Shown: positions 1 through 64,000 of the stretch, piece by piece | Numbering within the stretch: the stretch's first letter is position 1 | Layout: each line of letters starts with the position of its first letter | Source: Gammaproteobacteria bacterium | GTDB lineage: Bacteria; Pseudomonadota; Gammaproteobacteria; Steroidobacterales; Steroidobacteraceae | Direction: 5' to 3' | NCBI GenBank assembly: GCA_028870355.1 | Contig: JAGWPU010000087.1 | Coordinates: 1-64,000 of the forward strand | Length of the DNA stretch: 64,000 bases | The notes under the pieces: generated by a model | Databases searched by the model: none | Told to the model about the DNA's origin: nothing | Seen by the model: the letters and a program-made list of their open reading frames with translations, nothing else | Position numbers and translations under genes: made by a program

Positions 1-2
1 AC

Positions 3-1721
3 GCACTGATCGCGCAGAGCTACCAGAACATGGAGGCCGACGGCGTCTTCTATCAGATGCCGCTGAGCTCCGACGGCGTACCGCTGCCGCCGCAGTCCGT
101 CAACGTCTTCAACCCCTCTTACAACAAGGACAAGTTCGAGAACACCGCGTGGACCGTGCACGGGCGCTTCGGCGTGCTGCGCGCGGTGTACACCGGCAGC
201 TATCTCGATCGCAACGTCGATCAGGTCGGCGACTACACGAACTACGCGCGCGGCGTGTACGCCGACTACTATCAGTGCCACGGCGCGGACCCGAGCGCGG
301 GCCTCCAGGCGACCTGCTTCTCGCCGAGCAGCACCTGGCGCGAGCGCGAGCGCAACACTCACCACAGCGAGGAGGTGCGCCTGCGCACGCCGGACCCGTG
401 GCGCGTGCGCGCGATCCTCGGCGCATTCTACGAGGACTTCGAGATCCAGGATCAGACGCAATGGTATTTCAAGACCCTGCCGGCATGCACGACGAGCCTC
501 GCCGCCGACTGTCTCACCGACGTCGCGCCGGTGCCCGGCGCGAGCACGGGCGGTGCTCCGCTCCCAAACGACAACACGGCCTTCTTCGAGGACATCCAGC
601 GCGGCTATCGACAATATGCCGTGTTCGGATCCGCCGACGTCGACCTGATCCCGAAGGTGCTGACCGCGACCGCGGGCACGCGCTTCCATGATTTCGAGAA
701 CACCGAAGCCGGACAATCGGTCAGCGGCTTCGGCTGTTTCCAGGCGGGCCCTGCCCCGTGCGCGAGCGAGACCGCGACGAACATGGACGCCGAGCACCTG
801 CGTTCGGTCGACTCCGGATTCACCAGCCGGGCGAACCTCACCTGGCATCTCGGGACGGACGCGTTGCTCTACCTCACGTGGTCACAGGGATTCCGACCTG
901 GAGGATTCAATCAAGCCTCGACCTGCCATGCCCTGGGAACCGCGGTCGACAATTTCTGTACGCCGCTGCGCTACACCTCGGATCGGCTGACGAACGAGGA
1001 GTTCGGCTGGAAGATGCAGGGGTTCGATCACCGGATCCAGTGGAACGGCGCCCTGTACCAGGAGAACTGGAGCAACGTGCAGGTGGATTTCTTCGATCCG
1101 GGACAACTCGGCAACCTGCTGTTCTTCACCAACGGCCCGGACTATCGGGTTCGCGGACTGGAGACGACGCTCAGGGCCCGGCTCGCGCGCGGTCTGACCC
1201 TCGACGCGGCCGCCTCGTGGAACCGGAGCCGGCAAACGAACTCGCCATTCTTGATCGCGAACGATCCCGCGCTGCTGCGCAATCCGGCCACCGCGGCGCA
1301 GTTCGGTCGACCGATCACCGCGTTCCGAAACCCCTATGGTCCCGTCGGTAGTCCCGCCGCCAACGCCCCGGCGCTGCAGGTCAGCGTCCGTCTACGCTAC
1401 GGGTTCACGCTCGACGGCTACCGCGCGTTCCTGCAGGCGAGCGGCATGCACACGGCAGGCTCCTTCACCCAGGCCGGCAGCAACCCGAGCCTCGCGGCGG
1501 CCGGCGCGATCAACACGACGTTCCTGCGATTCGAGGATCCGGCGTACTCGCTCATCGATGCGTCCGCGGGCATCGACCGGGACGCCTGGAGAGCCGAGAT
1601 CTACGTTCACAACCTCACCGATGAAATCGCGAGCATCTTCACCTCGACCGCGCAGTTCATCGAGTCGCAGACGATCACCCGTCCCCGGGTCGTCGGCGTC
1701 GAGTTCGGCTATCGGTTCTGA
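3..1721 (+). CDS. TonB-dependent receptor, C-terminal part
   Basis: This is the 3' part of a TonB-dependent outer-membrane receptor; the frame is open to the left edge, so the plug domain and start lie outside the window. The visible ~570 residues are barrel-like: alternating aromatic/hydrophobic strands, repeated turns such as YLTWSQGFRPGGF, and a C-terminal end VEFGYRF with terminal Phe, the usual signal for barrel insertion. The family imports siderophores, cobalamin, glycans or other large ligands using TonB energy. The SQGFRPGGFN motif is typical of the large sphingomonad/gammaproteobacterial receptor groups whose substrates are mostly unknown. It converges on the ROK kinase with a 16 bp gap. 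Substrate cannot be inferred from the barrel alone. Confidence 0.93.
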   Translation, partial: ALIAQSYQNMEADGVFYQMPLSSDGVPLPPQSVNVFNPSYNKDKFENTAWTVHGRFGVLRAVYTGSYLDRNVDQVGDYTNYARGVYADYYQCHGADPSAGLQATCFSPSSTWRERERNTHHSEEVRLRTPDPWRVRAILGAFYEDFEIQDQTQWYFKTLPACTTSLAADCLTDVAPVPGASTGGAPLPNDNTAFFEDIQRGYRQYAVFGSADVDLIPKVLTATAGTRFHDFENTEAGQSVSGFGCFQAGPAPCASETATNMDAEHLRSVDSGFTSRANLTWHLGTDALLYLTWSQGFRPGGFNQASTCHALGTAVDNFCTPLRYTSDRLTNEEFGWKMQGFDHRIQWNGALYQENWSNVQVDFFDPGQLGNLLFFTNGPDYRVRGLETTLRARLARGLTLDAAASWNRSRQTNSPFLIANDPALLRNPATAAQFGRPITAFRNPYGPVGSPAANAPALQVSVRLRYGFTLDGYRAFLQASGMHTAGSFTQAGSNPSLAAAGAINTTFLRFEDPAYSLIDASAGIDRDAWRAEIYVHNLTDEIASIFTSTAQFIESQTITRPRVVGVEFGYRF

Positions 1722-1737
1722 TGTCGAAGACCCGTGG

Positions 1738-2649
1738 CTAGAGCATCCGCTGCGCGAGCAATGCCGCGCCGATGATCCCGCTGCGCTCGCCGAGCGCGGG
1801 CGGCACGAGGTACGCCTCGAGGGTCGGGTCGGCACGCGCGACGGGCAAGTATCCGTTGATGAAGCGACTCGCCGCGTTGCGGATGCGCGGCAGCAGCGCC
1901 CCGTGGGTCATCACGCCGCCACCGATCACGATCCGCTCGCACGCGGTCAGCAGCGCGATCGACACGACCAGTTGCGCCAGATAGCCACCGATGAGATCGA
2001 GCGCGTCGGTGGAGGTCGCAAGGGCATCGAGCCGCGCACCCCAGCGCGCCTCGATCGCCGTGCCACTCGCGAGACCTTCGAGGCAATCGCCGTGGAACGG
2101 GCATACACCGGCGAATCCGGCATCCCGGGGATCGCGGCGAACCAGGATGTGCCCCATCTCCGGATGCGTCGAGCCGTGCAGGGTGCGACCGTCCTGGACC
2201 ACGCCGCCGCCGATACCGGTCCCGACCGTCACGTAGACCAAGGATCGGAGTCCGCGGCCGGCGCCGCATCGAGCCTCGGCGAGCGCCGCGGCATTGACGT
2301 CGGTGTCGATCGCAACCGGCCGCTCGAATCGCTCGATCAAGGCCTGACGCACATCGGTCCCGGCCCAGCCGGGCTTCGGCGTCGTCAGGAGTCGCCCATA
2401 GGTCGGCGATCCCGGATCGAGATCGACCGGGCCGAACGTGCCGATCCCGAACGCCCGCGCCGCGCCGAGACGATGCTGTGCCTCCGCGAAGAACCCGAGC
2501 ACCCGCGCGAGCGTCTCCCCCGGGTCGGTCGTCGGGATCCGCCGGTCCGCGAGCACCTGTCCGTCACCGCGCACGAGCGCGCACTGGAATTTCGATCCGC
2601 CCGCCTCGACCGCGCCGATCAGCGAATCCTCCGGGGGCTTCACGGTCAC
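1738..2649 (-). CDS. ROK-family sugar kinase (fructokinase type)
   Basis: Cytoplasmic ATP-dependent hexose kinase, 303 residues, the usual ROK length. Seen: N-terminal phosphate-binding segment GAVEAGGSKFQCAL (residues 12-25), catalytic Asp in DTDVNAA (D117), the nucleotide loop VTVGTGIGGGV (140-150), and a zinc motif with H167 and C183-x2-H186-x2-C189. That H...C-x2-H-x2-C arrangement matches zinc-dependent bacterial fructokinases such as B. subtilis YdhR, so fructose is the most likely substrate (inference). The GTG start lies 4 bp after the stop of cusA with a GAGGG-like site inside the end of cusA, so it is probably co-transcribed with the copper pump, an odd partner for a sugar kinase. 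Confidence 0.88.
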   Translation of the reverse strand: MTVKPPEDSLIGAVEAGGSKFQCALVRGDGQVLADRRIPTTDPGETLARVLGFFAEAQHRLGAARAFGIGTFGPVDLDPGSPTYGRLLTTPKPGWAGTDVRQALIERFERPVAIDTDVNAAALAEARCGAGRGLRSLVYVTVGTGIGGGVVQDGRTLHGSTHPEMGHILVRRDPRDAGFAGVCPFHGDCLEGLASGTAIEARWGARLDALATSTDALDLIGGYLAQLVVSIALLTACERIVIGGGVMTHGALLPRIRNAASRFINGYLPVARADPTLEAYLVPPALGERSGIIGAALLAQRML

Positions 2650-2653
2650 CGCG

Positions 2654-5600
2654 TCAGCCCTCGGGCCGGCGCAGCCGACGTCGGACGATCGCGCGAAAGC
2701 CGCTGGGGATGAGCACCATCGACAGCAGCGGCGCGGTGATCATTCCGCCGACCATCGGCGCCGCGATCCGTTGCATGATCTCGTGACCGGCGCCCCGGCC
2801 GAGCAGGATCGGCACGAGGCCCACGACGATCACCGCGACCGTCATCGCCTTCGGTCGCACGCGCTGCACCGCCCCTTCGCGAATCGCGTCGTCGAGTGCC
2901 GCGGCGCCCGCGTGAGGATCCACGGCCAGACGTCGATCCCAGGCTTGCCTCAGGTAGAGCAACATCACGACCCCGAACTCGGCTGCGACGCCCGCGAGCG
3001 CAATGAATCCGATCATGGTCGCCACCGACACCTGTTGCCGCAGCAGCCAGATCAGCCAGACCCCCCCGGTCAGCGCGAACGGCAGCGACACCATCAGCAA
3101 CAAGGCCTCGTCCCAGCGGCGGAAGATCGCATAGATCAGGCCGAAGATCACGATGAGCGTGATCGGTACGACGAATTCCAGCCGCCGGGTCGCACGCTCG
3201 AGGTACTCGAACTGCCCCGACCAGACGAGCGAATAGCCCGGCGGCAACCGGACGGACGCGACGGCCCGCTGCAGGTCCGCGACGACCGCACCGAGCGGCC
3301 GACCGGCATTGTCGACGTAGACGTAGGTCGAGGGCTCGGCATCGTCGCTGCGGATCATCGCCGGCCCCGGCTCGACCCGAACGTCCGCGATCTGGCCGAG
3401 GGTGAGCTCGACCCCGCGCGGTGCGACGATCGGCAACTCGCGCAATGCCTCGACCGAATCGCGGTCGACGCGCGGATAGCGCACGATGATCGGGTAGCGG
3501 CGCAGACCCTCGATCGCCTGCCCGATCGGCTCGCCGCCGACCGCGGTCGCGATGATCGTCTGCACGTCCTGCTGCGTGAGTCCGTAGCGCGCGGCATCGA
3601 TTGGGCGGACGTGGACGTCGACGTAGCGTCCGCTCGCGACGCGCTCGGCGACCGCGGATCCGACGCCGGGCACGGTGCGCGCGACCACCTCGATCCGCTG
3701 CGCGATCCGCTGCAGCGTCGGCAGGTCCGGACCGAGCACCTTGATGCCGATCGGGCTCTTGATGCCGGTCGCGAGCATGTCGATGCGGTTGCGGATCGGC
3801 GGAACGAACAGGTTCGTCAATCCGGGCACCTGCACCGCGGCGTTCAAGGCCGCGCGAATCTTCGCCATCGTCATCCCGGGCGGCCATTCCTTGCGCGGTT
3901 TGAACGTGATCGTCGTCTCGAACATCTCGAGCGGCGCCGGATCGGTCGCGGTGTCCGCGTGACCCGCCTTGCCGAACACGTGCGCGACTTCCGGCACGCG
4001 CTTCAGCATCCGGTCGGTCAGCTGCAGGAGCTGCGCGGCCTTGCCGGCCGCCAGGCCGGGCAAAGCGGTCGGCATGTAGAGGAGCGTGCCTTCGTCCATC
4101 GCCGGCAGGAACTCGGTACCGAGCCGGCTGAGCGGTACCGCCGCGGATGCGAGCACGAGCAGCGCCAGCGCGAACGTGGCGACGGGCCGGCGCAGCACCG
4201 CGTCGAGGATCGGCCGGTAGCCCGCGATCAACGCCCGGTTCAGGGGATTCGCCCGCTCCGCGGGGATCCGCCCGCGCAGGAAGTAGCCCATCAGCACCGG
4301 CGTCAACGTGATCGCGAGGCCGGCGGCCGCCGCCATCGCGTAGCTCTTGGTGAACGCGAGCGGCTTGAACAGCTTCCCCTCCTGCGCCTGCAGCGAGAAC
4401 ACCGGCACGAACGACAGGGTGATGATCAGCAAGCTCACGAACAGCGCCGGACCGACTTCCCCGGCGGCGGTCGCGACGATCCGCCAGCGTTCGGTCGGGG
4501 CCGGCTCCACGCCGGCATGCCCGTCGCGCCATTGCTCCAGGTGCTTGTGCGCATTCTCGATCATCACGATCGCCGCATCGACCATCGCACCGACCGCGAT
4601 CGCAATGCCGCTCAAGGACATGATGTTCGACGACACACCCTGCAGATGCATCACGATGAATGCCGCGAGCACGCCGAGCGGCAGCATCAGGATCGCGACC
4701 AGCGAGGAACGCAGGTGCCCGAGGAACAGCACGCAGACCAGGGAGACGACGAGGAACTCCTCGATCAGCTTGTCCCGCAGGTTCTGGATCGACGCGTCGA
4801 TCAGCTGCGACCGGTCGTAGGTCGGCACGATCTCGACGCCCGGCGGAAGGCTGCGCTGCAGCGTCCGCAGCTTGGCCTTGACCGCTTCGATCGTCGCCAG
4901 CGCATTCTTGCCCGACCGCAGGATCACCACGCCGCCCGCGACCTCCCCTTGGCCATCGAGCTCGGCGATCCCTCGGCGCAGCGCCGGTCCCCGACGAATC
5001 GTCGCGACGTCGCGAAGCAACACCGGCACCCCGTCGGGACCCGTCGCGACCGGGACCGCGCCGAACGCGTGCCGTGTCTGCAGGTACCCGACGCTGCGGA
5101 CCATCAGTTCGGCTTCCCCTTGCTCGATGACCGAGCCGCCGCTCGCGCCATTCGCGGCGCGGATCGCCGCGATCAGCCGCGCAACCGTGATCCCGTGCGC
5201 CGCGAGCGCGCTCGGATCCGGGATCACCTGCCATGCCCGCACCATCCCGCCGATCGAGGCGACCTCGGCAACGTTGGGCACGGTCTTCAGCTGATACTTC
5301 AGGAACCAATCCTGCAGGCTGCGCAACTGCCCGAGGTCGTAGCGACCGCTGCGATCGACGAGCGCATATTCGTAGATCCAGCCGAGCCCGGTCGCATCGG
5401 GCCCGAGCGTCGGCGTGACGCCGGGCGGCAGCTGGGCGCGAATCTCGCTGAGGGCTTCCAGCACCCGAGATCGCGCCCCGTAGAGATCCGTCCGGTCGTT
5501 GAACAGCACGTAGACGTAGGAGTCGCCGAAGAAGGAGTATCCGCGCACGGCGGTCGCGCCCGGGACCGACAGCATCGTCGTCGCGAGCGGATAGGTCACC

Positions 5601-5791
5601 TGGTCCTCGACGATCTGCGGCGGTTGCCCGGGCCAGCTCGTGCGGACGATGACTTCGGTGTCGGACAGGTCCGGCAGCGCATCGAGCGGCGTCCGGGACA
5701 CGGCGTAGACGCCCGCGAGCGCGAGTGCCAGCGCGCCGAGCAGCACGAGGCCGCGGTGCGCGATCGACCAGCGAATGACCGCGGCGATCAC
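2654..5791 (-). CDS. cusA: CusA/CzcA-type heavy-metal RND efflux pump
   Basis: Inner-membrane proton-driven RND pump of the heavy-metal (HME) class, 1045 residues, the usual length. The N-terminus [19 protein letters not shown] leads into TM1. TM4 carries the HME signature [20 protein letters not shown], closest to the monovalent-metal pump CusA (Cu+/Ag+), rather than the D-D form of hydrophobe pumps. The [18 protein letters not shown] and YFLRGRIP segments are also CusA-like. The GTG start overlaps the cusB stop as GTGA (4 bp), so translation is coupled; an open frame continues upstream but only by reading across cusB. With cusB and cusC it forms a complete tripartite exporter. Cu+/Ag+ specificity rests on motif similarity and on the copper-type neighbour at 8356-8757. 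Confidence 0.93.
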
Positions 5792-7020
5792 AGCCGGCCC
5801 AGCGCGCCCGACAGGCTGGCCTCCGAATCGATCAGGAACTGTCCCGAGACGACGATGCGCTCGCCGCCCTCGAGACCCCGCAGCACCTCGGTGTATCCGC
5901 CCGCCGACCGGCCGAGCACCACCGGGACCGGCGTGAAGTGGCCGTTCCCGTTCGCGAGGATCACGCGCGTCGCCGCGCCGGTGGCGATGATCGCGCCCGT
6001 CGGCACGAGCGGCAGTGCGGGGCCGGCCGTGGGTCGCAAGGACACGGTCGCGAACATCCCGGGTGCCAGCCGTCGGTCGGGGTTCGCGAGCAGGATCCGG
6101 GCCCGCTGGGTCCGGGTCGCGGGGTCGACGTCCGGCAACAGTGCGTCGACGGACCCGCGGAAAATCCGACCCGGGAATGCATCGACCCGCACCTCGACCG
6201 GCGTGCCGGGGCCGATCCCGCCGATCGCGTTCTGCGGGATCGCCGCGACCAGCCAGACCGTTCCGAGGCCGTTGAGCGTCATCAAGGTCTGGCCGGCATC
6301 GACGCGTTGCCCTTCGCGCACGTCGACGGTCACGATCACCCCGCCCGCGGGCGCGCGCACGGTGACCTGGGACGCGGATCCCGGGTCGCGGCCGCGAAGC
6401 GCCTCCCGCACGTCGCGATCCGACAGCCCGAGCACGCGCAGCCGCTCGCGCGCCGCCGCCCGCAGCCCCTGCGCGTCGGACGATCGGGAGCGCAGCAGCG
6501 CCGCATACTCGGCGAGTGCGCCGCCCCAGGCCGGGGCCAGCAGCGCCGCGAGCGGTTGCCCCGCGGCGACGCGAGTAAACGGCGCACGCACGTCGAGCCG
6601 CGTGACGATGCCGTCGGCGCGCGCGCTGATCGTGTACGCCTGGTCGAGATTCCAGCTCACGGTGGCCGGCACCCGGACCCGCAACCGCAACCCCCGGCGC
6701 TCGACGACGGCGGTGCGTATCCCGAGGTTCTGCAGCATCCGCGGATCGATGCGCACGCCCGCCGAGCCCATCGGTGCGCTCGCGTATTTCGGCACCATCT
6801 GCATGCCCATCGGCGAGAGGCCCGGGTGATCGAAATGCTGCCCAGGGGCCATCGGGTCGTACCAGTAGAGGACCCGTCCCGCGGGCTTTGCGTTCCCGTT
6901 CGAAGCACCCCGTGTCGCGCGGACAGCGGTATCGGTCGTGCGCCGACCGACCCAGTAGCCGAGCGACACCAGCGCGGTGCCCGCGAACAGCAGCGCGGCG
7001 AATCGTGCGAACCGCATCAT
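5788..7020 (-). CDS. cusB: CusB-type periplasmic adaptor of metal RND pump
   Basis: Membrane-fusion protein linking pump and outer-membrane channel, 410 residues. Order seen: N-terminal membrane anchor (residues 3-24), a heavy-metal-binding segment at about 50-80 with the pattern YWYDPMAPG...[15 protein letters not shown], then lipoyl/barrel-sandwich halves ([11 protein letters not shown] and [21 protein letters not shown]) and a beta-barrel/membrane-proximal end. The Met-rich segment (PM...SPMGMQMVP) is the known Cu+/Ag+-binding hallmark of CusB proteins. The start is the first of two adjacent ATGs at 7020; it overlaps the TolC-gene stop (ATGA) and has an AGGAGGA ribosome site 6-7 bases upstream. 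Part of the cusCBA operon. Confidence 0.93.
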
Positions 7021-8276
7021 GGCAGTTCCTCCTGTCCCGGCATGAGGTACGCGAGCGCCGCCCATTGTTCGGCGCGCGCCGCGACGGCGTCGACATAGCT
7101 CAAGCGCAAGTCGATCTCGTCGCGGCGTGCCTCGAGCCAAGGCTGCAGCGAACCGCCGCCACGGTAGGCCGCCAGTGCCGTGCGAGCGCGATCGCGCGCG
7201 AGCGGCAGCAAGGCGTCGCGATCACGGTCGACCTGTCTGCTCCAGCCTCGCCAGGCAGCGAGCCGCGCGGCGACCGCCGCTCGTTGCGCGCGCCGAGCAT
7301 CGTCGTGGGAGGCCTGAATCGCCCGCCACTCATCGTCTGCGGCACTGACCCCGGCGTCCTGACGGTGGCGCGTGAAGACCGGCAAGCTCACGCTGAACTG
7401 CAGCGATACCATGTCGGATCGCCCCGGCCCCCGGTTGCCGTAAGTGACCCCGATACTCCAGTCGGGACGCTTCGCCGCACGCGCCTCCGCGACCGCCGCC
7501 GCCGCCGCGCTCTCACGGGCGCGCCAGACGCGCATCGGCACCTGCCGGTCGACGTTCTCCTCGAGCGCGGCCGGCGTTTGCGGGAGTCGCGCGAAATTCG
7601 GCGCGTCCCCGACGGAAGGCGCATCCGACCCGACCCAGCGTTGCAGCTCGGCGCGTGCCGCCCGCCAGGCCGCATTGACGGCATCGATTCGGTTTTCGAG
7701 GGTGAGCGCAGCCGCCTGCGCGGCGAGCACGTCCGTCGCACTCCCCTCGCCACCGCGTAGCCTTGCCCGGGCGATTTGCACCGCCAGTGCACTCTCGTCA
7801 CGCAGCGCGACGAGTTCACTTTGTCGCTGTCCCTCGGTCCACACCGCGATCCACGCATCGGCGACCCGCTGCTCGGTGCTCTCGACCGTGACGGCACGAC
7901 TCGCGATCGCAACGTCGACGCTCGAGTCCGCGCGACGCCGCTGCGCTGCGCGCATCGCCTCGGAGGGGATCGCCTGCGTGAGCCCCACGGTGCGCATCGA
8001 CATCGGCTCGGCGCCCCAGCGCAGCGCGTCCGGCGCGGTCACGGGATAGTTCGCGACGCCGACCGACATCGACGGATCCGGCAACCGCCCGGCCCGATCC
8101 GCCTGCGCACGCGACGCGGCGATCGCGTCGCGGCCGGCACGGACGAGGGGCGCGCGGGCCACTCCCCGTTGCACGGCCTCGTCGAGCGTCAGCGGTCTCC
8201 CGGACGCGTGCGATCGAATGGCCGGCAACAGCAGCAAGGGCAGCAGCAAGAGTGAACGTGGGCTGAGAAGGCGCAT
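7017..8276 (-). CDS. cusC: TolC-family outer-membrane factor (CusC-like)
   Basis: Outer-membrane channel of the metal efflux system, 419 residues. It begins with a signal peptide ([24 protein letters not shown]) and then two Ala/Arg/Glu-rich outer-membrane-efflux repeats, including the typical [10 protein letters not shown] opening and [19 protein letters not shown] and [10 protein letters not shown] segments. No lipobox Cys follows the signal peptide, unlike E. coli CusC. I chose ATG 8276 over a longer in-frame start because the signal peptide starts there and a GGAG lies 9 bases upstream. It overlaps cusB by 4 bp (ATGA). Function by family and operon position: export duct for Cu+/Ag+. Confidence 0.88.
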
Positions 8277-8355
8277 GACCAATGACTCCGGTGATCCCGT
8301 CCGATCGCGCACGCCGAAGCGCGCGCGACACCGCGGTGACGACTGCCGGAGGTCG

Positions 8356-8757
8356 CTAGATCAGGAGCGAGCAGTACAGGAGGGTGCGAAAATGCGGCGG
8401 TGCACGCGGGGCGGTCGTGCGATCCGCAGCCCAGCGCGCCGACCGCGGCAACGGGATCACCGCGAGTACGGCCCGGAGCGCGACGTCGACACGCGGCGGC
8501 GCACTCGCCGCCGGCGGATGCGCAGCGGTCGCCGGTTGTGCGGTGCAGTGCGCCACACAGGCGATCGCGGCCGCCGTACGAGCCGACCGCCCGTGCGTGC
8601 CCATCGGCATCGTCATGCCGCTCGAACAGCCCGGCATCGCAGCCGGGCCCGCACAGACATGCGCCGCGAACGCCCACTGCTCCGCGAGCAGGCACAGAGC
8701 GACCGCCAGCAAGAGGCGGCTCGTCCAGCGTTGCGCGGAGGCGTTCAGGCATCGCAT
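8356..8757 (-). CDS. Small exported Cys/Met/His-rich protein of copper operon (DUF2946-like)
   Basis: 133-residue protein with a clear signal peptide (hydrophobic residues 13-30 ending AEQWAFA). The mature part has a metal-like cluster C-x7-C-x3-MTMPMGTH and a second pair of cysteines (IACVAHC), then a Pro-rich tail ending PPHFRTLLYCSLLI. Small exported proteins with this shape, sometimes labelled DUF2946, often precede cus/cop genes; their function is not established. It is the first gene of the cus block, 79 bp before cusC. A periplasmic copper-binding role is inferred from composition and location only. An earlier in-frame start would lengthen it by 20 residues, but it would precede a normal signal peptide. 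Confidence 0.65.
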   Translation of the reverse strand: MRCLNASAQRWTSRLLLAVALCLLAEQWAFAAHVCAGPAAMPGCSSGMTMPMGTHGRSARTAAAIACVAHCTAQPATAAHPPAASAPPRVDVALRAVLAVIPLPRSARWAADRTTAPRAPPHFRTLLYCSLLI

Positions 8758-8803
8758 CGAGCCGGACGTTATCACTTCCCGCCGGCTCGCACCATGCGCC
8801 GCG

Positions 8804-9958
8804 TCAGATAACCGCAAGCCGCCTCGCGCCCTCGATCAGGGTCGCATCGTCCTTTGCGAAACTCATCCGGATCAATCCGGTATCCATCCCGTCGGCGTGG
8901 AACGCCGACAGGGGGATCGTCGCGACGCGGTGCTCGCGGATCAATCGTGCCGCGAAGTCGCCGTCGGATTCACGGCGCAGATGGTCGAATCGCGCCAACA
9001 GGAAGAAGCTGCCCCGGCTCGGCAGGAGGTGCAGTCGCGAATGCCCGAGATGCTCGACGAGCAGGTCGCGCTTTCGTTGGTAGAACGCGGCGAGCGATCG
9101 ATAGCTCGCCGGTTCGGCGAGCGCCTCGGCGAACGCCCATTGCATCGGCGTATCGGCCGCGAAGGTCATGAATTGGTGGATCTTGCGGATCTCGGCGGTC
9201 AGATCGTCGGGAGCCAGACAATAACCGACGCGCCAGCCGGTCACGTGATAGGTCTTGCCGAACGACGACACGATCACGCTGCGTTCCCGCAGCGCGGGAT
9301 GCCGAGCCATGCTCTGGTGAACGGCGCCGTCGAACACGACGTGCTCATAGACCTCGTCGGAGAGAATGACGATGTCGGAGTTCCGCGTGACCGCGACGAG
9401 ACGCTCGATGTCCTGCGCGTCGAATATCGTCGCGGTCGGATTGTGAGGGGAATTGACGATGATCATCCGGGTCTTCGCGGTGATCGCCGCTGCGACCTCG
9501 TCCCAGTCGATCCGGAAGTCGTCGGGCTTGAGCTTGATCGCGATCGCCTTCGCGCCCTGCACCCGCACGATCGGCGCGTAGCTGTCGAACGCCGGCTCGA
9601 AATAGATCACCTCGTCGCCCGGGTGCACGAGCGCGCTGAGGGTCGCGTACAGGCCCTCGCTCGCGCTCGCCATCACCGTGATCTCCCGTTCGGCGTCGTA
9701 GCGTGCGCCGTAGAGCGACTGCATCTTCCCGGCCAGCGCCTCGCGCAGCGGCGCGAGGCCGATCATCGGCGCGTACTGATTGTGACCGGCGCGCATCGCA
9801 TGCGTCGCGCGATCCACGAGCGACCGGTCGCAGGGGAAATTCGGCGCCCCCTGGCTCAGGTTCAGCGCATCGTATTGCGCGGCGAGCTCGCCGATGACCG
9901 CGAAGATCGTGGTGCCGACGTCAGCGAGCTTCGACCGGACCCGGCAAGGACTGTGCAT
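8804..9958 (-). CDS. PLP-dependent class I aminotransferase, methionine aminotransferase (YbdL) type
   Basis: Cytoplasmic fold-type I aminotransferase, 384 residues. Seen: substrate-binding start NLSQGAPNFP, PLP-contact ASASEGLYATLSALV, N173 in NSPHNPTATIF, D201 in LSDEVYEHV, PLP lysine K235 in SSFGKTYHVTGWRVGYC, and the carboxylate-binding Arg near LIRMSF. The SSFGKTYHxTxWxVGY block is very close to E. coli YbdL, a methionine/aromatic 2-oxo-acid aminotransferase, so methionine regeneration from 2-oxo-4-methylthiobutyrate is the best guess. Start ATG 9958 lies 15 bp after the DUF202 gene stop, so the two may be co-transcribed. Other kynurenine-type or aspartate-type aminotransferases are less likely. 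Confidence 0.86.
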   Translation of the reverse strand: MHSPCRVRSKLADVGTTIFAVIGELAAQYDALNLSQGAPNFPCDRSLVDRATHAMRAGHNQYAPMIGLAPLREALAGKMQSLYGARYDAEREITVMASASEGLYATLSALVHPGDEVIYFEPAFDSYAPIVRVQGAKAIAIKLKPDDFRIDWDEVAAAITAKTRMIIVNSPHNPTATIFDAQDIERLVAVTRNSDIVILSDEVYEHVVFDGAVHQSMARHPALRERSVIVSSFGKTYHVTGWRVGYCLAPDDLTAEIRKIHQFMTFAADTPMQWAFAEALAEPASYRSLAAFYQRKRDLLVEHLGHSRLHLLPSRGSFFLLARFDHLRRESDGDFAARLIREHRVATIPLSAFHADGMDTGLIRMSFAKDDATLIEGARRLAVI

Positions 9959-9973
9959 GCCGACCGTGCCCCG

Positions 9974-10366
9974 CTAGCCCGAGACCGCCAGCGTCTCCGC
10001 CAGGTAGACGAGCAGCGCCAGCCCCAGGATCGAGACCATCGCCGCGAGCAGCAGATCCGCCCGGGCGCTGTTCACCTGCTGCCGCTCGCTGTCGATCGCG
10101 CGCCCCGTGCGCATGAACCGCACCGTCGCGACGCTCACGATGAGCGTACCCGCGGCGATCAGTGCGAGTCCCGCGACGTTTCCGAACCCGCCCCCCGGTA
10201 CGCCCCGCGGCCTGATCCCGCTCGCCGCGAACGACTGTGCGGCGATCTTCAGGAACAGGTTGAACTTCGCGACCAGGAAGCCGAAGGCCATGACCGCGAT
10301 CGCGGTGCGCACCCACGCGAGAAAGGTCCGTTCGTTGGCCGCATGGTCGGAGAAATTTCGGATCAT
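9974..10366 (-). CDS. DUF202 (YidH-like) inner-membrane protein
   Basis: 130-residue membrane protein with about three transmembrane helices. The N-terminal signature [25 protein letters not shown] is the DUF202 hallmark. Function of the family is not established. Start ATG 10366 has AAGGAA about 8 bases upstream. It lies 15 bp before the aminotransferase gene on the same strand and 108 bp after the CBS-domain gene, so it could be the head of a two-gene unit or the tail of the metal-transport operon. Confidence 0.85.
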
Positions 10367-10474
10367 GAGGTGAGCTTCCTTTCGGCAGAGGATAATTCAA
10401 TATTCGGTCGCCGGGCGAGCCGACATCGGCATCCGGGCCCCGCGCCCGAGCGCGACGTGTCGACCGCGCCCCGC

Positions 10475-11728
10475 TCAGTGAAGCCGCGGGCGGGTACTGC
10501 GCACGTCCCGCCACGAGATCGCGCTCAGCAACACGTCGCGCTCGTCGACGATCGGCAACGCGCGAAAGCCGTAGCGTGCGAACATGTCCGAGGCTTCCCG
10601 CAGCGTCGCCTCCTTCGACAGCGTGATCACGTTGCTCGTCATGATGTCGGCGAGCGACTGGCCCGGCTCGGCGGCCACCATGTCGCGAATGTCCACGACG
10701 CCCTTGAGCGTTCCCGCGGCGTCCGTGACGTAGACGTACATCACCACCTCCTTGTCCTTCGCGAGCTCCCGGTATCGCGCGAGCACGCTCTCGGCCGGCG
10801 TCTCCGGCGGCAGGCGGATCAGCTCGGAGGAGCCGTACGGGAGGATGTGCTCGTCGTGATGGTCGATGATCTGTTCGACCTTCCGGGATTTCTCGCGGTC
10901 GAGGCGTTTCAGGATCGCGTCGGCCTGATCGGCCGGCAGGATCGCCAGGATGTCCGCGGCCTGGGCGGGGGTCATCTCGTTGATCAATGCGGCCGCACGA
11001 TCCTTGTCGATCGCCCGGACCAGCTCGCGTTGCACCCGCGGCTCCATCTCCTCGAGGGTCTCGGTCGCATGCTCCCGGTCTAGCACGTTGAACAGCGCGA
11101 CGCGCTGTCCGCCCTCGAGTTCCTCGAGGATGTCCGCGAGATCCACCGGATGGATCTCGGACAGCTGATCCTTGGACACCTTCAGCTTGATGTTCCCCTG
11201 GAAGCTGCCGAGGGTCTCCGGCAGCGGCTGCACGTAGAGCCACGACACCCGGCTCTGTGAATTTCGGGATGTCAGCAGCTTCGCGAGCCGCCGCAGCCCG
11301 AGCCGCCGTAGCGCCCGGTAATGGCTGTAGTCGACCTCGGCGGCGTAGAGCTTCGGATCCTGGAACGCCAGCTTGACGTCGTACACCACCTCGACGTCGT
11401 GATCGTCGAGATCGATGATCTTCTTGTCGAGGATGTGGTCCTTCAACAGGATCTGGGTGCTCTGCGGCGAGATCGCATACCGCTCCAGTTCGTCGGCCGG
11501 GAGATCGAGGATCACTTCGTGGTTGGATATCAGCAGGACCTTGTCCCAGGGCACGAGCAGGGAGGCGTATCCGAACGAGCGTCCGACGACCACGTGCGTC
11601 ACCTCCGGAAGGCGGGCGCTCTCGGCGATCGCCAGATCCTCGACCCGGCCGACGGCGCGCTTGCGCGCGAATACCTTGCGTCCGAGGATTTCACTGAGAT
11701 AGAACTCGTGCTCGAGAATCGTCGGCAT
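10475..11728 (-). CDS. Soluble PRC-barrel / MgtE-N / CBS-domain protein
   Basis: 417-residue cytoplasmic protein without transmembrane helices. Order: an N-terminal PRC-barrel-like region (about 8-90, FYLSEILGRKVFARKRAVGRV), a linker, an MgtE N-terminal-type helical domain (about 185-290, with HPVDLADILEEL, LINEMTPAQAADILAILP and LKRLDREKSRKVEQI repeats), and a pair of CBS domains to the end. In MgtE channels this N-CBS module senses cytosolic Mg2+ and gates the pore; here the pore domain is absent. It lies in one operon with a divergent NRAMP transporter and a 58-residue membrane protein, so I infer that it senses Mg2+ and regulates that transporter. The start is 4 bp after the small gene. 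Confidence 0.86.
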   Translation of the reverse strand: MPTILEHEFYLSEILGRKVFARKRAVGRVEDLAIAESARLPEVTHVVVGRSFGYASLLVPWDKVLLISNHEVILDLPADELERYAISPQSTQILLKDHILDKKIIDLDDHDVEVVYDVKLAFQDPKLYAAEVDYSHYRALRRLGLRRLAKLLTSRNSQSRVSWLYVQPLPETLGSFQGNIKLKVSKDQLSEIHPVDLADILEELEGGQRVALFNVLDREHATETLEEMEPRVQRELVRAIDKDRAAALINEMTPAQAADILAILPADQADAILKRLDREKSRKVEQIIDHHDEHILPYGSSELIRLPPETPAESVLARYRELAKDKEVVMYVYVTDAAGTLKGVVDIRDMVAAEPGQSLADIMTSNVITLSKEATLREASDMFARYGFRALPIVDERDVLLSAISWRDVRSTRPRLH

Positions 11729-11732
11729 CGCC

Positions 11733-11909
11733 TCATCCCCTGGTCACGATCCGCACGAAACCATAGACCATCAACAATACCAGGCCGATCAGGTACAGTC
11801 GCAGCACGAGGAGCGACCCTCGTACCGCGCCGGACATCGCGATTCGCGGCGTCCGATAGCGCGCGTTGATCTGGCCGATTTTCGTCAGCAGCGCGTGCAC
11901 CTTGTTCAT
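11733..11909 (-). CDS. 58-residue single-helix membrane protein between NRAMP and CBS genes
   Basis: Small unrecognised protein, start MNKVHALLTKIGQIN, with a basic amphipathic N-half and one transmembrane helix near the C-terminus (about residues 33-54, LLVLRLYLIGLVLLMVYGFV). ATG 11909 is 13 bp after the stop of the NRAMP gene; its stop is 4 bp before the start of the CBS gene, so it fills the gap in the operon almost exactly. No obvious Shine-Dalgarno beyond a weak GAGCGACGAG stretch; translational coupling is likely. It may anchor the soluble MgtE-N/CBS protein to the transporter (inference from position). The alternative is a chance frame, but the tight packing argues against that. Confidence 0.6.
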   Translation of the reverse strand: MNKVHALLTKIGQINARYRTPRIAMSGAVRGSLLVLRLYLIGLVLLMVYGFVRIVTRG

Positions 11910-11922
11910 GGGGACTCGTCGC

Positions 11923-13191
11923 TCACTGGAAGTAGCCGGGGAACAGCACGGTGATGCCGTACAGCGTGGACAGGACGATGATCGACACGACGATGCCGCC
12001 GCCGATGAGGTTCTGAACGGGCGTATTGCGGCGGTCGCCCATCGTGGCCTCGTCGTTCAGCAGCAGGATCAGGAACACCAGGGCCGCCGGCAGCAGCGTG
12101 ACCGCCACCACCTGCACGAACAGCGTGATCAGCACGAGCGGGGCCTTCGGGATCAGCACGATCGCGCCCGCGGTCGCGAGCATCGCCAGATACGTCGCGT
12201 AGAACCAGGGGGCCTCGCGGATCTTCGTGTTCAGGGAGTGGGCCCAGCCGAAGATCTCGCCGAACGCCCAGGAGCTCGCGAGCGAAATGCAGATCGCGCC
12301 GAGGAGTCCCGCATCGAACAGGCCGATCGCGAGGAGCGTCCCGACCCAGCGGTTCGTGGTCATGAGCTGCTGGGAGGCCTGTGCCGCGCTGTCGATGTCG
12401 ATGCCGGGGAGCACCGTCCCGGTCACGATCACGATGAAGATCGCGACGACGACCGTGACCACGGAGCCGAGGAAGGTGTCGAAGCGCCCCCAGGGGATGT
12501 CCTTCTCCTGCATCCCCTTGTCGACCACCGCGCTCTGCTGGAAGAAGAGCATCCAGGGGGCGATCGTGGTGCCGATGTTCGCCATCAGGAAGAAGAACAG
12601 CTGGCCGTTGAAGCCACCCGCGAAGTTCGGGATCAATCCCTCGTGCAGCACGGCCTGCATCGACGGGTGCACCAGGAACGCCCCGGGGATGTAGACCAGA
12701 TTCAGCGCGCAGAACAGCAGCGCGAGCTTCTCGAACGTCCAGTAGCGCCCGTTCAGCACGATGATCATCATCAGCGCGATCACGGCGATCACCGTCACCC
12801 ACGGCGGCATCCCGAAGATCGCGAGGGCCGCCGTCATGCCGACGAACTCGGTGACCAGGGTCAACCAGTCGACGATCAGCAGATCGAGGAGCGAGAACCA
12901 CCCCCAGAACGCGCCGAATCCATCGAAGATCGCCTCGGCATGACCGCGCTTGGTCACCGCCCCGAGCCGGACCGTCATCTCCTGCACATAGTACGCGACG
13001 GGAACGAGCAGCAGCAGGAACCAGATCAGGTGATAGCCGTACTTGGCCCCCGTCGCCGCATAGGTCGTGATGCCGCCGGCGTCGTTGTCGGCGACCATCA
13101 CGACCAGCCCCGGACCGGCGATCACGAGATACAGGGCGACCGCCTTCCAGGCTTTGCGCGACCAATAGTACAGTCGTGCGAAGAAATTCAC
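11923..13191 (-). CDS. Divergent NRAMP/SLC11-family divalent metal transporter, probably Mg2+-selective
   Basis: Inner-membrane transporter with about 11 helices, 422 residues. The fold is NRAMP-like (GPGLV...ADNDAGGITTY in TM1; TMANIG...-type TM6), but the metal-site motifs differ. TM1 has D35-N36-D37-A-G-G instead of the DPGN motif. TM6 has A211-P212-W213 where Mn2+/Fe2+ transporters have M-P-H; the Met is the soft-metal ligand. Loss of this Met is the mark of NRAMP-related Mg2+ transporters (NRMT). Together with the MgtE-N/CBS gene this suggests Mg2+ uptake (inference). The start is GTG 13191. A near-consensus sigma-70 promoter precedes it at 13235-13262. Confidence 0.9.
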   Translation of the reverse strand: MNFFARLYYWSRKAWKAVALYLVIAGPGLVVMVADNDAGGITTYAATGAKYGYHLIWFLLLLVPVAYYVQEMTVRLGAVTKRGHAEAIFDGFGAFWGWFSLLDLLIVDWLTLVTEFVGMTAALAIFGMPPWVTVIAVIALMMIIVLNGRYWTFEKLALLFCALNLVYIPGAFLVHPSMQAVLHEGLIPNFAGGFNGQLFFFLMANIGTTIAPWMLFFQQSAVVDKGMQEKDIPWGRFDTFLGSVVTVVVAIFIVIVTGTVLPGIDIDSAAQASQQLMTTNRWVGTLLAIGLFDAGLLGAICISLASSWAFGEIFGWAHSLNTKIREAPWFYATYLAMLATAGAIVLIPKAPLVLITLFVQVVAVTLLPAALVFLILLLNDEATMGDRRNTPVQNLIGGGIVVSIIVLSTLYGITVLFPGYFQ

Positions 13192-13234
13192 GGGAGCACC
13201 TCGAAGCCCTGGTCACGCGCCGGCCGGCCCCGTG

Positions 13235-13262
13235 ATCATACCATCCCGGGGTATAGTATCAA
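13235..13262 (-). promoter_or_regulatory. Sigma-70-type promoter of the NRAMP operon
   Basis: On the minus strand a -35 TTGATA (13262-13257) and a -10 TATGAT (13240-13235), each 5/6 to consensus, are separated by 16 bp. Transcription would begin near 13228, giving a leader of about 38 nt before the GTG start at 13191. This is too short for a Mg2+ riboswitch. Confidence 0.6.
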
Positions 13263-13295
13263 CCGCGGCGCCGGCCGCGGCGCCGGCCGCGGTTG
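13260..13295. repeat. GC-only inverted/tandem repeat in divergent intergenic region
   Basis: Arms CAACCGCGGC (13260-13269) and GCCGCGGTTG (13286-13295) are perfectly complementary. They flank a core built from two copies of a 12-bp unit CGCGGCGCCGGC. The element abuts the -35 of the NRAMP promoter and lies 54 bp before the SIMPL gene. It could be an operator or a transcript hairpin; no known motif is recognised. Confidence 0.5.
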
Positions 13296-13348
13296 CCGTC
13301 GGCGGGCAGCGCGACGAGAATGGCGGGTGAACCCTGTCGAGAGGCCCG

Positions 13349-14071
13349 ATGTTCCGTCGCACGCTCATTCTCGGTATCGCGGGGACGCTGGTCGGCACCG
13401 TGGCGCTTGCGCGCCCGGAGGGACGTACCTGCGCACCTCAGATCGGCAACACGGCAAGCCTCGCGGCGACGGCGCGCGAGACGGTGGTCCCCGACGAGGC
13501 CGTGGTCACGCTCAGCGCGATCGAGCATGGAACCGACGTGGCCGCGGCGACCCGGGAGGTGCTGCGCCGGGTGAACGAGGCGATCGCCGTGGTGGCGACC
13601 GTCCGCGGGATCGTCGCGGAGACGACCGGATTCCAGACGATGCGGGATTACCGTGTGGTGAACAACGCCCAGGTCGCCGACGGCTGGACGGTGCGCGACG
13701 AGATCGTCCTCACCTCGGTAGATTTCAAGGCGCTCGGCCAGCTCACGGGGCGGTTGGCGGGAACCTGGCACGTCGAATCGACCTCGACCCGGATCTCGAG
13801 CCGCTTGCGCGAGCGGGCCGAGCGATCGTTGACGGACCAGGCGATCGCCTCGTTCCGCGCAAGGGCCGCGCGCATCACGAGCGACTTCGGCCTGCATCAC
13901 GCCAGGCTGTGCACCCTCGACGTCGGCCAGCTCCAGGGCGACCGCTCGCTCCCACGACCGATGTATTCGACGCTCGCCGTGCAGCGGGCGACAGTCGAGC
14001 CTCCCCTGCCGATCGCGCCCGGTCGGACGACCCTGAGCGTGACCGTCAGCGGTTCCGTGCGGATGGAGTGA
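13349..14071 (+). CDS. SIMPL-domain (DUF541) exported protein
   Basis: 240-residue protein with an N-terminal signal peptide (MFRRTLILGIAGTLVGTVALA). The body matches the SIMPL/DUF541 pattern: LAATARETVVPDEAVVTLSAIEHG, a second strand set YRVVNNAQVADGWTVRDEIVLTS, and the helix RARAARITSDFGL; the end SVTVSGSVRME completes the fold. Family members are periplasmic or membrane-anchored; E. coli YggE lowers oxidative stress, but a molecular activity is not established. It is a single gene between the metal-transport operon (divergent) and a TonB receptor. Confidence 0.85.
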   Translation: MFRRTLILGIAGTLVGTVALARPEGRTCAPQIGNTASLAATARETVVPDEAVVTLSAIEHGTDVAAATREVLRRVNEAIAVVATVRGIVAETTGFQTMRDYRVVNNAQVADGWTVRDEIVLTSVDFKALGQLTGRLAGTWHVESTSTRISSRLRERAERSLTDQAIASFRARAARITSDFGLHHARLCTLDVGQLQGDRSLPRPMYSTLAVQRATVEPPLPIAPGRTTLSVTVSGSVRME

Positions 14072-14207
14072 TCCGACGGCGCACACCTGATGTCGCAGGC
14101 GGACCTCGCCGCGAACTGTGCCGCGAACGCCGCGGCGCGATGGTTTGACATGGCCTACCACGCGTTGTTAAATCTTTCGACAAGTTAATTAGACTAACCA
14201 CCGGGAT

Positions 14208-14242
14208 CATCGGGTGACGCCCCGACGGGACGCCACCCGATG
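14208..14242. promoter_or_regulatory. Perfect 9-bp inverted repeat in leader of TonB receptor gene
   Basis: CATCGGGTG (14208-14216) and CACCCGATG (14234-14242) are exact reverse complements around a 17-nt loop that has its own CCCC/GGG pairing. It lies 66 bp before the chosen start (14309) and just downstream of an AT-rich stretch (14165-14197) that probably holds the promoter. It could be an RNA hairpin or an operator. The right arm contains the alternative ATG at 14240, which would then be buried. Confidence 0.5.
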
Positions 14243-14308
14243 GCGCAGCTTCGGCGAAATGACTCGAGCCGTGCACCGCCAGGACCAGGACAACATGGGG
14301 ACCTTCAC

Positions 14309-16768
14309 ATGATCGACTCCAATCGCCACCGAGCAAATCGTCCCGGCCGCATTCGCCAGCCACGGCGGGCGTGCGCGGCGCCGGTCACCGCAGCGGTATT
14401 GACGGCGCTGTACGGCGGCATCGTGCATGCGGATCAGTCTTCCGCGCTTCAGGAAATCGTCGTCACGGCGACGCGACATGCGGTGAACGCACAGAGCTTG
14501 CCGATCAGCATCACCGCGATCCCGGGTTCGGCGCTCGCGAATGCGGGGATCGCCGACACGGTCGATCTCGGTCACTTCATCGCCGGCGTCAACGTGACCG
14601 ACAAGGGCGCTTTCGGGGGAGTCAACGGCTCGACGCTCATCATTCGCGGCCTGAACAGCGACTCGACGTCCGGCGAATTCATCCAGTCGTCGCCGATCGT
14701 GCAGCCGGTCGCAACCTATCTGGACAACACCCCGATATTCTTCAATCTGCGCCTGCAGGACCTCGCCCGAGTCGAGATCCTGCGGGGACCGCAGGGTACG
14801 CTCTACGGCTCGGGGTCCCTGGGCGGTACGATCCGCTTCGTCGAGAACCCGCCGAGCTTCCGGGGCTTCGACGCCACCGCCGAGGCCGGGGTGAGCGATA
14901 CCGCGCACGCGCACGGTCTCAACAAGGAGGTGAGCGGGATGCTCAACGTCCCGCTGTCGAGGACGTTCGCGGTTCGCATGGACGCGGCCTATACGGGCGA
15001 GGCCGGATTCATCGACCAGCCGAATCTCTACACCCTGGATGCGTCCGGCGCACCCATCGCCGTACAACCAGGAAATCTCTTGAGCCCGCCGCGGACCTAC
15101 ACCGTGCGCGGAACGAATTCCGAGATCTATCGCTCCGCGCGCGTCTCGGCGCTGTGGCGGCCGAACGACGCGTTCCATGCGGATCTGTCGTATTACTTCC
15201 AGGAATCGCTCGCCGACGGCTACCCGTACGACGCGCCCTATTACGGCCTGCGCGCATTGTCGTCGTCGGACTACACGCGTGCGACCACGGACGACAAGGT
15301 GGACTTGCTCGCGCTGACCCTGCACTACGACCTGGGCTTCGCGACGCTCACCTCCAACAGTTCGTTCGCGAAGCACGACAACACCACCGCGGGCGACGTC
15401 ACCTCGCTCTACGACTATTTCCCGTTCTACGCGTCCCTCTACGGAATGAACCCGCGGGTGCTGGTCACCGGCCATCAGGGTTTCCACGACAAGCCGTGGG
15501 CCGAAGAGCTGCGACTCGCATCGAGGACCGGCGGTCGTTACGAATGGGTCGCGGGCCTCTTCTACAAGAGCGAGACGACCAACATCCTCGAGCACGACTT
15601 CTATCCCGGATACCTGGACTACTTCAACGCCTGCGTGCCAGTCTACGGCGCCGGCGACGGGATCAACCCGTCCCAGTGCGGCATCGGCGAGACCGCCTAC
15701 ACGGGCAGCAATCCGCCGAACGTGATCGACGGCATTCCGATCCTGAAGGACCAGGCCTACATCGGCGACTTCGAGACCAAGTACACCGATCTCGCGGCCT
15801 TCGGCGAGTTCACCTGGCACTTCGCATCCGCATGGAGCCTCACGGGCGGCATGCGGCTCTTCCGCCAGACGGTGGCGCAAACCCAGCAGACCGGGCTCCT
15901 GTTCGACGGACCCGCCTACGTCGCCAACGAATCCCGCAGCGACGCCTGGCGAAAGGCCCTGTGGAAGGTGAACGTCGCGTATCACTTCAATGAGACCAAT
16001 CTGGCCTACGCAACCTGGTCCCAGGGCTTCCGCCGCGGCGCGGTCAACGCACTGCCGCCGAACGAGGCCGCGGTCGGCTACGTGACCCCGCCGGCACTGT
16101 TCAAGGTCGCTCCGGACACGGTCGACAACTACGAGATCGGCGCGAAGGGAACGCTCGCGGGCCGGCTGCGATACTCGGCGGCGGTCTACGACATGGAGTG
16201 GCACAACGTGCAGCAGTCGGCGTTCCTGACGCCGCTCGCGCTCCCGGGCGCGATCAACGTCGGCAATGCCTACAGCCGCGGCTTCGAGACCGAACTGTAC
16301 GCGCTGCTCACCGAGCATCTCACGGGACAACTCGATTACACCTACGACGTGACGAAGCTCACCAGTTACTCGGGAATCGCACTCCAGGGTCTCACGGTGC
16401 CGCCGCCGCCGCCCGGTTCGCAGCTGCCCGGGACGCCGAAGAACTCGCTTGCGATCGGCCTGAAATACGGAGATATTCCGGTGGGGCCCGGCACGATGCG
16501 CTTCGCGGTGAACGCCTATTACCGCAGTGCGCTCCTTCCGGCGCTCTCGGCGACGATTCCGACCGTACCCGGTTACACGATGCTCGGCGCCCGGGCCACG
16601 TACCAGCAGGCTCACTGGCAGGCGACGCTCTACGGAGACAACCTGACGAATGCGCTGGGCGTGAATTCCTACACCGACCCGGTCCAGTGGGGCCAGTACT
16701 ATCAGGCGCTGGTGTCGAGGCCGCGCACGATCGGGCTCACGCTGACCTACCGCTTCCGCGCCGACTGA
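14309..16768 (+). CDS. TonB-dependent receptor
   Basis: Complete outer-membrane receptor, 819 residues. An atypical Arg-rich leader is followed by a hydrophobic stretch (AAPVTAAVLTALYGGIVHA) and the TonB-box-like EIVVTATR. The plug domain contains ITAIPGSALANAGI, STLIIRGLNSDS and VEILRGPQGTLYGSGSLGG. The barrel ends LTYRFRAD. Start ATG 14309 is favoured by position before the signal-like region; ATG 14240 would add 23 residues but lies in an inverted repeat. It converges with a TPR-sulfotransferase gene, a pairing often seen with this receptor class in sphingomonads and Steroidobacter relatives. Ligand unknown. Confidence 0.92.
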   Translation: MIDSNRHRANRPGRIRQPRRACAAPVTAAVLTALYGGIVHADQSSALQEIVVTATRHAVNAQSLPISITAIPGSALANAGIADTVDLGHFIAGVNVTDKGAFGGVNGSTLIIRGLNSDSTSGEFIQSSPIVQPVATYLDNTPIFFNLRLQDLARVEILRGPQGTLYGSGSLGGTIRFVENPPSFRGFDATAEAGVSDTAHAHGLNKEVSGMLNVPLSRTFAVRMDAAYTGEAGFIDQPNLYTLDASGAPIAVQPGNLLSPPRTYTVRGTNSEIYRSARVSALWRPNDAFHADLSYYFQESLADGYPYDAPYYGLRALSSSDYTRATTDDKVDLLALTLHYDLGFATLTSNSSFAKHDNTTAGDVTSLYDYFPFYASLYGMNPRVLVTGHQGFHDKPWAEELRLASRTGGRYEWVAGLFYKSETTNILEHDFYPGYLDYFNACVPVYGAGDGINPSQCGIGETAYTGSNPPNVIDGIPILKDQAYIGDFETKYTDLAAFGEFTWHFASAWSLTGGMRLFRQTVAQTQQTGLLFDGPAYVANESRSDAWRKALWKVNVAYHFNETNLAYATWSQGFRRGAVNALPPNEAAVGYVTPPALFKVAPDTVDNYEIGAKGTLAGRLRYSAAVYDMEWHNVQQSAFLTPLALPGAINVGNAYSRGFETELYALLTEHLTGQLDYTYDVTKLTSYSGIALQGLTVPPPPPGSQLPGTPKNSLAIGLKYGDIPVGPGTMRFAVNAYYRSALLPALSATIPTVPGYTMLGARATYQQAHWQATLYGDNLTNALGVNSYTDPVQWGQYYQALVSRPRTIGLTLTYRFRAD

Positions 16769-16775
16769 CGGTCGC

Positions 16776-18185
16776 TCACGCCTCGGGTTCGATCCCGGCC
16801 GCGCGCAGCCGCGTGGCGAGCGGCTCGAGTTCGCGGGCGTAGTGACGCCAGGACGCCACCGAATCCGCGTAGATCGGTCGGCGCACCTGCGCTGCACTCG
16901 CGGTGGCGACCGGCGTGGGGTTGCGCTCGAACGCGAGGCATCGTGGATCGAAAGCGATCCCGAGCGCGGTGAACAGGCGGCGGGCCTCCTGCTCCGGCCG
17001 GGCGATCAGTGATTCGTACTCGATCTCGATCAAGCGACCGGGCAGGACTCGCTTCCAGTGATCCATGAGCCGCCGGTACGCAGCGTAATAGTCCGCCAGT
17101 TCGTTCAGATCGTACGAGAACGGATAGCCGCGGTCGAACAGCACTTTATAGATGCTGAGGCAGGTCGCGATCGGCCCACGGATCACATGGACCATCTGCG
17201 CCGCCGGCAGTGCCCGCGCGATGAGACCGCAGTAGAGGAAATTCAGGGGTAACTTGTCGGTGAAGAACGGCGTTCGACCGGTCCGCGGCCGCGTACGGGC
17301 GAGATAGGCATCCCCGAGCGCTGCGAAGTCGAGCTTCGCCGACTCGGCGATCAGCGCGTCGCGCGCGACCGGGCCGCGCTGGCGATGCGTCACCGCAGCG
17401 ACTACGGCCAGGCCGAAGTCGGGCAACTCGCCCGCCGAATGGACTTGAGGATGGCTGCCCAGCATCCGGTCGACGAGCGTCGAACCGGTGCGGGGCATGC
17501 CGAGAATGAAGATCGGCTCATGGCTCGCGGCGCCGCCCGGGCCATTCGGCTCGGCCGGGAAGGCCGCGCGAATCGCCTCCATCGTCGTCATATCCCGCCG
17601 GACATCGTATTCGAGGTGACGACGCCGCAGGGTCGCGCCGGCGGTCAACTGCGACCATGCCCGGGAGAACTCGCCGAGGTCTTCGTACTCCTTCGCGAGC
17701 GCATAGTGCAACGGCACCCGGGCGCGCCAGTCTGCGGGCGCCGAAGCGAGCGCTCGCTCGAGTTCCGGCAAATGATTCCGTTCGATCGATTGAACGCGCA
17801 ACTCGGAGCGATTGAGGTGCGCCTGGGCATCGCCAGGCGCGAGCCTCAGGCACGCGTCGTAATCCTGCTCCGCCCCCTCGAGATCGCCCAGGAACCGGCG
17901 CACCGTGGCGCGATTGAACCAGTGCCGCGGCTCCTTGGGCGCGAGCGCGACGCACTGATCGTAATATCCCCGTGCCGCCGGGTAATCGCCGGCGAGCACG
18001 CACAGATCGCCGAGTTCGGCGTTCGCGCGCGCGCGCAGGTCCGCCGAACCCGCAATACCGCCGGCCAGCCCATCGAGCCGGCGAATCGCGGTCTCGGCGG
18101 CCGCGAAGTCGCGTCGGGCGAGCGCCTGGAGCGCCGACTGGCGAGTCGCCGACCAGGCGACGGAATCATTCGACGGGCGAGGCAT
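16776..18185 (-). CDS. TPR-repeat sulfotransferase
   Basis: 469 residues. The N-half (about 15-185) holds tetratricopeptide-type helices (ELGDLCVLAGDYPAARGYYDQCVALAP, NRATVRRFLGDLEGAEQDYD). The C-half is a sulfotransferase: the PAPS 5'-phosphosulfate loop IFILGMPRTGSTLVDRM at about 225-241, and a later VIRGPIATCLSIYK, the 3'-phosphate-binding region. The family transfers sulfate from PAPS to carbohydrate, peptide or other hydroxyls; the acceptor is unknown. No signal peptide, so cytoplasmic. Converges on the TonB receptor with a 7 bp gap. PAPS supply may involve the sulfur genes further along, although cysH here is an APS-type reductase. Confidence 0.88.
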   Translation of the reverse strand: MPRPSNDSVAWSATRQSALQALARRDFAAAETAIRRLDGLAGGIAGSADLRARANAELGDLCVLAGDYPAARGYYDQCVALAPKEPRHWFNRATVRRFLGDLEGAEQDYDACLRLAPGDAQAHLNRSELRVQSIERNHLPELERALASAPADWRARVPLHYALAKEYEDLGEFSRAWSQLTAGATLRRRHLEYDVRRDMTTMEAIRAAFPAEPNGPGGAASHEPIFILGMPRTGSTLVDRMLGSHPQVHSAGELPDFGLAVVAAVTHRQRGPVARDALIAESAKLDFAALGDAYLARTRPRTGRTPFFTDKLPLNFLYCGLIARALPAAQMVHVIRGPIATCLSIYKVLFDRGYPFSYDLNELADYYAAYRRLMDHWKRVLPGRLIEIEYESLIARPEQEARRLFTALGIAFDPRCLAFERNPTPVATASAAQVRRPIYADSVASWRHYARELEPLATRLRAAGIEPEA

Positions 18186-18223
18186 GCCCCATCCTACGCC
18201 GAGTCCCTCGCGTCAGCGGCCGT

Positions 18224-19138
18224 TCAGCGCCGCGCCTTGACCCGGTCGCGCGCCAGCGGCTGGCACATGCAGTGCACGGCGCCGCCGCCGTTCGCGATCA
18301 TCGAGACGTCGGGATCGTAGACGGTCAAGCCTTCCGCCCGACACGCAGCGACCAGCGCCTTGCTGGAGGACGGAACCAGGACGCGAGCGTTGCCCAACGC
18401 CACCACGTTCGTCCCGAGTTGCATCGCGTCCCCATAGGAGATCGGAATCACCCGGATCCGCCGCTCGCGCAGCCAGGTGACGAACTCGGGTTCGACTGCC
18501 TCGACGCAGCACACGGCAAGCCCTTCTTCCAGCATGCCCATTTGCACGTCGAGATGCAGGAAGTGGGGATCGAACGCATAGTGCTGGAATTCCCAGCCTT
18601 CGGCCTCGAACCAGTGGCGCAGCTGCCGAACGGCGGGTTCGACCGAGCGTTCCCCGGAATACCCGCAGACCGCGAGCCCGGGCTCGAGAACCATGAAATC
18701 CCCTCCCTCGACGTTGCCGGCAGTCACCAGGTCGTAGATTGGAATTTCCCTGTCGAGATAGAAGCGCAGGCAGCCGGCATATTCGCCGCGTCGATACACC
18801 TTCTCGAGTTGCATGATGATCGCACCCCACGGTGTCATCACACTGCTGTCGCGCGCGAAGATCTGATAGGGCAGCTCCGGCTCCGCCGGCAAGGTATGCA
18901 CCCGCACGTCCGCCTGGCGGTAGACGTCGAGCATCTCGCGGTATTGCCGGCACGCCACGTCGAAGTCGAAACGCAGTCCCACGCGCTCGGCGCGCTGCGC
19001 GACCGAGTTGCCGGGTTGCCAGGAAAAATGATCGATCGGTCCCACGAGGACGTCCCGCAGGACGCCATATTCACTGTCGATCCCCCAGTTCCGTGCCCGC
19101 GGCGTACCGCCGCCGGGCTTGCGCGTTCCGAGTGTCAT
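18224..19138 (-). CDS. Amidinotransferase-fold hydrolase (DDAH/arginine-deiminase-like)
   Basis: 304-residue cytoplasmic enzyme of the guanidine-modifying superfamily. The expected active-site set is present: D97 in FARDSS, E144 with D147 in NVEGGDF, H195 in HFLHLDV and nucleophile C290 in GGGAVHCMCQ. Such enzymes hydrolyse guanidino groups to ureido groups (arginine deiminase, DDAH) or move amidino groups. Length and motif spacing fit the hydrolases; the substrate is not known. ATG 19138 has AGGGAGA about 5 bases upstream. It lies 55 bp downstream of an M20 carbamoyl-amino-acid hydrolase gene on the same strand, suggesting a two-step guanidino to ureido to amine route (inference). Confidence 0.82.
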   Translation of the reverse strand: MTLGTRKPGGGTPRARNWGIDSEYGVLRDVLVGPIDHFSWQPGNSVAQRAERVGLRFDFDVACRQYREMLDVYRQADVRVHTLPAEPELPYQIFARDSSVMTPWGAIIMQLEKVYRRGEYAGCLRFYLDREIPIYDLVTAGNVEGGDFMVLEPGLAVCGYSGERSVEPAVRQLRHWFEAEGWEFQHYAFDPHFLHLDVQMGMLEEGLAVCCVEAVEPEFVTWLRERRIRVIPISYGDAMQLGTNVVALGNARVLVPSSSKALVAACRAEGLTVYDPDVSMIANGGGAVHCMCQPLARDRVKARR

Positions 19139-19193
19139 ACCGGTCTCCCTTGAAGAATTCGTGCTCTGCGCACGCCGCGTCCGAAGGCCTTCT

Positions 19194-20435
19194 TCAGACT
19201 CGCGCCGCCGCCCACACCGTCTGCAGCAGCACGTTGGCACCGGCTTCGAGGTCTTCCGGCTTCGCGTACTCCGCCTCGTTGTGGCTGAGACCGTCACGAC
19301 AGGGCACGAAAATCATCGCGGTCGGCGCGAACTTGGCCACGTAGAGCGAATCGTGCCCGGCACCGCTGACGATGCGTTCGTGGCGGAATCCCAGCGCCGC
19401 TGCGCTGCGCTCGACCAGCGCCACCAGCCCCGGGTCGAACTGCGTCGGCGGCATGTGCCATACGGTGTCGACTACCGCATCGACGCGCGCTCGGGCCGCG
19501 CTCTCGGCAACGAACGCGCGAAACGTCGCGACCATGGCATCCAGCTGCGCCGCGTCGGGGTGACGCAGGTCGAACGAGAGCACGAGTCGGTCCGGCACGG
19601 TGTTGCGCGATCCCGGCCGGATCTTCACGTCGCCGATCGTCGTCCGCCCCCACGGCGCCAGTGCCGCCGACAACTCGTAGGCACGTTCGATGATCGGCGC
19701 GGCGGCGCGCCACGGATCCCGACGCGATTCCATCGGTGTCGGTCCCGCGTGGCAGGCCTGTCCGGTGAGGGCCACGTCGAGCCAGTAGGCACCCTGGATC
19801 CCCGTCACGACGCCGATCGTGGAGCCCGAGGCCTCCAGAATCGGACCTTGCTCGATGTGCGCCTCGAATGCCGCGGCGTACGCGATCGCCCGGGCGGGCG
19901 TACGGCCACGATAGCCGATCCTCGCCAGCTCCTCGCCGAACACGCGCCCATCGCGGTCGCTGCGACCGAGCGCATAGTCGATGTCGAAGACACCGGCGAC
20001 GACGCCCGATCCGAGCATCGCGGGCGCGAAACGGCACCCCTCCTCGTTGGTCCAACTCACCAGTTCGATCGGACGATCGGTGACCAGGCGGTGATCCGCC
20101 AGCGTCCGAAGAACCTCCAGACCCGCGAGCACGCCGTAGACGCCGTCGAAACGGCCGCCGGTCGCCTGGGTGTCCAGATGGCTCCCGATCAGGACCGGCG
20201 CGGCCTCGTCCCGCCGCCCCGGCCACCTGGCGTAGAGGTTGCCGATCTCGTCGATCCGCACCACGCCATGGGCCGCCCGGGCCCAGTCGACGAACAGGTC
20301 GCGCCCTCGTCGATCCTCATCCGTGAGCGCCTGCCGGTTGCAACCACCCGCGACCGTCGCACCGATTCGCGCCATCTCGTCCAAGGTCGCGCGGAGCCGG
20401 GTGCCGTCGATTCTGATGTCCGTGATGTCGTTCAG
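19194..20435 (-). CDS. M20-family Zn-dependent hydrolase (N-carbamoyl-L-amino acid hydrolase / ureidopropionase type)
   Basis: About 413 residues. Metal-site motifs of the HyuC/AllC branch are present: GSHLDTQATGGRFDG, the NEEGCRFAPAMLGS segment, and AHIEQGPILE; the dimerisation segment GQACHAGPTPM follows and GHDS...SHNEAEYA is near the C-terminus. These enzymes remove carbamoyl groups from ureido acids, giving amine, CO2 and NH3. Start problem: family-like sequence (DGTRLRATLDEMARIGAT) begins before the first TTG (20384) and no ATG/GTG/TTG exists between it and an upstream stop; a CTG at 20435 has GGAG 7 bases upstream and is used here as the likely start. Conservative start is 20384. It diverges from a TetR gene, the probable regulator. 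Confidence 0.85.
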   Translation of the reverse strand: MNDITDIRIDGTRLRATLDEMARIGATVAGGCNRQALTDEDRRGRDLFVDWARAAHGVVRIDEIGNLYARWPGRRDEAAPVLIGSHLDTQATGGRFDGVYGVLAGLEVLRTLADHRLVTDRPIELVSWTNEEGCRFAPAMLGSGVVAGVFDIDYALGRSDRDGRVFGEELARIGYRGRTPARAIAYAAAFEAHIEQGPILEASGSTIGVVTGIQGAYWLDVALTGQACHAGPTPMESRRDPWRAAAPIIERAYELSAALAPWGRTTIGDVKIRPGSRNTVPDRLVLSFDLRHPDAAQLDAMVATFRAFVAESAARARVDAVVDTVWHMPPTQFDPGLVALVERSAAALGFRHERIVSGAGHDSLYVAKFAPTAMIFVPCRDGLSHNEAEYAKPEDLEAGANVLLQTVWAAARV

Positions 20436-20621
20436 ATGAGGTCTCCGATCTCGCCGATCGCCGCGGTCGGCGGTTGTTCCCGGGCCGCAGGTTAATCAAT
20501 TTCACCTCTGCAATTCAACCGACGCACGCGCACCCCGGCGACGCAGCGTCCTGCGGATCGAGTCGGCTCGGGAGCCTGCCGCGGTCGTTGTTGGTTCCTC
20601 CCGAATCTGCCACAGTAGCGC

Positions 20622-21398
20622 ATGGCTCGCCGCCCCTCCCGTGCCCGCAATCCCTCGCCGCCGAAACCCGCCGCCGTGGTCCCCACGCGCGAGCGCATCC
20701 TGAACGAGGTCGAGCGATTGATCGCCGCCCGAGGCGTCTACGGATTCACCTTGCAGGACGTGATCGTTCCGCTGCGAATGCGGGTACCGGCGATCTACAA
20801 GCATTACCGGAACCGGGATGACGTGCTGATCGAATTGGCGCGACGCTTCGTGAATCGTCTGGCGACCCAGTTCCCGATCACCCCGGGCGCGGATCCGATC
20901 TCGGCCCTGCGCGCGGCTCTCGATCAATTCGTGCTGTTCAAGCTGTCGAACCCAGCCTACGTCCGTCTGGCGCTTGCGGATTTCGCAACCCCGGACGGCG
21001 GGATGGAATACGTCAAGCTCGCCGCCGGCGGGTCGTTCGAAGACAACTTTTCGTCCGGTCCCCTGGCCCCGATGCACCGTCGCCTCGCGCAATTGCTGCG
21101 AGCGGCGGCGCGAACCGGCGCGGTGCGCGGCATCGATCCAACGGATTTCTATCGAATCATCAAGGCGACGCTCCTGATCCGCCTGGTATTCCCCGACGAT
21201 TCGCTGTTGTTGCGACCACCGACCAGGCCCGAGATCGCGGCGATTCAACAATGGCTGTGGGCGATCGCGCGCGGGATACTGTCGACCGGAACCGGCGACG
21301 ACGCCCGTGCAACCCGAACGCGCCGGCAACGCCTCACGATCCCTCCGCCGGTTCACGCGAAGGAGCGACATGCACGCCGACGACGCCCTGCGACGTGA
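20622..21398 (+). CDS. TetR/AcrR-family transcriptional regulator
   Basis: 258 residues with a basic N-terminal extension, then a TetR helix-turn-helix at about residues 22-70 (TRERILNEVERLIAARGVYGFTLQDV...MRVPAIYKHYRNRDDVLIELARRF) and a ligand-binding helical half. It diverges from the M20 hydrolase/amidinohydrolase pair, with a 186 bp intergenic region containing an imperfect GGTTAA...TTCAACC repeat (20490-20520), so it probably represses that pair in the absence of an inducer (inference). Its last 29 bp overlap the start of the Crp/Fnr gene. The basic tail (RTRRQRL...) is unusual for the family and may be poorly conserved. Confidence 0.87.
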   Translation: MARRPSRARNPSPPKPAAVVPTRERILNEVERLIAARGVYGFTLQDVIVPLRMRVPAIYKHYRNRDDVLIELARRFVNRLATQFPITPGADPISALRAALDQFVLFKLSNPAYVRLALADFATPDGGMEYVKLAAGGSFEDNFSSGPLAPMHRRLAQLLRAAARTGAVRGIDPTDFYRIIKATLLIRLVFPDDSLLLRPPTRPEIAAIQQWLWAIARGILSTGTGDDARATRTRRQRLTIPPPVHAKERHARRRRPAT

Positions 21399-22098
21399 GT
21401 TGCGCGATCACTACCTGTTTTCGGCGCTCACGGACGATCAGGTCGCTCGAGTTCTCTCGGCCGCGACGCAGCGGCGGTTCGGCGCGGGCGAGCACCTGTT
21501 CAGTCATCGCGATCCGGCAACCCGATTCTTCCTGCTGCGCAGTGGCGGGGCACAGCTCTTTCGGACATCGCCGGAAGGCAGCGAGAAGATCATGCGCCTG
21601 ATCCGTCCGGGCGAAACGTTCGCGGAGAGCATTCTGTTCATGGACGCGCCCCGGTATCCGGTCCATGGCGCAGGGATCGAGCCGGGCGAACTGATCGCGT
21701 TCGACCGCGATACGTTTCTCCAGATCCTGCAGGGCTCGTTCGCGACCTGTCGCGCCGTGATGGCGCAGATGAGTCGGCGCATTCAATCGCATTGGGACGA
21801 GATCGAGACGCTCGCATTGCAGAACAGCCGATATCGCATCGTGCACTACCTGTCCGCACTGATACCCGCCGACACCCGCGGGCGCGTCACGATGACGCTG
21901 CCCGCGCGCAAGATGCTGATCGCCGCGCACCTCGCGGTCACACCGGAAACCCTGTCGCGTACGCTGCGGACGCTGAGCGACGAAGGACTCATCGAGGTCG
22001 CCGGGGATGTCGTGACGATCCCGGACGCGCGGCGATTCCGGGAACGGGCCGCCGGCGATGTCGCGATCGCGCCGCTCGAGGACGTCCCGCCGGCTTGA
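21370..22098 (+). CDS. Crp/Fnr-family regulator, DNR-like (NO-responsive type)
   Basis: 242 residues: cyclic-nucleotide-binding-type beta roll (about 25-115), a long dimerisation helix, and a winged helix near the C-terminus with KMLIAAHLAVTPETLSRTL. The recognition helix has the E-x2-S-R pattern that in FNR/DNR reads TTGA half-sites. Only one Cys is visible in the whole protein, so it cannot carry FNR's four-Cys iron-sulfur cluster; this is the DNR type, which responds to NO through haem. Start ATG 21370 has AAGGAGCGAC upstream and overlaps the TetR gene. TTGA-N6-TCAA sites upstream of three denitrification-accessory units in this window are probable targets. Nitrate/NO control of the island is inferred. 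Confidence 0.86.
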   Translation: MHADDALRRELRDHYLFSALTDDQVARVLSAATQRRFGAGEHLFSHRDPATRFFLLRSGGAQLFRTSPEGSEKIMRLIRPGETFAESILFMDAPRYPVHGAGIEPGELIAFDRDTFLQILQGSFATCRAVMAQMSRRIQSHWDEIETLALQNSRYRIVHYLSALIPADTRGRVTMTLPARKMLIAAHLAVTPETLSRTLRTLSDEGLIEVAGDVVTIPDARRFRERAAGDVAIAPLEDVPPA

Positions 22099-22156
22099 GG
22101 GCGTACACGGCCGTCACGACCCGGCGTCAACCGACCCGCGCCGGTCACCGATCGGG

Positions 22157-22170
22157 TTGACCGGGATCAA
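22157..22170 (+). promoter_or_regulatory. FNR/DNR box and class-II promoter before the oxidase-like operon
   Basis: TTGACCGGGATCAA matches TTGAT-N4-ATCAA in 9 of 10 defined positions. Its centre (22163.5) is 31 bp from the centre of a -10-like CATGAT (22192-22197), the spacing of activator-dependent class-II FNR promoters. Transcription should start near 22205, so the ATGs at 22193 and 22196 are upstream of the message. Confidence 0.72.
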
Positions 22171-22207
22171 GGCGCCCGCCGCCGGGCGGTGCATGATGGC
22201 TCGCATC

Positions 22208-23572
22208 ATGGTCGCAAGCCGCCTTTCCCGCTGGACTCCGCACTTCTTCGCGCTGGCGCTCGTGAACTTCGTCGGCGCCCAGGCGCTCGTGCTCGGCGGA
22301 GTCACCTGGCCGGCGGAGTCGCTGGGATCCGCGGGGACGCTCGTCGCGATCCATCTGCTCGTGATCGGCTGGCTGCTGCTGCTCGTTCTCGGCGCGCTGT
22401 TCCAGTTCGTCCCGGTGATCACGACGCGGCCGCTCGAAAGCCAGACCGCGGCCCTGGTGTGCCTCGTCGCGGTCGAAGGGGGACTCCTCGGAATGATCGC
22501 CGGGTTCGTCGGCGCTACCGGCGGCATTCCCGGACTCTCCGGGTCCTTGCCCGTCGGCGGCGGTCTGGTGACGATCGGAATCCTGATCGCGGCGTGGAAT
22601 GTCGGCGTCCCGCTCGCTCGCTGCCGACCCGGGTCGCTGCCCGGACGCATGGTGATGACCGGACTCGCATTCCTCGCCGCCACGGTCACACTGGGCCTGC
22701 TCTTCGGATCGGTGCTGTCGGCGCCGGCGGCGCTGCCGCGACTCGCACCGGTTCTCGCTGCGGTCGGGGATCACGCGCTCGCCGGACTCGGCGGCTGGTT
22801 CACGCTCACCGCGATGGGGGTCAGCTACAAATTGCTCCCGATGTTCATGCTCGCCCCCGAGGAACGCGGTGCGCTCGGTCGCGGCGTGCACGTCGTCGGC
22901 GCGGCGGGATTCGCGGTCGCGATCGTCGCAGGGCTCGCGACGATCTGGCATCCGGCCGCCGCGTTGATCGATCTGCAGCACGCCGGCGAGATCGCGATCG
23001 GAGTCGCGACCGCGCTGTATCTGTGGGACGTCCGGCGGATGTATCGTGAGCGAAAGCGCAGCGTGATCGAGCTCCACGATCGGGCGGCGATCGGCGCCTT
23101 CGCATTTCTCGGGGTAGCACTCGCGCTGGCCGCCGCAGCGGCGGCGGTGCACCGGCTCGACGGCATCGCACCGGCCCTCGTCTTCCTGATCGTCTTCGGC
23201 TGGCTCGGCGGCCTCGGCATCACACAGCTCTACAAGATCGTTCCGTTCCTGGCGTGGCTCGTTCGTTACGGCGGACGACTGGGCCGCGGGCCCGTTCCGC
23301 GGGTGCAGGACCTGGTGCGGGACGGCGCGGCACTGCCCTGGTTCGTCGCGTACGGAGCCGGCGTGTCGATCGCGGCGGTCGCCGCGGTACTTCGGTGGCC
23401 CACCGCGTTTCGCATCGGCATGGTGCCGGTCACGATCGCAACGATCGGGCTGTGCCTCGAGTACTGGCGGGCCTGGCATGCACGCTATGTCGGCACCGCG
23501 CCAAGCGTCGCGACGGCACGACCGCTCTCGACACCTTCATCCCTGTCCGCTCACCCAGGAGACCGACCCTGA
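22208..23572 (+). CDS. Heme-copper-oxidase subunit-I-like membrane protein (non-canonical)
   Basis: 454-residue protein with about 12 transmembrane helices. Segments such as AIHLLVIGWLLLLVLGALFQFVPV and DHALAGLGGWFTLTAMGVSYKLLPMF resemble the CcoN/NorB-like subunit I fold that recurs next to DUF2249 and hemerythrin genes in denitrifiers. I see no adjacent His-His pair for a CuB-type site and few membrane histidines, so it is unlikely to be a working terminal oxidase; role unknown, perhaps a haem-binding NO/O2-related protein. Upstream ATGs (22193, 22196) lie in the predicted -10, so ATG 22208 is preferred, giving an almost leaderless mRNA. It overlaps the DUF2249 gene by 1 bp (TGATG). Confidence 0.78.
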   Translation: MVASRLSRWTPHFFALALVNFVGAQALVLGGVTWPAESLGSAGTLVAIHLLVIGWLLLLVLGALFQFVPVITTRPLESQTAALVCLVAVEGGLLGMIAGFVGATGGIPGLSGSLPVGGGLVTIGILIAAWNVGVPLARCRPGSLPGRMVMTGLAFLAATVTLGLLFGSVLSAPAALPRLAPVLAAVGDHALAGLGGWFTLTAMGVSYKLLPMFMLAPEERGALGRGVHVVGAAGFAVAIVAGLATIWHPAAALIDLQHAGEIAIGVATALYLWDVRRMYRERKRSVIELHDRAAIGAFAFLGVALALAAAAAAVHRLDGIAPALVFLIVFGWLGGLGITQLYKIVPFLAWLVRYGGRLGRGPVPRVQDLVRDGAALPWFVAYGAGVSIAAVAAVLRWPTAFRIGMVPVTIATIGLCLEYWRAWHARYVGTAPSVATARPLSTPSSLSAHPGDRP

Positions 23573-24099
23573 TGGAACCCTTGACTCTCGATCTGCGCGA
23601 TGAGCTGCGCCGCGGCGGCGAGCCGCTCCCCCGGATCCTCGACGCCGTCGCCCGGCTCGCGCCCGCACAGGACCTGCGCTTGCTGACCACGTTCGAGCCG
23701 TTCCCGCTGTACGCGGTCCTCGGCCGCAAGGGATTCGGTCACGAGGCGATACACCACGGCGAGGGCGACTGGGAGATCCGGTTTCGGCCTGACGCGCAGC
23801 GCGCGCCCACGAAGCCCGCCGCCGCGCCGGCCGCGTCGACCCCGGCGACTCCGGCGACCCCGGCGACCGAGGGATGGCCGACGCCGAGCGTCGTCCTCGA
23901 CAACCGGGGCCTGCAACCGCCCGAACCGATGGTTCGGATACTCGACGCGTTCGAGCACCTCGATGCCGGCGCGGTGCTGGAGGCCGTGAACGAACGCGAT
24001 CCGGTGTTCCTCTATCCGGAACTGCAGGCGCGCGGTGCGGCGATCCACACCGAGAAAGTCGCGGACGGCGTGCGGCTGCTGATCCGCCGCGCAGGGTGA
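23572..24099 (+). CDS. Tandem DUF2249-domain protein
   Basis: 175 residues with two DUF2249 domains (about 1-75, LDLRDELRRGGEPLPRILDAVA...PFPLYAVL; and about 105-175, LDNRGLQPPEPMVRILDAF...DPVFLYPEL). The joining linker is a low-complexity Pro/Ala/Thr repeat with ATPATPATPA. Each domain is a small TusA-like/SirA-like fold found in denitrification clusters, with no established activity. ATG 23572 overlaps the upstream stop by one base, and the DUF59 gene follows after 5 bp, so the three genes form one operon under the DNR-type promoter at 22157. Confidence 0.82.
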   Translation: MEPLTLDLRDELRRGGEPLPRILDAVARLAPAQDLRLLTTFEPFPLYAVLGRKGFGHEAIHHGEGDWEIRFRPDAQRAPTKPAAAPAASTPATPATPATEGWPTPSVVLDNRGLQPPEPMVRILDAFEHLDAGAVLEAVNERDPVFLYPELQARGAAIHTEKVADGVRLLIRRAG

Positions 24100-24104
24100 T
24101 CCCG

Positions 24105-24422
24105 ATGAACGACCTCGTCGTCCCCGATGCGGACGCCGTCACCGACGCGCTTCGGGACGTGATCGACCCCGAACTCGGGTACAACATCGTCGACCTCGGA
24201 CTGATCTACGCGCTCGCGATCGAGGACGGCGTGGTCACGCTGAGCATGACGATGACGACCCCGGGTTGTCCGGCGCAGGATTACCTGATCGCCGGCGTCG
24301 AAGACCGAATCCGGCAATTGCCGGGCGTCACGGACCTTAAGGTCGACGTCGTGTGGGAACCGCCCTGGTCGCCGCAACGCATGTCGCCACTCGCCCGGGC
24401 GCAATTCGGGATCGCGGACTAG
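24105..24422 (+). CDS. DUF59/MIP18-family metal-sulfur cluster assembly protein
   Basis: 105-residue protein with the complete DUF59 pattern: ALRDVIDPELGYNIVDLGLIY and the conserved TTPGCPAQDYL segment with its Cys, then VDVVWEPPWSPQRM. Relatives (SufT, PaaD, MIP18) help insert or repair iron-sulfur clusters. In a denitrification setting it may protect or rebuild [Fe-S] centres attacked by NO, perhaps in NarGH (inference). It starts 5 bp after the DUF2249 gene and is the last gene of that operon. Confidence 0.86.
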   Translation: MNDLVVPDADAVTDALRDVIDPELGYNIVDLGLIYALAIEDGVVTLSMTMTTPGCPAQDYLIAGVEDRIRQLPGVTDLKVDVVWEPPWSPQRMSPLARAQFGIAD

Positions 24423-24460
24423 CGGCGCGGGTCGCTCCCCACGGACTCCCCTGTCGCACG

Positions 24461-24489
24461 TTGACGCAGGATCGGTCATCGGCAAGGAT
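24461..24489 (+). promoter_or_regulatory. Possible sigma-70 promoter for DUF6494-hemerythrin genes
   Basis: TTGACG (24461-24466) and AAGGAT (24484-24489) are separated by 17 bp. The -35 is 5/6 to consensus, the -10 only 3/6. Transcription would begin near 24496, leaving a 66-nt leader before ATG 24562. A TTGAC half-site is here, but I do not see a second FNR half-site. Confidence 0.35.
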
Positions 24490-24561
24490 TCGTACTGTCG
24501 TGGCCGGCACACGGCCGACCCGGCGCCACACCGGCAGGTCACCGACGAGAGGGAGCACGAC

Positions 24562-24768
24562 ATGAACGAAGAAGCCTTCAACATGAGCATCCGCAAGTTA
24601 CTCAAGATGTTCGGCATCACCGCCCAGCGCGAGATCGAGCATGCAGTCGCGAAAGCCCGGGAGAGCGGCCGGCTCGGCGGCGCTGGGACGCTGCCCGCGA
24701 AGGTGACGCTGGAGATCGCCCAGATCGGACTGCGCGCCGAGATCGACGGGCAGATCGACCTCGGCTAG
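24562..24768 (+). CDS. DUF6494 small protein
   Basis: 68-residue soluble protein starting MNEEAFNMSIRKLLKMFGIT, followed by SQREIEHAV-like helix and an LPAKVTLEIAQIGLRAEIDG beta part. This is the DUF6494 pattern, of unknown function, seen beside hemerythrin and denitrification genes. GAGGGAG lies about 8 bases before ATG 24562. It sits 27 bp before the hemerythrin gene on the same strand, so the two are probably co-transcribed. Confidence 0.78.
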   Translation: MNEEAFNMSIRKLLKMFGITAQREIEHAVAKARESGRLGGAGTLPAKVTLEIAQIGLRAEIDGQIDLG

Positions 24769-24795
24769 CGAACGAGGCGCGCGCGGCGAGAGACG

Positions 24796-25256
24796 ATGAC
24801 GACACTCACCGAGATCATGAGCGATCACCACGCTTGGTGCGACGCGCGCATCCACGAGATCGCGTCCGACGTCGACCGGTCCGCCTGGGCCGATGCCCGG
24901 ACGCACGCATCCATGGCTCGGCACGCCCTGGAGTGGCACATCGGCGCGGAGGAGACCACGCTGTTTCCCGCCTTCGAGACCGCGACCGGCAACCCCCGGG
25001 GACCCACCGAGGTCATGCGTCACGAGCACGAGCGGATCCGTGCACTCTTCGCCGCCTGTGACGCGGCGATCGAGCAGCGGCGCGCACCGGCCGCGACCGA
25101 AGCGATCGCTCGACTGAAGGAGTTGCTGAATCAGCACAACCTGAAGGAAGAGCGGATCCTGTATCCGTGGTGCGAGCAGGCGCTCGGTGAACGCGTCGAT
25201 TCCGTCGTCACCGAACTCGAGGCCCGCATCCGCGAGGTGTCGCCGGGAACGATCGA

Positions 25257-25260
<4 letters not shown>
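24796..25260 (+). CDS. Hemerythrin-like (HHE) diiron protein
   Basis: 154-residue four-helix bundle. The metal-binding pattern is present: SDHHAWCD near the start, LEWHIGAEETTLFPAFE, MRHEHERIRALF, and LLNQHNLKEERILYPWCEQ. Such domains bind a diiron centre and store or sense O2 or NO; some (YtfE/DnrN type) repair NO-damaged clusters. In this island an NO-related or oxygen-related role is likely, but I cannot tell sensing from repair. It shares stop-codon bases with the convergent ligase gene (overlapping CTAA at 25257-25260). Confidence 0.86.
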
Positions 25261-26840
<1,580 letters not shown>

Positions 26841-26899
26841 CCGACGCTCGCAGGATCCTCGGGCAGCTTCGCTTGAAGCGTAAACAGGTAATCCGGTAC

Positions 26900-26905
26900 T
26901 ATAAT
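26900..26905 (+). promoter_or_regulatory. Consensus TATAAT -10 element between ligase and rubrerythrin genes
   Basis: Perfect TATAAT, 78 bp before ATG 26984. The nearest -35-like TTGAAG (26873-26878) is 21 bp away, too far for a standard promoter, so an activator or another sigma factor may help. The surrounding TACTATAATA is nearly symmetric and could also serve the divergent ligase gene. Confidence 0.45.
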
Positions 26906-26920
26906 ACGCACATCGCCGGT

Positions 26921-26980
26921 CCCGAGACAACCCTGCCCGAGACAACCCTGCCCGAGCGAGGCCTGCCCAAGCGAGGAGGA
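26921..26980 (+). repeat. Four 15-bp tandem units in the leader of the rubrerythrin-like gene
   Basis: Units CCCGAGACAACCCTG (26921-26935) and an identical copy (26936-26950) are followed by diverged CCCGAGCGAGGCCTG (26951-26965) and CCCAAGCGAGGAGGA (26966-26980). The last unit supplies the GAGGAGG ribosome site 3 bp before the start at 26984. Being multiples of 15, copies could be gained or lost without shifting frame. Confidence 0.75.
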
Positions 26981-26983
26981 TCG

Positions 26984-27526
26984 ATGCGCGAAGAGGACGC
27001 GAGTCACCGGACGACGAACCCCAGAATCGGCTCCGTGGCCGACCTGGTCGCGATCGCGCATCGGATCGAAACCGATGCGGTCGAACGGTATCAGCTGCTT
27101 GCCGACCAGATGGAGACCCACAACAACGTCGAACTGACCCGGATGTTCCTCGATCTGGCACGCGCCGAGCGACTGCACGCCGAGGAGATTCATCGACTGG
27201 CCAAGGATCGGGGTATCGTGGAATCCCTCGATCCGATCGGACCGTGGCGGGGCGACGGTCCCGAGGCGATCGACCTCGGGGAGGCCCATTATCGAATGAC
27301 GCCGTACGATGCATTGCGGCTCGCGCTCGCCGGCGAGCAGCGCGCACTCGCGTTCTACGGAGAGTTGGCCGCGGCGCACCCGGATCCGGCCGTGCGCAAG
27401 CTCGCTGGCGCGCTCGCCGACGAGGAGCAGGAGCACGTCGATCTGTGCCACCGCTTGTTGCATCGCTATCCAGCCGTCGAGACCGATCGAGACGCCGATC
27501 CCGACCGGCCGCCCGCCGGGGATTGA
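26984..27526 (+). CDS. Ferritin-like/rubrerythrin-type diiron protein
   Basis: 180-residue all-helical protein of the ferritin-like (COG1633) group. Iron-ligand Glu/His patterns occur in four helices: ETDAVERYQLLADQME, ARAERLHAEEIHRL, LALAGEQRALAFYGELA and LADEEQEHVDLCHRLL. It lacks the C-terminal rubredoxin domain of classic rubrerythrin. Such proteins reduce peroxide or handle oxidised iron. ATG 26984 follows a strong GAGGAGG; a longer in-frame reading from 26873 would run through the promoter and the tandem repeat and is not used. It sits among other diiron genes of the island (two hemerythrins, DUF6306). Confidence 0.85.
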   Translation: MREEDASHRTTNPRIGSVADLVAIAHRIETDAVERYQLLADQMETHNNVELTRMFLDLARAERLHAEEIHRLAKDRGIVESLDPIGPWRGDGPEAIDLGEAHYRMTPYDALRLALAGEQRALAFYGELAAAHPDPAVRKLAGALADEEQEHVDLCHRLLHRYPAVETDRDADPDRPPAGD

Positions 27527-27554
27527 CCATCGCCGGCGCGCCAGATCGCACGGT

Positions 27555-27600
27555 GACGCCTCCCGCACCGCGGCGACGCCTCCCGCACCGCGGCGACGCG
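27555..27600. repeat. 20-bp tandem repeat between convergent genes
   Basis: GACGCCTCCCGCACCGCGGC is repeated exactly (27555-27574 and 27575-27594) and followed by a 5-bp start of a third copy. It fills most of the 81-bp gap between the rubrerythrin-like gene and the convergent TDT transporter gene. No T-run follows, so it does not look like an intrinsic terminator. Confidence 0.8.
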
Positions 27601-27607
27601 GCCGAGA

Positions 27608-28648
27608 TCACCCGCCCCGACGCGTGATCAGCAACTGCCGCAGCAACCCGACGAACGCGAGCGACCACGCGGCGAGTGCCGGAATGAACATCAGCCGCGC
27701 GGTCGTCGCGAGAAACGGCAAGTCGAGCGACTTCGTCATCTGCCACGACGCCGCACTGTACATCCCGAGCGGGAATACCGCACCCCAGTACAGCGGATCG
27801 TAGCGCAGCGGAAAGCGGCGCACGAGGTGGCGCCACACCCCGAGCAGCACGAGCATCGGAATCCACCACGTCGCGGTCGCCCAGTAGAGCACCGTGAATC
27901 CCTTGAGGAACGGCGCGAGCGACGCGAGAAACGGCGCGTCCGGCGCATTTTCGATCAGCCGCGCCCCAGCCATGGTCGAGATCGCCATCGCCCCCATGTT
28001 GATCCAGTACGGTGGGGACAGGTCGGTCGGCGAAAATGCGAAGAAGCTGTACCGGTAGAAGATCAGGGAAATGATCCAGATGTAGAACATCCCGCCCCAG
28101 GACCACATCGACAGCGCGAAGAAGTTGAATTCCAGGCGGTAGGGCTGCGACCACTGCCGCGCGATCAACGCGCTGAGCACCGCGATCGATTGGGTCGCGA
28201 CGACGGCGATCAGCCATGCGCCGGTGATGCCCCGCTCGAGCGGTGGCTTCTCCCGCTTGACGGTGAACGCGGTGAATATCGTGTACGTCAGTCCCAGCCA
28301 AAGAGCGACGCCGACGGCGAGCAGGCCCATCGCCAGATCGACACTGCCCTTGACCAGCAAGGACTCGATGCCGAGGATGCACGTCGCGGCGACGGTCGTC
28401 AGGAACCCCGGACCCCGCTGATGGTCGACCATGTCGCGGAACAGACGGCGCGGATGGCACAGCGCACGCAGCATCGTGAGCACGACCAGGGTCGGGTAAG
28501 CGACGATGTTCACGACGAACAGGCCGTTCGAGATCACGAGCAGGCCGACGTTCTTCGCCGCGATCGAGACGATGCCCGTCGCCATCACGAGCGCGAAGTA
28601 CGCCGGCGACAGATCCCGGATCACCACGCACTCGCGTACTGTCCTCAT
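27608..28648 (-). CDS. TDT-family transporter (TehA/SLAC1-like anion channel or carrier)
   Basis: 346-residue membrane protein with 10 predicted helices. It starts LSPAYFALVMATGIVSIAA, the TDT-family opening, and has further family segments WNINMGAMAIST-like (YWINMGAMAISTMAG) and PLYWGAVFPLGMYSAASWQM. Relatives include TehA, bacterial malate/C4-dicarboxylate carriers, and plant SLAC1 channels, which conduct nitrate and chloride. It lies 45 bp downstream of the porin gene at the 3' end of the nar operon, so nitrate or nitrite passage is an attractive guess (inference); sulfite or dicarboxylate is possible. Confidence 0.85.
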   Translation of the reverse strand: MRTVRECVVIRDLSPAYFALVMATGIVSIAAKNVGLLVISNGLFVVNIVAYPTLVVLTMLRALCHPRRLFRDMVDHQRGPGFLTTVAATCILGIESLLVKGSVDLAMGLLAVGVALWLGLTYTIFTAFTVKREKPPLERGITGAWLIAVVATQSIAVLSALIARQWSQPYRLEFNFFALSMWSWGGMFYIWIISLIFYRYSFFAFSPTDLSPPYWINMGAMAISTMAGARLIENAPDAPFLASLAPFLKGFTVLYWATATWWIPMLVLLGVWRHLVRRFPLRYDPLYWGAVFPLGMYSAASWQMTKSLDLPFLATTARLMFIPALAAWSLAFVGLLRQLLITRRGG

Positions 28649-28693
28649 CGGATGCCTGCTGCGACGGCGAACATCGTCGGCTCGAGCCCCGCG

Positions 28694-29935
28694 CTAGTCA
28701 TCGCTCAGGGAATAGTCGATCTCCAGCCACAGCTTGTGCACATCGGTCGCGAAGTGGTCCCGGGCATAGTCCGCGAAGGCGACGATGCCGATCAGGCGAT
28801 GCCAACGACCGAGCACCTGCAGGTCGCCCTCCGTACCGTAATGCAGGCCGAGACGCGCGGCCTGGAAGTCGTGATACACGGCGGTCACGGTCAACCGATC
28901 GAACACGGAAACCCGAGCGAGCGACGCGCCGATCGACGCATATCGATCCTCGACGCCGTTCGCCGGTGTCGCGAGGAAGACGTCCGCCCACCCGTCGAAC
29001 TTGTGCAGGGTCGCGAGCGGCGTCGCGAACCCCTTCACGCCGTCGCCCCCGAGGACCTCGACGCCGCCCCCGAGACTCACGCCGGCGAACCCGAGCGTGA
29101 CCGCACCGGCGTAGTAGTCGTCCGCGAACTGCAGCGGGTTTGCCGCGTACGGATTTTCGTGCGCGTACCCGGCCTCGTACCGCAAGCTCCAGCCACCCCG
29201 CTTCCTGCTTCCGGCGACGCGCACGCCCACCGTCCGGGTGGAGTCCGCCGGGTCCTGCCGGAATGCGAGCCAGTAGCCGAATCCGGTCACCATACCGATC
29301 GGCGTGGAATATGCCGCGTGCGCGAGGTAGCTGCTGCCGGTGAAGCGCCCGACCGGGGAGTCGTGGCCGAACACACGATTCACCTGGTCGAAGTACGTGA
29401 AATCCAGGGTGAGATGCCGGATCGAATGGTTCGCGACCCGCACCGAGTCGAAGGTCTGCTCGTTCTGGCGGAAGCCGACCGATCCGATGAACCGCTGGTC
29501 ATCGAGATCGATCCGCTGCCGGCCGAGGGTGACGGTCGTGTCCGGCAGTGAGGCGTTCACCAGCTCGAGCCGGTTCAGCGCATGGTCCTCGGGATCCGCA
29601 ACGACCGGGTACTGGACACGATGATTGGTCGTGCTGTTGTAATGCCCCTCCAGCGGCCAGTCGACGTTTCCCTCCGCGAGCAACGAGGTATCCCAGGCAG
29701 CGCCCGTCCTAAAGCCGAGTCGCGCTCGCATCGTCACCGCATTGGCATCGGCCTCGAACCCATTCTGCCCGACGGTCTCGGATCGCAGCCGCAGATTCGC
29801 GATCGGTGTCGCCGACGAGATCGCGGCCGTCAGGGCGTCAGCCGCGTCACCGTCCGCCCAGTTCGCGAGCGGCAGACACAGCGCCACGGCAGCGATGACG
29901 CGCACCGCAATCGACGAACGGCCCCGCGCGGGCAT
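28694..29935 (-). CDS. Outer-membrane beta-barrel porin (alginate-export-like family) in nar operon
   Basis: 413 residues with a signal peptide (IAVRVIAAVALCLPLANWA) and then barrel-type strands through the end (LEIDYSLSDD). The segment LNRLELVNASLPDTTVTLGRQRIDLDDQRFIG and the recurring FDSVRVANHS..LTLDFTYFD pattern resemble the alginate-export/phosphate-selective-like porins rather than TonB receptors; there is no plug domain. ATG 29935 follows the narI stop with a single-base gap (TGA A ATG), so it is translationally tied to narI. That position suggests a route for nitrate or nitrite across the outer membrane (inference). Channel specificity cannot be read from sequence. Confidence 0.78.
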   Translation of the reverse strand: MPARGRSSIAVRVIAAVALCLPLANWADGDAADALTAAISSATPIANLRLRSETVGQNGFEADANAVTMRARLGFRTGAAWDTSLLAEGNVDWPLEGHYNSTTNHRVQYPVVADPEDHALNRLELVNASLPDTTVTLGRQRIDLDDQRFIGSVGFRQNEQTFDSVRVANHSIRHLTLDFTYFDQVNRVFGHDSPVGRFTGSSYLAHAAYSTPIGMVTGFGYWLAFRQDPADSTRTVGVRVAGSRKRGGWSLRYEAGYAHENPYAANPLQFADDYYAGAVTLGFAGVSLGGGVEVLGGDGVKGFATPLATLHKFDGWADVFLATPANGVEDRYASIGASLARVSVFDRLTVTAVYHDFQAARLGLHYGTEGDLQVLGRWHRLIGIVAFADYARDHFATDVHKLWLEIDYSLSDD

Positions 29936-29936
29936 T

Positions 29937-30635
29937 TCAGGTCCCGGGCAACCGGCGGGATCTCACCAGTTGCCAGGGCCTCAGGAGATAGCCGAGCGAT
30001 CCGATGCCGCTCCAGATGTGCACCAGCCGCGTGAACGGGAAGATCAGGAACAACGTCAATCCAAACACGATGTGGATCTTGAAGACGAGGGACGCCCCCG
30101 CGATCAGGGCGGCCGCCTCGCCACCCCGGAATGTCACGACGTGCTTTGCCCACCCCATCAACGCGAGCATCTCACCGCCGTCGAGGTGCCGCGCGGACAC
30201 TGCGATCGTGGACAACCCGAGCAGCAGTGTGGACAGCAGCCACACCAGGGTCACCCAGTCCGACCAGTGGGTATTGGCACGGATCCGCGGTTCGGACAGC
30301 CGTCGATGGATCAACAGGATCAAGCCGACGAGAATCGCGAGCCCGAGTGTGCCCCCGGTGGTCATCGCGATGATCTGCTTGTCGTGGGGCGTCAGGCCCA
30401 GGGCCTCGAACACCGCGAGCGGCGTGAGCAGGCCGACCAGATGACCGAAGAACAAACCGATGATCCCGACATGGAACAGGTTCGAGCCCCAACGCAGCGA
30501 TCCGCATCGCAGCAGCTGACTCGACTCGCTTCGCCACAGGTATTGTTCCCGGTCGAAGCGGACCCAGCTGCCGAGCAGGAAGACCGTCCCGGCGATGTAA
30601 GGATAGATGCCGAAGAAGAATGCGTTCACTGCCAT
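29937..30635 (-). CDS. narI: Respiratory nitrate reductase gamma subunit (cytochrome b)
   Basis: 232-residue inner-membrane diheme subunit that takes electrons from quinol for NarGH. Five helices are visible. Haem ligand histidines line up with E. coli NarI: H55 and H65 (SNLFHVGIIGLFFGHLVG), H188 and H206 (KIHIVFGLTLF...FTRLVHIW). ATG 30635 has GGGAG about 9 bases upstream. An upstream ATG (30655) inside a duplicated 20-bp block opens only a five-codon frame. Operon narK-G-H-J-I; the porin gene follows immediately. Confidence 0.96.
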   Translation of the reverse strand: MAVNAFFFGIYPYIAGTVFLLGSWVRFDREQYLWRSESSQLLRCGSLRWGSNLFHVGIIGLFFGHLVGLLTPLAVFEALGLTPHDKQIIAMTTGGTLGLAILVGLILLIHRRLSEPRIRANTHWSDWVTLVWLLSTLLLGLSTIAVSARHLDGGEMLALMGWAKHVVTFRGGEAAALIAGASLVFKIHIVFGLTLFLIFPFTRLVHIWSGIGSLGYLLRPWQLVRSRRLPGT

Positions 30636-30670
30636 GATCAGACTCCCGTGGCCATGATCAGCCTCCCCTG
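30631..30670. repeat. 20-bp imperfect tandem duplication across the narJ-narI junction
   Basis: GCCATGATCAGACTCCCGTG (30631-30650) and GCCATGATCAGCCTCCCCTG (30651-30670) differ at 2 of 20 positions. On the coding strand each copy holds a ribosome-site-like GGGAG and an ATG; the first copy opens a mini-frame of five codons that ends 2 bp before the narI start. The duplication therefore created a second, decoy start. Confidence 0.8.
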
Positions 30671-31350
30671 ACCGCGGATCCGCGGCGGCGACCCGCCACC
30701 GCGCAGGGATCCTCCGCTCCGAGGAATTGAATCGGCTGCTCGGTCCAGGCGGCGTCGAGCGCATCGGGCGCCCAATCCGGCGGCGCCGGCTCCGCGAGCG
30801 CACCGGGAGGCGGCTCGACCGACGACCGCCAGTGACGAACGCCGGCAAGGCGCAACGCGGCGACGATCGCCGCCAACCACGGACTCCGACGGCGCTCGAG
30901 CGCCTGCGCGATCTTTCCCAAGGCTACGGCCACCCGACGCAGCGCCGCGCCGGCGTCGGGACCGCTCAGGGTCGATGCATACTCGAGGAACGCCGGCAGG
31001 TAGTCCGGCAGCTGGCGTGCCGTCAGGACCAGTCCCGCTCGCTCGTACTGCGCTGCGAGCTCGGCCATCGCAGGCCCGCGCCCGCGCGCGTCGCCGTAGA
31101 GATGCTCGTACAGGTTGAGGGAGGTGCTGCGTCCCCGATCGAACGTCTCGACGTATTCCGTCTGCAGGTCCAGGAGGTCGGTCCGCTGGAGATGTTCCCC
31201 GAGCGCCCGGAGCGATTCGAGCCCCTGTCCCTCGTCCCTGGACTCGCCGTCGCCGAGGACGTCGAGCAGTTCGCGTGCGTGGTCGCGCACGTCGGCCTCG
31301 GGGTACTCCAGCAACCGCGCGAGCGCGATCAGCGGGCGGGCGTGATTCAT
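30658..31350 (-). CDS. narJ: Nitrate reductase assembly chaperone NarJ
   Basis: 230-residue cytoplasmic TorD/NarJ-family chaperone that holds NarGH for molybdenum-cofactor and cluster insertion. Typical segments: LARLLEYPEADVRDHARELL, LQTEYVETFDRGRSTSLNLYEHLYGDARGRG and DYLPAFLEYAS. The start ATG 31350 overlaps the narH stop (ATGA). The C-terminal 40 residues (Pro-rich, ending GSAVRGG) are variable, as usual in NarJ. It ends at the duplicated narJ-narI junction. Confidence 0.95.
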   Translation of the reverse strand: MNHARPLIALARLLEYPEADVRDHARELLDVLGDGESRDEGQGLESLRALGEHLQRTDLLDLQTEYVETFDRGRSTSLNLYEHLYGDARGRGPAMAELAAQYERAGLVLTARQLPDYLPAFLEYASTLSGPDAGAALRRVAVALGKIAQALERRRSPWLAAIVAALRLAGVRHWRSSVEPPPGALAEPAPPDWAPDALDAAWTEQPIQFLGAEDPCAVAGRRRGSAVRGG

Positions 31351-32873
31351 ACCGCTCCTCCTTCATCGGGTAACGTCCGGCGTCGATTCCCACCGAAGAG
31401 TGACAGCGAGGTTTCGCCGCCGGAACAGCCGTTACCGAAGGTGAATCCACAGGACCCTTTCAACTCGAACGCGTTCTCGGCGTATTCGCGATGGGTCGTC
31501 GGGATCACGAAGCGGTCTTCGTAGTTCGCGATGCCGAGCAGTCGGTACATCGCCTCGAAGTCGGCCTCGGACAGCCCGGTGCGCTCGGCCGAGCGCGGGT
31601 CGACGCCTCCTCCGACGTGCCGGTGACGCATGATGGCGCGCATCGCGAGCAGGCGCTCGAGCGCCCGGCGTACCGGATCGACGTCTCCCGCGGTCAGCAG
31701 GTTCGCGAGATACTGTAGCGGGATCCGTAATGCCCCGACGTCCGGAAGACCGTCGACTTCGCCGATCATCCCGCTCTGGACCGCCGTCTGGATCGGCGAC
31801 AGCGGCGGGACGTACCACACCATCGGCAGGGTTCGATATTCCGGATGCAGCGGCAACGCAATGCGCCAGCGCATCGCCATCGCGTACACCGGCGAGTGTC
31901 GCGCGGCGTCGAGCCAGGCATCCGGAACGCCGTCCCGGCGTGCCGCGGCGATCACCGCCGGATCGTTCGGATCCAGGAAGATCCCGAGTTGCGCCTCGTA
32001 CAGATCGCGCTCCCGCTCCACCGCCGCGGCCTCGGCGATCCGATCGGCATCGTAGAGCAGCACGCCGAGATAGCGTATCCGGCCGACGCAAGTCTCGGAG
32101 CACACCGTCGGCAGCCCCGCCTCGATCCGCGGGAAGCAGAACGTGCACTTCTCCGACTTGCCGCTCTTCCAGTTGTAATAGATCTTCTTGTACGGGCAAC
32201 CCGACACGCACATCCGCCAACCGCGGCACTTGTCCTGGTCGATCAGCACGATGCCGTCTTCTTCGCGCTTGTAGATCGCGCCGGACGGGCACGAGGCGAC
32301 GCAGGCCGGGTTCAGGCAGTGCTCGCACAGCCTCGGCAGGTACATCATGAACGTCTGCTCGAACTGCCCGTAGATCGCCTTCTGCAGACCGTCGAAATTG
32401 GCGTCGCGGGCGCGACGCTCGAACTCTCCGCCGAGGATCTCCTCCCAGTTCGGCCCCTTTTCGATCTTCTCCAGGGTCCTGCCGCTCAACAGGCTGCGCG
32501 GACGGGCACTCGGCGACGTGCCGCGTTCGGGCGCCTGCTGCAGGTGCTCGTAGTCGTAGGTGAAGGGCTCGTAGTAGTCGTCGATCTCCGGCAGTGCGGG
32601 ATTCGCGAAGATCTTGGACAGCACCCCGAGACGCGAGCCCTGCCGGAGCCGCAAGGCGCCGCTCGGTTCCCGCTTCCAGCCTCCCTGCCACTTGTCCTGG
32701 TTCTCCCATTCGTCGGGGTAACCGACACCCGGCTTGCTCTCCACATTGTTGAACCATGCGTACTCGACGCCGGGGCGCGAGGTCCACACCTGCTTGCAGG
32801 TGACCGAACAGGTGTGGCAACCGATGCACTTGTCGAGGTTCAACACCATGCCGATTTGTGCGCGAACCTTCAT
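31347..32873 (-). CDS. narH: Respiratory nitrate reductase beta subunit (iron-sulfur)
   Basis: 508-residue electron-transfer subunit with three [4Fe-4S] and one [3Fe-4S] cluster. The first cluster motif C16-x2-C19-x2-C22-x3-C26 (CIGCHTCSVTCKQ) matches E. coli NarH position for position. The motif CRGWRMCVSGCPYKK contains the Trp that makes the [3Fe-4S] cluster, and EKCTFCFPR is also conserved. MKVRAQIG start at 32873 has GGAGG 5 bases upstream and overlaps the narG stop by 4 bp (ATGA); a longer N-terminus would be out of family. Confidence 0.97.
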   Translation of the reverse strand: MKVRAQIGMVLNLDKCIGCHTCSVTCKQVWTSRPGVEYAWFNNVESKPGVGYPDEWENQDKWQGGWKREPSGALRLRQGSRLGVLSKIFANPALPEIDDYYEPFTYDYEHLQQAPERGTSPSARPRSLLSGRTLEKIEKGPNWEEILGGEFERRARDANFDGLQKAIYGQFEQTFMMYLPRLCEHCLNPACVASCPSGAIYKREEDGIVLIDQDKCRGWRMCVSGCPYKKIYYNWKSGKSEKCTFCFPRIEAGLPTVCSETCVGRIRYLGVLLYDADRIAEAAAVERERDLYEAQLGIFLDPNDPAVIAAARRDGVPDAWLDAARHSPVYAMAMRWRIALPLHPEYRTLPMVWYVPPLSPIQTAVQSGMIGEVDGLPDVGALRIPLQYLANLLTAGDVDPVRRALERLLAMRAIMRHRHVGGGVDPRSAERTGLSEADFEAMYRLLGIANYEDRFVIPTTHREYAENAFELKGSCGFTFGNGCSGGETSLSLFGGNRRRTLPDEGGAV

Positions 32874-35800
32874 CGTCCACCTCCCGGTGCCGTCCCGGCG
32901 TTCGCAGAACTCGACGGATCCGCGTGCCACTCGACGCTCGTCATCTTGCGGACGATGCAGAACTGGTCGCGGTTCGAGCCGACCGTTCCGTAGTAGTTGA
33001 AGCCGTACGCGAGTTGGGCGTATCCGCCGATCATGTGCGTCGGCTTGACCACGACTCGCGTCACCGCGTTGTGGATCCCGCCACGGGCGTGCGTGATCGA
33101 CGACAGCGGGGTGTTCACGATCCGTTCCTGGGCGTGGTACATCATCGCCATCCCCGGTCGGACCCGCTGACTGACGATCGCGCGGGCCGCGATCGCGCCA
33201 TTGCCGTTGAAGACTTCGATCCAGTCGTTGTCCACGATGCCGGCCGCCTTCGCGTCATCCTCCGCGATCCAGACGCACGGTCCGCCACGGCTCAGCGTCA
33301 GCATCAGGAGGTTGTCGGTATACGTGCTGTGGATCCCCCACTTCTGGTGCGGCGTGATCCAGTTGAGCACCAGTTCCTTCTGCCCATTGCCGTGCCGCCC
33401 GAGCATCGGGGCGACCGCCTTCAGGTTGACCGGCGGCCGGTACGCAGCGAATCCCTCGCCGAAGGCGATCATCCACGGATGATCCTGGTAGAACTGCTGC
33501 CGCCCGGTCAGCGTGCGCCACGGGATGAATTCGTGGACGTTCGTGTACCCGGCGTTGTAACAGATCTTCTCGTCCTCGATTCCCGACCAGGTCGGTGACG
33601 TGATGATCTTGCGAGGTTGCGCTTGAATGTCCCGGAAGCGGATCTTCTCGTGCTCCTTCGGGAGCGCGAGATGAGCGTGATCGCGACCGGTGATCCGCGA
33701 CAGCGCCTCCCAGGCCTTGACCGCGACATGTCCGTTGGTCTCCGGCGCGAGCATCAGTATCGTCTCCGCCGCCTCGATGTCGGTCGAGATGCGCGGACGA
33801 CCCTGCGCCGGACCTGGTTCACGGACGCGACCGTTCAATTCCCCGAGCGCATCGACCTCCTCGGCGGTCTTCCAGGCGATGCCCTTGCCACCGTTGCCGG
33901 CCTGTTCCATCAGGGGACCGAGCGACGTGAACTGGGCATGGGTTGCCGGATAGTCCCGCTCGACGACCGTGAGGCTCGGGGCGGTCTTGCCCGGGACGAG
34001 GTCGCACTCGCCGCGCTTCCAGTCCCGCACGTCCACCTGACCGAGTTCCGCCGCGGTGTCGTGCATCAGCGGCGTGAGCACGAGATCTCGCTCACGTCCC
34101 AGATGCCCCACACAGACCTCGGAGAACCGGCGGGCGAACCCCTTGAAGATCTCCCAGTCCGAGCGAGCCTCCCAGGGCGGATCGACCGCCGCCGAGAGCG
34201 GGTGAATGAACGGGTGCATGTCGGTCGTGTTGAGATCGTTCTTCTCGTACCACGTCGCGGCCGGCAGCACGATGTCCGAGAACAGTGCGGTGCTGTTCAT
34301 TCGAAAATCCAGCGTGACCAGCAGGTCGAGCTTTCCCTCCGGGGCGTGCTCGTGCCAGGCGACCTCCGTGGGACGCGTGCCGTCCGCGGCCTGTTCCGCG
34401 TTGAGCACGCCGTTCGGCGCGCCGAGCAAATGCTTGATGAAGTATTCCGACCCCTTGGCGGAAGCACCGAGCAGGTTCGAGCGCCAGACGAACAGGTTCC
34501 TCGGCCAGTTGTCCGGATCGTCCGGATCCTCGCAGCTCAGACGCAGCGTGCCGTCGCGCAGTCCGGTGACCGCGAAGGCCTTCGGATCGACGCCCGCACG
34601 ATCCGCCGCCCGACAGACCTCGAGCGGGTTGGTCTTCAGTTGCGGCGCCGAAGGCAACCAGCCCATCCGTTCGGCGCGGACGTTGTAGTCGATCATCGCG
34701 TCGGCGCGCGCCGCCGAGTCCGCGAGCGGCGACAGGATCTCCGCGACGCCGAGTTTCTCGTAGCGCCACTGATCGGTATGCGCGTACCAGAAGCTGGTCG
34801 AGTTCATCTGACGCGACGGACGCAGCCAGTCGAGCGCGAACGCGAGCGCGGTCCAGCCCGTCTGCGGGCGCAGCTTCTCCTGACCGACGTAATGTGCCCA
34901 TCCGCCGCCCGGCACGCCGATGCACCCGCACAGCATCAGCATGTTGATGATCCCGCGGTAATGCATGTCCATGTGGTACCAATGATTCAGACCCGCGCCG
35001 ACGATGATCATCGACGTACCGCGGGTGCGATCCGCGTTCTCGGCGAACTCTCGGGCGATGCGAATGACCGTCCCGGCAGGGACCCCGGTGATCGATTGCT
35101 GCCAGGCCGGGGTGTACGGCACGTCGTCGTCATAGGACCGGGCGCAGGGATGGGATTCGTCGCGGAATCCGCGATCGATGCCGTAGTGAGCGGCCAGCAG
35201 GTCGTAGACCGTGGCCACGCGCTCGGTCGATTCGGCGCCTTGCCCGTCGGCGACCGTGACGACGCGGTATGGCACCCGTCGAACCAGGACGTCGTCCTGG
35301 ATGTTCCCCGGATGATGATCCGACGGGACTCCGCCGAAGTACGGGAATCCGACTTCGGCGAGTCCGTCGTGGCGATCGATCAGGGTCAGCGCCAGGGTGC
35401 TGCGCGCTCCGGTCCGCGCGTCACGCTCCTCGAGATTCCAGCGACCGGCCTCCTCTTCGGGGCCCCAACGGAATCCAACCGACCCTTGCGGAAGCGTCAG
35501 CGCGCCGGACTCCTCGAATGCGACCGTCTTCCACTCGGGGTTCGTCGCTTGACCGAGCCGATCGGCGAAGTCTCCGGCTCGCAGATAGCGATCCGCGACG
35601 TGGACCTTTCGTCCGTCGGCGAGTCGCTGCTCCTTGAGCCTGACCAGCATCGGCAGGTCCGTGTACCGGCGACAATAGTCCTGGAAGTACCCGGATCGGC
35701 GCTCTCCGAAGTGGAATTCGCGCAGGATCACGTGACCCATCGCCATCGCGAGCGCCGCATCGGTCCCCTGCTTGGGGTTCAGCCACTCGTCGCTGATCTT

Positions 35801-36664
35801 CGCCACCTCCGCGTAATCCGGCGTGATCGCGACGGTCTTGGCGCCCCGATAGCGCGCTTCGGTGTAGAAGTGCGCATCCGGCGTGCGGGTCTGCGGGACG
35901 TTCGACCCCCACGCGATCAGGTAATTCGAATTGAACCATTCCGCGGACTCGGCGACGTCGGTCTGTTCCCCCCAGACCTGCGGTGACGATGGCGGCAGAT
36001 CGCAGTACCAATCGTAGAAGCTGCCGCAGACTCCGCCGATGAGGCTCAGGTATCGCGAGCCGGCGGCGTAGGAAACCATCGACATCGCCGGAATCGGCGA
36101 GAAGCCGTAGATCCGGTCGGGACCGTACCGCTTGATCGTGTAGACGTTCGCCGCGGCGACGATCTCCTCCACGGTCGCCCAGTCCGCGCGCACGAAGCCA
36201 CCCATCCCGCGGACGCGTTGGTAGTCGCGCCGCTTCTCTGCATCACCGACGATGCTCGCCCACGCCTCCACGGGACCCATCGCTTCACGCGCGGCCCTCC
36301 ACAGGCGCAGCAGACGGGCGCGAATCATCGGATACTTGATTCGATTCGCCGAATACAGATACCAACTCGCCGACGCACCGCGCTGGCAACCGCGCGGTTC
36401 GTGATTGGGCATGTCCGGTCGGGTTCGCGGATAGTCGGTCTGCTGCGTCTCCCAGGTCACGATGCCGCCCTTGACGTAGATCTTCCAGGAGCACGATCCG
36501 GTACAGTTGACCCCGTGAGTCGACCGGACGATCTTGTCGTGTTGCCAGCGGTTGCGGTAGGCGTCCTCCCAGGTCCGATCCTCGGTCGTGCACTGTCCGT
36601 GATTCCCCGAGAATCTCTCACGTCGTCGCGTGAAATACGTCAGACGGTCGAGCAGGTGACTCAT
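32870..36664 (-). CDS. narG: Respiratory nitrate reductase alpha subunit (molybdenum)
   Basis: 1264-residue catalytic subunit that reduces nitrate to nitrite at a Mo-bisMGD centre on the cytoplasmic side. FS0 cluster ligands H50, C54, C58 and C93 (HGVNCTGSC, RGCQRG) are one residue off E. coli NarG. The region YLIAWGSNVPQTRTPDAHFYTE contains the Asp that ligates Mo in NarG. C-terminal RKIITSPTWSG and TYTDNLLMLTLSRGGPCVW are also family-like. There is no twin-Arg signal, as expected. ATG 36664 overlaps the narK stop (ATGA). The continuous frame extends upstream into narK antisense-free coding and is not used. Confidence 0.97.
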   Translation of the reverse strand: MSHLLDRLTYFTRRRERFSGNHGQCTTEDRTWEDAYRNRWQHDKIVRSTHGVNCTGSCSWKIYVKGGIVTWETQQTDYPRTRPDMPNHEPRGCQRGASASWYLYSANRIKYPMIRARLLRLWRAAREAMGPVEAWASIVGDAEKRRDYQRVRGMGGFVRADWATVEEIVAAANVYTIKRYGPDRIYGFSPIPAMSMVSYAAGSRYLSLIGGVCGSFYDWYCDLPPSSPQVWGEQTDVAESAEWFNSNYLIAWGSNVPQTRTPDAHFYTEARYRGAKTVAITPDYAEVAKISDEWLNPKQGTDAALAMAMGHVILREFHFGERRSGYFQDYCRRYTDLPMLVRLKEQRLADGRKVHVADRYLRAGDFADRLGQATNPEWKTVAFEESGALTLPQGSVGFRWGPEEEAGRWNLEERDARTGARSTLALTLIDRHDGLAEVGFPYFGGVPSDHHPGNIQDDVLVRRVPYRVVTVADGQGAESTERVATVYDLLAAHYGIDRGFRDESHPCARSYDDDVPYTPAWQQSITGVPAGTVIRIAREFAENADRTRGTSMIIVGAGLNHWYHMDMHYRGIINMLMLCGCIGVPGGGWAHYVGQEKLRPQTGWTALAFALDWLRPSRQMNSTSFWYAHTDQWRYEKLGVAEILSPLADSAARADAMIDYNVRAERMGWLPSAPQLKTNPLEVCRAADRAGVDPKAFAVTGLRDGTLRLSCEDPDDPDNWPRNLFVWRSNLLGASAKGSEYFIKHLLGAPNGVLNAEQAADGTRPTEVAWHEHAPEGKLDLLVTLDFRMNSTALFSDIVLPAATWYEKNDLNTTDMHPFIHPLSAAVDPPWEARSDWEIFKGFARRFSEVCVGHLGRERDLVLTPLMHDTAAELGQVDVRDWKRGECDLVPGKTAPSLTVVERDYPATHAQFTSLGPLMEQAGNGGKGIAWKTAEEVDALGELNGRVREPGPAQGRPRISTDIEAAETILMLAPETNGHVAVKAWEALSRITGRDHAHLALPKEHEKIRFRDIQAQPRKIITSPTWSGIEDEKICYNAGYTNVHEFIPWRTLTGRQQFYQDHPWMIAFGEGFAAYRPPVNLKAVAPMLGRHGNGQKELVLNWITPHQKWGIHSTYTDNLLMLTLSRGGPCVWIAEDDAKAAGIVDNDWIEVFNGNGAIAARAIVSQRVRPGMAMMYHAQERIVNTPLSSITHARGGIHNAVTRVVVKPTHMIGGYAQLAYGFNYYGTVGSNRDQFCIVRKMTSVEWHADPSSSANAGTAPGGGR

Positions 36665-38016
36665 TGCGACTCCTGATGACGGGCATGGGCGAACGGTGCG
36701 ATCGAATGCCGGTGCCGTGCATCTGTCGAGCGTGTCGCGTAGAGCAGTCCGGTCAGCGCCAGGCTCGCGACCGCGAGGGCCACGTAGATGCCGTAGCCTC
36801 GTGCGTAACCGACAGGGCCCATCGTCTGCGCGATTCGACCGAGCAGCGGAGGCACGACGAATCCACCGAGCGCGCCGAGTCCTCCGACCCAGCCAGCGGC
36901 CCCACCGACCGCGTCCGGAACGTACTGTGGCACCAGCTTGAAGACCCCCGCATTCGCAATGCCCATGCCGGCGCCGACGAGCAACTCGCCGAGGACGGTC
37001 ATCGAGAACTGGCCCGACGAGGTCATGACGATGGCCCCGGCGAGCAGCAATGCGTAGGCGGCGAGAGCGACCCGTTCGCCGCCGAAGCGGTCCGCCCAGG
37101 CGCCCCCGGGAACGCGGATCAGCGACGCGAACAGGGAGAATCCCGCGGTCAACCCGAGGGCGACCCAGTGCGGGGCGTGGTAGAACGCGGTCCAGAACGT
37201 CGGCAACCACGCGGTCAATGCGAGGAATCCGCCGAACGACGTGAAGTACAGGAATACGAGCGGCCAGGTCCGCCAGCTCGCGGCGGCGTCGAGCAACGTA
37301 CGCAGCACGCTCGGCGCCGGAAGCAGCTCCTGTCCCTGTGCGCGCGCCGCGGCCTCGGCCTCCGGCCCGGGAACTCCCCGGCGCCGCAGCTGGAAGTAGG
37401 GAGCGTCGAACCCGAGGAACGCATAGGCAACGAGTCCGCTGAGGACGAGCGCGAGCGACACGAGGTAGCCGACCCAGAGACCACCGATCGCGATGATCAA
37501 CGGCAGCACGATCGCGACCAACCCCGGCGAGGTATTGCCGAAGCCGGCGTAGAAGGCCAGTGCGCGACCTTGTCGCGTCTTCGGAAACCAATAGGACACC
37601 TGGCCGATGCCGACGGAGAAGGTCGCGATGCCGCACCCGCCGAGCGCACCGAAGAACAACAGGATCGGATAGTGGCGCTGCGTCAGATGCGCCGGGTAGA
37701 GCGTCAGCAGCATCCAGTAGAGTCCGGCGATGCCGATCACCGACGCGATCAGGAGGATCAGGAAGGGCGATTTCCCTCCGGTACGATCCACCGAGGCCCC
37801 GAAGGGGATCCGCAACAGCGAACCCGTGAGCATCGGCATCGCGACCAGCGTGCCGACCTGGGCCGGATCGAGCTGCATGACCTTGATGAAGCTCTGCGCA
37901 GTCGGCCCGAACAGGGAGACGGCGCCGAAGCCGATGAAGAATCCGATCGTTGCACCGATCAGTGACTTACCCGGATCGCCGCGTAACCGGCCGACCGCTC
38001 TCGTTGGCTGCGACAT
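36661..38016 (-). CDS. narK: Nitrate/nitrite transporter NarK (MFS)
   Basis: 451-residue, 12-helix major facilitator. The signature region IGFGAVSLFGPTAQSFIKVM in helix 1-2 and the nitrate-signature GFGNTSPGLVAIVLPLI and GMGIANAGVFKLVPQYVP are NarK/NasA type (nitrate-H+ symport and/or nitrate-nitrite exchange). It is a single unit, not the fused NarK1-NarK2 type. First gene of narKGHJI; ATG 38016. The 33-nt inverted repeat at 38018-38050 ends just before the start, with the ribosome site AAGGGA inside the stem. Confidence 0.95.
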   Translation of the reverse strand: MSQPTRAVGRLRGDPGKSLIGATIGFFIGFGAVSLFGPTAQSFIKVMQLDPAQVGTLVAMPMLTGSLLRIPFGASVDRTGGKSPFLILLIASVIGIAGLYWMLLTLYPAHLTQRHYPILLFFGALGGCGIATFSVGIGQVSYWFPKTRQGRALAFYAGFGNTSPGLVAIVLPLIIAIGGLWVGYLVSLALVLSGLVAYAFLGFDAPYFQLRRRGVPGPEAEAAARAQGQELLPAPSVLRTLLDAAASWRTWPLVFLYFTSFGGFLALTAWLPTFWTAFYHAPHWVALGLTAGFSLFASLIRVPGGAWADRFGGERVALAAYALLLAGAIVMTSSGQFSMTVLGELLVGAGMGIANAGVFKLVPQYVPDAVGGAAGWVGGLGALGGFVVPPLLGRIAQTMGPVGYARGYGIYVALAVASLALTGLLYATRSTDARHRHSIAPFAHARHQESQ

Positions 38017-38017
38017 C

Positions 38018-38050
38018 GTGATTCCCTTCGAGTCTCGACACGGGAATCAC
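38018..38050 (-). promoter_or_regulatory. Hairpin in narK leader covering the ribosome site
   Basis: Perfect 9-bp arms GTGATTCCC (38042-38050 complement side) and GGGAATCAC (complement of 38018-38026) flank a 15-nt loop that can itself pair (TCGAG/CTCGA). In the mRNA the 3' arm contains the narK ribosome site AAGGGA and ends 1 base before AUG 38016, so folding would hide it. It could equally be a protein operator. Confidence 0.6.
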
Positions 38051-38168
38051 TGTAGTCGCGGCGATCCGCGATCGACATCCGTCGGTCGGCGTGTTCCGGT
38101 AGTCCAAACGGATTAGCGGCTTCCCGAGAGGCGTCCTCGGTCAACCGCAATCGGACCCGCCGGGCGAC

Positions 38169-38834
38169 TCATCGGTTCTGGTCACGCCACCCATGCTCGC
38201 TCGCATAGACGGCGATCTCGACACGCGAAGTCAGATCGAGCTTGCGGAGAATGCTCGCGACGTGGATTTTCACGGTCGCCTCGGCGATTTTCAGTTCACG
38301 GGCGATTTCCTTGTTGCTCGAGCCCCCCGCGACCGCCGCTGCGACCTGCCGTTCACGGGGGCTGAGCACGCTCTCGTCGAGGGCCGCGGACGTCGACGCG
38401 ACCAACGGCGCCGCGAATGCGTCCGCCAGCTTCGAGGTCATCTCGGGGCTGATCACCGCTTCGCCGTGGTATGCGCGCTCGATCGCACTCACCAGTTCCG
38501 TGGCATCGCAGCTCTTCAACAGATAGCCGCTCGCGCCCGCCCGGAGCGCCGCCCCGAGATCCGCGGCATCCTCGCTCACCGTCAGCATCACGACCCGCGC
38601 CCCCGGGACCGCATCGCGCAGAGCGCCCACGGCATCGACTCCGCGTACACCGGGCAGATGATTGTCGAGGAGGATCACGTCCGGGCGTTGCAGCGAGACG
38701 ACCCTCGACGCTTCCCCCGCATCCGAGGCCTCGCCGACCACGCGCAGGTGCGGTTCGCGTGCCAGGAGTGCGATCAGGCCTCGACGGAACAAGGTGTGGT
38801 CGTCGACGACGACGAGCCGAATCTCAGCGGTCAC
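38169..38834 (-). CDS. narL: Nitrate/nitrite response regulator NarL
   Basis: 221 residues: receiver domain (acidic pair D11-D12, phosphoacceptor D57 in VILLDNHLPGV, switch Thr in VVMLTVSEDA, conserved K in YLLKSCD) and a LuxR-type helix-turn-helix at about 155-215 (LSPRERQVAAAVAGGSSNKEIARELKIAEATVKIHVASIL). Start is GTG 38834, with GGAGG about 7 bases upstream, 11 bp inside narX; an earlier in-frame ATG would add an Arg/Ser-rich tail outside the family. Pairs with NarX to activate nar genes with nitrate. The 152-bp gap to narK would hold its target promoter; I could not pick clear NarL heptamers. Confidence 0.93.
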   Translation of the reverse strand: MTAEIRLVVVDDHTLFRRGLIALLAREPHLRVVGEASDAGEASRVVSLQRPDVILLDNHLPGVRGVDAVGALRDAVPGARVVMLTVSEDAADLGAALRAGASGYLLKSCDATELVSAIERAYHGEAVISPEMTSKLADAFAAPLVASTSAALDESVLSPRERQVAAAVAGGSSNKEIARELKIAEATVKIHVASILRKLDLTSRVEIAVYASEHGWRDQNR

Positions 38835-40734
38835 GGGCGACCTCCGCCGCGTCCGTCGGCGGCAACTCCAACACGACGGTCGTACCACGCCCAGGCGATG
38901 AGTCGATCCGAAGGGCGCCGTTGATCGTCCGGGCGCGCTCGCGCATGATCTGCATGCCAACCCGTGTCCCGGGCGGATTTGCCTGGGGGTCGAACCCCAC
39001 TCCGTCGTCCGCGATCTCGAACGACCAGTGAGGCTCGCTGCGAATCCGGACGTCGACGTGACTCGCGCGGGCGTGTTTGCGAACGTTCGAGAGCGCTTCC
39101 TGGACGACGTGCAACACCTGAATCTGCACGTCCGCGTCCGGCGGCCTGCCGTGCCCGTCGAGCGTCAGGCGGGTCGGAACACCGCTCTGCAATTCGAACT
39201 TCTGCAGCGTGCTGCGCAGCGCCGATTCGACGTCGATGTCGGACGCACGCGTGCGAAAGTGCAGCAACAGTTCGCGCACGTCTGCCTGGCTCTCTCGAAC
39301 GCCCGCATCCAGCTCGCCGAGCACCGCCTCGACCTCGGGCTTCGATCCGGACTGCAGCGCCGCGCGCAGCAGCTGCACCTGGATCTTGAGAAACGCGAGC
39401 GACTGCGCGATCGAGTCGTGCAGCTCACGGGCGAGCAGGGTCCGTTCCCGGGCAACGACGGCCTCTCGCTCCAGCGCGGCACTGCGCAGCCCCTCCATCG
39501 CGCTTGCGAGGTGTCCGGCGAGTGCCTCGAACAACGAACGTTGGTCGGCGTCCATCTCGACCGGATCGCGATAGAGCAGGTCGAGTTCGCCCAATAAGCG
39601 CTGGTGCAAGCCGACGGGCACGCTGACGACCGTGGTATATCCTTCGCGCAGGCAGACCCGCACCTGCATCGGCGGCGACCCTGCGGCGTCGAGCCGTCGG
39701 ACGAGGATTCCCGATCCCGCGGTCGCGAGGCCGCAATGGCAGGTGCCGGCCGCAAGACAACGCTCCTGATCGACCATCGACTCCGGCACGCCGTCCGAGG
39801 CGAGCAGCGCATAGTGCTCCCGGCCCTCATCGGTCCATCGCAGCAATGCGCCATCGGCGCCGGCAAGCCTGCGCACCGCGCGAACGAAGCCGGTCGACAG
39901 CTCGTCGAGACCCGGCGCGCGCGAGACCAGCCGGCTGATCTCGTAGAGGGCGGCGAGTCGCTTCTGTTGCGACTGCAGGCTGGCCGTCTTGGCTCGAACA
40001 CGCGCCTCGAGCTCTGCGTACGAGGCCTCCAGATGCTGCGCCATCCGGTTGAATCCGCGCGCGAGATCCCCGAGTTCGTCACGGGAATCGACATCGACGC
40101 GCACGGTGAGATCGCCCCTCTCCAGCGCCGACACCCCGCGATGCAGGCGTCCGACCGGAGCGAGAACCAGCAGATATCCCGCATACATCATCAACAACGC
40201 ACCGAGCACCACGAGGGTCGCGAGGCTGACCTGCAGGAGGTGCAGTGCCGCCATCCAGTGATCCAGCCGCCACTCGATCCCCGTCACGAAGGCATCGATT
40301 CCGGAGACGAAGCGATCGACCTCCGCCCGGGTCGGCCGCGGCTCCCGCGGATCGAGCCAGCGGGCACGCAACGCCAGCCAGTCATCGCGGACATGCGCAA
40401 AACGTGCGCGCAGCACCGGGTTCCAGGGAACGAACAGCGGCCGTGCCGGATCGCCGTCACGGAGTTCCGAGAGAATCCGGTCGAATTCGGCGGCGCGCGC
40501 TCGCACCTCGGGGCGATCCGCCTGCGAAGCGGACAACGCCAGACGGTAGCTTAGCATCCGCAGGCGGCCGGCTTCGTTGACCGCCGCGGCACCGCCCTCG
40601 AGGTTCCAGGACAGCCAGACGGTGCCGCCGACCGCCAGCAGCGACAGCGCGAGAAACGCAGCCGCGAACGCCGCGATCTTGCCCGTCAGCGTCCAACCGT
40701 ACCGGCTGCCGGAATCCTCGACACTCGCATCCAT
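38824..40734 (-). CDS. narX: Nitrate/nitrite sensor histidine kinase NarX
   Basis: 636-residue membrane sensor. Two helices (about 18-42, 160-190) flank a periplasmic four-helix domain that contains the P-box VNEAGRLRMLSYRLAL (52-67), the nitrate-binding motif. Then HAMP (about 190-245), a GAF-like cytoplasmic region with a Cys group C-x5-C-x-C, and a HisKA_3 domain with ARELHDSIAQS (His near 438) and an HATPase domain (ADDGVGFDP). Partner NarL overlaps its 3' end by 11 bp. It follows a DUF2249 gene by 115 bp on the same strand, so the DNR-type promoter at 41129-41169 may also drive narXL. Confidence 0.93.
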   Translation of the reverse strand: MDASVEDSGSRYGWTLTGKIAAFAAAFLALSLLAVGGTVWLSWNLEGGAAAVNEAGRLRMLSYRLALSASQADRPEVRARAAEFDRILSELRDGDPARPLFVPWNPVLRARFAHVRDDWLALRARWLDPREPRPTRAEVDRFVSGIDAFVTGIEWRLDHWMAALHLLQVSLATLVVLGALLMMYAGYLLVLAPVGRLHRGVSALERGDLTVRVDVDSRDELGDLARGFNRMAQHLEASYAELEARVRAKTASLQSQQKRLAALYEISRLVSRAPGLDELSTGFVRAVRRLAGADGALLRWTDEGREHYALLASDGVPESMVDQERCLAAGTCHCGLATAGSGILVRRLDAAGSPPMQVRVCLREGYTTVVSVPVGLHQRLLGELDLLYRDPVEMDADQRSLFEALAGHLASAMEGLRSAALEREAVVARERTLLARELHDSIAQSLAFLKIQVQLLRAALQSGSKPEVEAVLGELDAGVRESQADVRELLLHFRTRASDIDVESALRSTLQKFELQSGVPTRLTLDGHGRPPDADVQIQVLHVVQEALSNVRKHARASHVDVRIRSEPHWSFEIADDGVGFDPQANPPGTRVGMQIMRERARTINGALRIDSSPGRGTTVVLELPPTDAAEVARDR

Positions 40735-40849
40735 CGCACGCGCCTCGCGATCGGGAAACGACGGGCGGCCGACATCACGGCATCCCCGTCACGCTCCGGT
40801 ATCGGTCGCGCGACGGTGCGCCTGACTCTTCGCGGACGGAGGACGCGCC

Positions 40850-41089
40850 CTAGGCGGCCGCCCGACGTCCGATTTCGACCCGCCAGGTCGTCGGACCTTC
40901 CTCCAGGTAACTCCAGGAAAATTCTCCCTCGTATTCCGCATCGAACTGGTAGTAGAGAGGCCGCGGATCATGGTCGTTGACGAGTACGAAGGACTCGCCG
41001 GGCTCGAGCGCGGCATACGTCTCGAATATCTGCCGGTGACGATCTCTCGGAATCAGGGTGCGCACGTCGAGCATCTTGAGTTCGGGCAT
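40850..41089 (-). CDS. Single-domain DUF2249 protein
   Basis: 79-residue protein: LKMLDVRTLIPRDRHRQIFETYAALEPGESFVLVNDHDPRPLYYQF, then a beta tail with the Trp pair FSWSYLEEGPTTWRVEI. This is the DUF2249 fold in its one-domain form. ATG 41089 follows AAGGGGAAACC. It is the nearest gene to a class-II FNR/DNR-type promoter (41129-41169) and precedes narX on the same strand. Function unknown; the family is tied to nitrate/nitric-oxide respiration by neighbourhood. Confidence 0.84.
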   Translation of the reverse strand: MPELKMLDVRTLIPRDRHRQIFETYAALEPGESFVLVNDHDPRPLYYQFDAEYEGEFSWSYLEEGPTTWRVEIGRRAAA

Positions 41090-41128
41090 TGGTTTCCCCT
41101 TCGAATGACACGGTCCGATGACGGATCG

Positions 41129-41169
41129 ACTGTATCGCGCGGCGCGCGGCGCGCCTTGACGGGGGTCAA
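41129..41169 (-). promoter_or_regulatory. FNR/DNR-type class-II promoter before DUF2249-narXL
   Basis: Box TTGACGGGGGTCAA (41156-41169) is a perfect 5-bp palindrome with both half-sites one base off TTGAT/ATCAA. A -10-like TACAGT lies on the minus strand at 41134-41129, centre-to-centre 31 bp from the box, the same spacing as at 22157. Transcription would start near 41121, giving a leader of about 32 nt. Confidence 0.7.
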
Positions 41170-41219
41170 GCGATTGCCATCGCCGGACCCGACTGCAGCG
41201 CATCCGGACGCGCCGACGA

Positions 41220-41633
41220 TCACAGGCTGTCGTTCACTCGCGCGATGTTCGCCTCGTGCGCTTGCAACATCCCGGACAATTCGCGTCGCAGACCGTCCTG
41301 CCGCACCTTCGGCAGGAGGTCCCGGAGCTTTCGCACCACCCAACCCTGACCGCGATTTAGAAAGGCGAGGCGCTCGTGCCAATCGCCGATCGCCATCGCT
41401 TTCCCGTAGAACGCACCGGTGCTCGACGACGGTATCGCCCCGAGGGCGGTGATCGCCCGGTGCAACATCGCGCACCACCGCGCTTCGTCCGCCTGAACCG
41501 CCCGCATCAGATCCGCGAGCGTTTCGGATTGCGCGTCGCGGATACTTTCGAGCGCGACGCGTGCACCCGCACGCTCGGCCTCGAGTAGCTCGTTGAGTCG
41601 GGCGACGAGTTCGGCATCATCGATGGCGTTCAT
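41220..41633 (-). CDS. DUF6306 helical-bundle protein
   Basis: 137-residue all-helical, ferritin-like protein with the DUF6306 signature: LNELLEAERAGARVALES, ADEARWCAMLHRAI and TGAFYGKAMAIGDWHERLAFLNRGQGWVVRKLRDLLP, then a helix ending LQAHEANIARVN. Conserved Glu/His residues could bind iron, but the activity is unknown. ATG 41633 has GGGAGA 7 bases upstream. A perfect TTGAT-N4-ATCAA box is centred 52 bp upstream (41679-41692), so expression is probably controlled by the DNR-like regulator. Confidence 0.8.
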   Translation of the reverse strand: MNAIDDAELVARLNELLEAERAGARVALESIRDAQSETLADLMRAVQADEARWCAMLHRAITALGAIPSSSTGAFYGKAMAIGDWHERLAFLNRGQGWVVRKLRDLLPKVRQDGLRRELSGMLQAHEANIARVNDSL

Positions 41634-41678
41634 GGACGTCTCCCGCGGTCGGTTCGTGCTCGGGCACTCCCGACCCGC

Positions 41679-41692
41679 TTGATCTCGATCAA
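41679..41692. promoter_or_regulatory. Perfect FNR/DNR box between DUF6306 and hemerythrin genes
   Basis: TTGATCTCGATCAA is an exact TTGAT-N4-ATCAA match. It sits in the 101-bp divergent region. Towards the plus strand a weak -10 GATCGT (41715-41720) lies 32 bp away; on the minus strand I see no convincing -10. It may drive one or both genes. Confidence 0.75.
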
Positions 41693-41734
41693 GGCACCCA
41701 CCTCCCTGACGGTGGATCGTCGAATCGCGTCGGC

Positions 41735-42322
41735 ATGCTGAACGGTCGCCGGACGAGCGGGTCCGTCACTGTCCGTGCTGCGGCGCAGGTGCCGCGAGCG
41801 ACCGTCGGCATCCCGCAATATCCACCACTCGAGGCGAGGCTCGTGGTCCGGCGTAATCGACTGCTCGGCAGGTTGGCGCGCATCACGCCGATGCAGCCGG
41901 TCGCCCCACCCATTCCGATGCTCCTGGAACACCATGGAATCTTGAATGAGTTGTTCTCTCGGCACCAGACCGCGCTGGTCGAGCGGCAGTGGGCAAGTGC
42001 GACCTCGCTTCTGCTCGACTATGAGCAGCGACTGGCGAGCCACTTCGACCTCGAGGAGCGGGTTCTCCTGAGCCGATGCGATCCATCCATCCCGCTTCGC
42101 TGGTCGACGAGCATCTACACGGCGGAGCACCGCCGAATCACCCGCTTGGTTCGCGACGCGATCGGCCGGCTGGAAGGCGCACGCGCGGTCGAGATCACCT
42201 CCCGGACGCTGATCGGCCTGATCGATGCCGAGGGTCCCCTCAAGCGTCTCGTGGAGCATCATCAGGAACGCGAAGAGATCGGACTTTTCGCGGAGCTCCT
42301 GCGGTCGCAATCTCGCCGTTGA
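41735..42322 (+). CDS. Hemerythrin-like protein with N-terminal extension
   Basis: The hemerythrin-type four-helix bundle begins near PMLLEHHGILNELFSRH and continues with LASHFDLEERVLL, YTAEHRRITRLVRDAI and LKRLVEHHQEREEIGLF, so H/E ligands of a diiron centre are present in the right order. The first ~50 residues from ATG 41735 (Arg-rich, not family-like) may not be translated; ATG 41891 would give a 143-residue protein of normal length. The FNR/DNR box at 41679-41692 predicts a transcript start near 41727, which allows ATG 41735. No clear ribosome site for either start. Confidence 0.78.
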   Translation: MLNGRRTSGSVTVRAAAQVPRATVGIPQYPPLEARLVVRRNRLLGRLARITPMQPVAPPIPMLLEHHGILNELFSRHQTALVERQWASATSLLLDYEQRLASHFDLEERVLLSRCDPSIPLRWSTSIYTAEHRRITRLVRDAIGRLEGARAVEITSRTLIGLIDAEGPLKRLVEHHQEREEIGLFAELLRSQSRR

Positions 42323-42368
42323 CGGCACGGATCCCGTCGACCTTCGCCACGGCGCCGGGTGCAGCGTC

Positions 42369-42391
42369 GTCCCGGGCGACTCCCCCGGGAC
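42369..42391. terminator. Stem-loop between convergent genes
   Basis: Perfect 8-bp arms GTCCCGGG (42369-42376) and CCCGGGAC (42384-42391) with a 7-nt loop, 46 bp after the hemerythrin stop and 3 bp before the AraC-family stop. There is no T-run on either side, so it could act on both strands only as a weak or Rho-assisted terminator. Confidence 0.4.
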
Positions 42392-42394
42392 TCG

Positions 42395-43381
42395 CTATCC
42401 CTTTCCCGTCGACGTCGGGCGCCGGCGCCATTCGGAGGGCGGCACGCCCACGAGTTTCTTGAAGGCCCGGCTGAAAGCCGCGTCCGACTCGTAGCCGACT
42501 TGTTCGGCGATCGCCGCGATGTTGGAACTCGCGTCACTGAGGACGCTCGCCGCAATCTGCATGCGCCACCGCGCGAGATAGCGCATCGGTGGCATTCCCA
42601 GGAGATCGGTGAAGCGTTCCGCGAGGACCGAGCGCGACAGACCCACCTTTCTGCCGAGCTCATCGATCGTCCAGTCATGCGCCGGACTGCCGTGCATCAG
42701 CGACAGGGCCCTGCCGACGAAAGGATCGCGCAGACCGGCCAGCCATCCGGCCCGATCGGCTGGCATGCTCTCCATGTGACGACGCACGACTTCGATGAAC
42801 ATGAGTTCGCTGAGCTTGGCGAGGACGCTCTCGGTGCCGGCTCGCTTCTCGGTCGACTCCGCCACCGCGACCCGGACGAACTGGGCGAGCCAGCCGCCCG
42901 CTGCATCCGACGATGCCCTCACCTTCATCACCGCCGGCAGGTTGTCGAGCAACGGGTTGAACGGTCGCGCGTCGCACGCCAGGAATCCGCACACCAGCCG
43001 TGCGGCGACGGGGCCCTCGTCGCCGTATCTGACCGAAAACGGGAACGTACCATCCACGGGCACGACCGACGCATCGCCGGCCACCGGATTCGCGCGCATT
43101 CCCGGACGACTCGACATCACGTGCGGATCACCCCGGGTGATGACGATGATGTCACCGGCCTCGAGCGTGATCGGCTCGCCACCGATCACGGTGGCGAAAC
43201 ACCGGCCTTGCGTGACGACATGGTACGAGATCAGCCGCTCACCGCCCGGCAGGATCCTCGGCAGGATGAGCTCTGCCGGCGGTTGCTCCGCCACCCACGG
43301 CTCCGTTGCGGCGACTTCGAAGAATGTCGCCCCCGTCAGTCGCACGGTTCGCAGCAGATCCGACAGCGCATCGCTAGGCAT
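42395..43381 (-). CDS. AraC-family transcriptional regulator (cupin-6 type)
   Basis: 328 residues: a cupin-type N-terminal domain (LPGGERLISYHVVTQGRCFATV, ITLEAGDIIVITRGDPHVMS) and a C-terminal AraC helix-turn-helix pair (WTIDELGRKVGLSRSVLAERFTDLLGMPPMRYLARWRM...AEQVGYESDAAFSRAFKKLVGVPPSEWRR). ATG 43381 is chosen; a GTG at 43402 adds seven residues. It diverges from a methyltransferase gene (205 bp between), the probable target. Inducer unknown. Confidence 0.9.
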   Translation of the reverse strand: MPSDALSDLLRTVRLTGATFFEVAATEPWVAEQPPAELILPRILPGGERLISYHVVTQGRCFATVIGGEPITLEAGDIIVITRGDPHVMSSRPGMRANPVAGDASVVPVDGTFPFSVRYGDEGPVAARLVCGFLACDARPFNPLLDNLPAVMKVRASSDAAGGWLAQFVRVAVAESTEKRAGTESVLAKLSELMFIEVVRRHMESMPADRAGWLAGLRDPFVGRALSLMHGSPAHDWTIDELGRKVGLSRSVLAERFTDLLGMPPMRYLARWRMQIAASVLSDASSNIAAIAEQVGYESDAAFSRAFKKLVGVPPSEWRRRPTSTGKG

Positions 43382-43585
43382 TGGAGTTCCGCTCGCAGGC
43401 ACGACGCCGGTCGGTGCGATGACGATTGCGGACGAATCCGGACGTCACGCCAAATCAGCCGGACGACCGAGCATACACGCCGGCGGTCGCCGCGTGTAAA
43501 ACGACTCCTCGACACCTCGGCGTCGGCAGCGACCGGCAGGCCACGCTGGGGCTTCCGGCCGGGCGGTCGCACCCAGGAGGCGAGC

Positions 43586-44422
43586 ATGGAGATCGGAGTC
43601 CAGGCGGTGGAGCCCGCAACGATCGATCTCGAGGCCATCAAGGCCCGGAGCCGTAGCGCGTGGAGCGTCGGCGATTACGCGGCCGTCGGCAACACCTTGC
43701 AGATCGTCGGCGAGATGCTCTGCGAGGCCGTCGATCTACGCTCGAATCAACGGGTGCTCGACGTCGCGGCAGGCAGCGGGAACGCCACCCTCGCAGCCGC
43801 TCGTCGTTTCGCGAACGTGGTGTCGACCGACTTCGTCGAATCGCTGCTGGAGCACGCCGCAAGGCGTGCGGCGGCCGAACGACTGCCGGTCACGTTTCAA
43901 CCGGCGGATGCGGAGCGCCTGCCCTTCCCGGCCGAGAGCTTCGACGTCGTGCTCTCCACGTTCGGTGTGATGTTCACGCCGAACCAGGAACAGGCGGCAC
44001 GGGAACTCCTGCGGGTCTGCCGCCGGGGCGGCACGATCGGACTGGCCAATTGGACGCCCGGCGGATTCATCGGAAAGCTCTTCCAGATCCTCGGTCGGTA
44101 CGTCCCGTCGGCACCGGGCGTGAAATCGCCGCTGCTCTGGGGCACGAAAGCCCACCTCGATGGGTTGTTCGGGTCCGATGCGGTGGTCGAGACGACCATC
44201 ACGCAGTTCGTGTTCCGTTACCGGTCGAACCGACACTGGATCGAGTTCTTCAGCACCCGATATGGACCGATGGTGAAGGCATTCGCTGCGCTCGACCCGG
44301 ACGCGCGGGCGCGCCTCGAGGCGGACATCGACGCACTCCTCGAGCAGCTCAACGTGGCGCAGGACGGGTCCCTGGTCATTCCGGGCGAATACCTCGAAGT
44401 CGTGGTCACGCGACGCACGTGA
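43586..44422 (+). CDS. Class I SAM-dependent methyltransferase
   Basis: 278-residue cytoplasmic enzyme. SAM-binding motif VLDVAAGSGNATLAAAR at about residues 54-70, motif II-like PADAERLPFPAESFDVVLSTFGVMF, and the RVCRRGGTIGLANWTP post-II segment typical of UbiE/Methyltransf_11-type enzymes. Acceptor substrate unknown. AGGAGG lies 5 bases before ATG 43586. It diverges from the AraC-family regulator. Its 3' end abuts the homology limit of the convergent TolC gene; the TolC reading frame continues antisense through this gene. Confidence 0.9.
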   Translation: MEIGVQAVEPATIDLEAIKARSRSAWSVGDYAAVGNTLQIVGEMLCEAVDLRSNQRVLDVAAGSGNATLAAARRFANVVSTDFVESLLEHAARRAAAERLPVTFQPADAERLPFPAESFDVVLSTFGVMFTPNQEQAARELLRVCRRGGTIGLANWTPGGFIGKLFQILGRYVPSAPGVKSPLLWGTKAHLDGLFGSDAVVETTITQFVFRYRSNRHWIEFFSTRYGPMVKAFAALDPDARARLEADIDALLEQLNVAQDGSLVIPGEYLEVVVTRRT

Positions 44423-45823
44423 AACGGCGCGCGCGTGGGCGCCGATCGGCCACGCGAGAATCGTCCCGAGCACGACCCCGGCCTGACGCAGAGCGCCGCG
44501 CAATTCGATGAATTGCACGTCCACGCCGATCGCGGCGGATTCGAGACGTGCGTACGCGGCGAGGCTCTCGGTGCCGCTCGACAGACTCCGCTTCGCCATC
44601 GCCGCGGCGCGAGCCGTCGCCGCGCGTTGCGCCGCGAGCACCACGAGTTGGCGCCGCATGATCTGCGTCGCCGTCCAGACTTCATCCGCCTGAACGATGC
44701 TCTCGTCGAGTCGCGCTTGGTAGCGTCGGTAGAGGTACGCTCTGGTCGCACGGGCGATCGCGATCGAACCACGGTTGCGGTTGAAGACCGGCAAGCTCAA
44801 CGACACGTTGAAGCCGTTGCTCTGGATTCCTTCTTCGGCGCTGCGCGCCTTCTCCACGCCGACGCCGATCAGCGGGAACTGGCCGAGTATCGCGACGCGC
44901 AGCCGTTGCTCCTGGCTGCGATAGCCCGCACGCAATGCGAGCAGATCGGGTCGCCGACGGGGCAGCTGCGCGAGCGCCGATCGATAGCGCGCGGCGGTGA
45001 TCGCCGGCTCGCGAGCCGCACGGCGCAAGCGCAGGTGCACCGACGGCTCGAGCCCGAGCAGGCCATCGAGCGCGTGGCGGTTGGTGTTCTCGCGCAGCTC
45101 GAGCGCCCGCCAGGCAGCCTCGGCGGCATTCCAGGCCGTCAGGTCCCGGGACACCCGGGCGGAGGACACCTCGTGATACGCAAGCGCGGCGAGATCGCGA
45201 CGGTAGAGCCGTTCGAGCGTCCGGCGCCGGGCGCCGAGCACGGTCCGCAAGCGCCGCAGCGTCCGTGCCTGCACGTAGAGCTCCCGCGCGCGAGCGGCGA
45301 CTTGCCACTCCTGCCAGACCACGTCGAGGTGAACGCGTCGCGCCTGGGCCTTCGCCGCCGCCGTCGAGGCCGCGTGCGTGATCAGCGCCCGGAGGGCTTC
45401 GGTCAGCGCGGCGGTGTAGCCGGTGAAGAACGGCGACTTCGAGATCCCGCCGGTCAGTACCGGATCCGGCAGCAGCCCGGCCGCGAACACCTGGGCCCGC
45501 GCGATATGGTCACGGCGGCGTACGGCGCGGAGCCCGGGATTGCCGAGCACCGCGAGCGTCGCGACGTTCGACTCGGTGAACCCCTTCGCCGGGTCGATCG
45601 GCGCGGGGCGCAAGCCGGGAATGGCGAAGTCGCGGGCGGCGACGATCACGGTCGGCGCGGGTGCCAGATTCGATTGCCAAGGCAACGGCTTCGGTCGATA
45701 GATCGCGCAGCCGCCGAGCGCCGTGACGGCGCTCGCGAGCAAGCCGATCAGGAACCACGACCGGTGTCCGAACGACTGCACGTCGGTCCGTCGCAATGCC
45801 ACGCGGTGGCGATGCCCGGTCAT
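43736..45823 (-). CDS. TolC/NodT-family efflux lipoprotein, frame runs on without its expected stop
   Basis: Outer-membrane factor of the second RND system. A lipobox follows the signal region (LASAVTALGGC), then two OEP repeats with NVSLSLPVFNRNRGSIAIARA near the end. Family-like sequence stops at about 44430 (464 residues, QAGVVLGTILAWPIGAHA). The frame as given then stays open for ~230 further codons antisense to the methyltransferase until 43736. A one-base change in the CG-repeat at 44426-44435 would bring in a TGA within 10 codons, so a slippage frameshift or a sequencing error is likely. ATG 45823 overlaps the pump stop (ATGA). Confidence 0.8.
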   Translation of the reverse strand: MTGHRHRVALRRTDVQSFGHRSWFLIGLLASAVTALGGCAIYRPKPLPWQSNLAPAPTVIVAARDFAIPGLRPAPIDPAKGFTESNVATLAVLGNPGLRAVRRRDHIARAQVFAAGLLPDPVLTGGISKSPFFTGYTAALTEALRALITHAASTAAAKAQARRVHLDVVWQEWQVAARARELYVQARTLRRLRTVLGARRRTLERLYRRDLAALAYHEVSSARVSRDLTAWNAAEAAWRALELRENTNRHALDGLLGLEPSVHLRLRRAAREPAITAARYRSALAQLPRRRPDLLALRAGYRSQEQRLRVAILGQFPLIGVGVEKARSAEEGIQSNGFNVSLSLPVFNRNRGSIAIARATRAYLYRRYQARLDESIVQADEVWTATQIMRRQLVVLAAQRAATARAAAMAKRSLSSGTESLAAYARLESAAIGVDVQFIELRGALRQAGVVLGTILAWPIGAHARAVSRASRDHDFEVFARNDQGPVLRHVELLEECVDVRLEARPRVRVERSECLHHRSISGAEELDPVSVRPVTEHELRDGRLDHRIGPEQPIEVGFRAPEQRRFHARCRRDVPTEDLEELSDESAGRPIGQSDRAAPAADPQEFPCRLFLVRREHHTERGEHDVEALGREGQALRIRRLKRDRQSFGRRTPCGVLQQRFDEVGRHHVRETTSGCEGGVPAACRDVEHPLIRA

Positions 45824-48800
45824 CGCGCGGTCTCCCGGGCGAGCTGCCGGTGTCGCCAATGGAGATAGAGCGCCGGGATCAGGTTGGTGCTGCGCACCGC
45901 ACTCCACGCAAGTCCCCCGAGAATCACCACCGCCAAGCCTTGTTCCGGCGCCGCTCCCTGTCCGAGACCGATCGCGGTCGGCAGCATGCCGAGGATTGCG
46001 GTCAGCGCGGTCAGGACGATCGGCCGGAAACGCACCTGGATCGCGTCACGTACCGCCTCGTCGACGCCGAGACCGGCCGCTTCGTTCCGTTTCGCGCGAT
46101 CCAGCAGCACGATGCTGTGTCGCAGCCCGATGCCGATCAGCGTCAGGAAGCCGATGATGCCGGTCGCATTGAGCCCGACGCCGCTCACGAGCAGCGCGAC
46201 GACGCCGCCGGTGATCGCGAGCGGCACCTCGAGCAGCAGGATGCCCGGCACGAGCAGTCCATCGAACTGCATCATCAGGATCGCGACCATCAGCAGGATC
46301 GAAGCGACCATGGCGACGCCGAGTCCGAGCGCCGCGCGCTCGAGTTCGGCAAACAATCCACCGAACGCGTATCGATACCCCGGCGGCATCCGCAGTCCCG
46401 CGAGCGCTCGTCGCGCCGCCGCCACCGTGCCGCCGAGCGTATCCGTCGGTGTCGCCAGGATGTCGAGCGCGCGCGCGCCGGCGATGTGGCGGATCTGGTT
46501 CGGCGTATCGACGAGTTCGAGCCGCGCCAGCTGCCCGAGCGGAGTCCAGCCGCGGGTACGGATCGGCAGGTTCGCGAGCTCGGCGATCGACTCCTGCGGC
46601 ACGCTGGCAAGACGCACGTACAGATCGAGCGGCACGTTGCCGTCGGGCACCTGCGCGACGACCTGGCCGTTCAGCAAGGGTCGCAGCTGCGCGTAGAGGG
46701 CGGCCGGGGTGAGCCCATAGGCTGCGAGCGCGCCGGTGCGCGGTTCGATCTGCAGCTGTGTGACCGGATAGCCGTCGTTGTTGAACAGGTCCGTCAACGC
46801 GGGAATCCGCTGCAGTCGCGCAGTGATCGCGATCGCCAGCCGTCGTAGCTCGCCGATGCGTGCGCCGAATACCTGGATCACGAACGGTTGCGGCAAGCCC
46901 GACAGGCTCTCACCGAGCCGCTCGATCGTCGGGGTGTCGACTGCGAGCTGTACCCCGGGGAGCCGCGACTCCTTCTGGATCCGCAAGCCCATGCGATCGA
47001 GAGCGTTGACACTGACTCCCGGCTGGAGCTTCACCATGATCTCGCCGGCATAGGCCGGCTCCGTGTAGGTGGTGCTCGATGAGGAGCCGATCCGCGCGTA
47101 CACGTGCGCGACCGCCGGATCCGCGAGCAATCGGCGGGTGATCGTGTCGACGACGGCTCGTGACTCGAGCAGCGAGCTGCCCGGCGGCAGCGTGAACGAT
47201 TCGAGCAGCACCCCCTCGTTCGGCAGCGGCAGGAAGTCGATCGGCACCAACGCGAGCGCGACGAGACTCACGAGCAGCACGCCGAACGTGATCGCGAGTG
47301 ACGATCGCGGCCTGCGCGCGACCAGCGCGAACAGGCGTTCGTTCCAGTGCCGCAGGCGCTCGAGCGCGCGCTGACCGGCCCCGGCGCGGACGCTGCTGCG
47401 AGCGCCAGCGCCGATGAACCCGAGCCCGAGCGGGATGAACGTCAGCGAGACGAGGAGCGAAGCGAGCAACGCGAACGTCATCGCGAGCGAGAACGGAATG
47501 AAGAAGAGGCCCACCAGGCCGCCGACGAACAGGAGCGGCACGTAGATCGCGACGTTGGTCAGCGTCCCGGTGATGTCAGGCACGACGATGCTGCGCAAAC
47601 CCCGACGGATGCCATCCCAGTGACCGTCGCCCTGCTCCCAGCGATGGTAGATGCTCTCGAGCACGATGATCGCATCGTCGGCGAGCAGCCCGACCGCGAC
47701 CGTGAGCGCGCCGAGCGTCATCAGGTTCAGGTCCTGGCCGGCGTAATAGAGCGCGGCGATCGCGAACCCAAGTGACAGCGGGATTCCGAGCGCGAGGATC
47801 CAGATGCCTCGACCGGCGCCGAGCACCCAGAACAGCACCGCGACCGCGAGCGCCATGCCGATCAGGAGATTGCGTCCGAGGTCCGTACCGATCAGGTGCA
47901 CGACGTACCCTTGATCGTAGTCGCGGATCCAGCGAACGCCCCGGGGCAATTCGACTTGCGTCGCCGCGAGCGTCGCCTGGACTTCGCGGGTGACCGGCGT
48001 CGTCGCGGCGCCAGGTTGCTTGATCACCGTCAGTGCGACGCTCGGCCGACCGTCGAGCGAGACCGCATTCAGGGTCGGCACGGGAGCGCGGACGATCCGC
48101 GCGAGATCGCCGAGTCGGATCGGCCCATGCGGACCCTGCACCGGAATACCCTCGAGTTGCGCGGCGTGCACGGGTAGATCGCGTGCCTCGATCAGCACGT
48201 CGTTGTGCCCCGTGGTGACATAGCCTGCCGGACCGAGCAGCACCTGGGCCTTGACCGCAGCGGTGATCGCCGTGACGGGCACGCCGTAGCGATCCATTGC
48301 GCCGAGGTCCGGTTGAATCCACAGGGCCTCGTCACCGACGCCGTACACGTTCACGTACTGAACGCCCGGCAGCGCACGCAGCGCCGGCGCAATGCCGGCG
48401 AGCACGGCGCGCGCGACGGCCGCCGGCGCGACGCCGGCAGGGATCCTGGCGGTGTAGTCGGCGACCTCGTTGATCGCGTTTCCCATGATCTGCGCGAGCG
48501 GCTGCGCGGCCGTCGGCAACTGACCGCGCACCCGGTCGATCGCGCCGTTCACGGCCTGCAGATCGAGCACCGGCGAGGTGCCTGCGCGGAACCGGACGTC
48601 GATCTCGACGACCCCGTTGCCCATCTTCGAACGCACGCCATCGAGGTCCGGCAGCGTCAGGATCTGACCTTCCAGCGGATAGACGACGAGGCTCTCCAGT
48701 TCGCTCGCCGTGGTTCCCGGCAGATGCGCGATCACGCTGACCTGTGGAAAATTGAACTGCGGCAGGACCTCGACCGGAATGTGCACGAATGCATATATCG

Positions 48801-48885
48801 CGATACCGATCAGCGCGACGAGCACGAGCGCCCAGAGACTCGGGCGCATCAGCACGCGGGACACCGGGTTCGGGTCGCTCGCCAT
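45820..48885 (-). CDS. RND efflux pump, second system (HME/CzcA-like)
   Basis: 1021-residue proton-driven pump with the usual 12-helix, two-large-loop layout. TM4 carries VGLLADDAIIVLESIYHRWE with a D-D pair; N-terminal MASDPNPVSRVLMRPSLWALVLVALIG; LPNEGVLLESFTLPPGSSL and the closing ALTAILGMLPTAIGLGQGAAPEQGLA are typical of CzcA-like members. It is less metal-typical than the CusA homologue at 2654, so metals or organic compounds are both possible. ATG 48885 lies 3 bp after the adaptor stop. One operon with BlaI repressor, M56 protein, adaptor and TolC lipoprotein. Confidence 0.9.
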   Translation of the reverse strand: MASDPNPVSRVLMRPSLWALVLVALIGIAIYAFVHIPVEVLPQFNFPQVSVIAHLPGTTASELESLVVYPLEGQILTLPDLDGVRSKMGNGVVEIDVRFRAGTSPVLDLQAVNGAIDRVRGQLPTAAQPLAQIMGNAINEVADYTARIPAGVAPAAVARAVLAGIAPALRALPGVQYVNVYGVGDEALWIQPDLGAMDRYGVPVTAITAAVKAQVLLGPAGYVTTGHNDVLIEARDLPVHAAQLEGIPVQGPHGPIRLGDLARIVRAPVPTLNAVSLDGRPSVALTVIKQPGAATTPVTREVQATLAATQVELPRGVRWIRDYDQGYVVHLIGTDLGRNLLIGMALAVAVLFWVLGAGRGIWILALGIPLSLGFAIAALYYAGQDLNLMTLGALTVAVGLLADDAIIVLESIYHRWEQGDGHWDGIRRGLRSIVVPDITGTLTNVAIYVPLLFVGGLVGLFFIPFSLAMTFALLASLLVSLTFIPLGLGFIGAGARSSVRAGAGQRALERLRHWNERLFALVARRPRSSLAITFGVLLVSLVALALVPIDFLPLPNEGVLLESFTLPPGSSLLESRAVVDTITRRLLADPAVAHVYARIGSSSSTTYTEPAYAGEIMVKLQPGVSVNALDRMGLRIQKESRLPGVQLAVDTPTIERLGESLSGLPQPFVIQVFGARIGELRRLAIAITARLQRIPALTDLFNNDGYPVTQLQIEPRTGALAAYGLTPAALYAQLRPLLNGQVVAQVPDGNVPLDLYVRLASVPQESIAELANLPIRTRGWTPLGQLARLELVDTPNQIRHIAGARALDILATPTDTLGGTVAAARRALAGLRMPPGYRYAFGGLFAELERAALGLGVAMVASILLMVAILMMQFDGLLVPGILLLEVPLAITGGVVALLVSGVGLNATGIIGFLTLIGIGLRHSIVLLDRAKRNEAAGLGVDEAVRDAIQVRFRPIVLTALTAILGMLPTAIGLGQGAAPEQGLAVVILGGLAWSAVRSTNLIPALYLHWRHRQLARETAR

Positions 48886-48888
48886 GGA

Positions 48889-50019
48889 TCAGTCGGGTGG
48901 CGTGTAGTGCGCGGCGATGCCGTGATGGAACTCGAGATACGCGTTCTGCGCAACGACCCGCTCGCCCGGCTTCAAGCCCTGCTCGACGTACGTCTGCCAG
49001 CCGCGCACCGGGCCCGGAACGACCTCCCGCCGGTCGATGCCGGTTGATGTCTGCACGAGCGCGAACCAGTGAGTCCGATCGAGCACCAAGGCGTCGGTCG
49101 GCACGACGACCATCGATCGCTTGCCCGCATCGATCGTCACGGTTCCCCGTTCGCCGTCGATCCATGGAACGGTCGGGCGTGCGGACAGGTGCACCCGGGA
49201 CGCGGCCCTTCCGCTCTCGACGAGGCCGACGACTTCGCCGCCGTCGGGCTCGAGCGATGCGGCGATCGCGACCACCCGCACCCGAACGGGCGAGACCACC
49301 GCACTCGGTTGGAACTCACCGTTCATTCCGATGCGGATCGCCGTCGCGTCGGCGCCGTAATAGGACGCCTGCAACCACAGTCGATCGGTTGACTGCAGCA
49401 CGAGCACGGTTCGACCGGCGCTCACGCGTTCGCCGTCGCCGGCCTCGATCGAGAGCACCCGACCGGCCGCCGGCGCGCGCAAGTCGCGCAGGCGCCTCAC
49501 CGCGCGCAGCGCGGCGGTCACCGCGGCGAGATCCGCTTTGGCGGCCGCCTCGTCGCTCTGCGCGACCAGGAGGGATTGCCGGGTATCGAGGTTGAGCTCG
49601 AACCGCTGCCGCGCGATCGTGAGCAACTGCTGGTCGGTCGCAAACCGCGCGCGGGCGGCGTCCACTGCGGCTTCCTTCCGGGCCATCAGGGCATCGATTT
49701 GCGCGCCACCCAATCTCGCCAGAACCTCACCGGCCCGGACGAAAGCGCCCGGCAGTATCGGCGTCGCGACGACGGTGCCGGCTTGCGCAGCGCGCACGCG
49801 AACGGGTGCAATCGGGCGCACCTGCGCGAAAGCAGACAGATCCTGCGTGACCGAGGCGGCCTTGACGACGACGGTCCCTTCGGGCGGCCGCCTCATTGCG
49901 GGTTTGGTGGACGCGCTCGGCGCGCCGCCGCACCCCACGAGACCGGCCGAGCACGCGAACAACGCCACCCAGGGGGCGGCATGACGGGATGCGCGCGGTT
50001 TCACCTCAGGTGCCGCCAC
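48889..50019 (-). CDS. RND periplasmic adaptor lipoprotein
   Basis: 376 residues. Lipobox at the end of the signal region (ACSAGLVGC); lipoyl half-motifs VRVRAAQAGTVVATPILPGAFVRAGEVLARL and RAPAAGRVLSIEAGDGERVSAGRTVLVLQ surround a helical hairpin, followed by a beta-barrel domain and a C-terminal VEQGLKPGERVVAQNAYLE. No Met-rich metal segment, unlike the CusB at 5788. Start is GTG 50019 (another GTG is at 50004). It feeds the pump gene 3 bp downstream. Confidence 0.88.
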   Translation of the reverse strand: MAAPEVKPRASRHAAPWVALFACSAGLVGCGGAPSASTKPAMRRPPEGTVVVKAASVTQDLSAFAQVRPIAPVRVRAAQAGTVVATPILPGAFVRAGEVLARLGGAQIDALMARKEAAVDAARARFATDQQLLTIARQRFELNLDTRQSLLVAQSDEAAAKADLAAVTAALRAVRRLRDLRAPAAGRVLSIEAGDGERVSAGRTVLVLQSTDRLWLQASYYGADATAIRIGMNGEFQPSAVVSPVRVRVVAIAASLEPDGGEVVGLVESGRAASRVHLSARPTVPWIDGERGTVTIDAGKRSMVVVPTDALVLDRTHWFALVQTSTGIDRREVVPGPVRGWQTYVEQGLKPGERVVAQNAYLEFHHGIAAHYTPPD

Positions 50020-50040
50020 AGACCGATCAACTGGACAGCG

Positions 50041-50946
50041 TCACGACGTCAGGCCCAGCAGGGGCCGAAGCACCTGCTCACCGTACTCGGCACCGCAGGC
50101 GATCACGCACGCGACCAGTGGGATCACCAGCCAGGCGACTCGATACCACCGGGGCGCGGACCGTGGACTGTGGCCGACGTTGGACGGCAAGGGCGCAAGG
50201 AGCCGTGCGATCCGCTCGCGCAGCACGCGCGCCTCGCCGGTCAAAGGCGCCTGCACGGACCACCGGACGTTGCCCCAGGCAGCGGGCAGGGGCCCCGCCG
50301 ACTCGGCCTCGTTACGGTACCGAAGGGACGCGAGAATCGCGTTCGCGAGACCCGAGCCATCGGCACCCTGGACGCGCGCCTCGTCGTCGCGCGCGAGTTC
50401 GAGCGCCTCGAGCCACCGCTCGAGCCGTCGCGGCGCCTGTGGCCAGGGCCACTGCAGGTCGGTCACCAACTGGGCGAGCCAGATCCGCAGCGGATCGCGA
50501 TGCCGGACGTGCGCCTGTTCGTGCAACAGCGCGGCACGAACCACGTCGTCGTCGAGCTGCTTCGCGAGGAAGGGGGCGAAGATCACCTGCGGCTGGATCA
50601 ACCCGACCGTGGAGACCGCGGTCTGCGGCGGCCGCCGCATCAACGCCCACAGCGCCCGCAAGCCCGCCCGCAGGAACATCGTGACGAACGGCACCGAGAG
50701 AGCCACGACGACTCCGGGATCGACGGGACCCGGCACCGGGTCGGGTTCGCGCAGAGCCCACCCGATCAGCCACAAGACGACGACGAACGTCGGAATCACG
50801 GGATACCACAGGCGGAACCAGTACCGCCGTTCGAGCGCCTGCGGCGTTCGGCGTCGATCGTCGGTCGATGGCCACGCCGCGCAGAGCTGCAACAGCAGCC
50901 CGCCAAAGGACATGGTCAACAGCGCGAGCAGCGACTCACGTTCCAC
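50041..50946 (-). CDS. M56-family membrane metalloprotease (BlaR1-like, no sensor domain)
   Basis: 301-residue integral membrane protein with N-terminal helices and a zinc-protease motif HEQAHVRHRD (HExxH) in the cytoplasmic loop, then a C-terminal helix (WYRVAWLVIPLVACVIACG). In BlaR1/MecR1 the M56 protease cleaves the BlaI repressor after ligand binding; here there is no penicillin-binding sensor domain, so the signal must come another way. It overlaps blaI by 11 bp and stands before the RND adaptor by 21 bp, suggesting that it controls this pump through BlaI (inference). Confidence 0.88.
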   Translation of the reverse strand: MERESLLALLTMSFGGLLLQLCAAWPSTDDRRRTPQALERRYWFRLWYPVIPTFVVVLWLIGWALREPDPVPGPVDPGVVVALSVPFVTMFLRAGLRALWALMRRPPQTAVSTVGLIQPQVIFAPFLAKQLDDDVVRAALLHEQAHVRHRDPLRIWLAQLVTDLQWPWPQAPRRLERWLEALELARDDEARVQGADGSGLANAILASLRYRNEAESAGPLPAAWGNVRWSVQAPLTGEARVLRERIARLLAPLPSNVGHSPRSAPRWYRVAWLVIPLVACVIACGAEYGEQVLRPLLGLTS

Positions 50947-51331
50947 GTTTCATCCTCCTGCGCTCCGCAACCGCGCGCTCGAGTTCCTCGAGCAGACCGG
51001 GATCAAGCGAATCGACCGCTTCGACGAGGGTCGCCACGGCGGCACGTGGCGTCGCGCCGAGCAATCGAGTCACGGTGCTACGGGCTCGCGCGCGCTCGAC
51101 CTCTTCGGCGGCGACCCGGGGACGGTAGAGAAACGCCTGACCCCGGCGCTGACGCTGGATCAGGCCCTTGTCGCGCAACCGATCGACGACCTTGGCGATC
51201 GTCGTGTACACGAGATCCTCGGGCGCCCCGAGCCGCTCGTGCAACTCGCGAACCGACGCGGAGCCGAGCTTCCAGATCTCGGCGAGCACCGCATATTCGA
51301 GTTCATCGGCCGGCAGGCGAAATCGGGACAT
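50936..51331 (-). CDS. blaI: BlaI/MecI/CopY-family repressor
   Basis: 131-residue winged-helix repressor: LPADELEYAVLAEIWKLGSASVRELHERLG, then the recognition region PEDLVYTTIAKVVDRLRDKGLIQRQRRGQAFLYRPRV, and a C-terminal dimerisation helix. Family members bind inverted repeats such as TACnnn...nnnGTA and are inactivated by BlaR1-type proteolysis. First gene of the efflux operon; a fitting palindrome overlaps its own promoter (51338-51366), so it is autoregulated. The predicted transcription start falls on the ATG at 51331, giving a leaderless mRNA. Confidence 0.9.
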   Translation of the reverse strand: MSRFRLPADELEYAVLAEIWKLGSASVRELHERLGAPEDLVYTTIAKVVDRLRDKGLIQRQRRGQAFLYRPRVAAEEVERARARSTVTRLLGATPRAAVATLVEAVDSLDPGLLEELERAVAERRRMKRGT

Positions 51332-51337
51332 GCGGCG

Positions 51338-51366
51338 AGCATACGACGCTTGTCGTAATTAGTAAA
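51338..51366 (-). promoter_or_regulatory. blaI promoter with BlaI-type operator in the spacer
   Basis: Minus strand -35 TTTACT (51366-51361), 17-bp spacer, -10 TATGCT (51343-51338). The palindrome TACGAC-GCTT-GTCGTA (51342-51357) overlaps the spacer and the -10, so a bound repressor would block the polymerase. A start site about 7 bp downstream of the -10 falls at 51331, the A of the blaI start codon. Confidence 0.7.
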
Positions 51367-51624
51367 TCGTCGCGAATCGCAGACGAATGCCGCCCGCGGT
51401 CGGTCACTCGCCGCGACGTTCGTCCGACCGGTGGCCGCGGACGGCGGCACGCGTTCGCCGAACCGGCGTCTCTGTCGACAGTCCGCGTCCGAATCGCGAT
51501 CATATGCCGCGGCGTGCCCCCATCACCTCGCCGGAATTCGCCGAGAACACTTCGTGGCTGGCATCCTGGGAGGCTCTCCTGAATCCAATGATTTTCCACT
51601 GATCGACAAGAGCGCCGACCGCGA

Positions 51625-54360
51625 ATGACGCCACCCGACCCGCTCCGACCGGACCCCAGGTCCGCCCAACCTCCGCTCGAACCCGGCCGCTCGTCCCTCG
51701 ACGGCGGCCGATCGCGAACGCCGATCACGTGGCGCCGGATCGATCGAATTCGAGCCTGCGGCGTATTCGTCGTGACGCTGTCGACCGCGTTGCTCGTCGC
51801 CCAGGTCTTACCCGGTTTGGGGTGCCGCCCGCTCTGGTTCCTCCCCGCGGGGATTGCCATCGGCTTCATCCTCCGCTGGGGATCGATCCAAGGCCTGCCG
51901 GTACTGGCATCGCAGATGGTTCTGGAGCTGCTGCGGGGCCGAAAGGCAATCCCGGCGCTCTTGGTCGCGGTCGGGCTCCCGGCGGGCGCCGCGCTCATGC
52001 GGTGGCTGCTGGTGCGGATGCGCGTGAATTTCGACTTTTCACGCCGGCGCGATGCACCGTTGTTCATCGTTGCCGGCCTTGGCGCCATGGTCGTACCGGC
52101 CACGATCGGCGCCGTCACGCTCGCGACCTACTACCCCTTCGACCCGGCCGACTCGCTCCGGTGGAGTGCGGTCGACGGGCTGCGGTGGTGGCTCAACGAC
52201 GCCGCCGGTGCACTGGTCTTCGGACCGATCATGCTCGCCTGGGGGACTGGCTTCGAGCGTCGCCTCACCGGACAAGCCCGGATGGTGACCTGGAGTCTCG
52301 CCGCCACCGTGCTGCTCGCTACCGCCACTCTCACCGTATCGGCACCGATCGCGGATTACGTGTTGTTGCACGCATCGATCATGGCGTTGTCGGTGATGCT
52401 GGTCACCGCCACGGCCGCGTTCCTCGGATTCGTGCCGGCGACCGTGATCGTCGCCGCCATCGCCACGGTCGATTCCGTGGCTTACTCGCTTTCGCTCGGG
52501 GCGTTCTCCACCCTCCAGGCTTTCTCGGGGCTCAATTTGCTCTGGGAACTCATTGGCGCGATGGTGACCGCGATGCTGGTCGTGGTGCCACTCCTCGCCG
52601 AGCAAGATCGCGCGCTGGCGGCCTTGCGCAGCAGCGAACAGCGCTTCACCACACTCTTTCGCAGCGCGGCCCTGCCGATTTTCCTGACTCAAGGACCCGA
52701 TCATCGAATCGTGGACATCAATGACGCGGTGACCAGTGGTTACGGCTATACGAGTGCGGAGCTCCTCGGTCGCACGGCCCTCGAAGTCGGGCTCGCGCGC
52801 GACTCCGCGCAGCGGCAGCGAATCCACGAGAAGTTCCTGCGAACGGGCGCTCTCCGGGAGGAGGAACGGACCCTGTACACGAAGCACGGACAGCACCGCA
52901 CGGTACTGGTCAATGCCGCCCACGTACTGCTCGGCGACGTCGAACATGCGCTGACGACGGTCATGGACGTCACCGAACGACGCCGTGTCGAGCAACAATT
53001 GTTCGAGAGTGAGCAGCAATACGTCGCGATCTTTCGCCATGCCGCGGTGCCCGCCACCCTGACCACCGCCCCCGCGTACACGTTTGTCGACGTGAACGAC
53101 GCGTGGACCCGAACGTTCGGCTTTACCCGCGATGAATTGATCGGCAAGACCATCACTCAAGTAGGCATTTCGCGCAACTCGGGCGAGCGAGATGCGCTGA
53201 TCGCCAGGATCGATCGTGATGGGCAGGTCGTCGGACACGAACGGGTGCTTTACACCAAGGACGGCCTGCGACGGACGTTCATCGCGAATATCACCCGGTT
53301 CGAGTTGGGCGGGCGGGGATACGCGATCTCGACCTTGATGGACATCACGGACCGGAAGCAGCTCGAGGCGGCGGTGACTGCCGAGATGAGCCGGACCAGA
53401 GCATTCCTGCTGAATGCGAGCGACGCGGTGCACATTCTCGATGAAGGCGGGCGCATCGTCGAAGTGAGCGCATCCGGTTGCCGATGGCTCGACTACTCAC
53501 GCGACGAACTGCTGGGGCAATGTCCGAGCTTCTGGGAAGCCGACCCGACGCGCCCCGCCATGAGCCACGCCGTCGAACGCGTTCTGCGAGGCTTCCCGGA
53601 GCGCTTCGAGACCACCCACCGGCGCAAGGACGGCTCGACATTCGAGGTCGAGGTGCACGCAAGCGCATTCACGGTCGACGATCGCAAGTACATCTATTGT
53701 TCGATGCGAGATCTGACGGAGATACGGCAACTCGAGCGCGCAATGCTCGACGCGTCGGATCGCGAGCGCAACAGACTGGGGATGGAATTGCACGATGGCT
53801 TGGGGCAGGAACTGACGGGGGTGTCCCTGCTATTTCAATCACTGGTCACTGCGGAGCGAAACGCCGGTCGCGGGGCCGATCCCCGCTTCGCGCAAATCGC
53901 GGATTTGATGAGACAGGTGATCGCGACGTGCCGGACCGTCGCCCATGGCTTGGCGCCGGTCAGCAGTTCCGGAGGTCAGCTGGTGGACGCGCTGCGCGAA
54001 CTCGTGCGCGCGCAGCAGCAAAGCCATTCCGTCGACATTCGCTTTGGTGACGACGTCGATCCCGGACTCGCGATCAGCAATCGGTTTGCGGACGAGCTCT
54101 ACCGGATCGCTCAGGAGGCCCTGACGAATGCGCTGCGACACGCGGGCGCGAGGGAAATTTACATTGGCATCGCGTCACGAGCCACCGGCATCACCCTGAC
54201 GATTGCCGACAACGGGTGCGGGCTGTCGAGCGAGAATCGTCCATGCGGACTCGGATTGCGCAGCATGAGATTCCGGGCGCGATCGATCGGGGCGCAATTG
54301 ACGATCGAGCCACGCCCGGTACGGGGCACCCGCGTGGTCTGCCATGTCCCGAGGCACTGA
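51625..54360 (+). CDS. MASE1-PAS-PAS-PAS histidine kinase (orphan)
   Basis: 911 residues. N-terminal MASE1-type membrane domain with about eight helices (45-320), three PAS domains (about 325-445, 455-575, 585-705), and a HisKA_3 kinase core: DRERNRLGMELHDGLGQELTG with the phosphoacceptor near H723, and an HATPase domain (RIAQEALTNALRHA, NGCGLSSENRPCGLGLRSMR). No response-regulator gene lies next to it, so its partner is elsewhere. MASE1 is thought to sense unknown periplasmic or membrane signals. A 293-bp non-coding stretch precedes it; the DUF4337 gene converges on it, 190 bp away. Confidence 0.9.
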   Translation: MTPPDPLRPDPRSAQPPLEPGRSSLDGGRSRTPITWRRIDRIRACGVFVVTLSTALLVAQVLPGLGCRPLWFLPAGIAIGFILRWGSIQGLPVLASQMVLELLRGRKAIPALLVAVGLPAGAALMRWLLVRMRVNFDFSRRRDAPLFIVAGLGAMVVPATIGAVTLATYYPFDPADSLRWSAVDGLRWWLNDAAGALVFGPIMLAWGTGFERRLTGQARMVTWSLAATVLLATATLTVSAPIADYVLLHASIMALSVMLVTATAAFLGFVPATVIVAAIATVDSVAYSLSLGAFSTLQAFSGLNLLWELIGAMVTAMLVVVPLLAEQDRALAALRSSEQRFTTLFRSAALPIFLTQGPDHRIVDINDAVTSGYGYTSAELLGRTALEVGLARDSAQRQRIHEKFLRTGALREEERTLYTKHGQHRTVLVNAAHVLLGDVEHALTTVMDVTERRRVEQQLFESEQQYVAIFRHAAVPATLTTAPAYTFVDVNDAWTRTFGFTRDELIGKTITQVGISRNSGERDALIARIDRDGQVVGHERVLYTKDGLRRTFIANITRFELGGRGYAISTLMDITDRKQLEAAVTAEMSRTRAFLLNASDAVHILDEGGRIVEVSASGCRWLDYSRDELLGQCPSFWEADPTRPAMSHAVERVLRGFPERFETTHRRKDGSTFEVEVHASAFTVDDRKYIYCSMRDLTEIRQLERAMLDASDRERNRLGMELHDGLGQELTGVSLLFQSLVTAERNAGRGADPRFAQIADLMRQVIATCRTVAHGLAPVSSSGGQLVDALRELVRAQQQSHSVDIRFGDDVDPGLAISNRFADELYRIAQEALTNALRHAGAREIYIGIASRATGITLTIADNGCGLSSENRPCGLGLRSMRFRARSIGAQLTIEPRPVRGTRVVCHVPRH

Positions 54361-54550
54361 CTCCGCAGCCGGCGATGCGACGCCGCCACGCAGTGGCGCC
54401 CCGACGAGCATCCCCTCGCATCCAATTGCGACCGGCTTGTTCGCGCCGACCGTGACCGCGCGCCGAGTTCCCACCCGTCAGCACCGGCGCACTGATCGCG
54501 CCGGTCTCGCCGCGCGCTTCGGGCGCCCGGGCGTCACCACCAGAAGGTCG

Positions 54551-55135
54551 TCAACCCAACGAATGCCAGCCGAGGGCACCGAGCCACAATCCGACGCCGA
54601 CGAAGGCGCTGACGAGTGCGCCGGCGAACAACCAGCGACGGCCGGTCAATGCGGTGATCGAGGCCAGGGAAATCGCGACCTGCAGCGCGATGATGCTGCG
54701 CAGGATCGCGGTGTGAGGTCGACTCAGCGATGCCGAACGGGCGTCAGAGCGCGCCGATGCTGCATCGAGGCGACGCGCCTTCGCGGCCAGTTCCTGTTTC
54801 TGCGCCCGGTACTTGGCGATCCGGGTGTCGAGCTCGGCGCGGCGGCTGGCCGGCGCGAGATCACGCGCAATCTCGGTCAGATGCTGCTTCGTGCTCGCCG
54901 CCTGGTAGTAGTTCCAGTCGTCGGTGGCGTGCGCCTTCTCGAGTACCGCCTCGTTCTTCGCCAGCAGCACCTCTTCCATCAGCAGCGATCCTTCGTAGCT
55001 GACCAGCGCCCCGAGAGCCGCCAGCACGGCGGTGAACAGCGCGATCCACTGGTTCAGGCGCTTCAACCCGGGCGCCGCGGGGTGGTGGAGCATGTCTTCG
55101 TGGGGTGCGTGAGTATGGACGCCTTGTTCGCTCAT
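54551..55135 (-). CDS. DUF4337 membrane protein
   Basis: 194 residues: a His-rich start (HTHAPHEDMLHHP), a helix (WIALFTAVLAALGALVSYEGSLLMEEVLL), a charged helical segment with DWNYYQAASTKQHLTEIARDL, and two C-terminal helices (RSIIALQVAISLASITALTG, WLFAGALVSAFVGVGLWLGALGW). This is the DUF4337 layout; no function is known. ATG 55135 is chosen because earlier in-frame starts lack family similarity. It diverges from the antiporter gene with a 281-bp gap. Confidence 0.8.
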   Translation of the reverse strand: MSEQGVHTHAPHEDMLHHPAAPGLKRLNQWIALFTAVLAALGALVSYEGSLLMEEVLLAKNEAVLEKAHATDDWNYYQAASTKQHLTEIARDLAPASRRAELDTRIAKYRAQKQELAAKARRLDAASARSDARSASLSRPHTAILRSIIALQVAISLASITALTGRRWLFAGALVSAFVGVGLWLGALGWHSLG

Positions 55136-55335
55136 GGAGACTCTCAGTGGATCGAGTCGATGTCCGACTGAGGAAATGGTATGCGGCGTCACCCCCGCTG
55201 TCGATGCATTTGGCCGATCGAGAGCAGCGGACACAGAGCACCGCAGACCAGCGCGATCAACGACACCTCGTGCGCGACCCGCCCATGCGCGCCTGCCGCC
55301 CGGCAATCTCGAGGTAACGCGCTTCGCGTTGGCCC

Positions 55336-55366
55336 TTCGATCAGTCGCTTGTTAGACTGGATCGAA
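55336..55366. promoter_or_regulatory. Bulged 11-bp inverted repeat before the antiporter gene
   Basis: TTCGATC-AGTC and GACT-G-GATCGAA pair perfectly except for one bulged G, around an 8-nt loop. It lies 50 bp before the TTG start of the antiporter gene. It may be an operator or a leader hairpin; the flanking AT-rich bases could hold the promoter. Confidence 0.45.
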
Positions 55367-55416
55367 GCGGATTCCAGTCCTGGCTCGGGACCGCGTCGAC
55401 ACGCAGGAGGGGCCGG

Positions 55417-56604
55417 TTGATTTCCATTGGGATCCTGATCGCCTCGATCTTCCTGCTGACGGCATTTGCGGTCGAGCGCTTCGACCGGCGCTCGGGCGTG
55501 CCATCGGTGATCGTGATGATCGCGATCGGCCTGCTTGCGCAGCCGCTGCTTCGACCGACGAGCCTTGTCGCTGCCGCATTGAAGACGATGGTACCGATCG
55601 CCGGCGCCATTGGTCTCGTGTTGATCGTACTCGAGGGGTCGCTCGACATCGAACTGCGACGCGAGCGCATCAAACTCGTGGCGAAGGCATCGATTCTCGC
55701 CGTTGGGGCCTTCGTTTTGTGCCTGAGTGCGCTCGCCGAAATCACCCACTACGCGCTGCACATGGATGAATTCGATGCAATGGTCCTCGCGACGCCCTTC
55801 GCGGTGATCAGCAGCGCGATTGCGATTCCGGCGAGCCACTTCCTCGAAGACAGCGCTCGAGAATTCATCATCTACGAGAGCTCGGTGTCCGATATCTTCG
55901 GGGTGCTCGTCTTCATCGCGCTCCTGAATTCGGGCGGAACCATCTCCGGATTTCTGACCGGTCTCGCGGGCGGGGGAATTCTCTCGCTGATACTGGCATT
56001 CGTGTGTTCCCTGGCACTCGTTCTGGTGTCGACACGCACCGATGCCCACGTGCGCTATGTTCCCTTGCTCGCGGGCCTCTTCGCGCTCTATGCCGCCGGT
56101 GATCTGTTGCACCTCTCGCCGCTGATCATGGTGCTGCTGTTCGGTTTGATGCTCAACAACAAGCAGGCGTTGGACCGACTACCCGGGCTGCGCGGCGTTT
56201 CGGATAGGATCGCCCCGGCGACGGTTGGCGAATTCAAGGTGCTCGTGCAGGAGCTCACCTTCGCCGTTCGCGGGTTCTTCTTCTTCCTGCTCGGCTATTC
56301 CACCAAATTGGTCAGTTTCACCGAATGGCGCTCGTGGGCCGTGGCCGCGGCCGTCCTGGTCATAGCGTACGGGTTGAGGTACAGCTTGCTGCGGCTGATC
56401 GAGCCGCGATTCACGTCATCCCTAGCTTGGATGGCACCGCGCGGATTGGTGACCGTCGTGCTCTACCTCGACGCCGAACAGAGACTGGCGCTCCCCGCCT
56501 ACCTCAATGCGACCGTGCGCCTCGTGGTGATACTGTCGGCGATGATTCTGGCGCTGTCGCGACGTGCCGAGCCGCGAGGCGTTGCGCGCACTTCGATCTC
56601 CTGA
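55417..56604 (+). CDS. Cation:proton antiporter (CPA family)
   Basis: 395-residue inner-membrane protein with about 12-13 helices, Na+/H+ exchanger domain. The segment IGLVLIVLEGSLDIELRRERIKL and the TM5-like ISSAIAIPASHFLEDSAREFIIYESSVSDIFGVL carry the acidic residues of CPA antiporters; WMAPRGLVTVVLYLDA is the later conserved motif. No cytoplasmic nucleotide-binding (RCK/TrkA) domain. K+ or Na+ cannot be decided. The start is TTG 55417, chosen for AGGAGG 6 bases upstream and fit of the first helix. Confidence 0.87.
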   Translation: MISIGILIASIFLLTAFAVERFDRRSGVPSVIVMIAIGLLAQPLLRPTSLVAAALKTMVPIAGAIGLVLIVLEGSLDIELRRERIKLVAKASILAVGAFVLCLSALAEITHYALHMDEFDAMVLATPFAVISSAIAIPASHFLEDSAREFIIYESSVSDIFGVLVFIALLNSGGTISGFLTGLAGGGILSLILAFVCSLALVLVSTRTDAHVRYVPLLAGLFALYAAGDLLHLSPLIMVLLFGLMLNNKQALDRLPGLRGVSDRIAPATVGEFKVLVQELTFAVRGFFFFLLGYSTKLVSFTEWRSWAVAAAVLVIAYGLRYSLLRLIEPRFTSSLAWMAPRGLVTVVLYLDAEQRLALPAYLNATVRLVVILSAMILALSRRAEPRGVARTSIS

Positions 56605-56762
56605 GCGGGCACTATCTCTCGTCGATCGATGCCTCCGGCGCGTCGCAAGTGTTCATGGTCCGTCAGACCGCGCGATTGCACGGCATGAACGTGTGGGTCT
56701 CCGGGCGTGGGCGGCGACGGCGGCGGCGGGAGACCGATGGACCGACGATCGACGCAATGCGC

Positions 56763-57485
56763 TCACGGCTCCGCGGTGACGAGTGCGTCCAGTCGCCGCG
56801 GATGCAGGCCGCATTCGCGGCTCGACCCCTCCTCCCACCACCAGCGTCCCGAGCGCGGATCGTCGCCGGGTTGGATCGCACGCGTACAGGGGGCACAGCC
56901 GATACTCGGATACCCCGCGTCGTGCAACCGGTGATAGGGCAGCGCGCGTGCGTGAATGTACGCCCAGACATCGGTGTCGCGCCAATCGAGCAGTGGACTG
57001 ACCTTATGGAGACGATGGATGTCGTCCCACTCGATGGATCGCGCGAGCGCCCGGCTCGCCGATTGATCGGTGCGAATCCCCGTGACCCAGGCGCTGAATC
57101 CGGCGACCGCACGACGGAATGGGGCAATTTTCCGGGCTGCACAACAACCCAGTCGCTGCTCGCGCCCGTCCCGGAAACCGTTGATCCCATGTCGTTCGAT
57201 CCAGGACTCGACCGCGGTCGCCTCGGGGGAGTAGATTTTGATTCGGCGCCCGTAGCGGTGCTGCAATCGTTCGATCAACTCATGGCTTTGCGGATAGAGT
57301 CGACCAGTGTCGACCGTGAAGATCTCGATCGACGGCGCCTGCATCCAGATCATGTCGGTGAGGACGATGGATTCGGGTCCCAGGCTGCTTGCGTAGCAGA
57401 CCTTTCCATGGCGCACGACCGCATCGCGCAGTGCGTCCACGCTCCTTGCGGCCAATCCATCGAGTGCTGGGGGTAGTTCGGTCAT
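56763..57485 (-). CDS. cysH: Assimilatory adenylyl-sulfate (APS) reductase
   Basis: 240 residues: PAPS/APS-reductase fold with the ASSLGPESIVLTDM P-loop, the TVDTGRLYP segment and the catalytic SSRECGLH C-terminus (C225). C114-C115 and C197-x2-C200 form the [4Fe-4S] ligand set that marks APS reductases; E. coli-type PAPS reductases lack it, so the substrate is APS and the product sulfite. ATG 57485; the longer reading would add an unrelated tail. The rest of the cys pathway is not in the window. It is flanked by the antiporter and permease genes. Confidence 0.93.
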   Translation of the reverse strand: MTELPPALDGLAARSVDALRDAVVRHGKVCYASSLGPESIVLTDMIWMQAPSIEIFTVDTGRLYPQSHELIERLQHRYGRRIKIYSPEATAVESWIERHGINGFRDGREQRLGCCAARKIAPFRRAVAGFSAWVTGIRTDQSASRALARSIEWDDIHRLHKVSPLLDWRDTDVWAYIHARALPYHRLHDAGYPSIGCAPCTRAIQPGDDPRSGRWWWEEGSSRECGLHPRRLDALVTAEP

Positions 57486-57759
57486 GACATTCCAGGCGGC
57501 GGGACAATCCCGCCGTCGCGACGGAGGACTATAGATGGCCGATTCGTCGATGGAAACGAACATCCGCGCATGTCGATATGCGCGATTGACATGACGCGAT
57601 GCCTCGAGGCACCCGCGGTCACGCGATTGGTCGCGGCTCACGAAGACTCACTCGACCGCTCTGGTGGACCAGGGGATCGCGTTGGTTCAAGGGACGATCG
57701 GTCCGAATCAGTGGCTCCAACGCCGTGCGCATTCTGAGCGTTCTGGAGGACGTTCCGCC

Positions 57760-57828
57760 ATGACTGCCGCATGGCGCACGGGCACAATCCGCTTGTCCAC
57801 GCACGTCATCGCCTCGACGAACGTGTGA
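57760..57828 (+). CDS. 22-codon upstream reading frame coupled to the permease gene
   Basis: ATG 57760 has GGAGGA at 57745-57750 (9-base spacing), the best ribosome site in this leader. The frame (MTAAWRTGTIRLSTHV...) stops at TGA 57826-57828, which overlaps a GTG (57825-57827) that opens the permease frame, a GTGA coupling. It may serve to drive or regulate permease translation. No family is recognisable; a chance frame is possible. Confidence 0.4.
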   Translation: MTAAWRTGTIRLSTHVIASTNV

Positions 57829-59201
57829 TCCTCGAATCGGGCCCGGGGGCTCCTTTGCCCGAATCCAAACCAACGCCACTCGACCCGACGCTTGCGCTCA
57901 AACGCAGCATCACGCTCTACGACGGCATCATGTTCGTCATTTCGCTGATGATCGGCTCGGGAATTTTCCTCAAACCCCAGGCCGTGCTGGTCGACAGTGG
58001 GTCATCCGGCATGGCCTTGCTCATGTGGATCCTCGGGGGCGTCATCACCATGTGCTGTGGCCTGACGATTGCCGAAATTGCCGCGTGCATGCCGAAGTTG
58101 GGTGGCCTATACGCCTACCTGAGCGACTTGTACGGCGCGCCATTCGGCTTCCTGTACGGTTGGGTGGAAGCGATCATTTCCTCTCCGGCATCCTGCGCGG
58201 CCCTTGCGATCGCCGCGTCGACCTTTGCCTCATTTTTCGTCCCGATGAACGATGTGCAGCAGAAGGCACTCGGCGTGCTGATGATCGTGCTGATCGTCGC
58301 GATCAACGCGATCGCCACCAAGGGCGGCGTGTGGCTGCAGAACATTGCGACGATTCTCAAGCTGACTCCGATCTTCGCCATCATCGGCTTCGGACTGGCT
58401 CACGGCACCTTTGGGACGATGAATCCGGCCTCGGTCGGCGCGGCGCCGATGCGGGATGGCGTCGCGTTGCTTGGCGTCCTGTGGGCTTATGACGGCTGGA
58501 TCAACATCACCGCCCTGGGAGCCGAAATCGTCGAGCCGGAAAGGAATCTTCCGCTGGCGATCGTCTTCGGTATCGCAACGGTCATCCTGATCTATGTGCT
58601 GTTCAATCTCGCCGTCTATTGCGTGCTGCCGTTGGACCGAATTGCCGCATCAAGGGCCGTCGGCCGCGACCTTTCAGAGGCGCTGTTCGGTCACTGGGGC
58701 GGCGCATTCATCACCGCCGGCATGCTGGTGTCGGTGTTCGGAGCACTGAATTCGCAATTGATGTCGGGGACGCGGGTCTCGATGGCCGTGGGTCAACGTC
58801 GCGAATTGCCGGGCTGGCGGAGTCTCAGCGCCGTCAATCGCGTTTCGGGGACACCGGTCTACTCGCTGCTCATCCAGGGCGTGATCGCCATCGTGTTCCT
58901 CCTGTTTGGCAGCTTCAACTCGCTGTCCAATCTCGTCATCTTCGTGATTTGGATCTTCTTTACCCTGGGCGTCATGGGAATCTTCGTCTTGCGCCGCCGG
59001 ACGGCGCGCATCGCCGGGCGCTACGCCGTCCCGCTTTACCCGATTGTGCCGCTGGCGGGTATCGCCGGTGGCTGGACCCTGATGATTGCCACTTTCGCCG
59101 AAGCCCCGAAGAACGCGCTGCTGGGCATCGGACTGACGCTGTCAGGACTCCCTTGCTACTACGGCGCGAAACGTCGCCAGAGCGCCGATGTGGGGCGCTA
59201 G
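57825..59201 (+). CDS. APC-family amino-acid permease
   Basis: Inner-membrane amino-acid transporter with 12 helices, 458 residues from GTG 57825. The family core starts at LKRSITLYDGIMFVISLMIGSGIFLKP; the GSGIF loop in helix 1 is the APC substrate site, and LGGLYAYLSDLYGAPFGFLYGW follows in helix 3. WAYDGW in helix 6 and the SGTRVSMAVGQRRELPGW loop suggest the LAT-like exchanger branch. An alternative start, ATG 57771, adds 18 residues without support; GTG 57825 is coupled to the upstream frame. It converges on the amino-acid oxidase gene with a 75-bp gap. Confidence 0.88.
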   Translation: MILESGPGAPLPESKPTPLDPTLALKRSITLYDGIMFVISLMIGSGIFLKPQAVLVDSGSSGMALLMWILGGVITMCCGLTIAEIAACMPKLGGLYAYLSDLYGAPFGFLYGWVEAIISSPASCAALAIAASTFASFFVPMNDVQQKALGVLMIVLIVAINAIATKGGVWLQNIATILKLTPIFAIIGFGLAHGTFGTMNPASVGAAPMRDGVALLGVLWAYDGWINITALGAEIVEPERNLPLAIVFGIATVILIYVLFNLAVYCVLPLDRIAASRAVGRDLSEALFGHWGGAFITAGMLVSVFGALNSQLMSGTRVSMAVGQRRELPGWRSLSAVNRVSGTPVYSLLIQGVIAIVFLLFGSFNSLSNLVIFVIWIFFTLGVMGIFVLRRRTARIAGRYAVPLYPIVPLAGIAGGWTLMIATFAEAPKNALLGIGLTLSGLPCYYGAKRRQSADVGR

Positions 59202-59276
59202 ACCTCGGCTCGCGATCCCCGTCCTCCACGGTACTCGACGAGACGCAAGCGGTAACGTCTTCACGATGGAGGTTCA

Positions 59277-60536
59277 TCAACGACGCCATGACAGTTGCGC
59301 GTAGCGGCGATCCGGCCGAAAGGCTTCGATTGGAACATCGGGCCTGCGACCCTCGACCAAGTCCGCCACGATGCGACCCGAGATGCCGCCGAGCGTCAGG
59401 CCGAGGTGCTGGTGACCGAAAGCATGGATGATGCGATCGGATTCGGGGCTCACGCCAAGCACCGGGAGTGCATCGGGCATCGACGGCCGGTAGCCGAGCC
59501 ACGTTCGGGTGGGTTCCGGCAAAGGGCCGACGAGTTCGCGGCCCCGTCGGGCGAGGTAGGCAAGACGATTCGGGTTCACCGGCGCATCGAGCGCGGCGAT
59601 TTCGACGGTTCCGGCGAGCCTGAGCCCCCTGGCCATCGGCACGGAATAGAAGCCGCCCTCGGACCAGCCAACCGGACGAGTCAGTCTATGAGCTTCGCCT
59701 GCGAACATCAGGTGATAGCCGCGCTCGCAACCCAGTGGCAGGCGTTCGGTACCGGCGCCCGCGATCCGGCGTGAAAAGGCTCCCGCGGCGATCACGACCC
59801 GCCCCGCAGCCAGGGTCTGCGCGTCAGTCGATATCTCAACCCCGTCGCTGTGAACCCGGGTCCTGGAGACCTGTTCGGTCAGCGTCACACCGCCGAGATC
59901 CGTGAATCGCGCATGGAAACGCCGCACCAATGCCTCCGGATCGCGAACATGACGCGCCTTCGGATAGAACACGCCCTTCTCGACCGGCACCGCGAGACCC
60001 GGCTCCAGATTGCGCACCTCCGCAGACATCAGCTCGTCGAAATCGACGCCAAGCTTGCGTTTCAGACCAAGACCGGCGGCCGCGCCTTTGGCACCGGCCG
60101 CCGTTGACCAGATCGACAGTTGCCCCCGCGCGACCACGAGATCCTGAGCACCTGCCTCCTCGATCAGTGGATCGAGACCCCGATCGGCGTGCGCGAGCAA
60201 GGCCGCGAGATTTCCCGCAATTTCGCACGAGGGACGCGTCCTGCAGTTCATCAGGAAGGACGACATCCACCGCGGGTTGCCAAGGGCATGCCGCCAGGAA
60301 ATCGACAGCGAGCTGTTCCGGTCGAATAGAAGGTGTGGAAGGCTTCTCAGTACCGAGGGTTCGGTGACCGGAAGGCAGGCATAGGTTGCCAGCGTACCGG
60401 CGTTGCCGGCACTCGTACCGGAGCCTGGCGGCGCGGGATCGATCAGCACGACCCGGTGACCGCGCATCTGCACCCAGAGAGCGGCGCTCGTCCCGACGAT
60501 TCCCGCACCAACAACCGCGATGTCAAAATCGTTCAA
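59277..60536 (-). CDS. FAD-dependent D-amino acid dehydrogenase-like oxidoreductase
   Basis: 419-residue DAO-superfamily flavoprotein. FAD motif DIAVVGAGIVGTSAALWVQMRGHRVVLID at the N-terminus (GxGxxG), TSAGNAGTLATYACLPVTEP, and the C-terminal ATP-like GHQHLGLTLGGISGRIVADLV (FAD/substrate). The layout is that of DadA-type dehydrogenases: D-amino acid + quinone to 2-oxo acid + ammonia. ATG 60536. It is convergent with the permease gene, so an amino-acid uptake and oxidation pair is possible (inference from neighbourhood only). No DadX racemase is adjacent. Confidence 0.86.
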   Translation of the reverse strand: MNDFDIAVVGAGIVGTSAALWVQMRGHRVVLIDPAPPGSGTSAGNAGTLATYACLPVTEPSVLRSLPHLLFDRNSSLSISWRHALGNPRWMSSFLMNCRTRPSCEIAGNLAALLAHADRGLDPLIEEAGAQDLVVARGQLSIWSTAAGAKGAAAGLGLKRKLGVDFDELMSAEVRNLEPGLAVPVEKGVFYPKARHVRDPEALVRRFHARFTDLGGVTLTEQVSRTRVHSDGVEISTDAQTLAAGRVVIAAGAFSRRIAGAGTERLPLGCERGYHLMFAGEAHRLTRPVGWSEGGFYSVPMARGLRLAGTVEIAALDAPVNPNRLAYLARRGRELVGPLPEPTRTWLGYRPSMPDALPVLGVSPESDRIIHAFGHQHLGLTLGGISGRIVADLVEGRRPDVPIEAFRPDRRYAQLSWRR

Positions 60537-60855
60537 AGACCATCTCCCAAAGGGTCGCGATCACCGGTAGCAGGGTAGATCGCGCAGCCGCATTGCGTCC
60601 ACCAGTCGCATCGCGGGAGGACCACAACGGTTTGGCGCTCGCGATGAACGGAACTTCGGGTGGTGCCTCGCGTTTCCCCACCCTCCGCGCGTTCGTGAGT
60701 TCAATGCGGTCCGGGATGATCCAATCATTCCAGGCTCCGGTGGGCTATGATTCGGGAATCTGCAATCGACGGCTCATTTCGAGGATCGCAAACGGGATCG
60801 AGACACGACGAGCGCCCGTGCTCCTCACCCCACGCATCGCATAAGGCACACCCGC
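60537..60855. other. Intergenic region between divergent genes
   Basis: 319 bp with no convincing gene. It holds the promoters of the divergent oxidoreductase and sulfotransferase genes. The only structure I see is GGGATGAT-CCA-ATCATTCC (60713-60731), an imperfect inverted repeat with a perfect ATGAT/ATCAT core that could be an operator. Confidence 0.5.
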
Positions 60856-61779
60856 ATGAATGAGTCAATGAACAACGATTCCCCGCGCTCGGGGCCTCCT
60901 TGGATTCAGCCGGCGATTCAACAGCAGATTCGCTGGCGAGAGAATGACGTCGTGATCTCGGTACCGGCGAAAAGCGGCACGACGTGGACGATGAATATCG
61001 TTCACCAATTGTTTACCGGCGGCACCACCGATTTCCGGGACATCTACGAAGAGGTTCCCTGGATCGAATTCCTCGGTCACCCGGCACAGACCCATCAGGA
61101 GGTGGTCGAACGGCTCGATGCGATGTCCCTGGCCCGTCGGCGCGCCTTCAAGACTCATTCGGCACCGCCAGCGGTGCCCTTTTTCGCAGCTGGTGCGAGC
61201 CCGCGGGTCAAATATATCGTCGTGTTTCGGAATCCCGAAGAGGCCTTGGTCTCGTTCCGACCCTTCATCGATCAACACACGGATGAATGGTTCGATCTCT
61301 GGCAAGTCCCCAGGGAAGCACTGTGTCGCACGGAATTTCGTTCGTTCTATTACGAGGTGATCGACGCCAAGCGGATGCAGAACAAGTTCTTCGGATTTCT
61401 GGACGCCTGGTGGCCGTTGCGTGCCGAACCGAACGTGCTGTTCTTGCACTATTCGGACATGAAGCACGAGCACGAAGCGACGGTGAGGACGATCGCGAAA
61501 TTCCTGGGGATCGACCTCACCACGGCCCAATGGGGGGCCATTCTGCAGTACACGTCCTTCCGATGGATGAAGGAACACGAGGAGAAGTTCGAGGCGCGAA
61601 CGACTGGAAAAGTGCCCATCCTCAGGACGGGCGCGATGATTCGCCGAGGGGAGACGGGAAGCGCCAGGACCGATGGAATGACCGATGAAATTGCGCAGCA
61701 CTTGCGCGAGGCGGCCGCGGAGATTTGTCGAGATCCCAGAGCCGTCGACTGGTATTACGGCGGAGGTCCCCTTCCGTGA
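60856..61779 (+). CDS. PAPS-dependent sulfotransferase (aryl/hydroxyl type)
   Basis: 307-residue cytosolic-type sulfotransferase. 5'-PSB loop VPAKSGTTWTMNIVHQL near residues 35-52 and the 3'-PB segment YIVVFRNPEEALVSF near 115-129, with the helical LHYSDMKHEHEATVRTIAKFLG and the closing REAAAEICRDPRAVDWYYGG. It is distinct from the TPR-type sulfotransferase at 16776. Acceptor unknown. Start ATG 60856 has a weak AAGG at about 10 bases; ATG in MNESMNNDS could also start at 60868. Confidence 0.88.
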   Translation: MNESMNNDSPRSGPPWIQPAIQQQIRWRENDVVISVPAKSGTTWTMNIVHQLFTGGTTDFRDIYEEVPWIEFLGHPAQTHQEVVERLDAMSLARRRAFKTHSAPPAVPFFAAGASPRVKYIVVFRNPEEALVSFRPFIDQHTDEWFDLWQVPREALCRTEFRSFYYEVIDAKRMQNKFFGFLDAWWPLRAEPNVLFLHYSDMKHEHEATVRTIAKFLGIDLTTAQWGAILQYTSFRWMKEHEEKFEARTTGKVPILRTGAMIRRGETGSARTDGMTDEIAQHLREAAAEICRDPRAVDWYYGGGPLP

Positions 61780-62038
61780 TTGCCGCGGCAAGCCGACTGG
61801 GTCCCGGATGCGCGCGAAAACCCGGCGAACCCGCTTAATAAGCGCAACGCGCGCCAGTCCAAGCCCACCGGTGAGCTCAATGCTCTACTCGGCGAAATGA
61901 TGGCCCACTGAGGACATCGAGAACCCGAAGTGCTCTCGCACGGGATCCGATCCGCCGATCCAGGGAAGCCGTCTTGGGTTTCAGCGAGCGGCACTCCAAA
62001 GGGCTTGCATACGCGCGTCCATTCCGGACAATGCGCGG

Positions 62039-63892
62039 ATGTCGCTGATTACTCTTCGCGAGGCGCAGATCGCCTTCGGCGAGCGGCCGCTCCTCGATGG
62101 CGCGCAGCTCGCCATTCTGGACGGCGAGCGGCTCGGGCTGATTGGCCGCAACGGCACGGGCAAGTCGACGTTGCTGGCGATCCTCGCAGGCCTTACGCCA
62201 CTCGACTCGGGCGAGCTTGCGCGACGCAATGGCTTGCGTCTCGTGCTCGTCGAGCAGGAGCCGCAGCTGCCCGGCGCTGACACCCTGCGTGACAGCCTGC
62301 GGCTGCGCGGCCGATCTTCCGTCACGTCGACCGAGATGCAGTCAGGGGTCGCGCCCGCCGACGAGCGAGAGCATTGGCGAATGGAGGCGCGCCTGGAGGA
62401 GTACCTCCATCGCTTCGATCTGGTAGGCACCGCGTCGCCGGAGACCTGCTCGGGCGGCGAGCGAAAGCGTGCCGCGCTGGCCCTGGCGCTGGCAATGCAG
62501 CCGGATCTGCTGTTGCTCGATGAGCCCACCAACCATCTGGACATCGAGGCCATCGAGCGCTTGGAGGAGTTGCTGCTGAAGGTCCCCGCCGCCGTCATCA
62601 TCAGCCACGATCGTGCATTCCTGGATCGGGTCACGACCCGCATCATCGAGCTCGATCGCGGGGTGCTGCGGTCGTATCCGGGGAGCTTTTCCGAGTACGA
62701 GCAGCGAAAGGACGAGGAAATCGCGGCCGAGGATGCCGCGCGGCGCCGCTTCGAGAAATTCTGGGCGCAGGAGGAAGTGTGGATTCGTAAGGGAGTCGAG
62801 GCACGACGCACCCGCAACGAGGGGCGTGTGCGCCGGCTTCAGCGGCTGCGGCAGGAGCGAGCGTCGCGGCGTGATCGAATCGGGAATCTGCGCCTCACGC
62901 TCAATTCGGGCGAACGCTCGGGCGACCTGGTAGCCGAACTCGATGGGGTGAGCAAGCGCTTCGACGGCCGTCCGATCGTCGATACCTTGTCGATTCGAAT
63001 CATGCGCGGGGACCGCATCGGGCTCATCGGAGCCAACGGCGCCGGCAAGTCGACCCTGATCCGGCTGATCCTGGGGGAACTCGTCCCGGATACCGGCACC
63101 GTACGACTCGGAGCCCGCCTCGCGATCGCGTACTTCGATCAGCTACGCGCCCAGCTCGATCCGGACGCCACGCTCGCCGAGGCCATCAGTCCGGGCTCGG
63201 ACTGGGTGCAGGTCGGCAACGAGCGCAGGCACATCGTGAGCTATCTCGGGGATTTCCTGTTCCCCGCCCAGCGCGCAAAAGCACCGATCCGGATGCTCTC
63301 CGGCGGAGAGCGCAACCGTCTGTTGCTTGCGCGGCTCTTCGCCAAGCCCGCGAACCTCATCGTGCTGGATGAGCCGACCAACGACCTGGACATCGAGTCG
63401 CTGGAACTGCTGGAGGAGCGGCTGCAGGATTACACAGGGACATTGCTGCTCGTGAGTCACGACCGGCGCTTCCTCGACAACGTCGTGACCCAGACGCTGG
63501 CCGCGGAGGGCAATGGGCAGTGGCGCGAGTATGTCGGCGGCTACAGCGATTATCTCGAGCAGCGGCCGAAGCCAGCGTCCGGTCGGACCGAGGCGGCTCG
63601 CCCACCGGCTGCGGTGAAGTCGATGTCCGAGCGCTCATCCGGCACCACGTCCTCCAAAGTGCGGCTGAGCTACAACGAGCAGCGCGAGCTCGCGGGGCTT
63701 CCGGAGGAGATCGAGGCGCTCGAGCGCGAGCAGACGGAGCTCATTGCGCGCATCAGTGCTCCCGATTATCACCGCCAGGGAGGCGAGGTGCTGCGCGATG
63801 ACCGACAGCGGCTGGATGCGCTCGAGGCGCAGCTCCAGCAGCGATTCGCACGTTGGGAATTCCTCGAGGAGAAGCGCTCCCGCTCGACTTAG
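62039..63892 (+). CDS. uup: ABC-F ATPase Uup
   Basis: 617-residue soluble protein with two ABC cassettes and no membrane part. Walker A GRNGTGKST and GANGAGKST; signature SGGERKRAALALALAMQ and LSGGERNRLLLARLFA; Walker B LLLDEPTNHLDIE and IVLDEPTNDLDIE. An inter-domain linker and a C-terminal coiled-coil-like tail (RLSYNEQRELAGLPEEIEALEREQTEL...RWEFLEEK) mark the Uup branch, linked to ribosome function and reduced transposon excision. ATG 62039. Shares its last bases with a convergent minus-strand frame. Confidence 0.93.
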   Translation: MSLITLREAQIAFGERPLLDGAQLAILDGERLGLIGRNGTGKSTLLAILAGLTPLDSGELARRNGLRLVLVEQEPQLPGADTLRDSLRLRGRSSVTSTEMQSGVAPADEREHWRMEARLEEYLHRFDLVGTASPETCSGGERKRAALALALAMQPDLLLLDEPTNHLDIEAIERLEELLLKVPAAVIISHDRAFLDRVTTRIIELDRGVLRSYPGSFSEYEQRKDEEIAAEDAARRRFEKFWAQEEVWIRKGVEARRTRNEGRVRRLQRLRQERASRRDRIGNLRLTLNSGERSGDLVAELDGVSKRFDGRPIVDTLSIRIMRGDRIGLIGANGAGKSTLIRLILGELVPDTGTVRLGARLAIAYFDQLRAQLDPDATLAEAISPGSDWVQVGNERRHIVSYLGDFLFPAQRAKAPIRMLSGGERNRLLLARLFAKPANLIVLDEPTNDLDIESLELLEERLQDYTGTLLLVSHDRRFLDNVVTQTLAAEGNGQWREYVGGYSDYLEQRPKPASGRTEAARPPAAVKSMSERSSGTTSSKVRLSYNEQRELAGLPEEIEALEREQTELIARISAPDYHRQGGEVLRDDRQRLDALEAQLQQRFARWEFLEEKRSRST

Positions 63893-64000
63893 AGCGATTG
63901 CGGAAGGCTGAACGGCGAGCGCGCGCTCGCGGACAGCGCGTCAAGGGGTCGCCCATTTTGGATGAAGTCCCCGTACGACGGCATGACCCCGCCACGATCC
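63889..64000 (-). CDS. C-terminal fragment of an unrecognised protein (runs off the window)
   Basis: The minus strand at the right edge is open for 36 residues (DRGGVMPSYGDFIQNGRP...RSPFSLPQSL) to a TAA that overlaps the uup stop by 3 bp. The mixed composition and the tight convergent stop make a true gene plausible, but the fragment is too short to name. A 16-bp palindrome GCGAGCGCGCGCTCGC lies inside it. Confidence 0.4.
   Translation of the reverse strand, partial: DRGGVMPSYGDFIQNGRPLDALSASARSPFSLPQSL

Follow-up and report, generated by a model that had tools for sequence, protein, structure and literature searches.

The window, a stretch of DNA of 64,000 nucleotides, contains on its reverse strand a three-gene cassette which probably (roughly 0.6) specifies an NRMT-type importer of divalent cations, mainly Mg2+ and probably Mn2+ as well, equipped with a small transmembrane (TM) subunit and a Mg2+/ATP sensor. 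Four points are shown at the level of sequence, namely the identities of the genes, the conservation of the cassette, the one-to-one occurrence of small protein and transporter, and the presence of riboswitches on related cassettes. The following elements were defined:

10475..11728, (-) strand: gene for a soluble protein of 417 aa with PRC-barrel, MgtE_N and CBS-pair regions and no pore, the proposed Mg2+/ATP sensor
11733..11909, (-) strand: gene for a small single-TM protein ('SM') of 58 aa, with Y18, L36-R37-x-Y39 and F51 invariant in an alignment of 28 rows
11923..13191, (-) strand: gene for an NRMT-type NRAMP transporter of 422 aa, GTG start, Pfam Nramp with 249 bits
13235..13262, (-) strand: sigma-70-like promoter before the operon, TTGATA-16-TATGAT

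The genes are closely spaced, with 13 nt between the transporter gene and the small open reading frame and 4 nt between the latter and the sensor gene. The sigma-70-like site is located about 44 nt upstream of the transporter start; it was the only one detected in the 3.7 kb scanned, with 0.4 expected. Among 80 related loci the three-gene cassette was present in 79, and the remaining locus is cut by the end of its contig. Such a recurrence places the arrangement far beyond chance. The first-pass annotation had placed the transporter in an operon with a pore-less PRC/MgtE-N/CBS gene and had made its reading depend on a conserved three-gene neighbourhood. The operon was found as described (11728-10475, (-) strand, no MgtE pore), and the neighbourhood proved to be conserved. 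The 58-aa frame was absent from that description, though position 11733 is its end.

According to their record titles, the 80 relatives belong to Pseudomonadota, Chlorobiota, Nitrospirota, Chloroflexota, Acidobacteriota, Bacteroidota, candidate phyla, and methanogenic archaea, but single taxon labels need care because the records are mostly metagenome bins. Some bins that bear the labels of archaea or of candidate phyla with reduced genomes also contain the cassette (L109, 0.8 Mb; L105, 1.4 Mb; L082; L092); this suggests either wide horizontal transfer or contamination of bins. A search of viral contigs for relatives revealed none. Downstream of the sensor gene, at a distance of 108 nt and on the same strand, a DUF202 membrane protein is encoded (window positions 9974-10366, (-) strand). 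Near the cassettes, DUF202 was detected in 2/80 loci and an aminotransferase likewise in 2/80. Neither DUF202 nor the downstream aminotransferase was retained as a shared part of the cassette, and DUF202, given its rarity, is probably outside the system.

The transporter carries the residues D35-N36-D37-A38-G39-G40 in TM1 and T208-T209-I210-A211-P212-W213 in TM6, with no His in TM6. Identity with canonical NRAMP/MntH proteins was ruled out, since DPGN in TM1 and MPH in TM6 are both missing. That DPGN is absent, that A211-P-W replaces M-P-H, and that the Met is lost had been seen in the first-pass annotation and is correct for D35-G40 and T208-W213. The motifs are not a private divergence, as had been assumed there: DxxG-TxxA is the published signature of NRMT proteins. 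It was defined by Ramanadane et al. as DxxG in TM1 and TxxA/T in TM6 of PF01566 proteins (PMC8806188), and is found here as D37..G40 and T208..A211. Kinship to NRMTs, also claimed earlier, was corroborated by EleNRMT (7qia), which is the closest solved relative by sequence (E 5e-62, compared to 6e-12 for DraNramp) and the best fold match of the predicted structure (TM 0.83/0.87, 3.1 A). Signature and score together make the designation 'NRMT-type' well founded. The prediction shows 11 TM helices and an N-terminal helix. EleNRMT from Eggerthella lenta transports Mg2+ and Mn2+ and is not coupled to H+ (PMC8806188).

In a maximum-likelihood tree, the window transporter falls in a well-supported clade, in which no experimentally tested member was found. 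Together with three other groups this clade forms a superclade (95/95), and the small protein or a similar helix occurs in all of them. The sister of the superclade consists of transporters of the DTDxGS/AVIMPW type which keep the Met (96/93). EleNRMT groups with acidobacterial transporters that have the sensor gene upstream (97/92). By these sequence relationships, the window branch is sister to that of EleNRMT and separate from it. The genome harbors a second NRAMP gene (G000:C83:6587-7672; L002, L052), whose product belongs to the separate Met-keeping sister clade, with DTDVGS in TM1 and GAVIMPW in TM6; beside this gene, neither the small protein nor the sensor was detected.

For the 58-aa protein one TM helix is predicted. 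Its residues 1-28 include five K/R and no D/E, and this positive N-terminus suggests an inside location of the N-terminal end. Searches against Pfam, NCBIfam, and PDB yielded no match. The protein was detected in all 80 related loci, in 73 of them directly after the transporter gene and in seven (L127-L133) after the sensor gene. Within a same-phylum sample of 299 genomes, seven contain this transporter, and the same seven contain the small protein (E below 1e-6), always in the cassette. In an acidobacterial sample of 199 genomes, it accompanies this transporter type in all 11 genomes harboring it, and in three further genomes its neighbour is a DNDAGAVSTY-type transporter. Many acidobacterial genomes possess only the transporter type with the sensor gene upstream, and there the small protein is missing at comparable scores. 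Every strong match in the 299 and 199 genomes adjoins such a transporter. At two DNDAGAVSTY loci, L165 and L167, the small protein is present and the sensor gene was not detected, so the transporter is more likely its partner than the sensor.

More distant traces were found among NRAMP relatives. In L040, L041, and L043, which are of the GDNDAGAFGTYTQAG type, the transporter is considerably longer at its C-terminus and ends there with a helix resembling the small protein; judged from their sequences these may be natural fusions of the two. In L042 and L044 a small frame follows directly downstream of the transporter. Each of the five scores is weak by itself (E 8e-4 to 0.24). Among the 7,666 frames, however, these five come next in rank, all of them are correctly placed, and chance matches start at E 2.

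Other transporters with single-TM small proteins are MgtA with MgtS and KdpABC with KdpF. AcrZ, a tiny one-helix protein bound to one transporter, AcrB, is a further example (PMC7267776). The likeness to these proteins is one of form. In contrast to them, the gene described here belongs, in many phyla, to the operon of its transporter, and some relatives appear to carry a similar helix, with the weak scores given above, as a C-terminal fusion.

The 417-aa protein comprises PRC, MgtE_N, and CBS domains and is devoid of the MgtE pore domain PF01769. In the predicted model the CBS pair occupies residues 293-417, residues 185-413 match the cytosolic domains of MgtE (Foldseek E 2e-18, VIA-align Z about 20), and the PRC-barrel region is located N-terminal to the MgtE-like part. 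It thus shares the N domain and the CBS pair with the MgtE channel of Thermus thermophilus (TtMgtE), but has neither plug helix nor pore, contains the PRC-barrel region in addition, and has lost several acidic residues. Among 72 family members, the columns of TtMgtE E59, D95, and D247, presumably assignable like the other acidic residues to particular Mg2+ sites, are acidic in 96, 88, and 97%, while the acidic residues at D91, D214, and E216 are lost and that at D226 is mostly lost. In the window protein, E223, D259, and D408 correspond to E59, D95, and D247. The ATP contacts of TtMgtE are Y170, R187, and D188 (PMC5529423); in the same 72 members, the first column is Y in 100%, the second mostly R/K, and the third acidic in 92%. 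From the kept and the lost site residues, sensing of Mg2+ and ATP appears plausible but altered.

Pairing of NrmT genes with an adjacent gene for an MgtE N-domain, observed for most members, was already reported by Shin et al. in 2014, who speculated that the MgtE fragment has a cytoplasmic feedback or chaperone role (PMC4072509). The combination of transporter and sensor as such is therefore not new. Characterized NRMT/NrmT proteins (EleNRMT; Ca_c0685 and Ca_c3329 of Clostridium acetobutylicum) have in common with the window transporter the SLC11/LeuT-type fold, DxxG-TxxA, and the absence of Met and His from TM6; most NrmT loci have an MgtE-N gene nearby, as does the window, and M-boxes occur in relatives from the window clade. 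The window differs by belonging to a sister branch, by the gene order NRMT-small protein-sensor, and by the small TM protein, which is not mentioned in PMC4072509. In Acidobacterium capsulatum, the NrmT Acp2977 also has a pore-less MgtE-N/CBS protein as neighbour (Acp2976-Acp2977), but there the sensor gene comes first, no riboswitch is present, and the transporter is likely one for Mn2+ (PMC4072509). Acidobacterial loci of this arrangement in our sample, among which Acp2977 itself was not identified, are without the small protein. Acp2977 fully rescued an Mn2+ mutant, whereas an Mg2+ mutant was rescued only at millimolar Mg2+, and addition of the MgtE fragment did not improve Mg2+ rescue; in the C. 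acetobutylicum tests NrmT by itself, without the MgtE fragment, transported Mg2+ (PMC4072509). An M-box upstream of the gene was recommended by Shin et al. as the marker of the Mg2+-specific NrmT subset (PMC4072509). Literature searches revealed no description of small proteins encoded in NRMT operons, and no paper in which NRAMP is combined either with 'MgtE intracellular' or with the set of MgtE, CBS, and PRC. As far as this literature shows, the family of small proteins and its strict association with one transporter branch are new compared to the 2014 work; the M-boxes before related cassettes, the position in a sister branch of EleNRMT, and the site residues retained by the sensor are further additions.

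The window itself contains no M-box riboswitch. An Rfam scan of 60 clade relatives revealed M-boxes upstream of the transporter gene on the same strand in six (L090, L091, L100, L103, L131, L133), 300-520 nt away from it and with 133-147 bits (cut-off 44). These loci carry the labels of several different phyla, and the deepest split within the clade has some of them on either side; L103 also possesses an intrinsic terminator behind the aptamer. Only one further M-box was detected in the 60 loci, a second one in L091. The M-boxes before six of 60 related cassettes support Mg2+ as the ion. Family searches of the own genome did not detect CorA or the MgtE pore (PF01769), and an MgtA-type ATPase is present, so that the cassette is not the sole Mg2+ importer of this genome. 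Of 44 cassette genomes, 21 have CorA above the cut-off, 29 have MgtA, and 7 have the MgtE pore, whereas 8 have no member of these families above it; as the genomes are drafts, the absences are soft. CorA in 21/44 cassette genomes stands against 190/299 in the phylum sample, a comparison which is unmatched and does not constitute proof. Site signature, riboswitches on relatives, and importer inventories speak for Mg2+, and Mn2+ is likely to be transported as well. The Mg2+ role proposed in the first-pass annotation is consequently retained as likely on the basis of the signature, the M-boxes in 6/60 relatives, and the lack of an own CorA or MgtE pore. Its derivation from the lost Met is overstated, since Mn2+ transport by EleNRMT and the behaviour of Acp2977 show that a missing Met alone cannot establish Mg2+ as substrate.

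The main rival to the Mg2+ reading is an importer mainly for Mn2+ (or Fe2+) with an NRMT-like site, whose MgtE-like protein has another ligand and senses Mn2+ or a nucleotide. Precedents exist in the complete rescue of the Mn2+ mutant by A. capsulatum NrmT, a protein with an MgtE fragment as neighbour (PMC4072509), and in EleNRMT, which carries Mn2+ with a Km of about 120 uM (PMC8806188). The DxxG/TxxA/T site is shared by the acidobacterial relatives with the CBS gene upstream, the sister branch keeps the Met in TM6, and for Mg2+ this genome can rely on MgtA. Against this, six members of the clade itself are under Mg2+ riboswitches of the M-box class, the very marker of Mg2+ specificity recommended by Shin et al., and in eight of the 44 cassette genomes no known Mg2+ importer was detected apart from the cassette. 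An importer mainly for Mn2+ or Fe2+ is considered rather improbable.

Somewhat less improbable, yet still unlikely, is that both partners of the transporter, the small protein and the CBS protein, serve its biogenesis or stability, acting in assembly or turnover, with no ion-dependent gating. At L165 and L167, where the CBS gene is absent, the transporter still has the small protein beside it; this fits the possibility, as does Mg2+ transport by C. acetobutylicum NrmT in the absence of the fragment (PMC4072509), but a mere scaffold would not need the acidic and ATP-contact residues of TtMgtE which the CBS protein keeps. Hardly credible is the assumption that the small frame is open by chance and that the pairing involves two genes only. 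With 58 aa and no annotation in family libraries it might be taken for noise, but it is conserved at the protein level with invariant residues, in many phyla and archaea and in 80/80 loci, and in the two genome samples no genome that has this NRMT type is without it, and strong E-values were obtained in no other place. The interpretation as noise was dropped.

For the preferred reading, a regulated importer mainly of Mg2+, we infer the ion, the formation of a complex, the direction of regulation, and proton independence as follows. A partly hydrated ion would pass a site composed entirely of hard ligands, D37, T208, and backbone oxygens, at which G40 and A211 would leave room for water, and transport would probably proceed without proton coupling. 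The 58-aa protein may act as an accessory TM subunit packed against the transporter with its N-terminus predicted to be inside. The MgtE-derived cytosolic PRC/MgtE_N/CBS sensor would bind Mg2+ and ATP and close or down-regulate the transporter in the replete cell. As co-expression had no effect in 2014 (PMC4072509), feedback gating is put forward only as a proposal, and the same holds for the idea of the first-pass annotation that a sensor module uncoupled from its pore has been lent to the transporter. A more far-reaching interpretation is offered tentatively, and we consider it doubtful rather than probable: the 58-aa protein would found a new family of obligate TM subunits through which an MgtE-derived Mg2+/ATP sensor, now detached, is physically connected with an NRAMP-type carrier, resulting in a three-part, feedback-gated Mg2+ importer whose gate is a separate protein and which has spread between phyla and domains.

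NRAMP carriers have generally been studied as single polypeptides. In one large branch, a small TM protein accompanies the transporter one-to-one, and a Mg2+ sensor module is encoded in the same operon; this suggests that transporters of the branch function as part of a complex. For the question raised in 2014, the role of the MgtE fragment for NrmT, the small protein would represent a missing component, and the co-expression test of that time may have been performed on a branch without it. The analyses also extend NRAMP transporters linked to Mg2+ riboswitches to a branch for which no tested member was found, and the cassette is a probable route for Mg2+ where a genome has no recognised CorA, MgtE pore, or MgtA. 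The second M-box of L091 (8793-8960) is located directly after the cassette and is followed by a gene for an outer-membrane porin of the OprB family (9046-10515), a sequence arrangement suggesting that expression of this porin is controlled by Mg2+.
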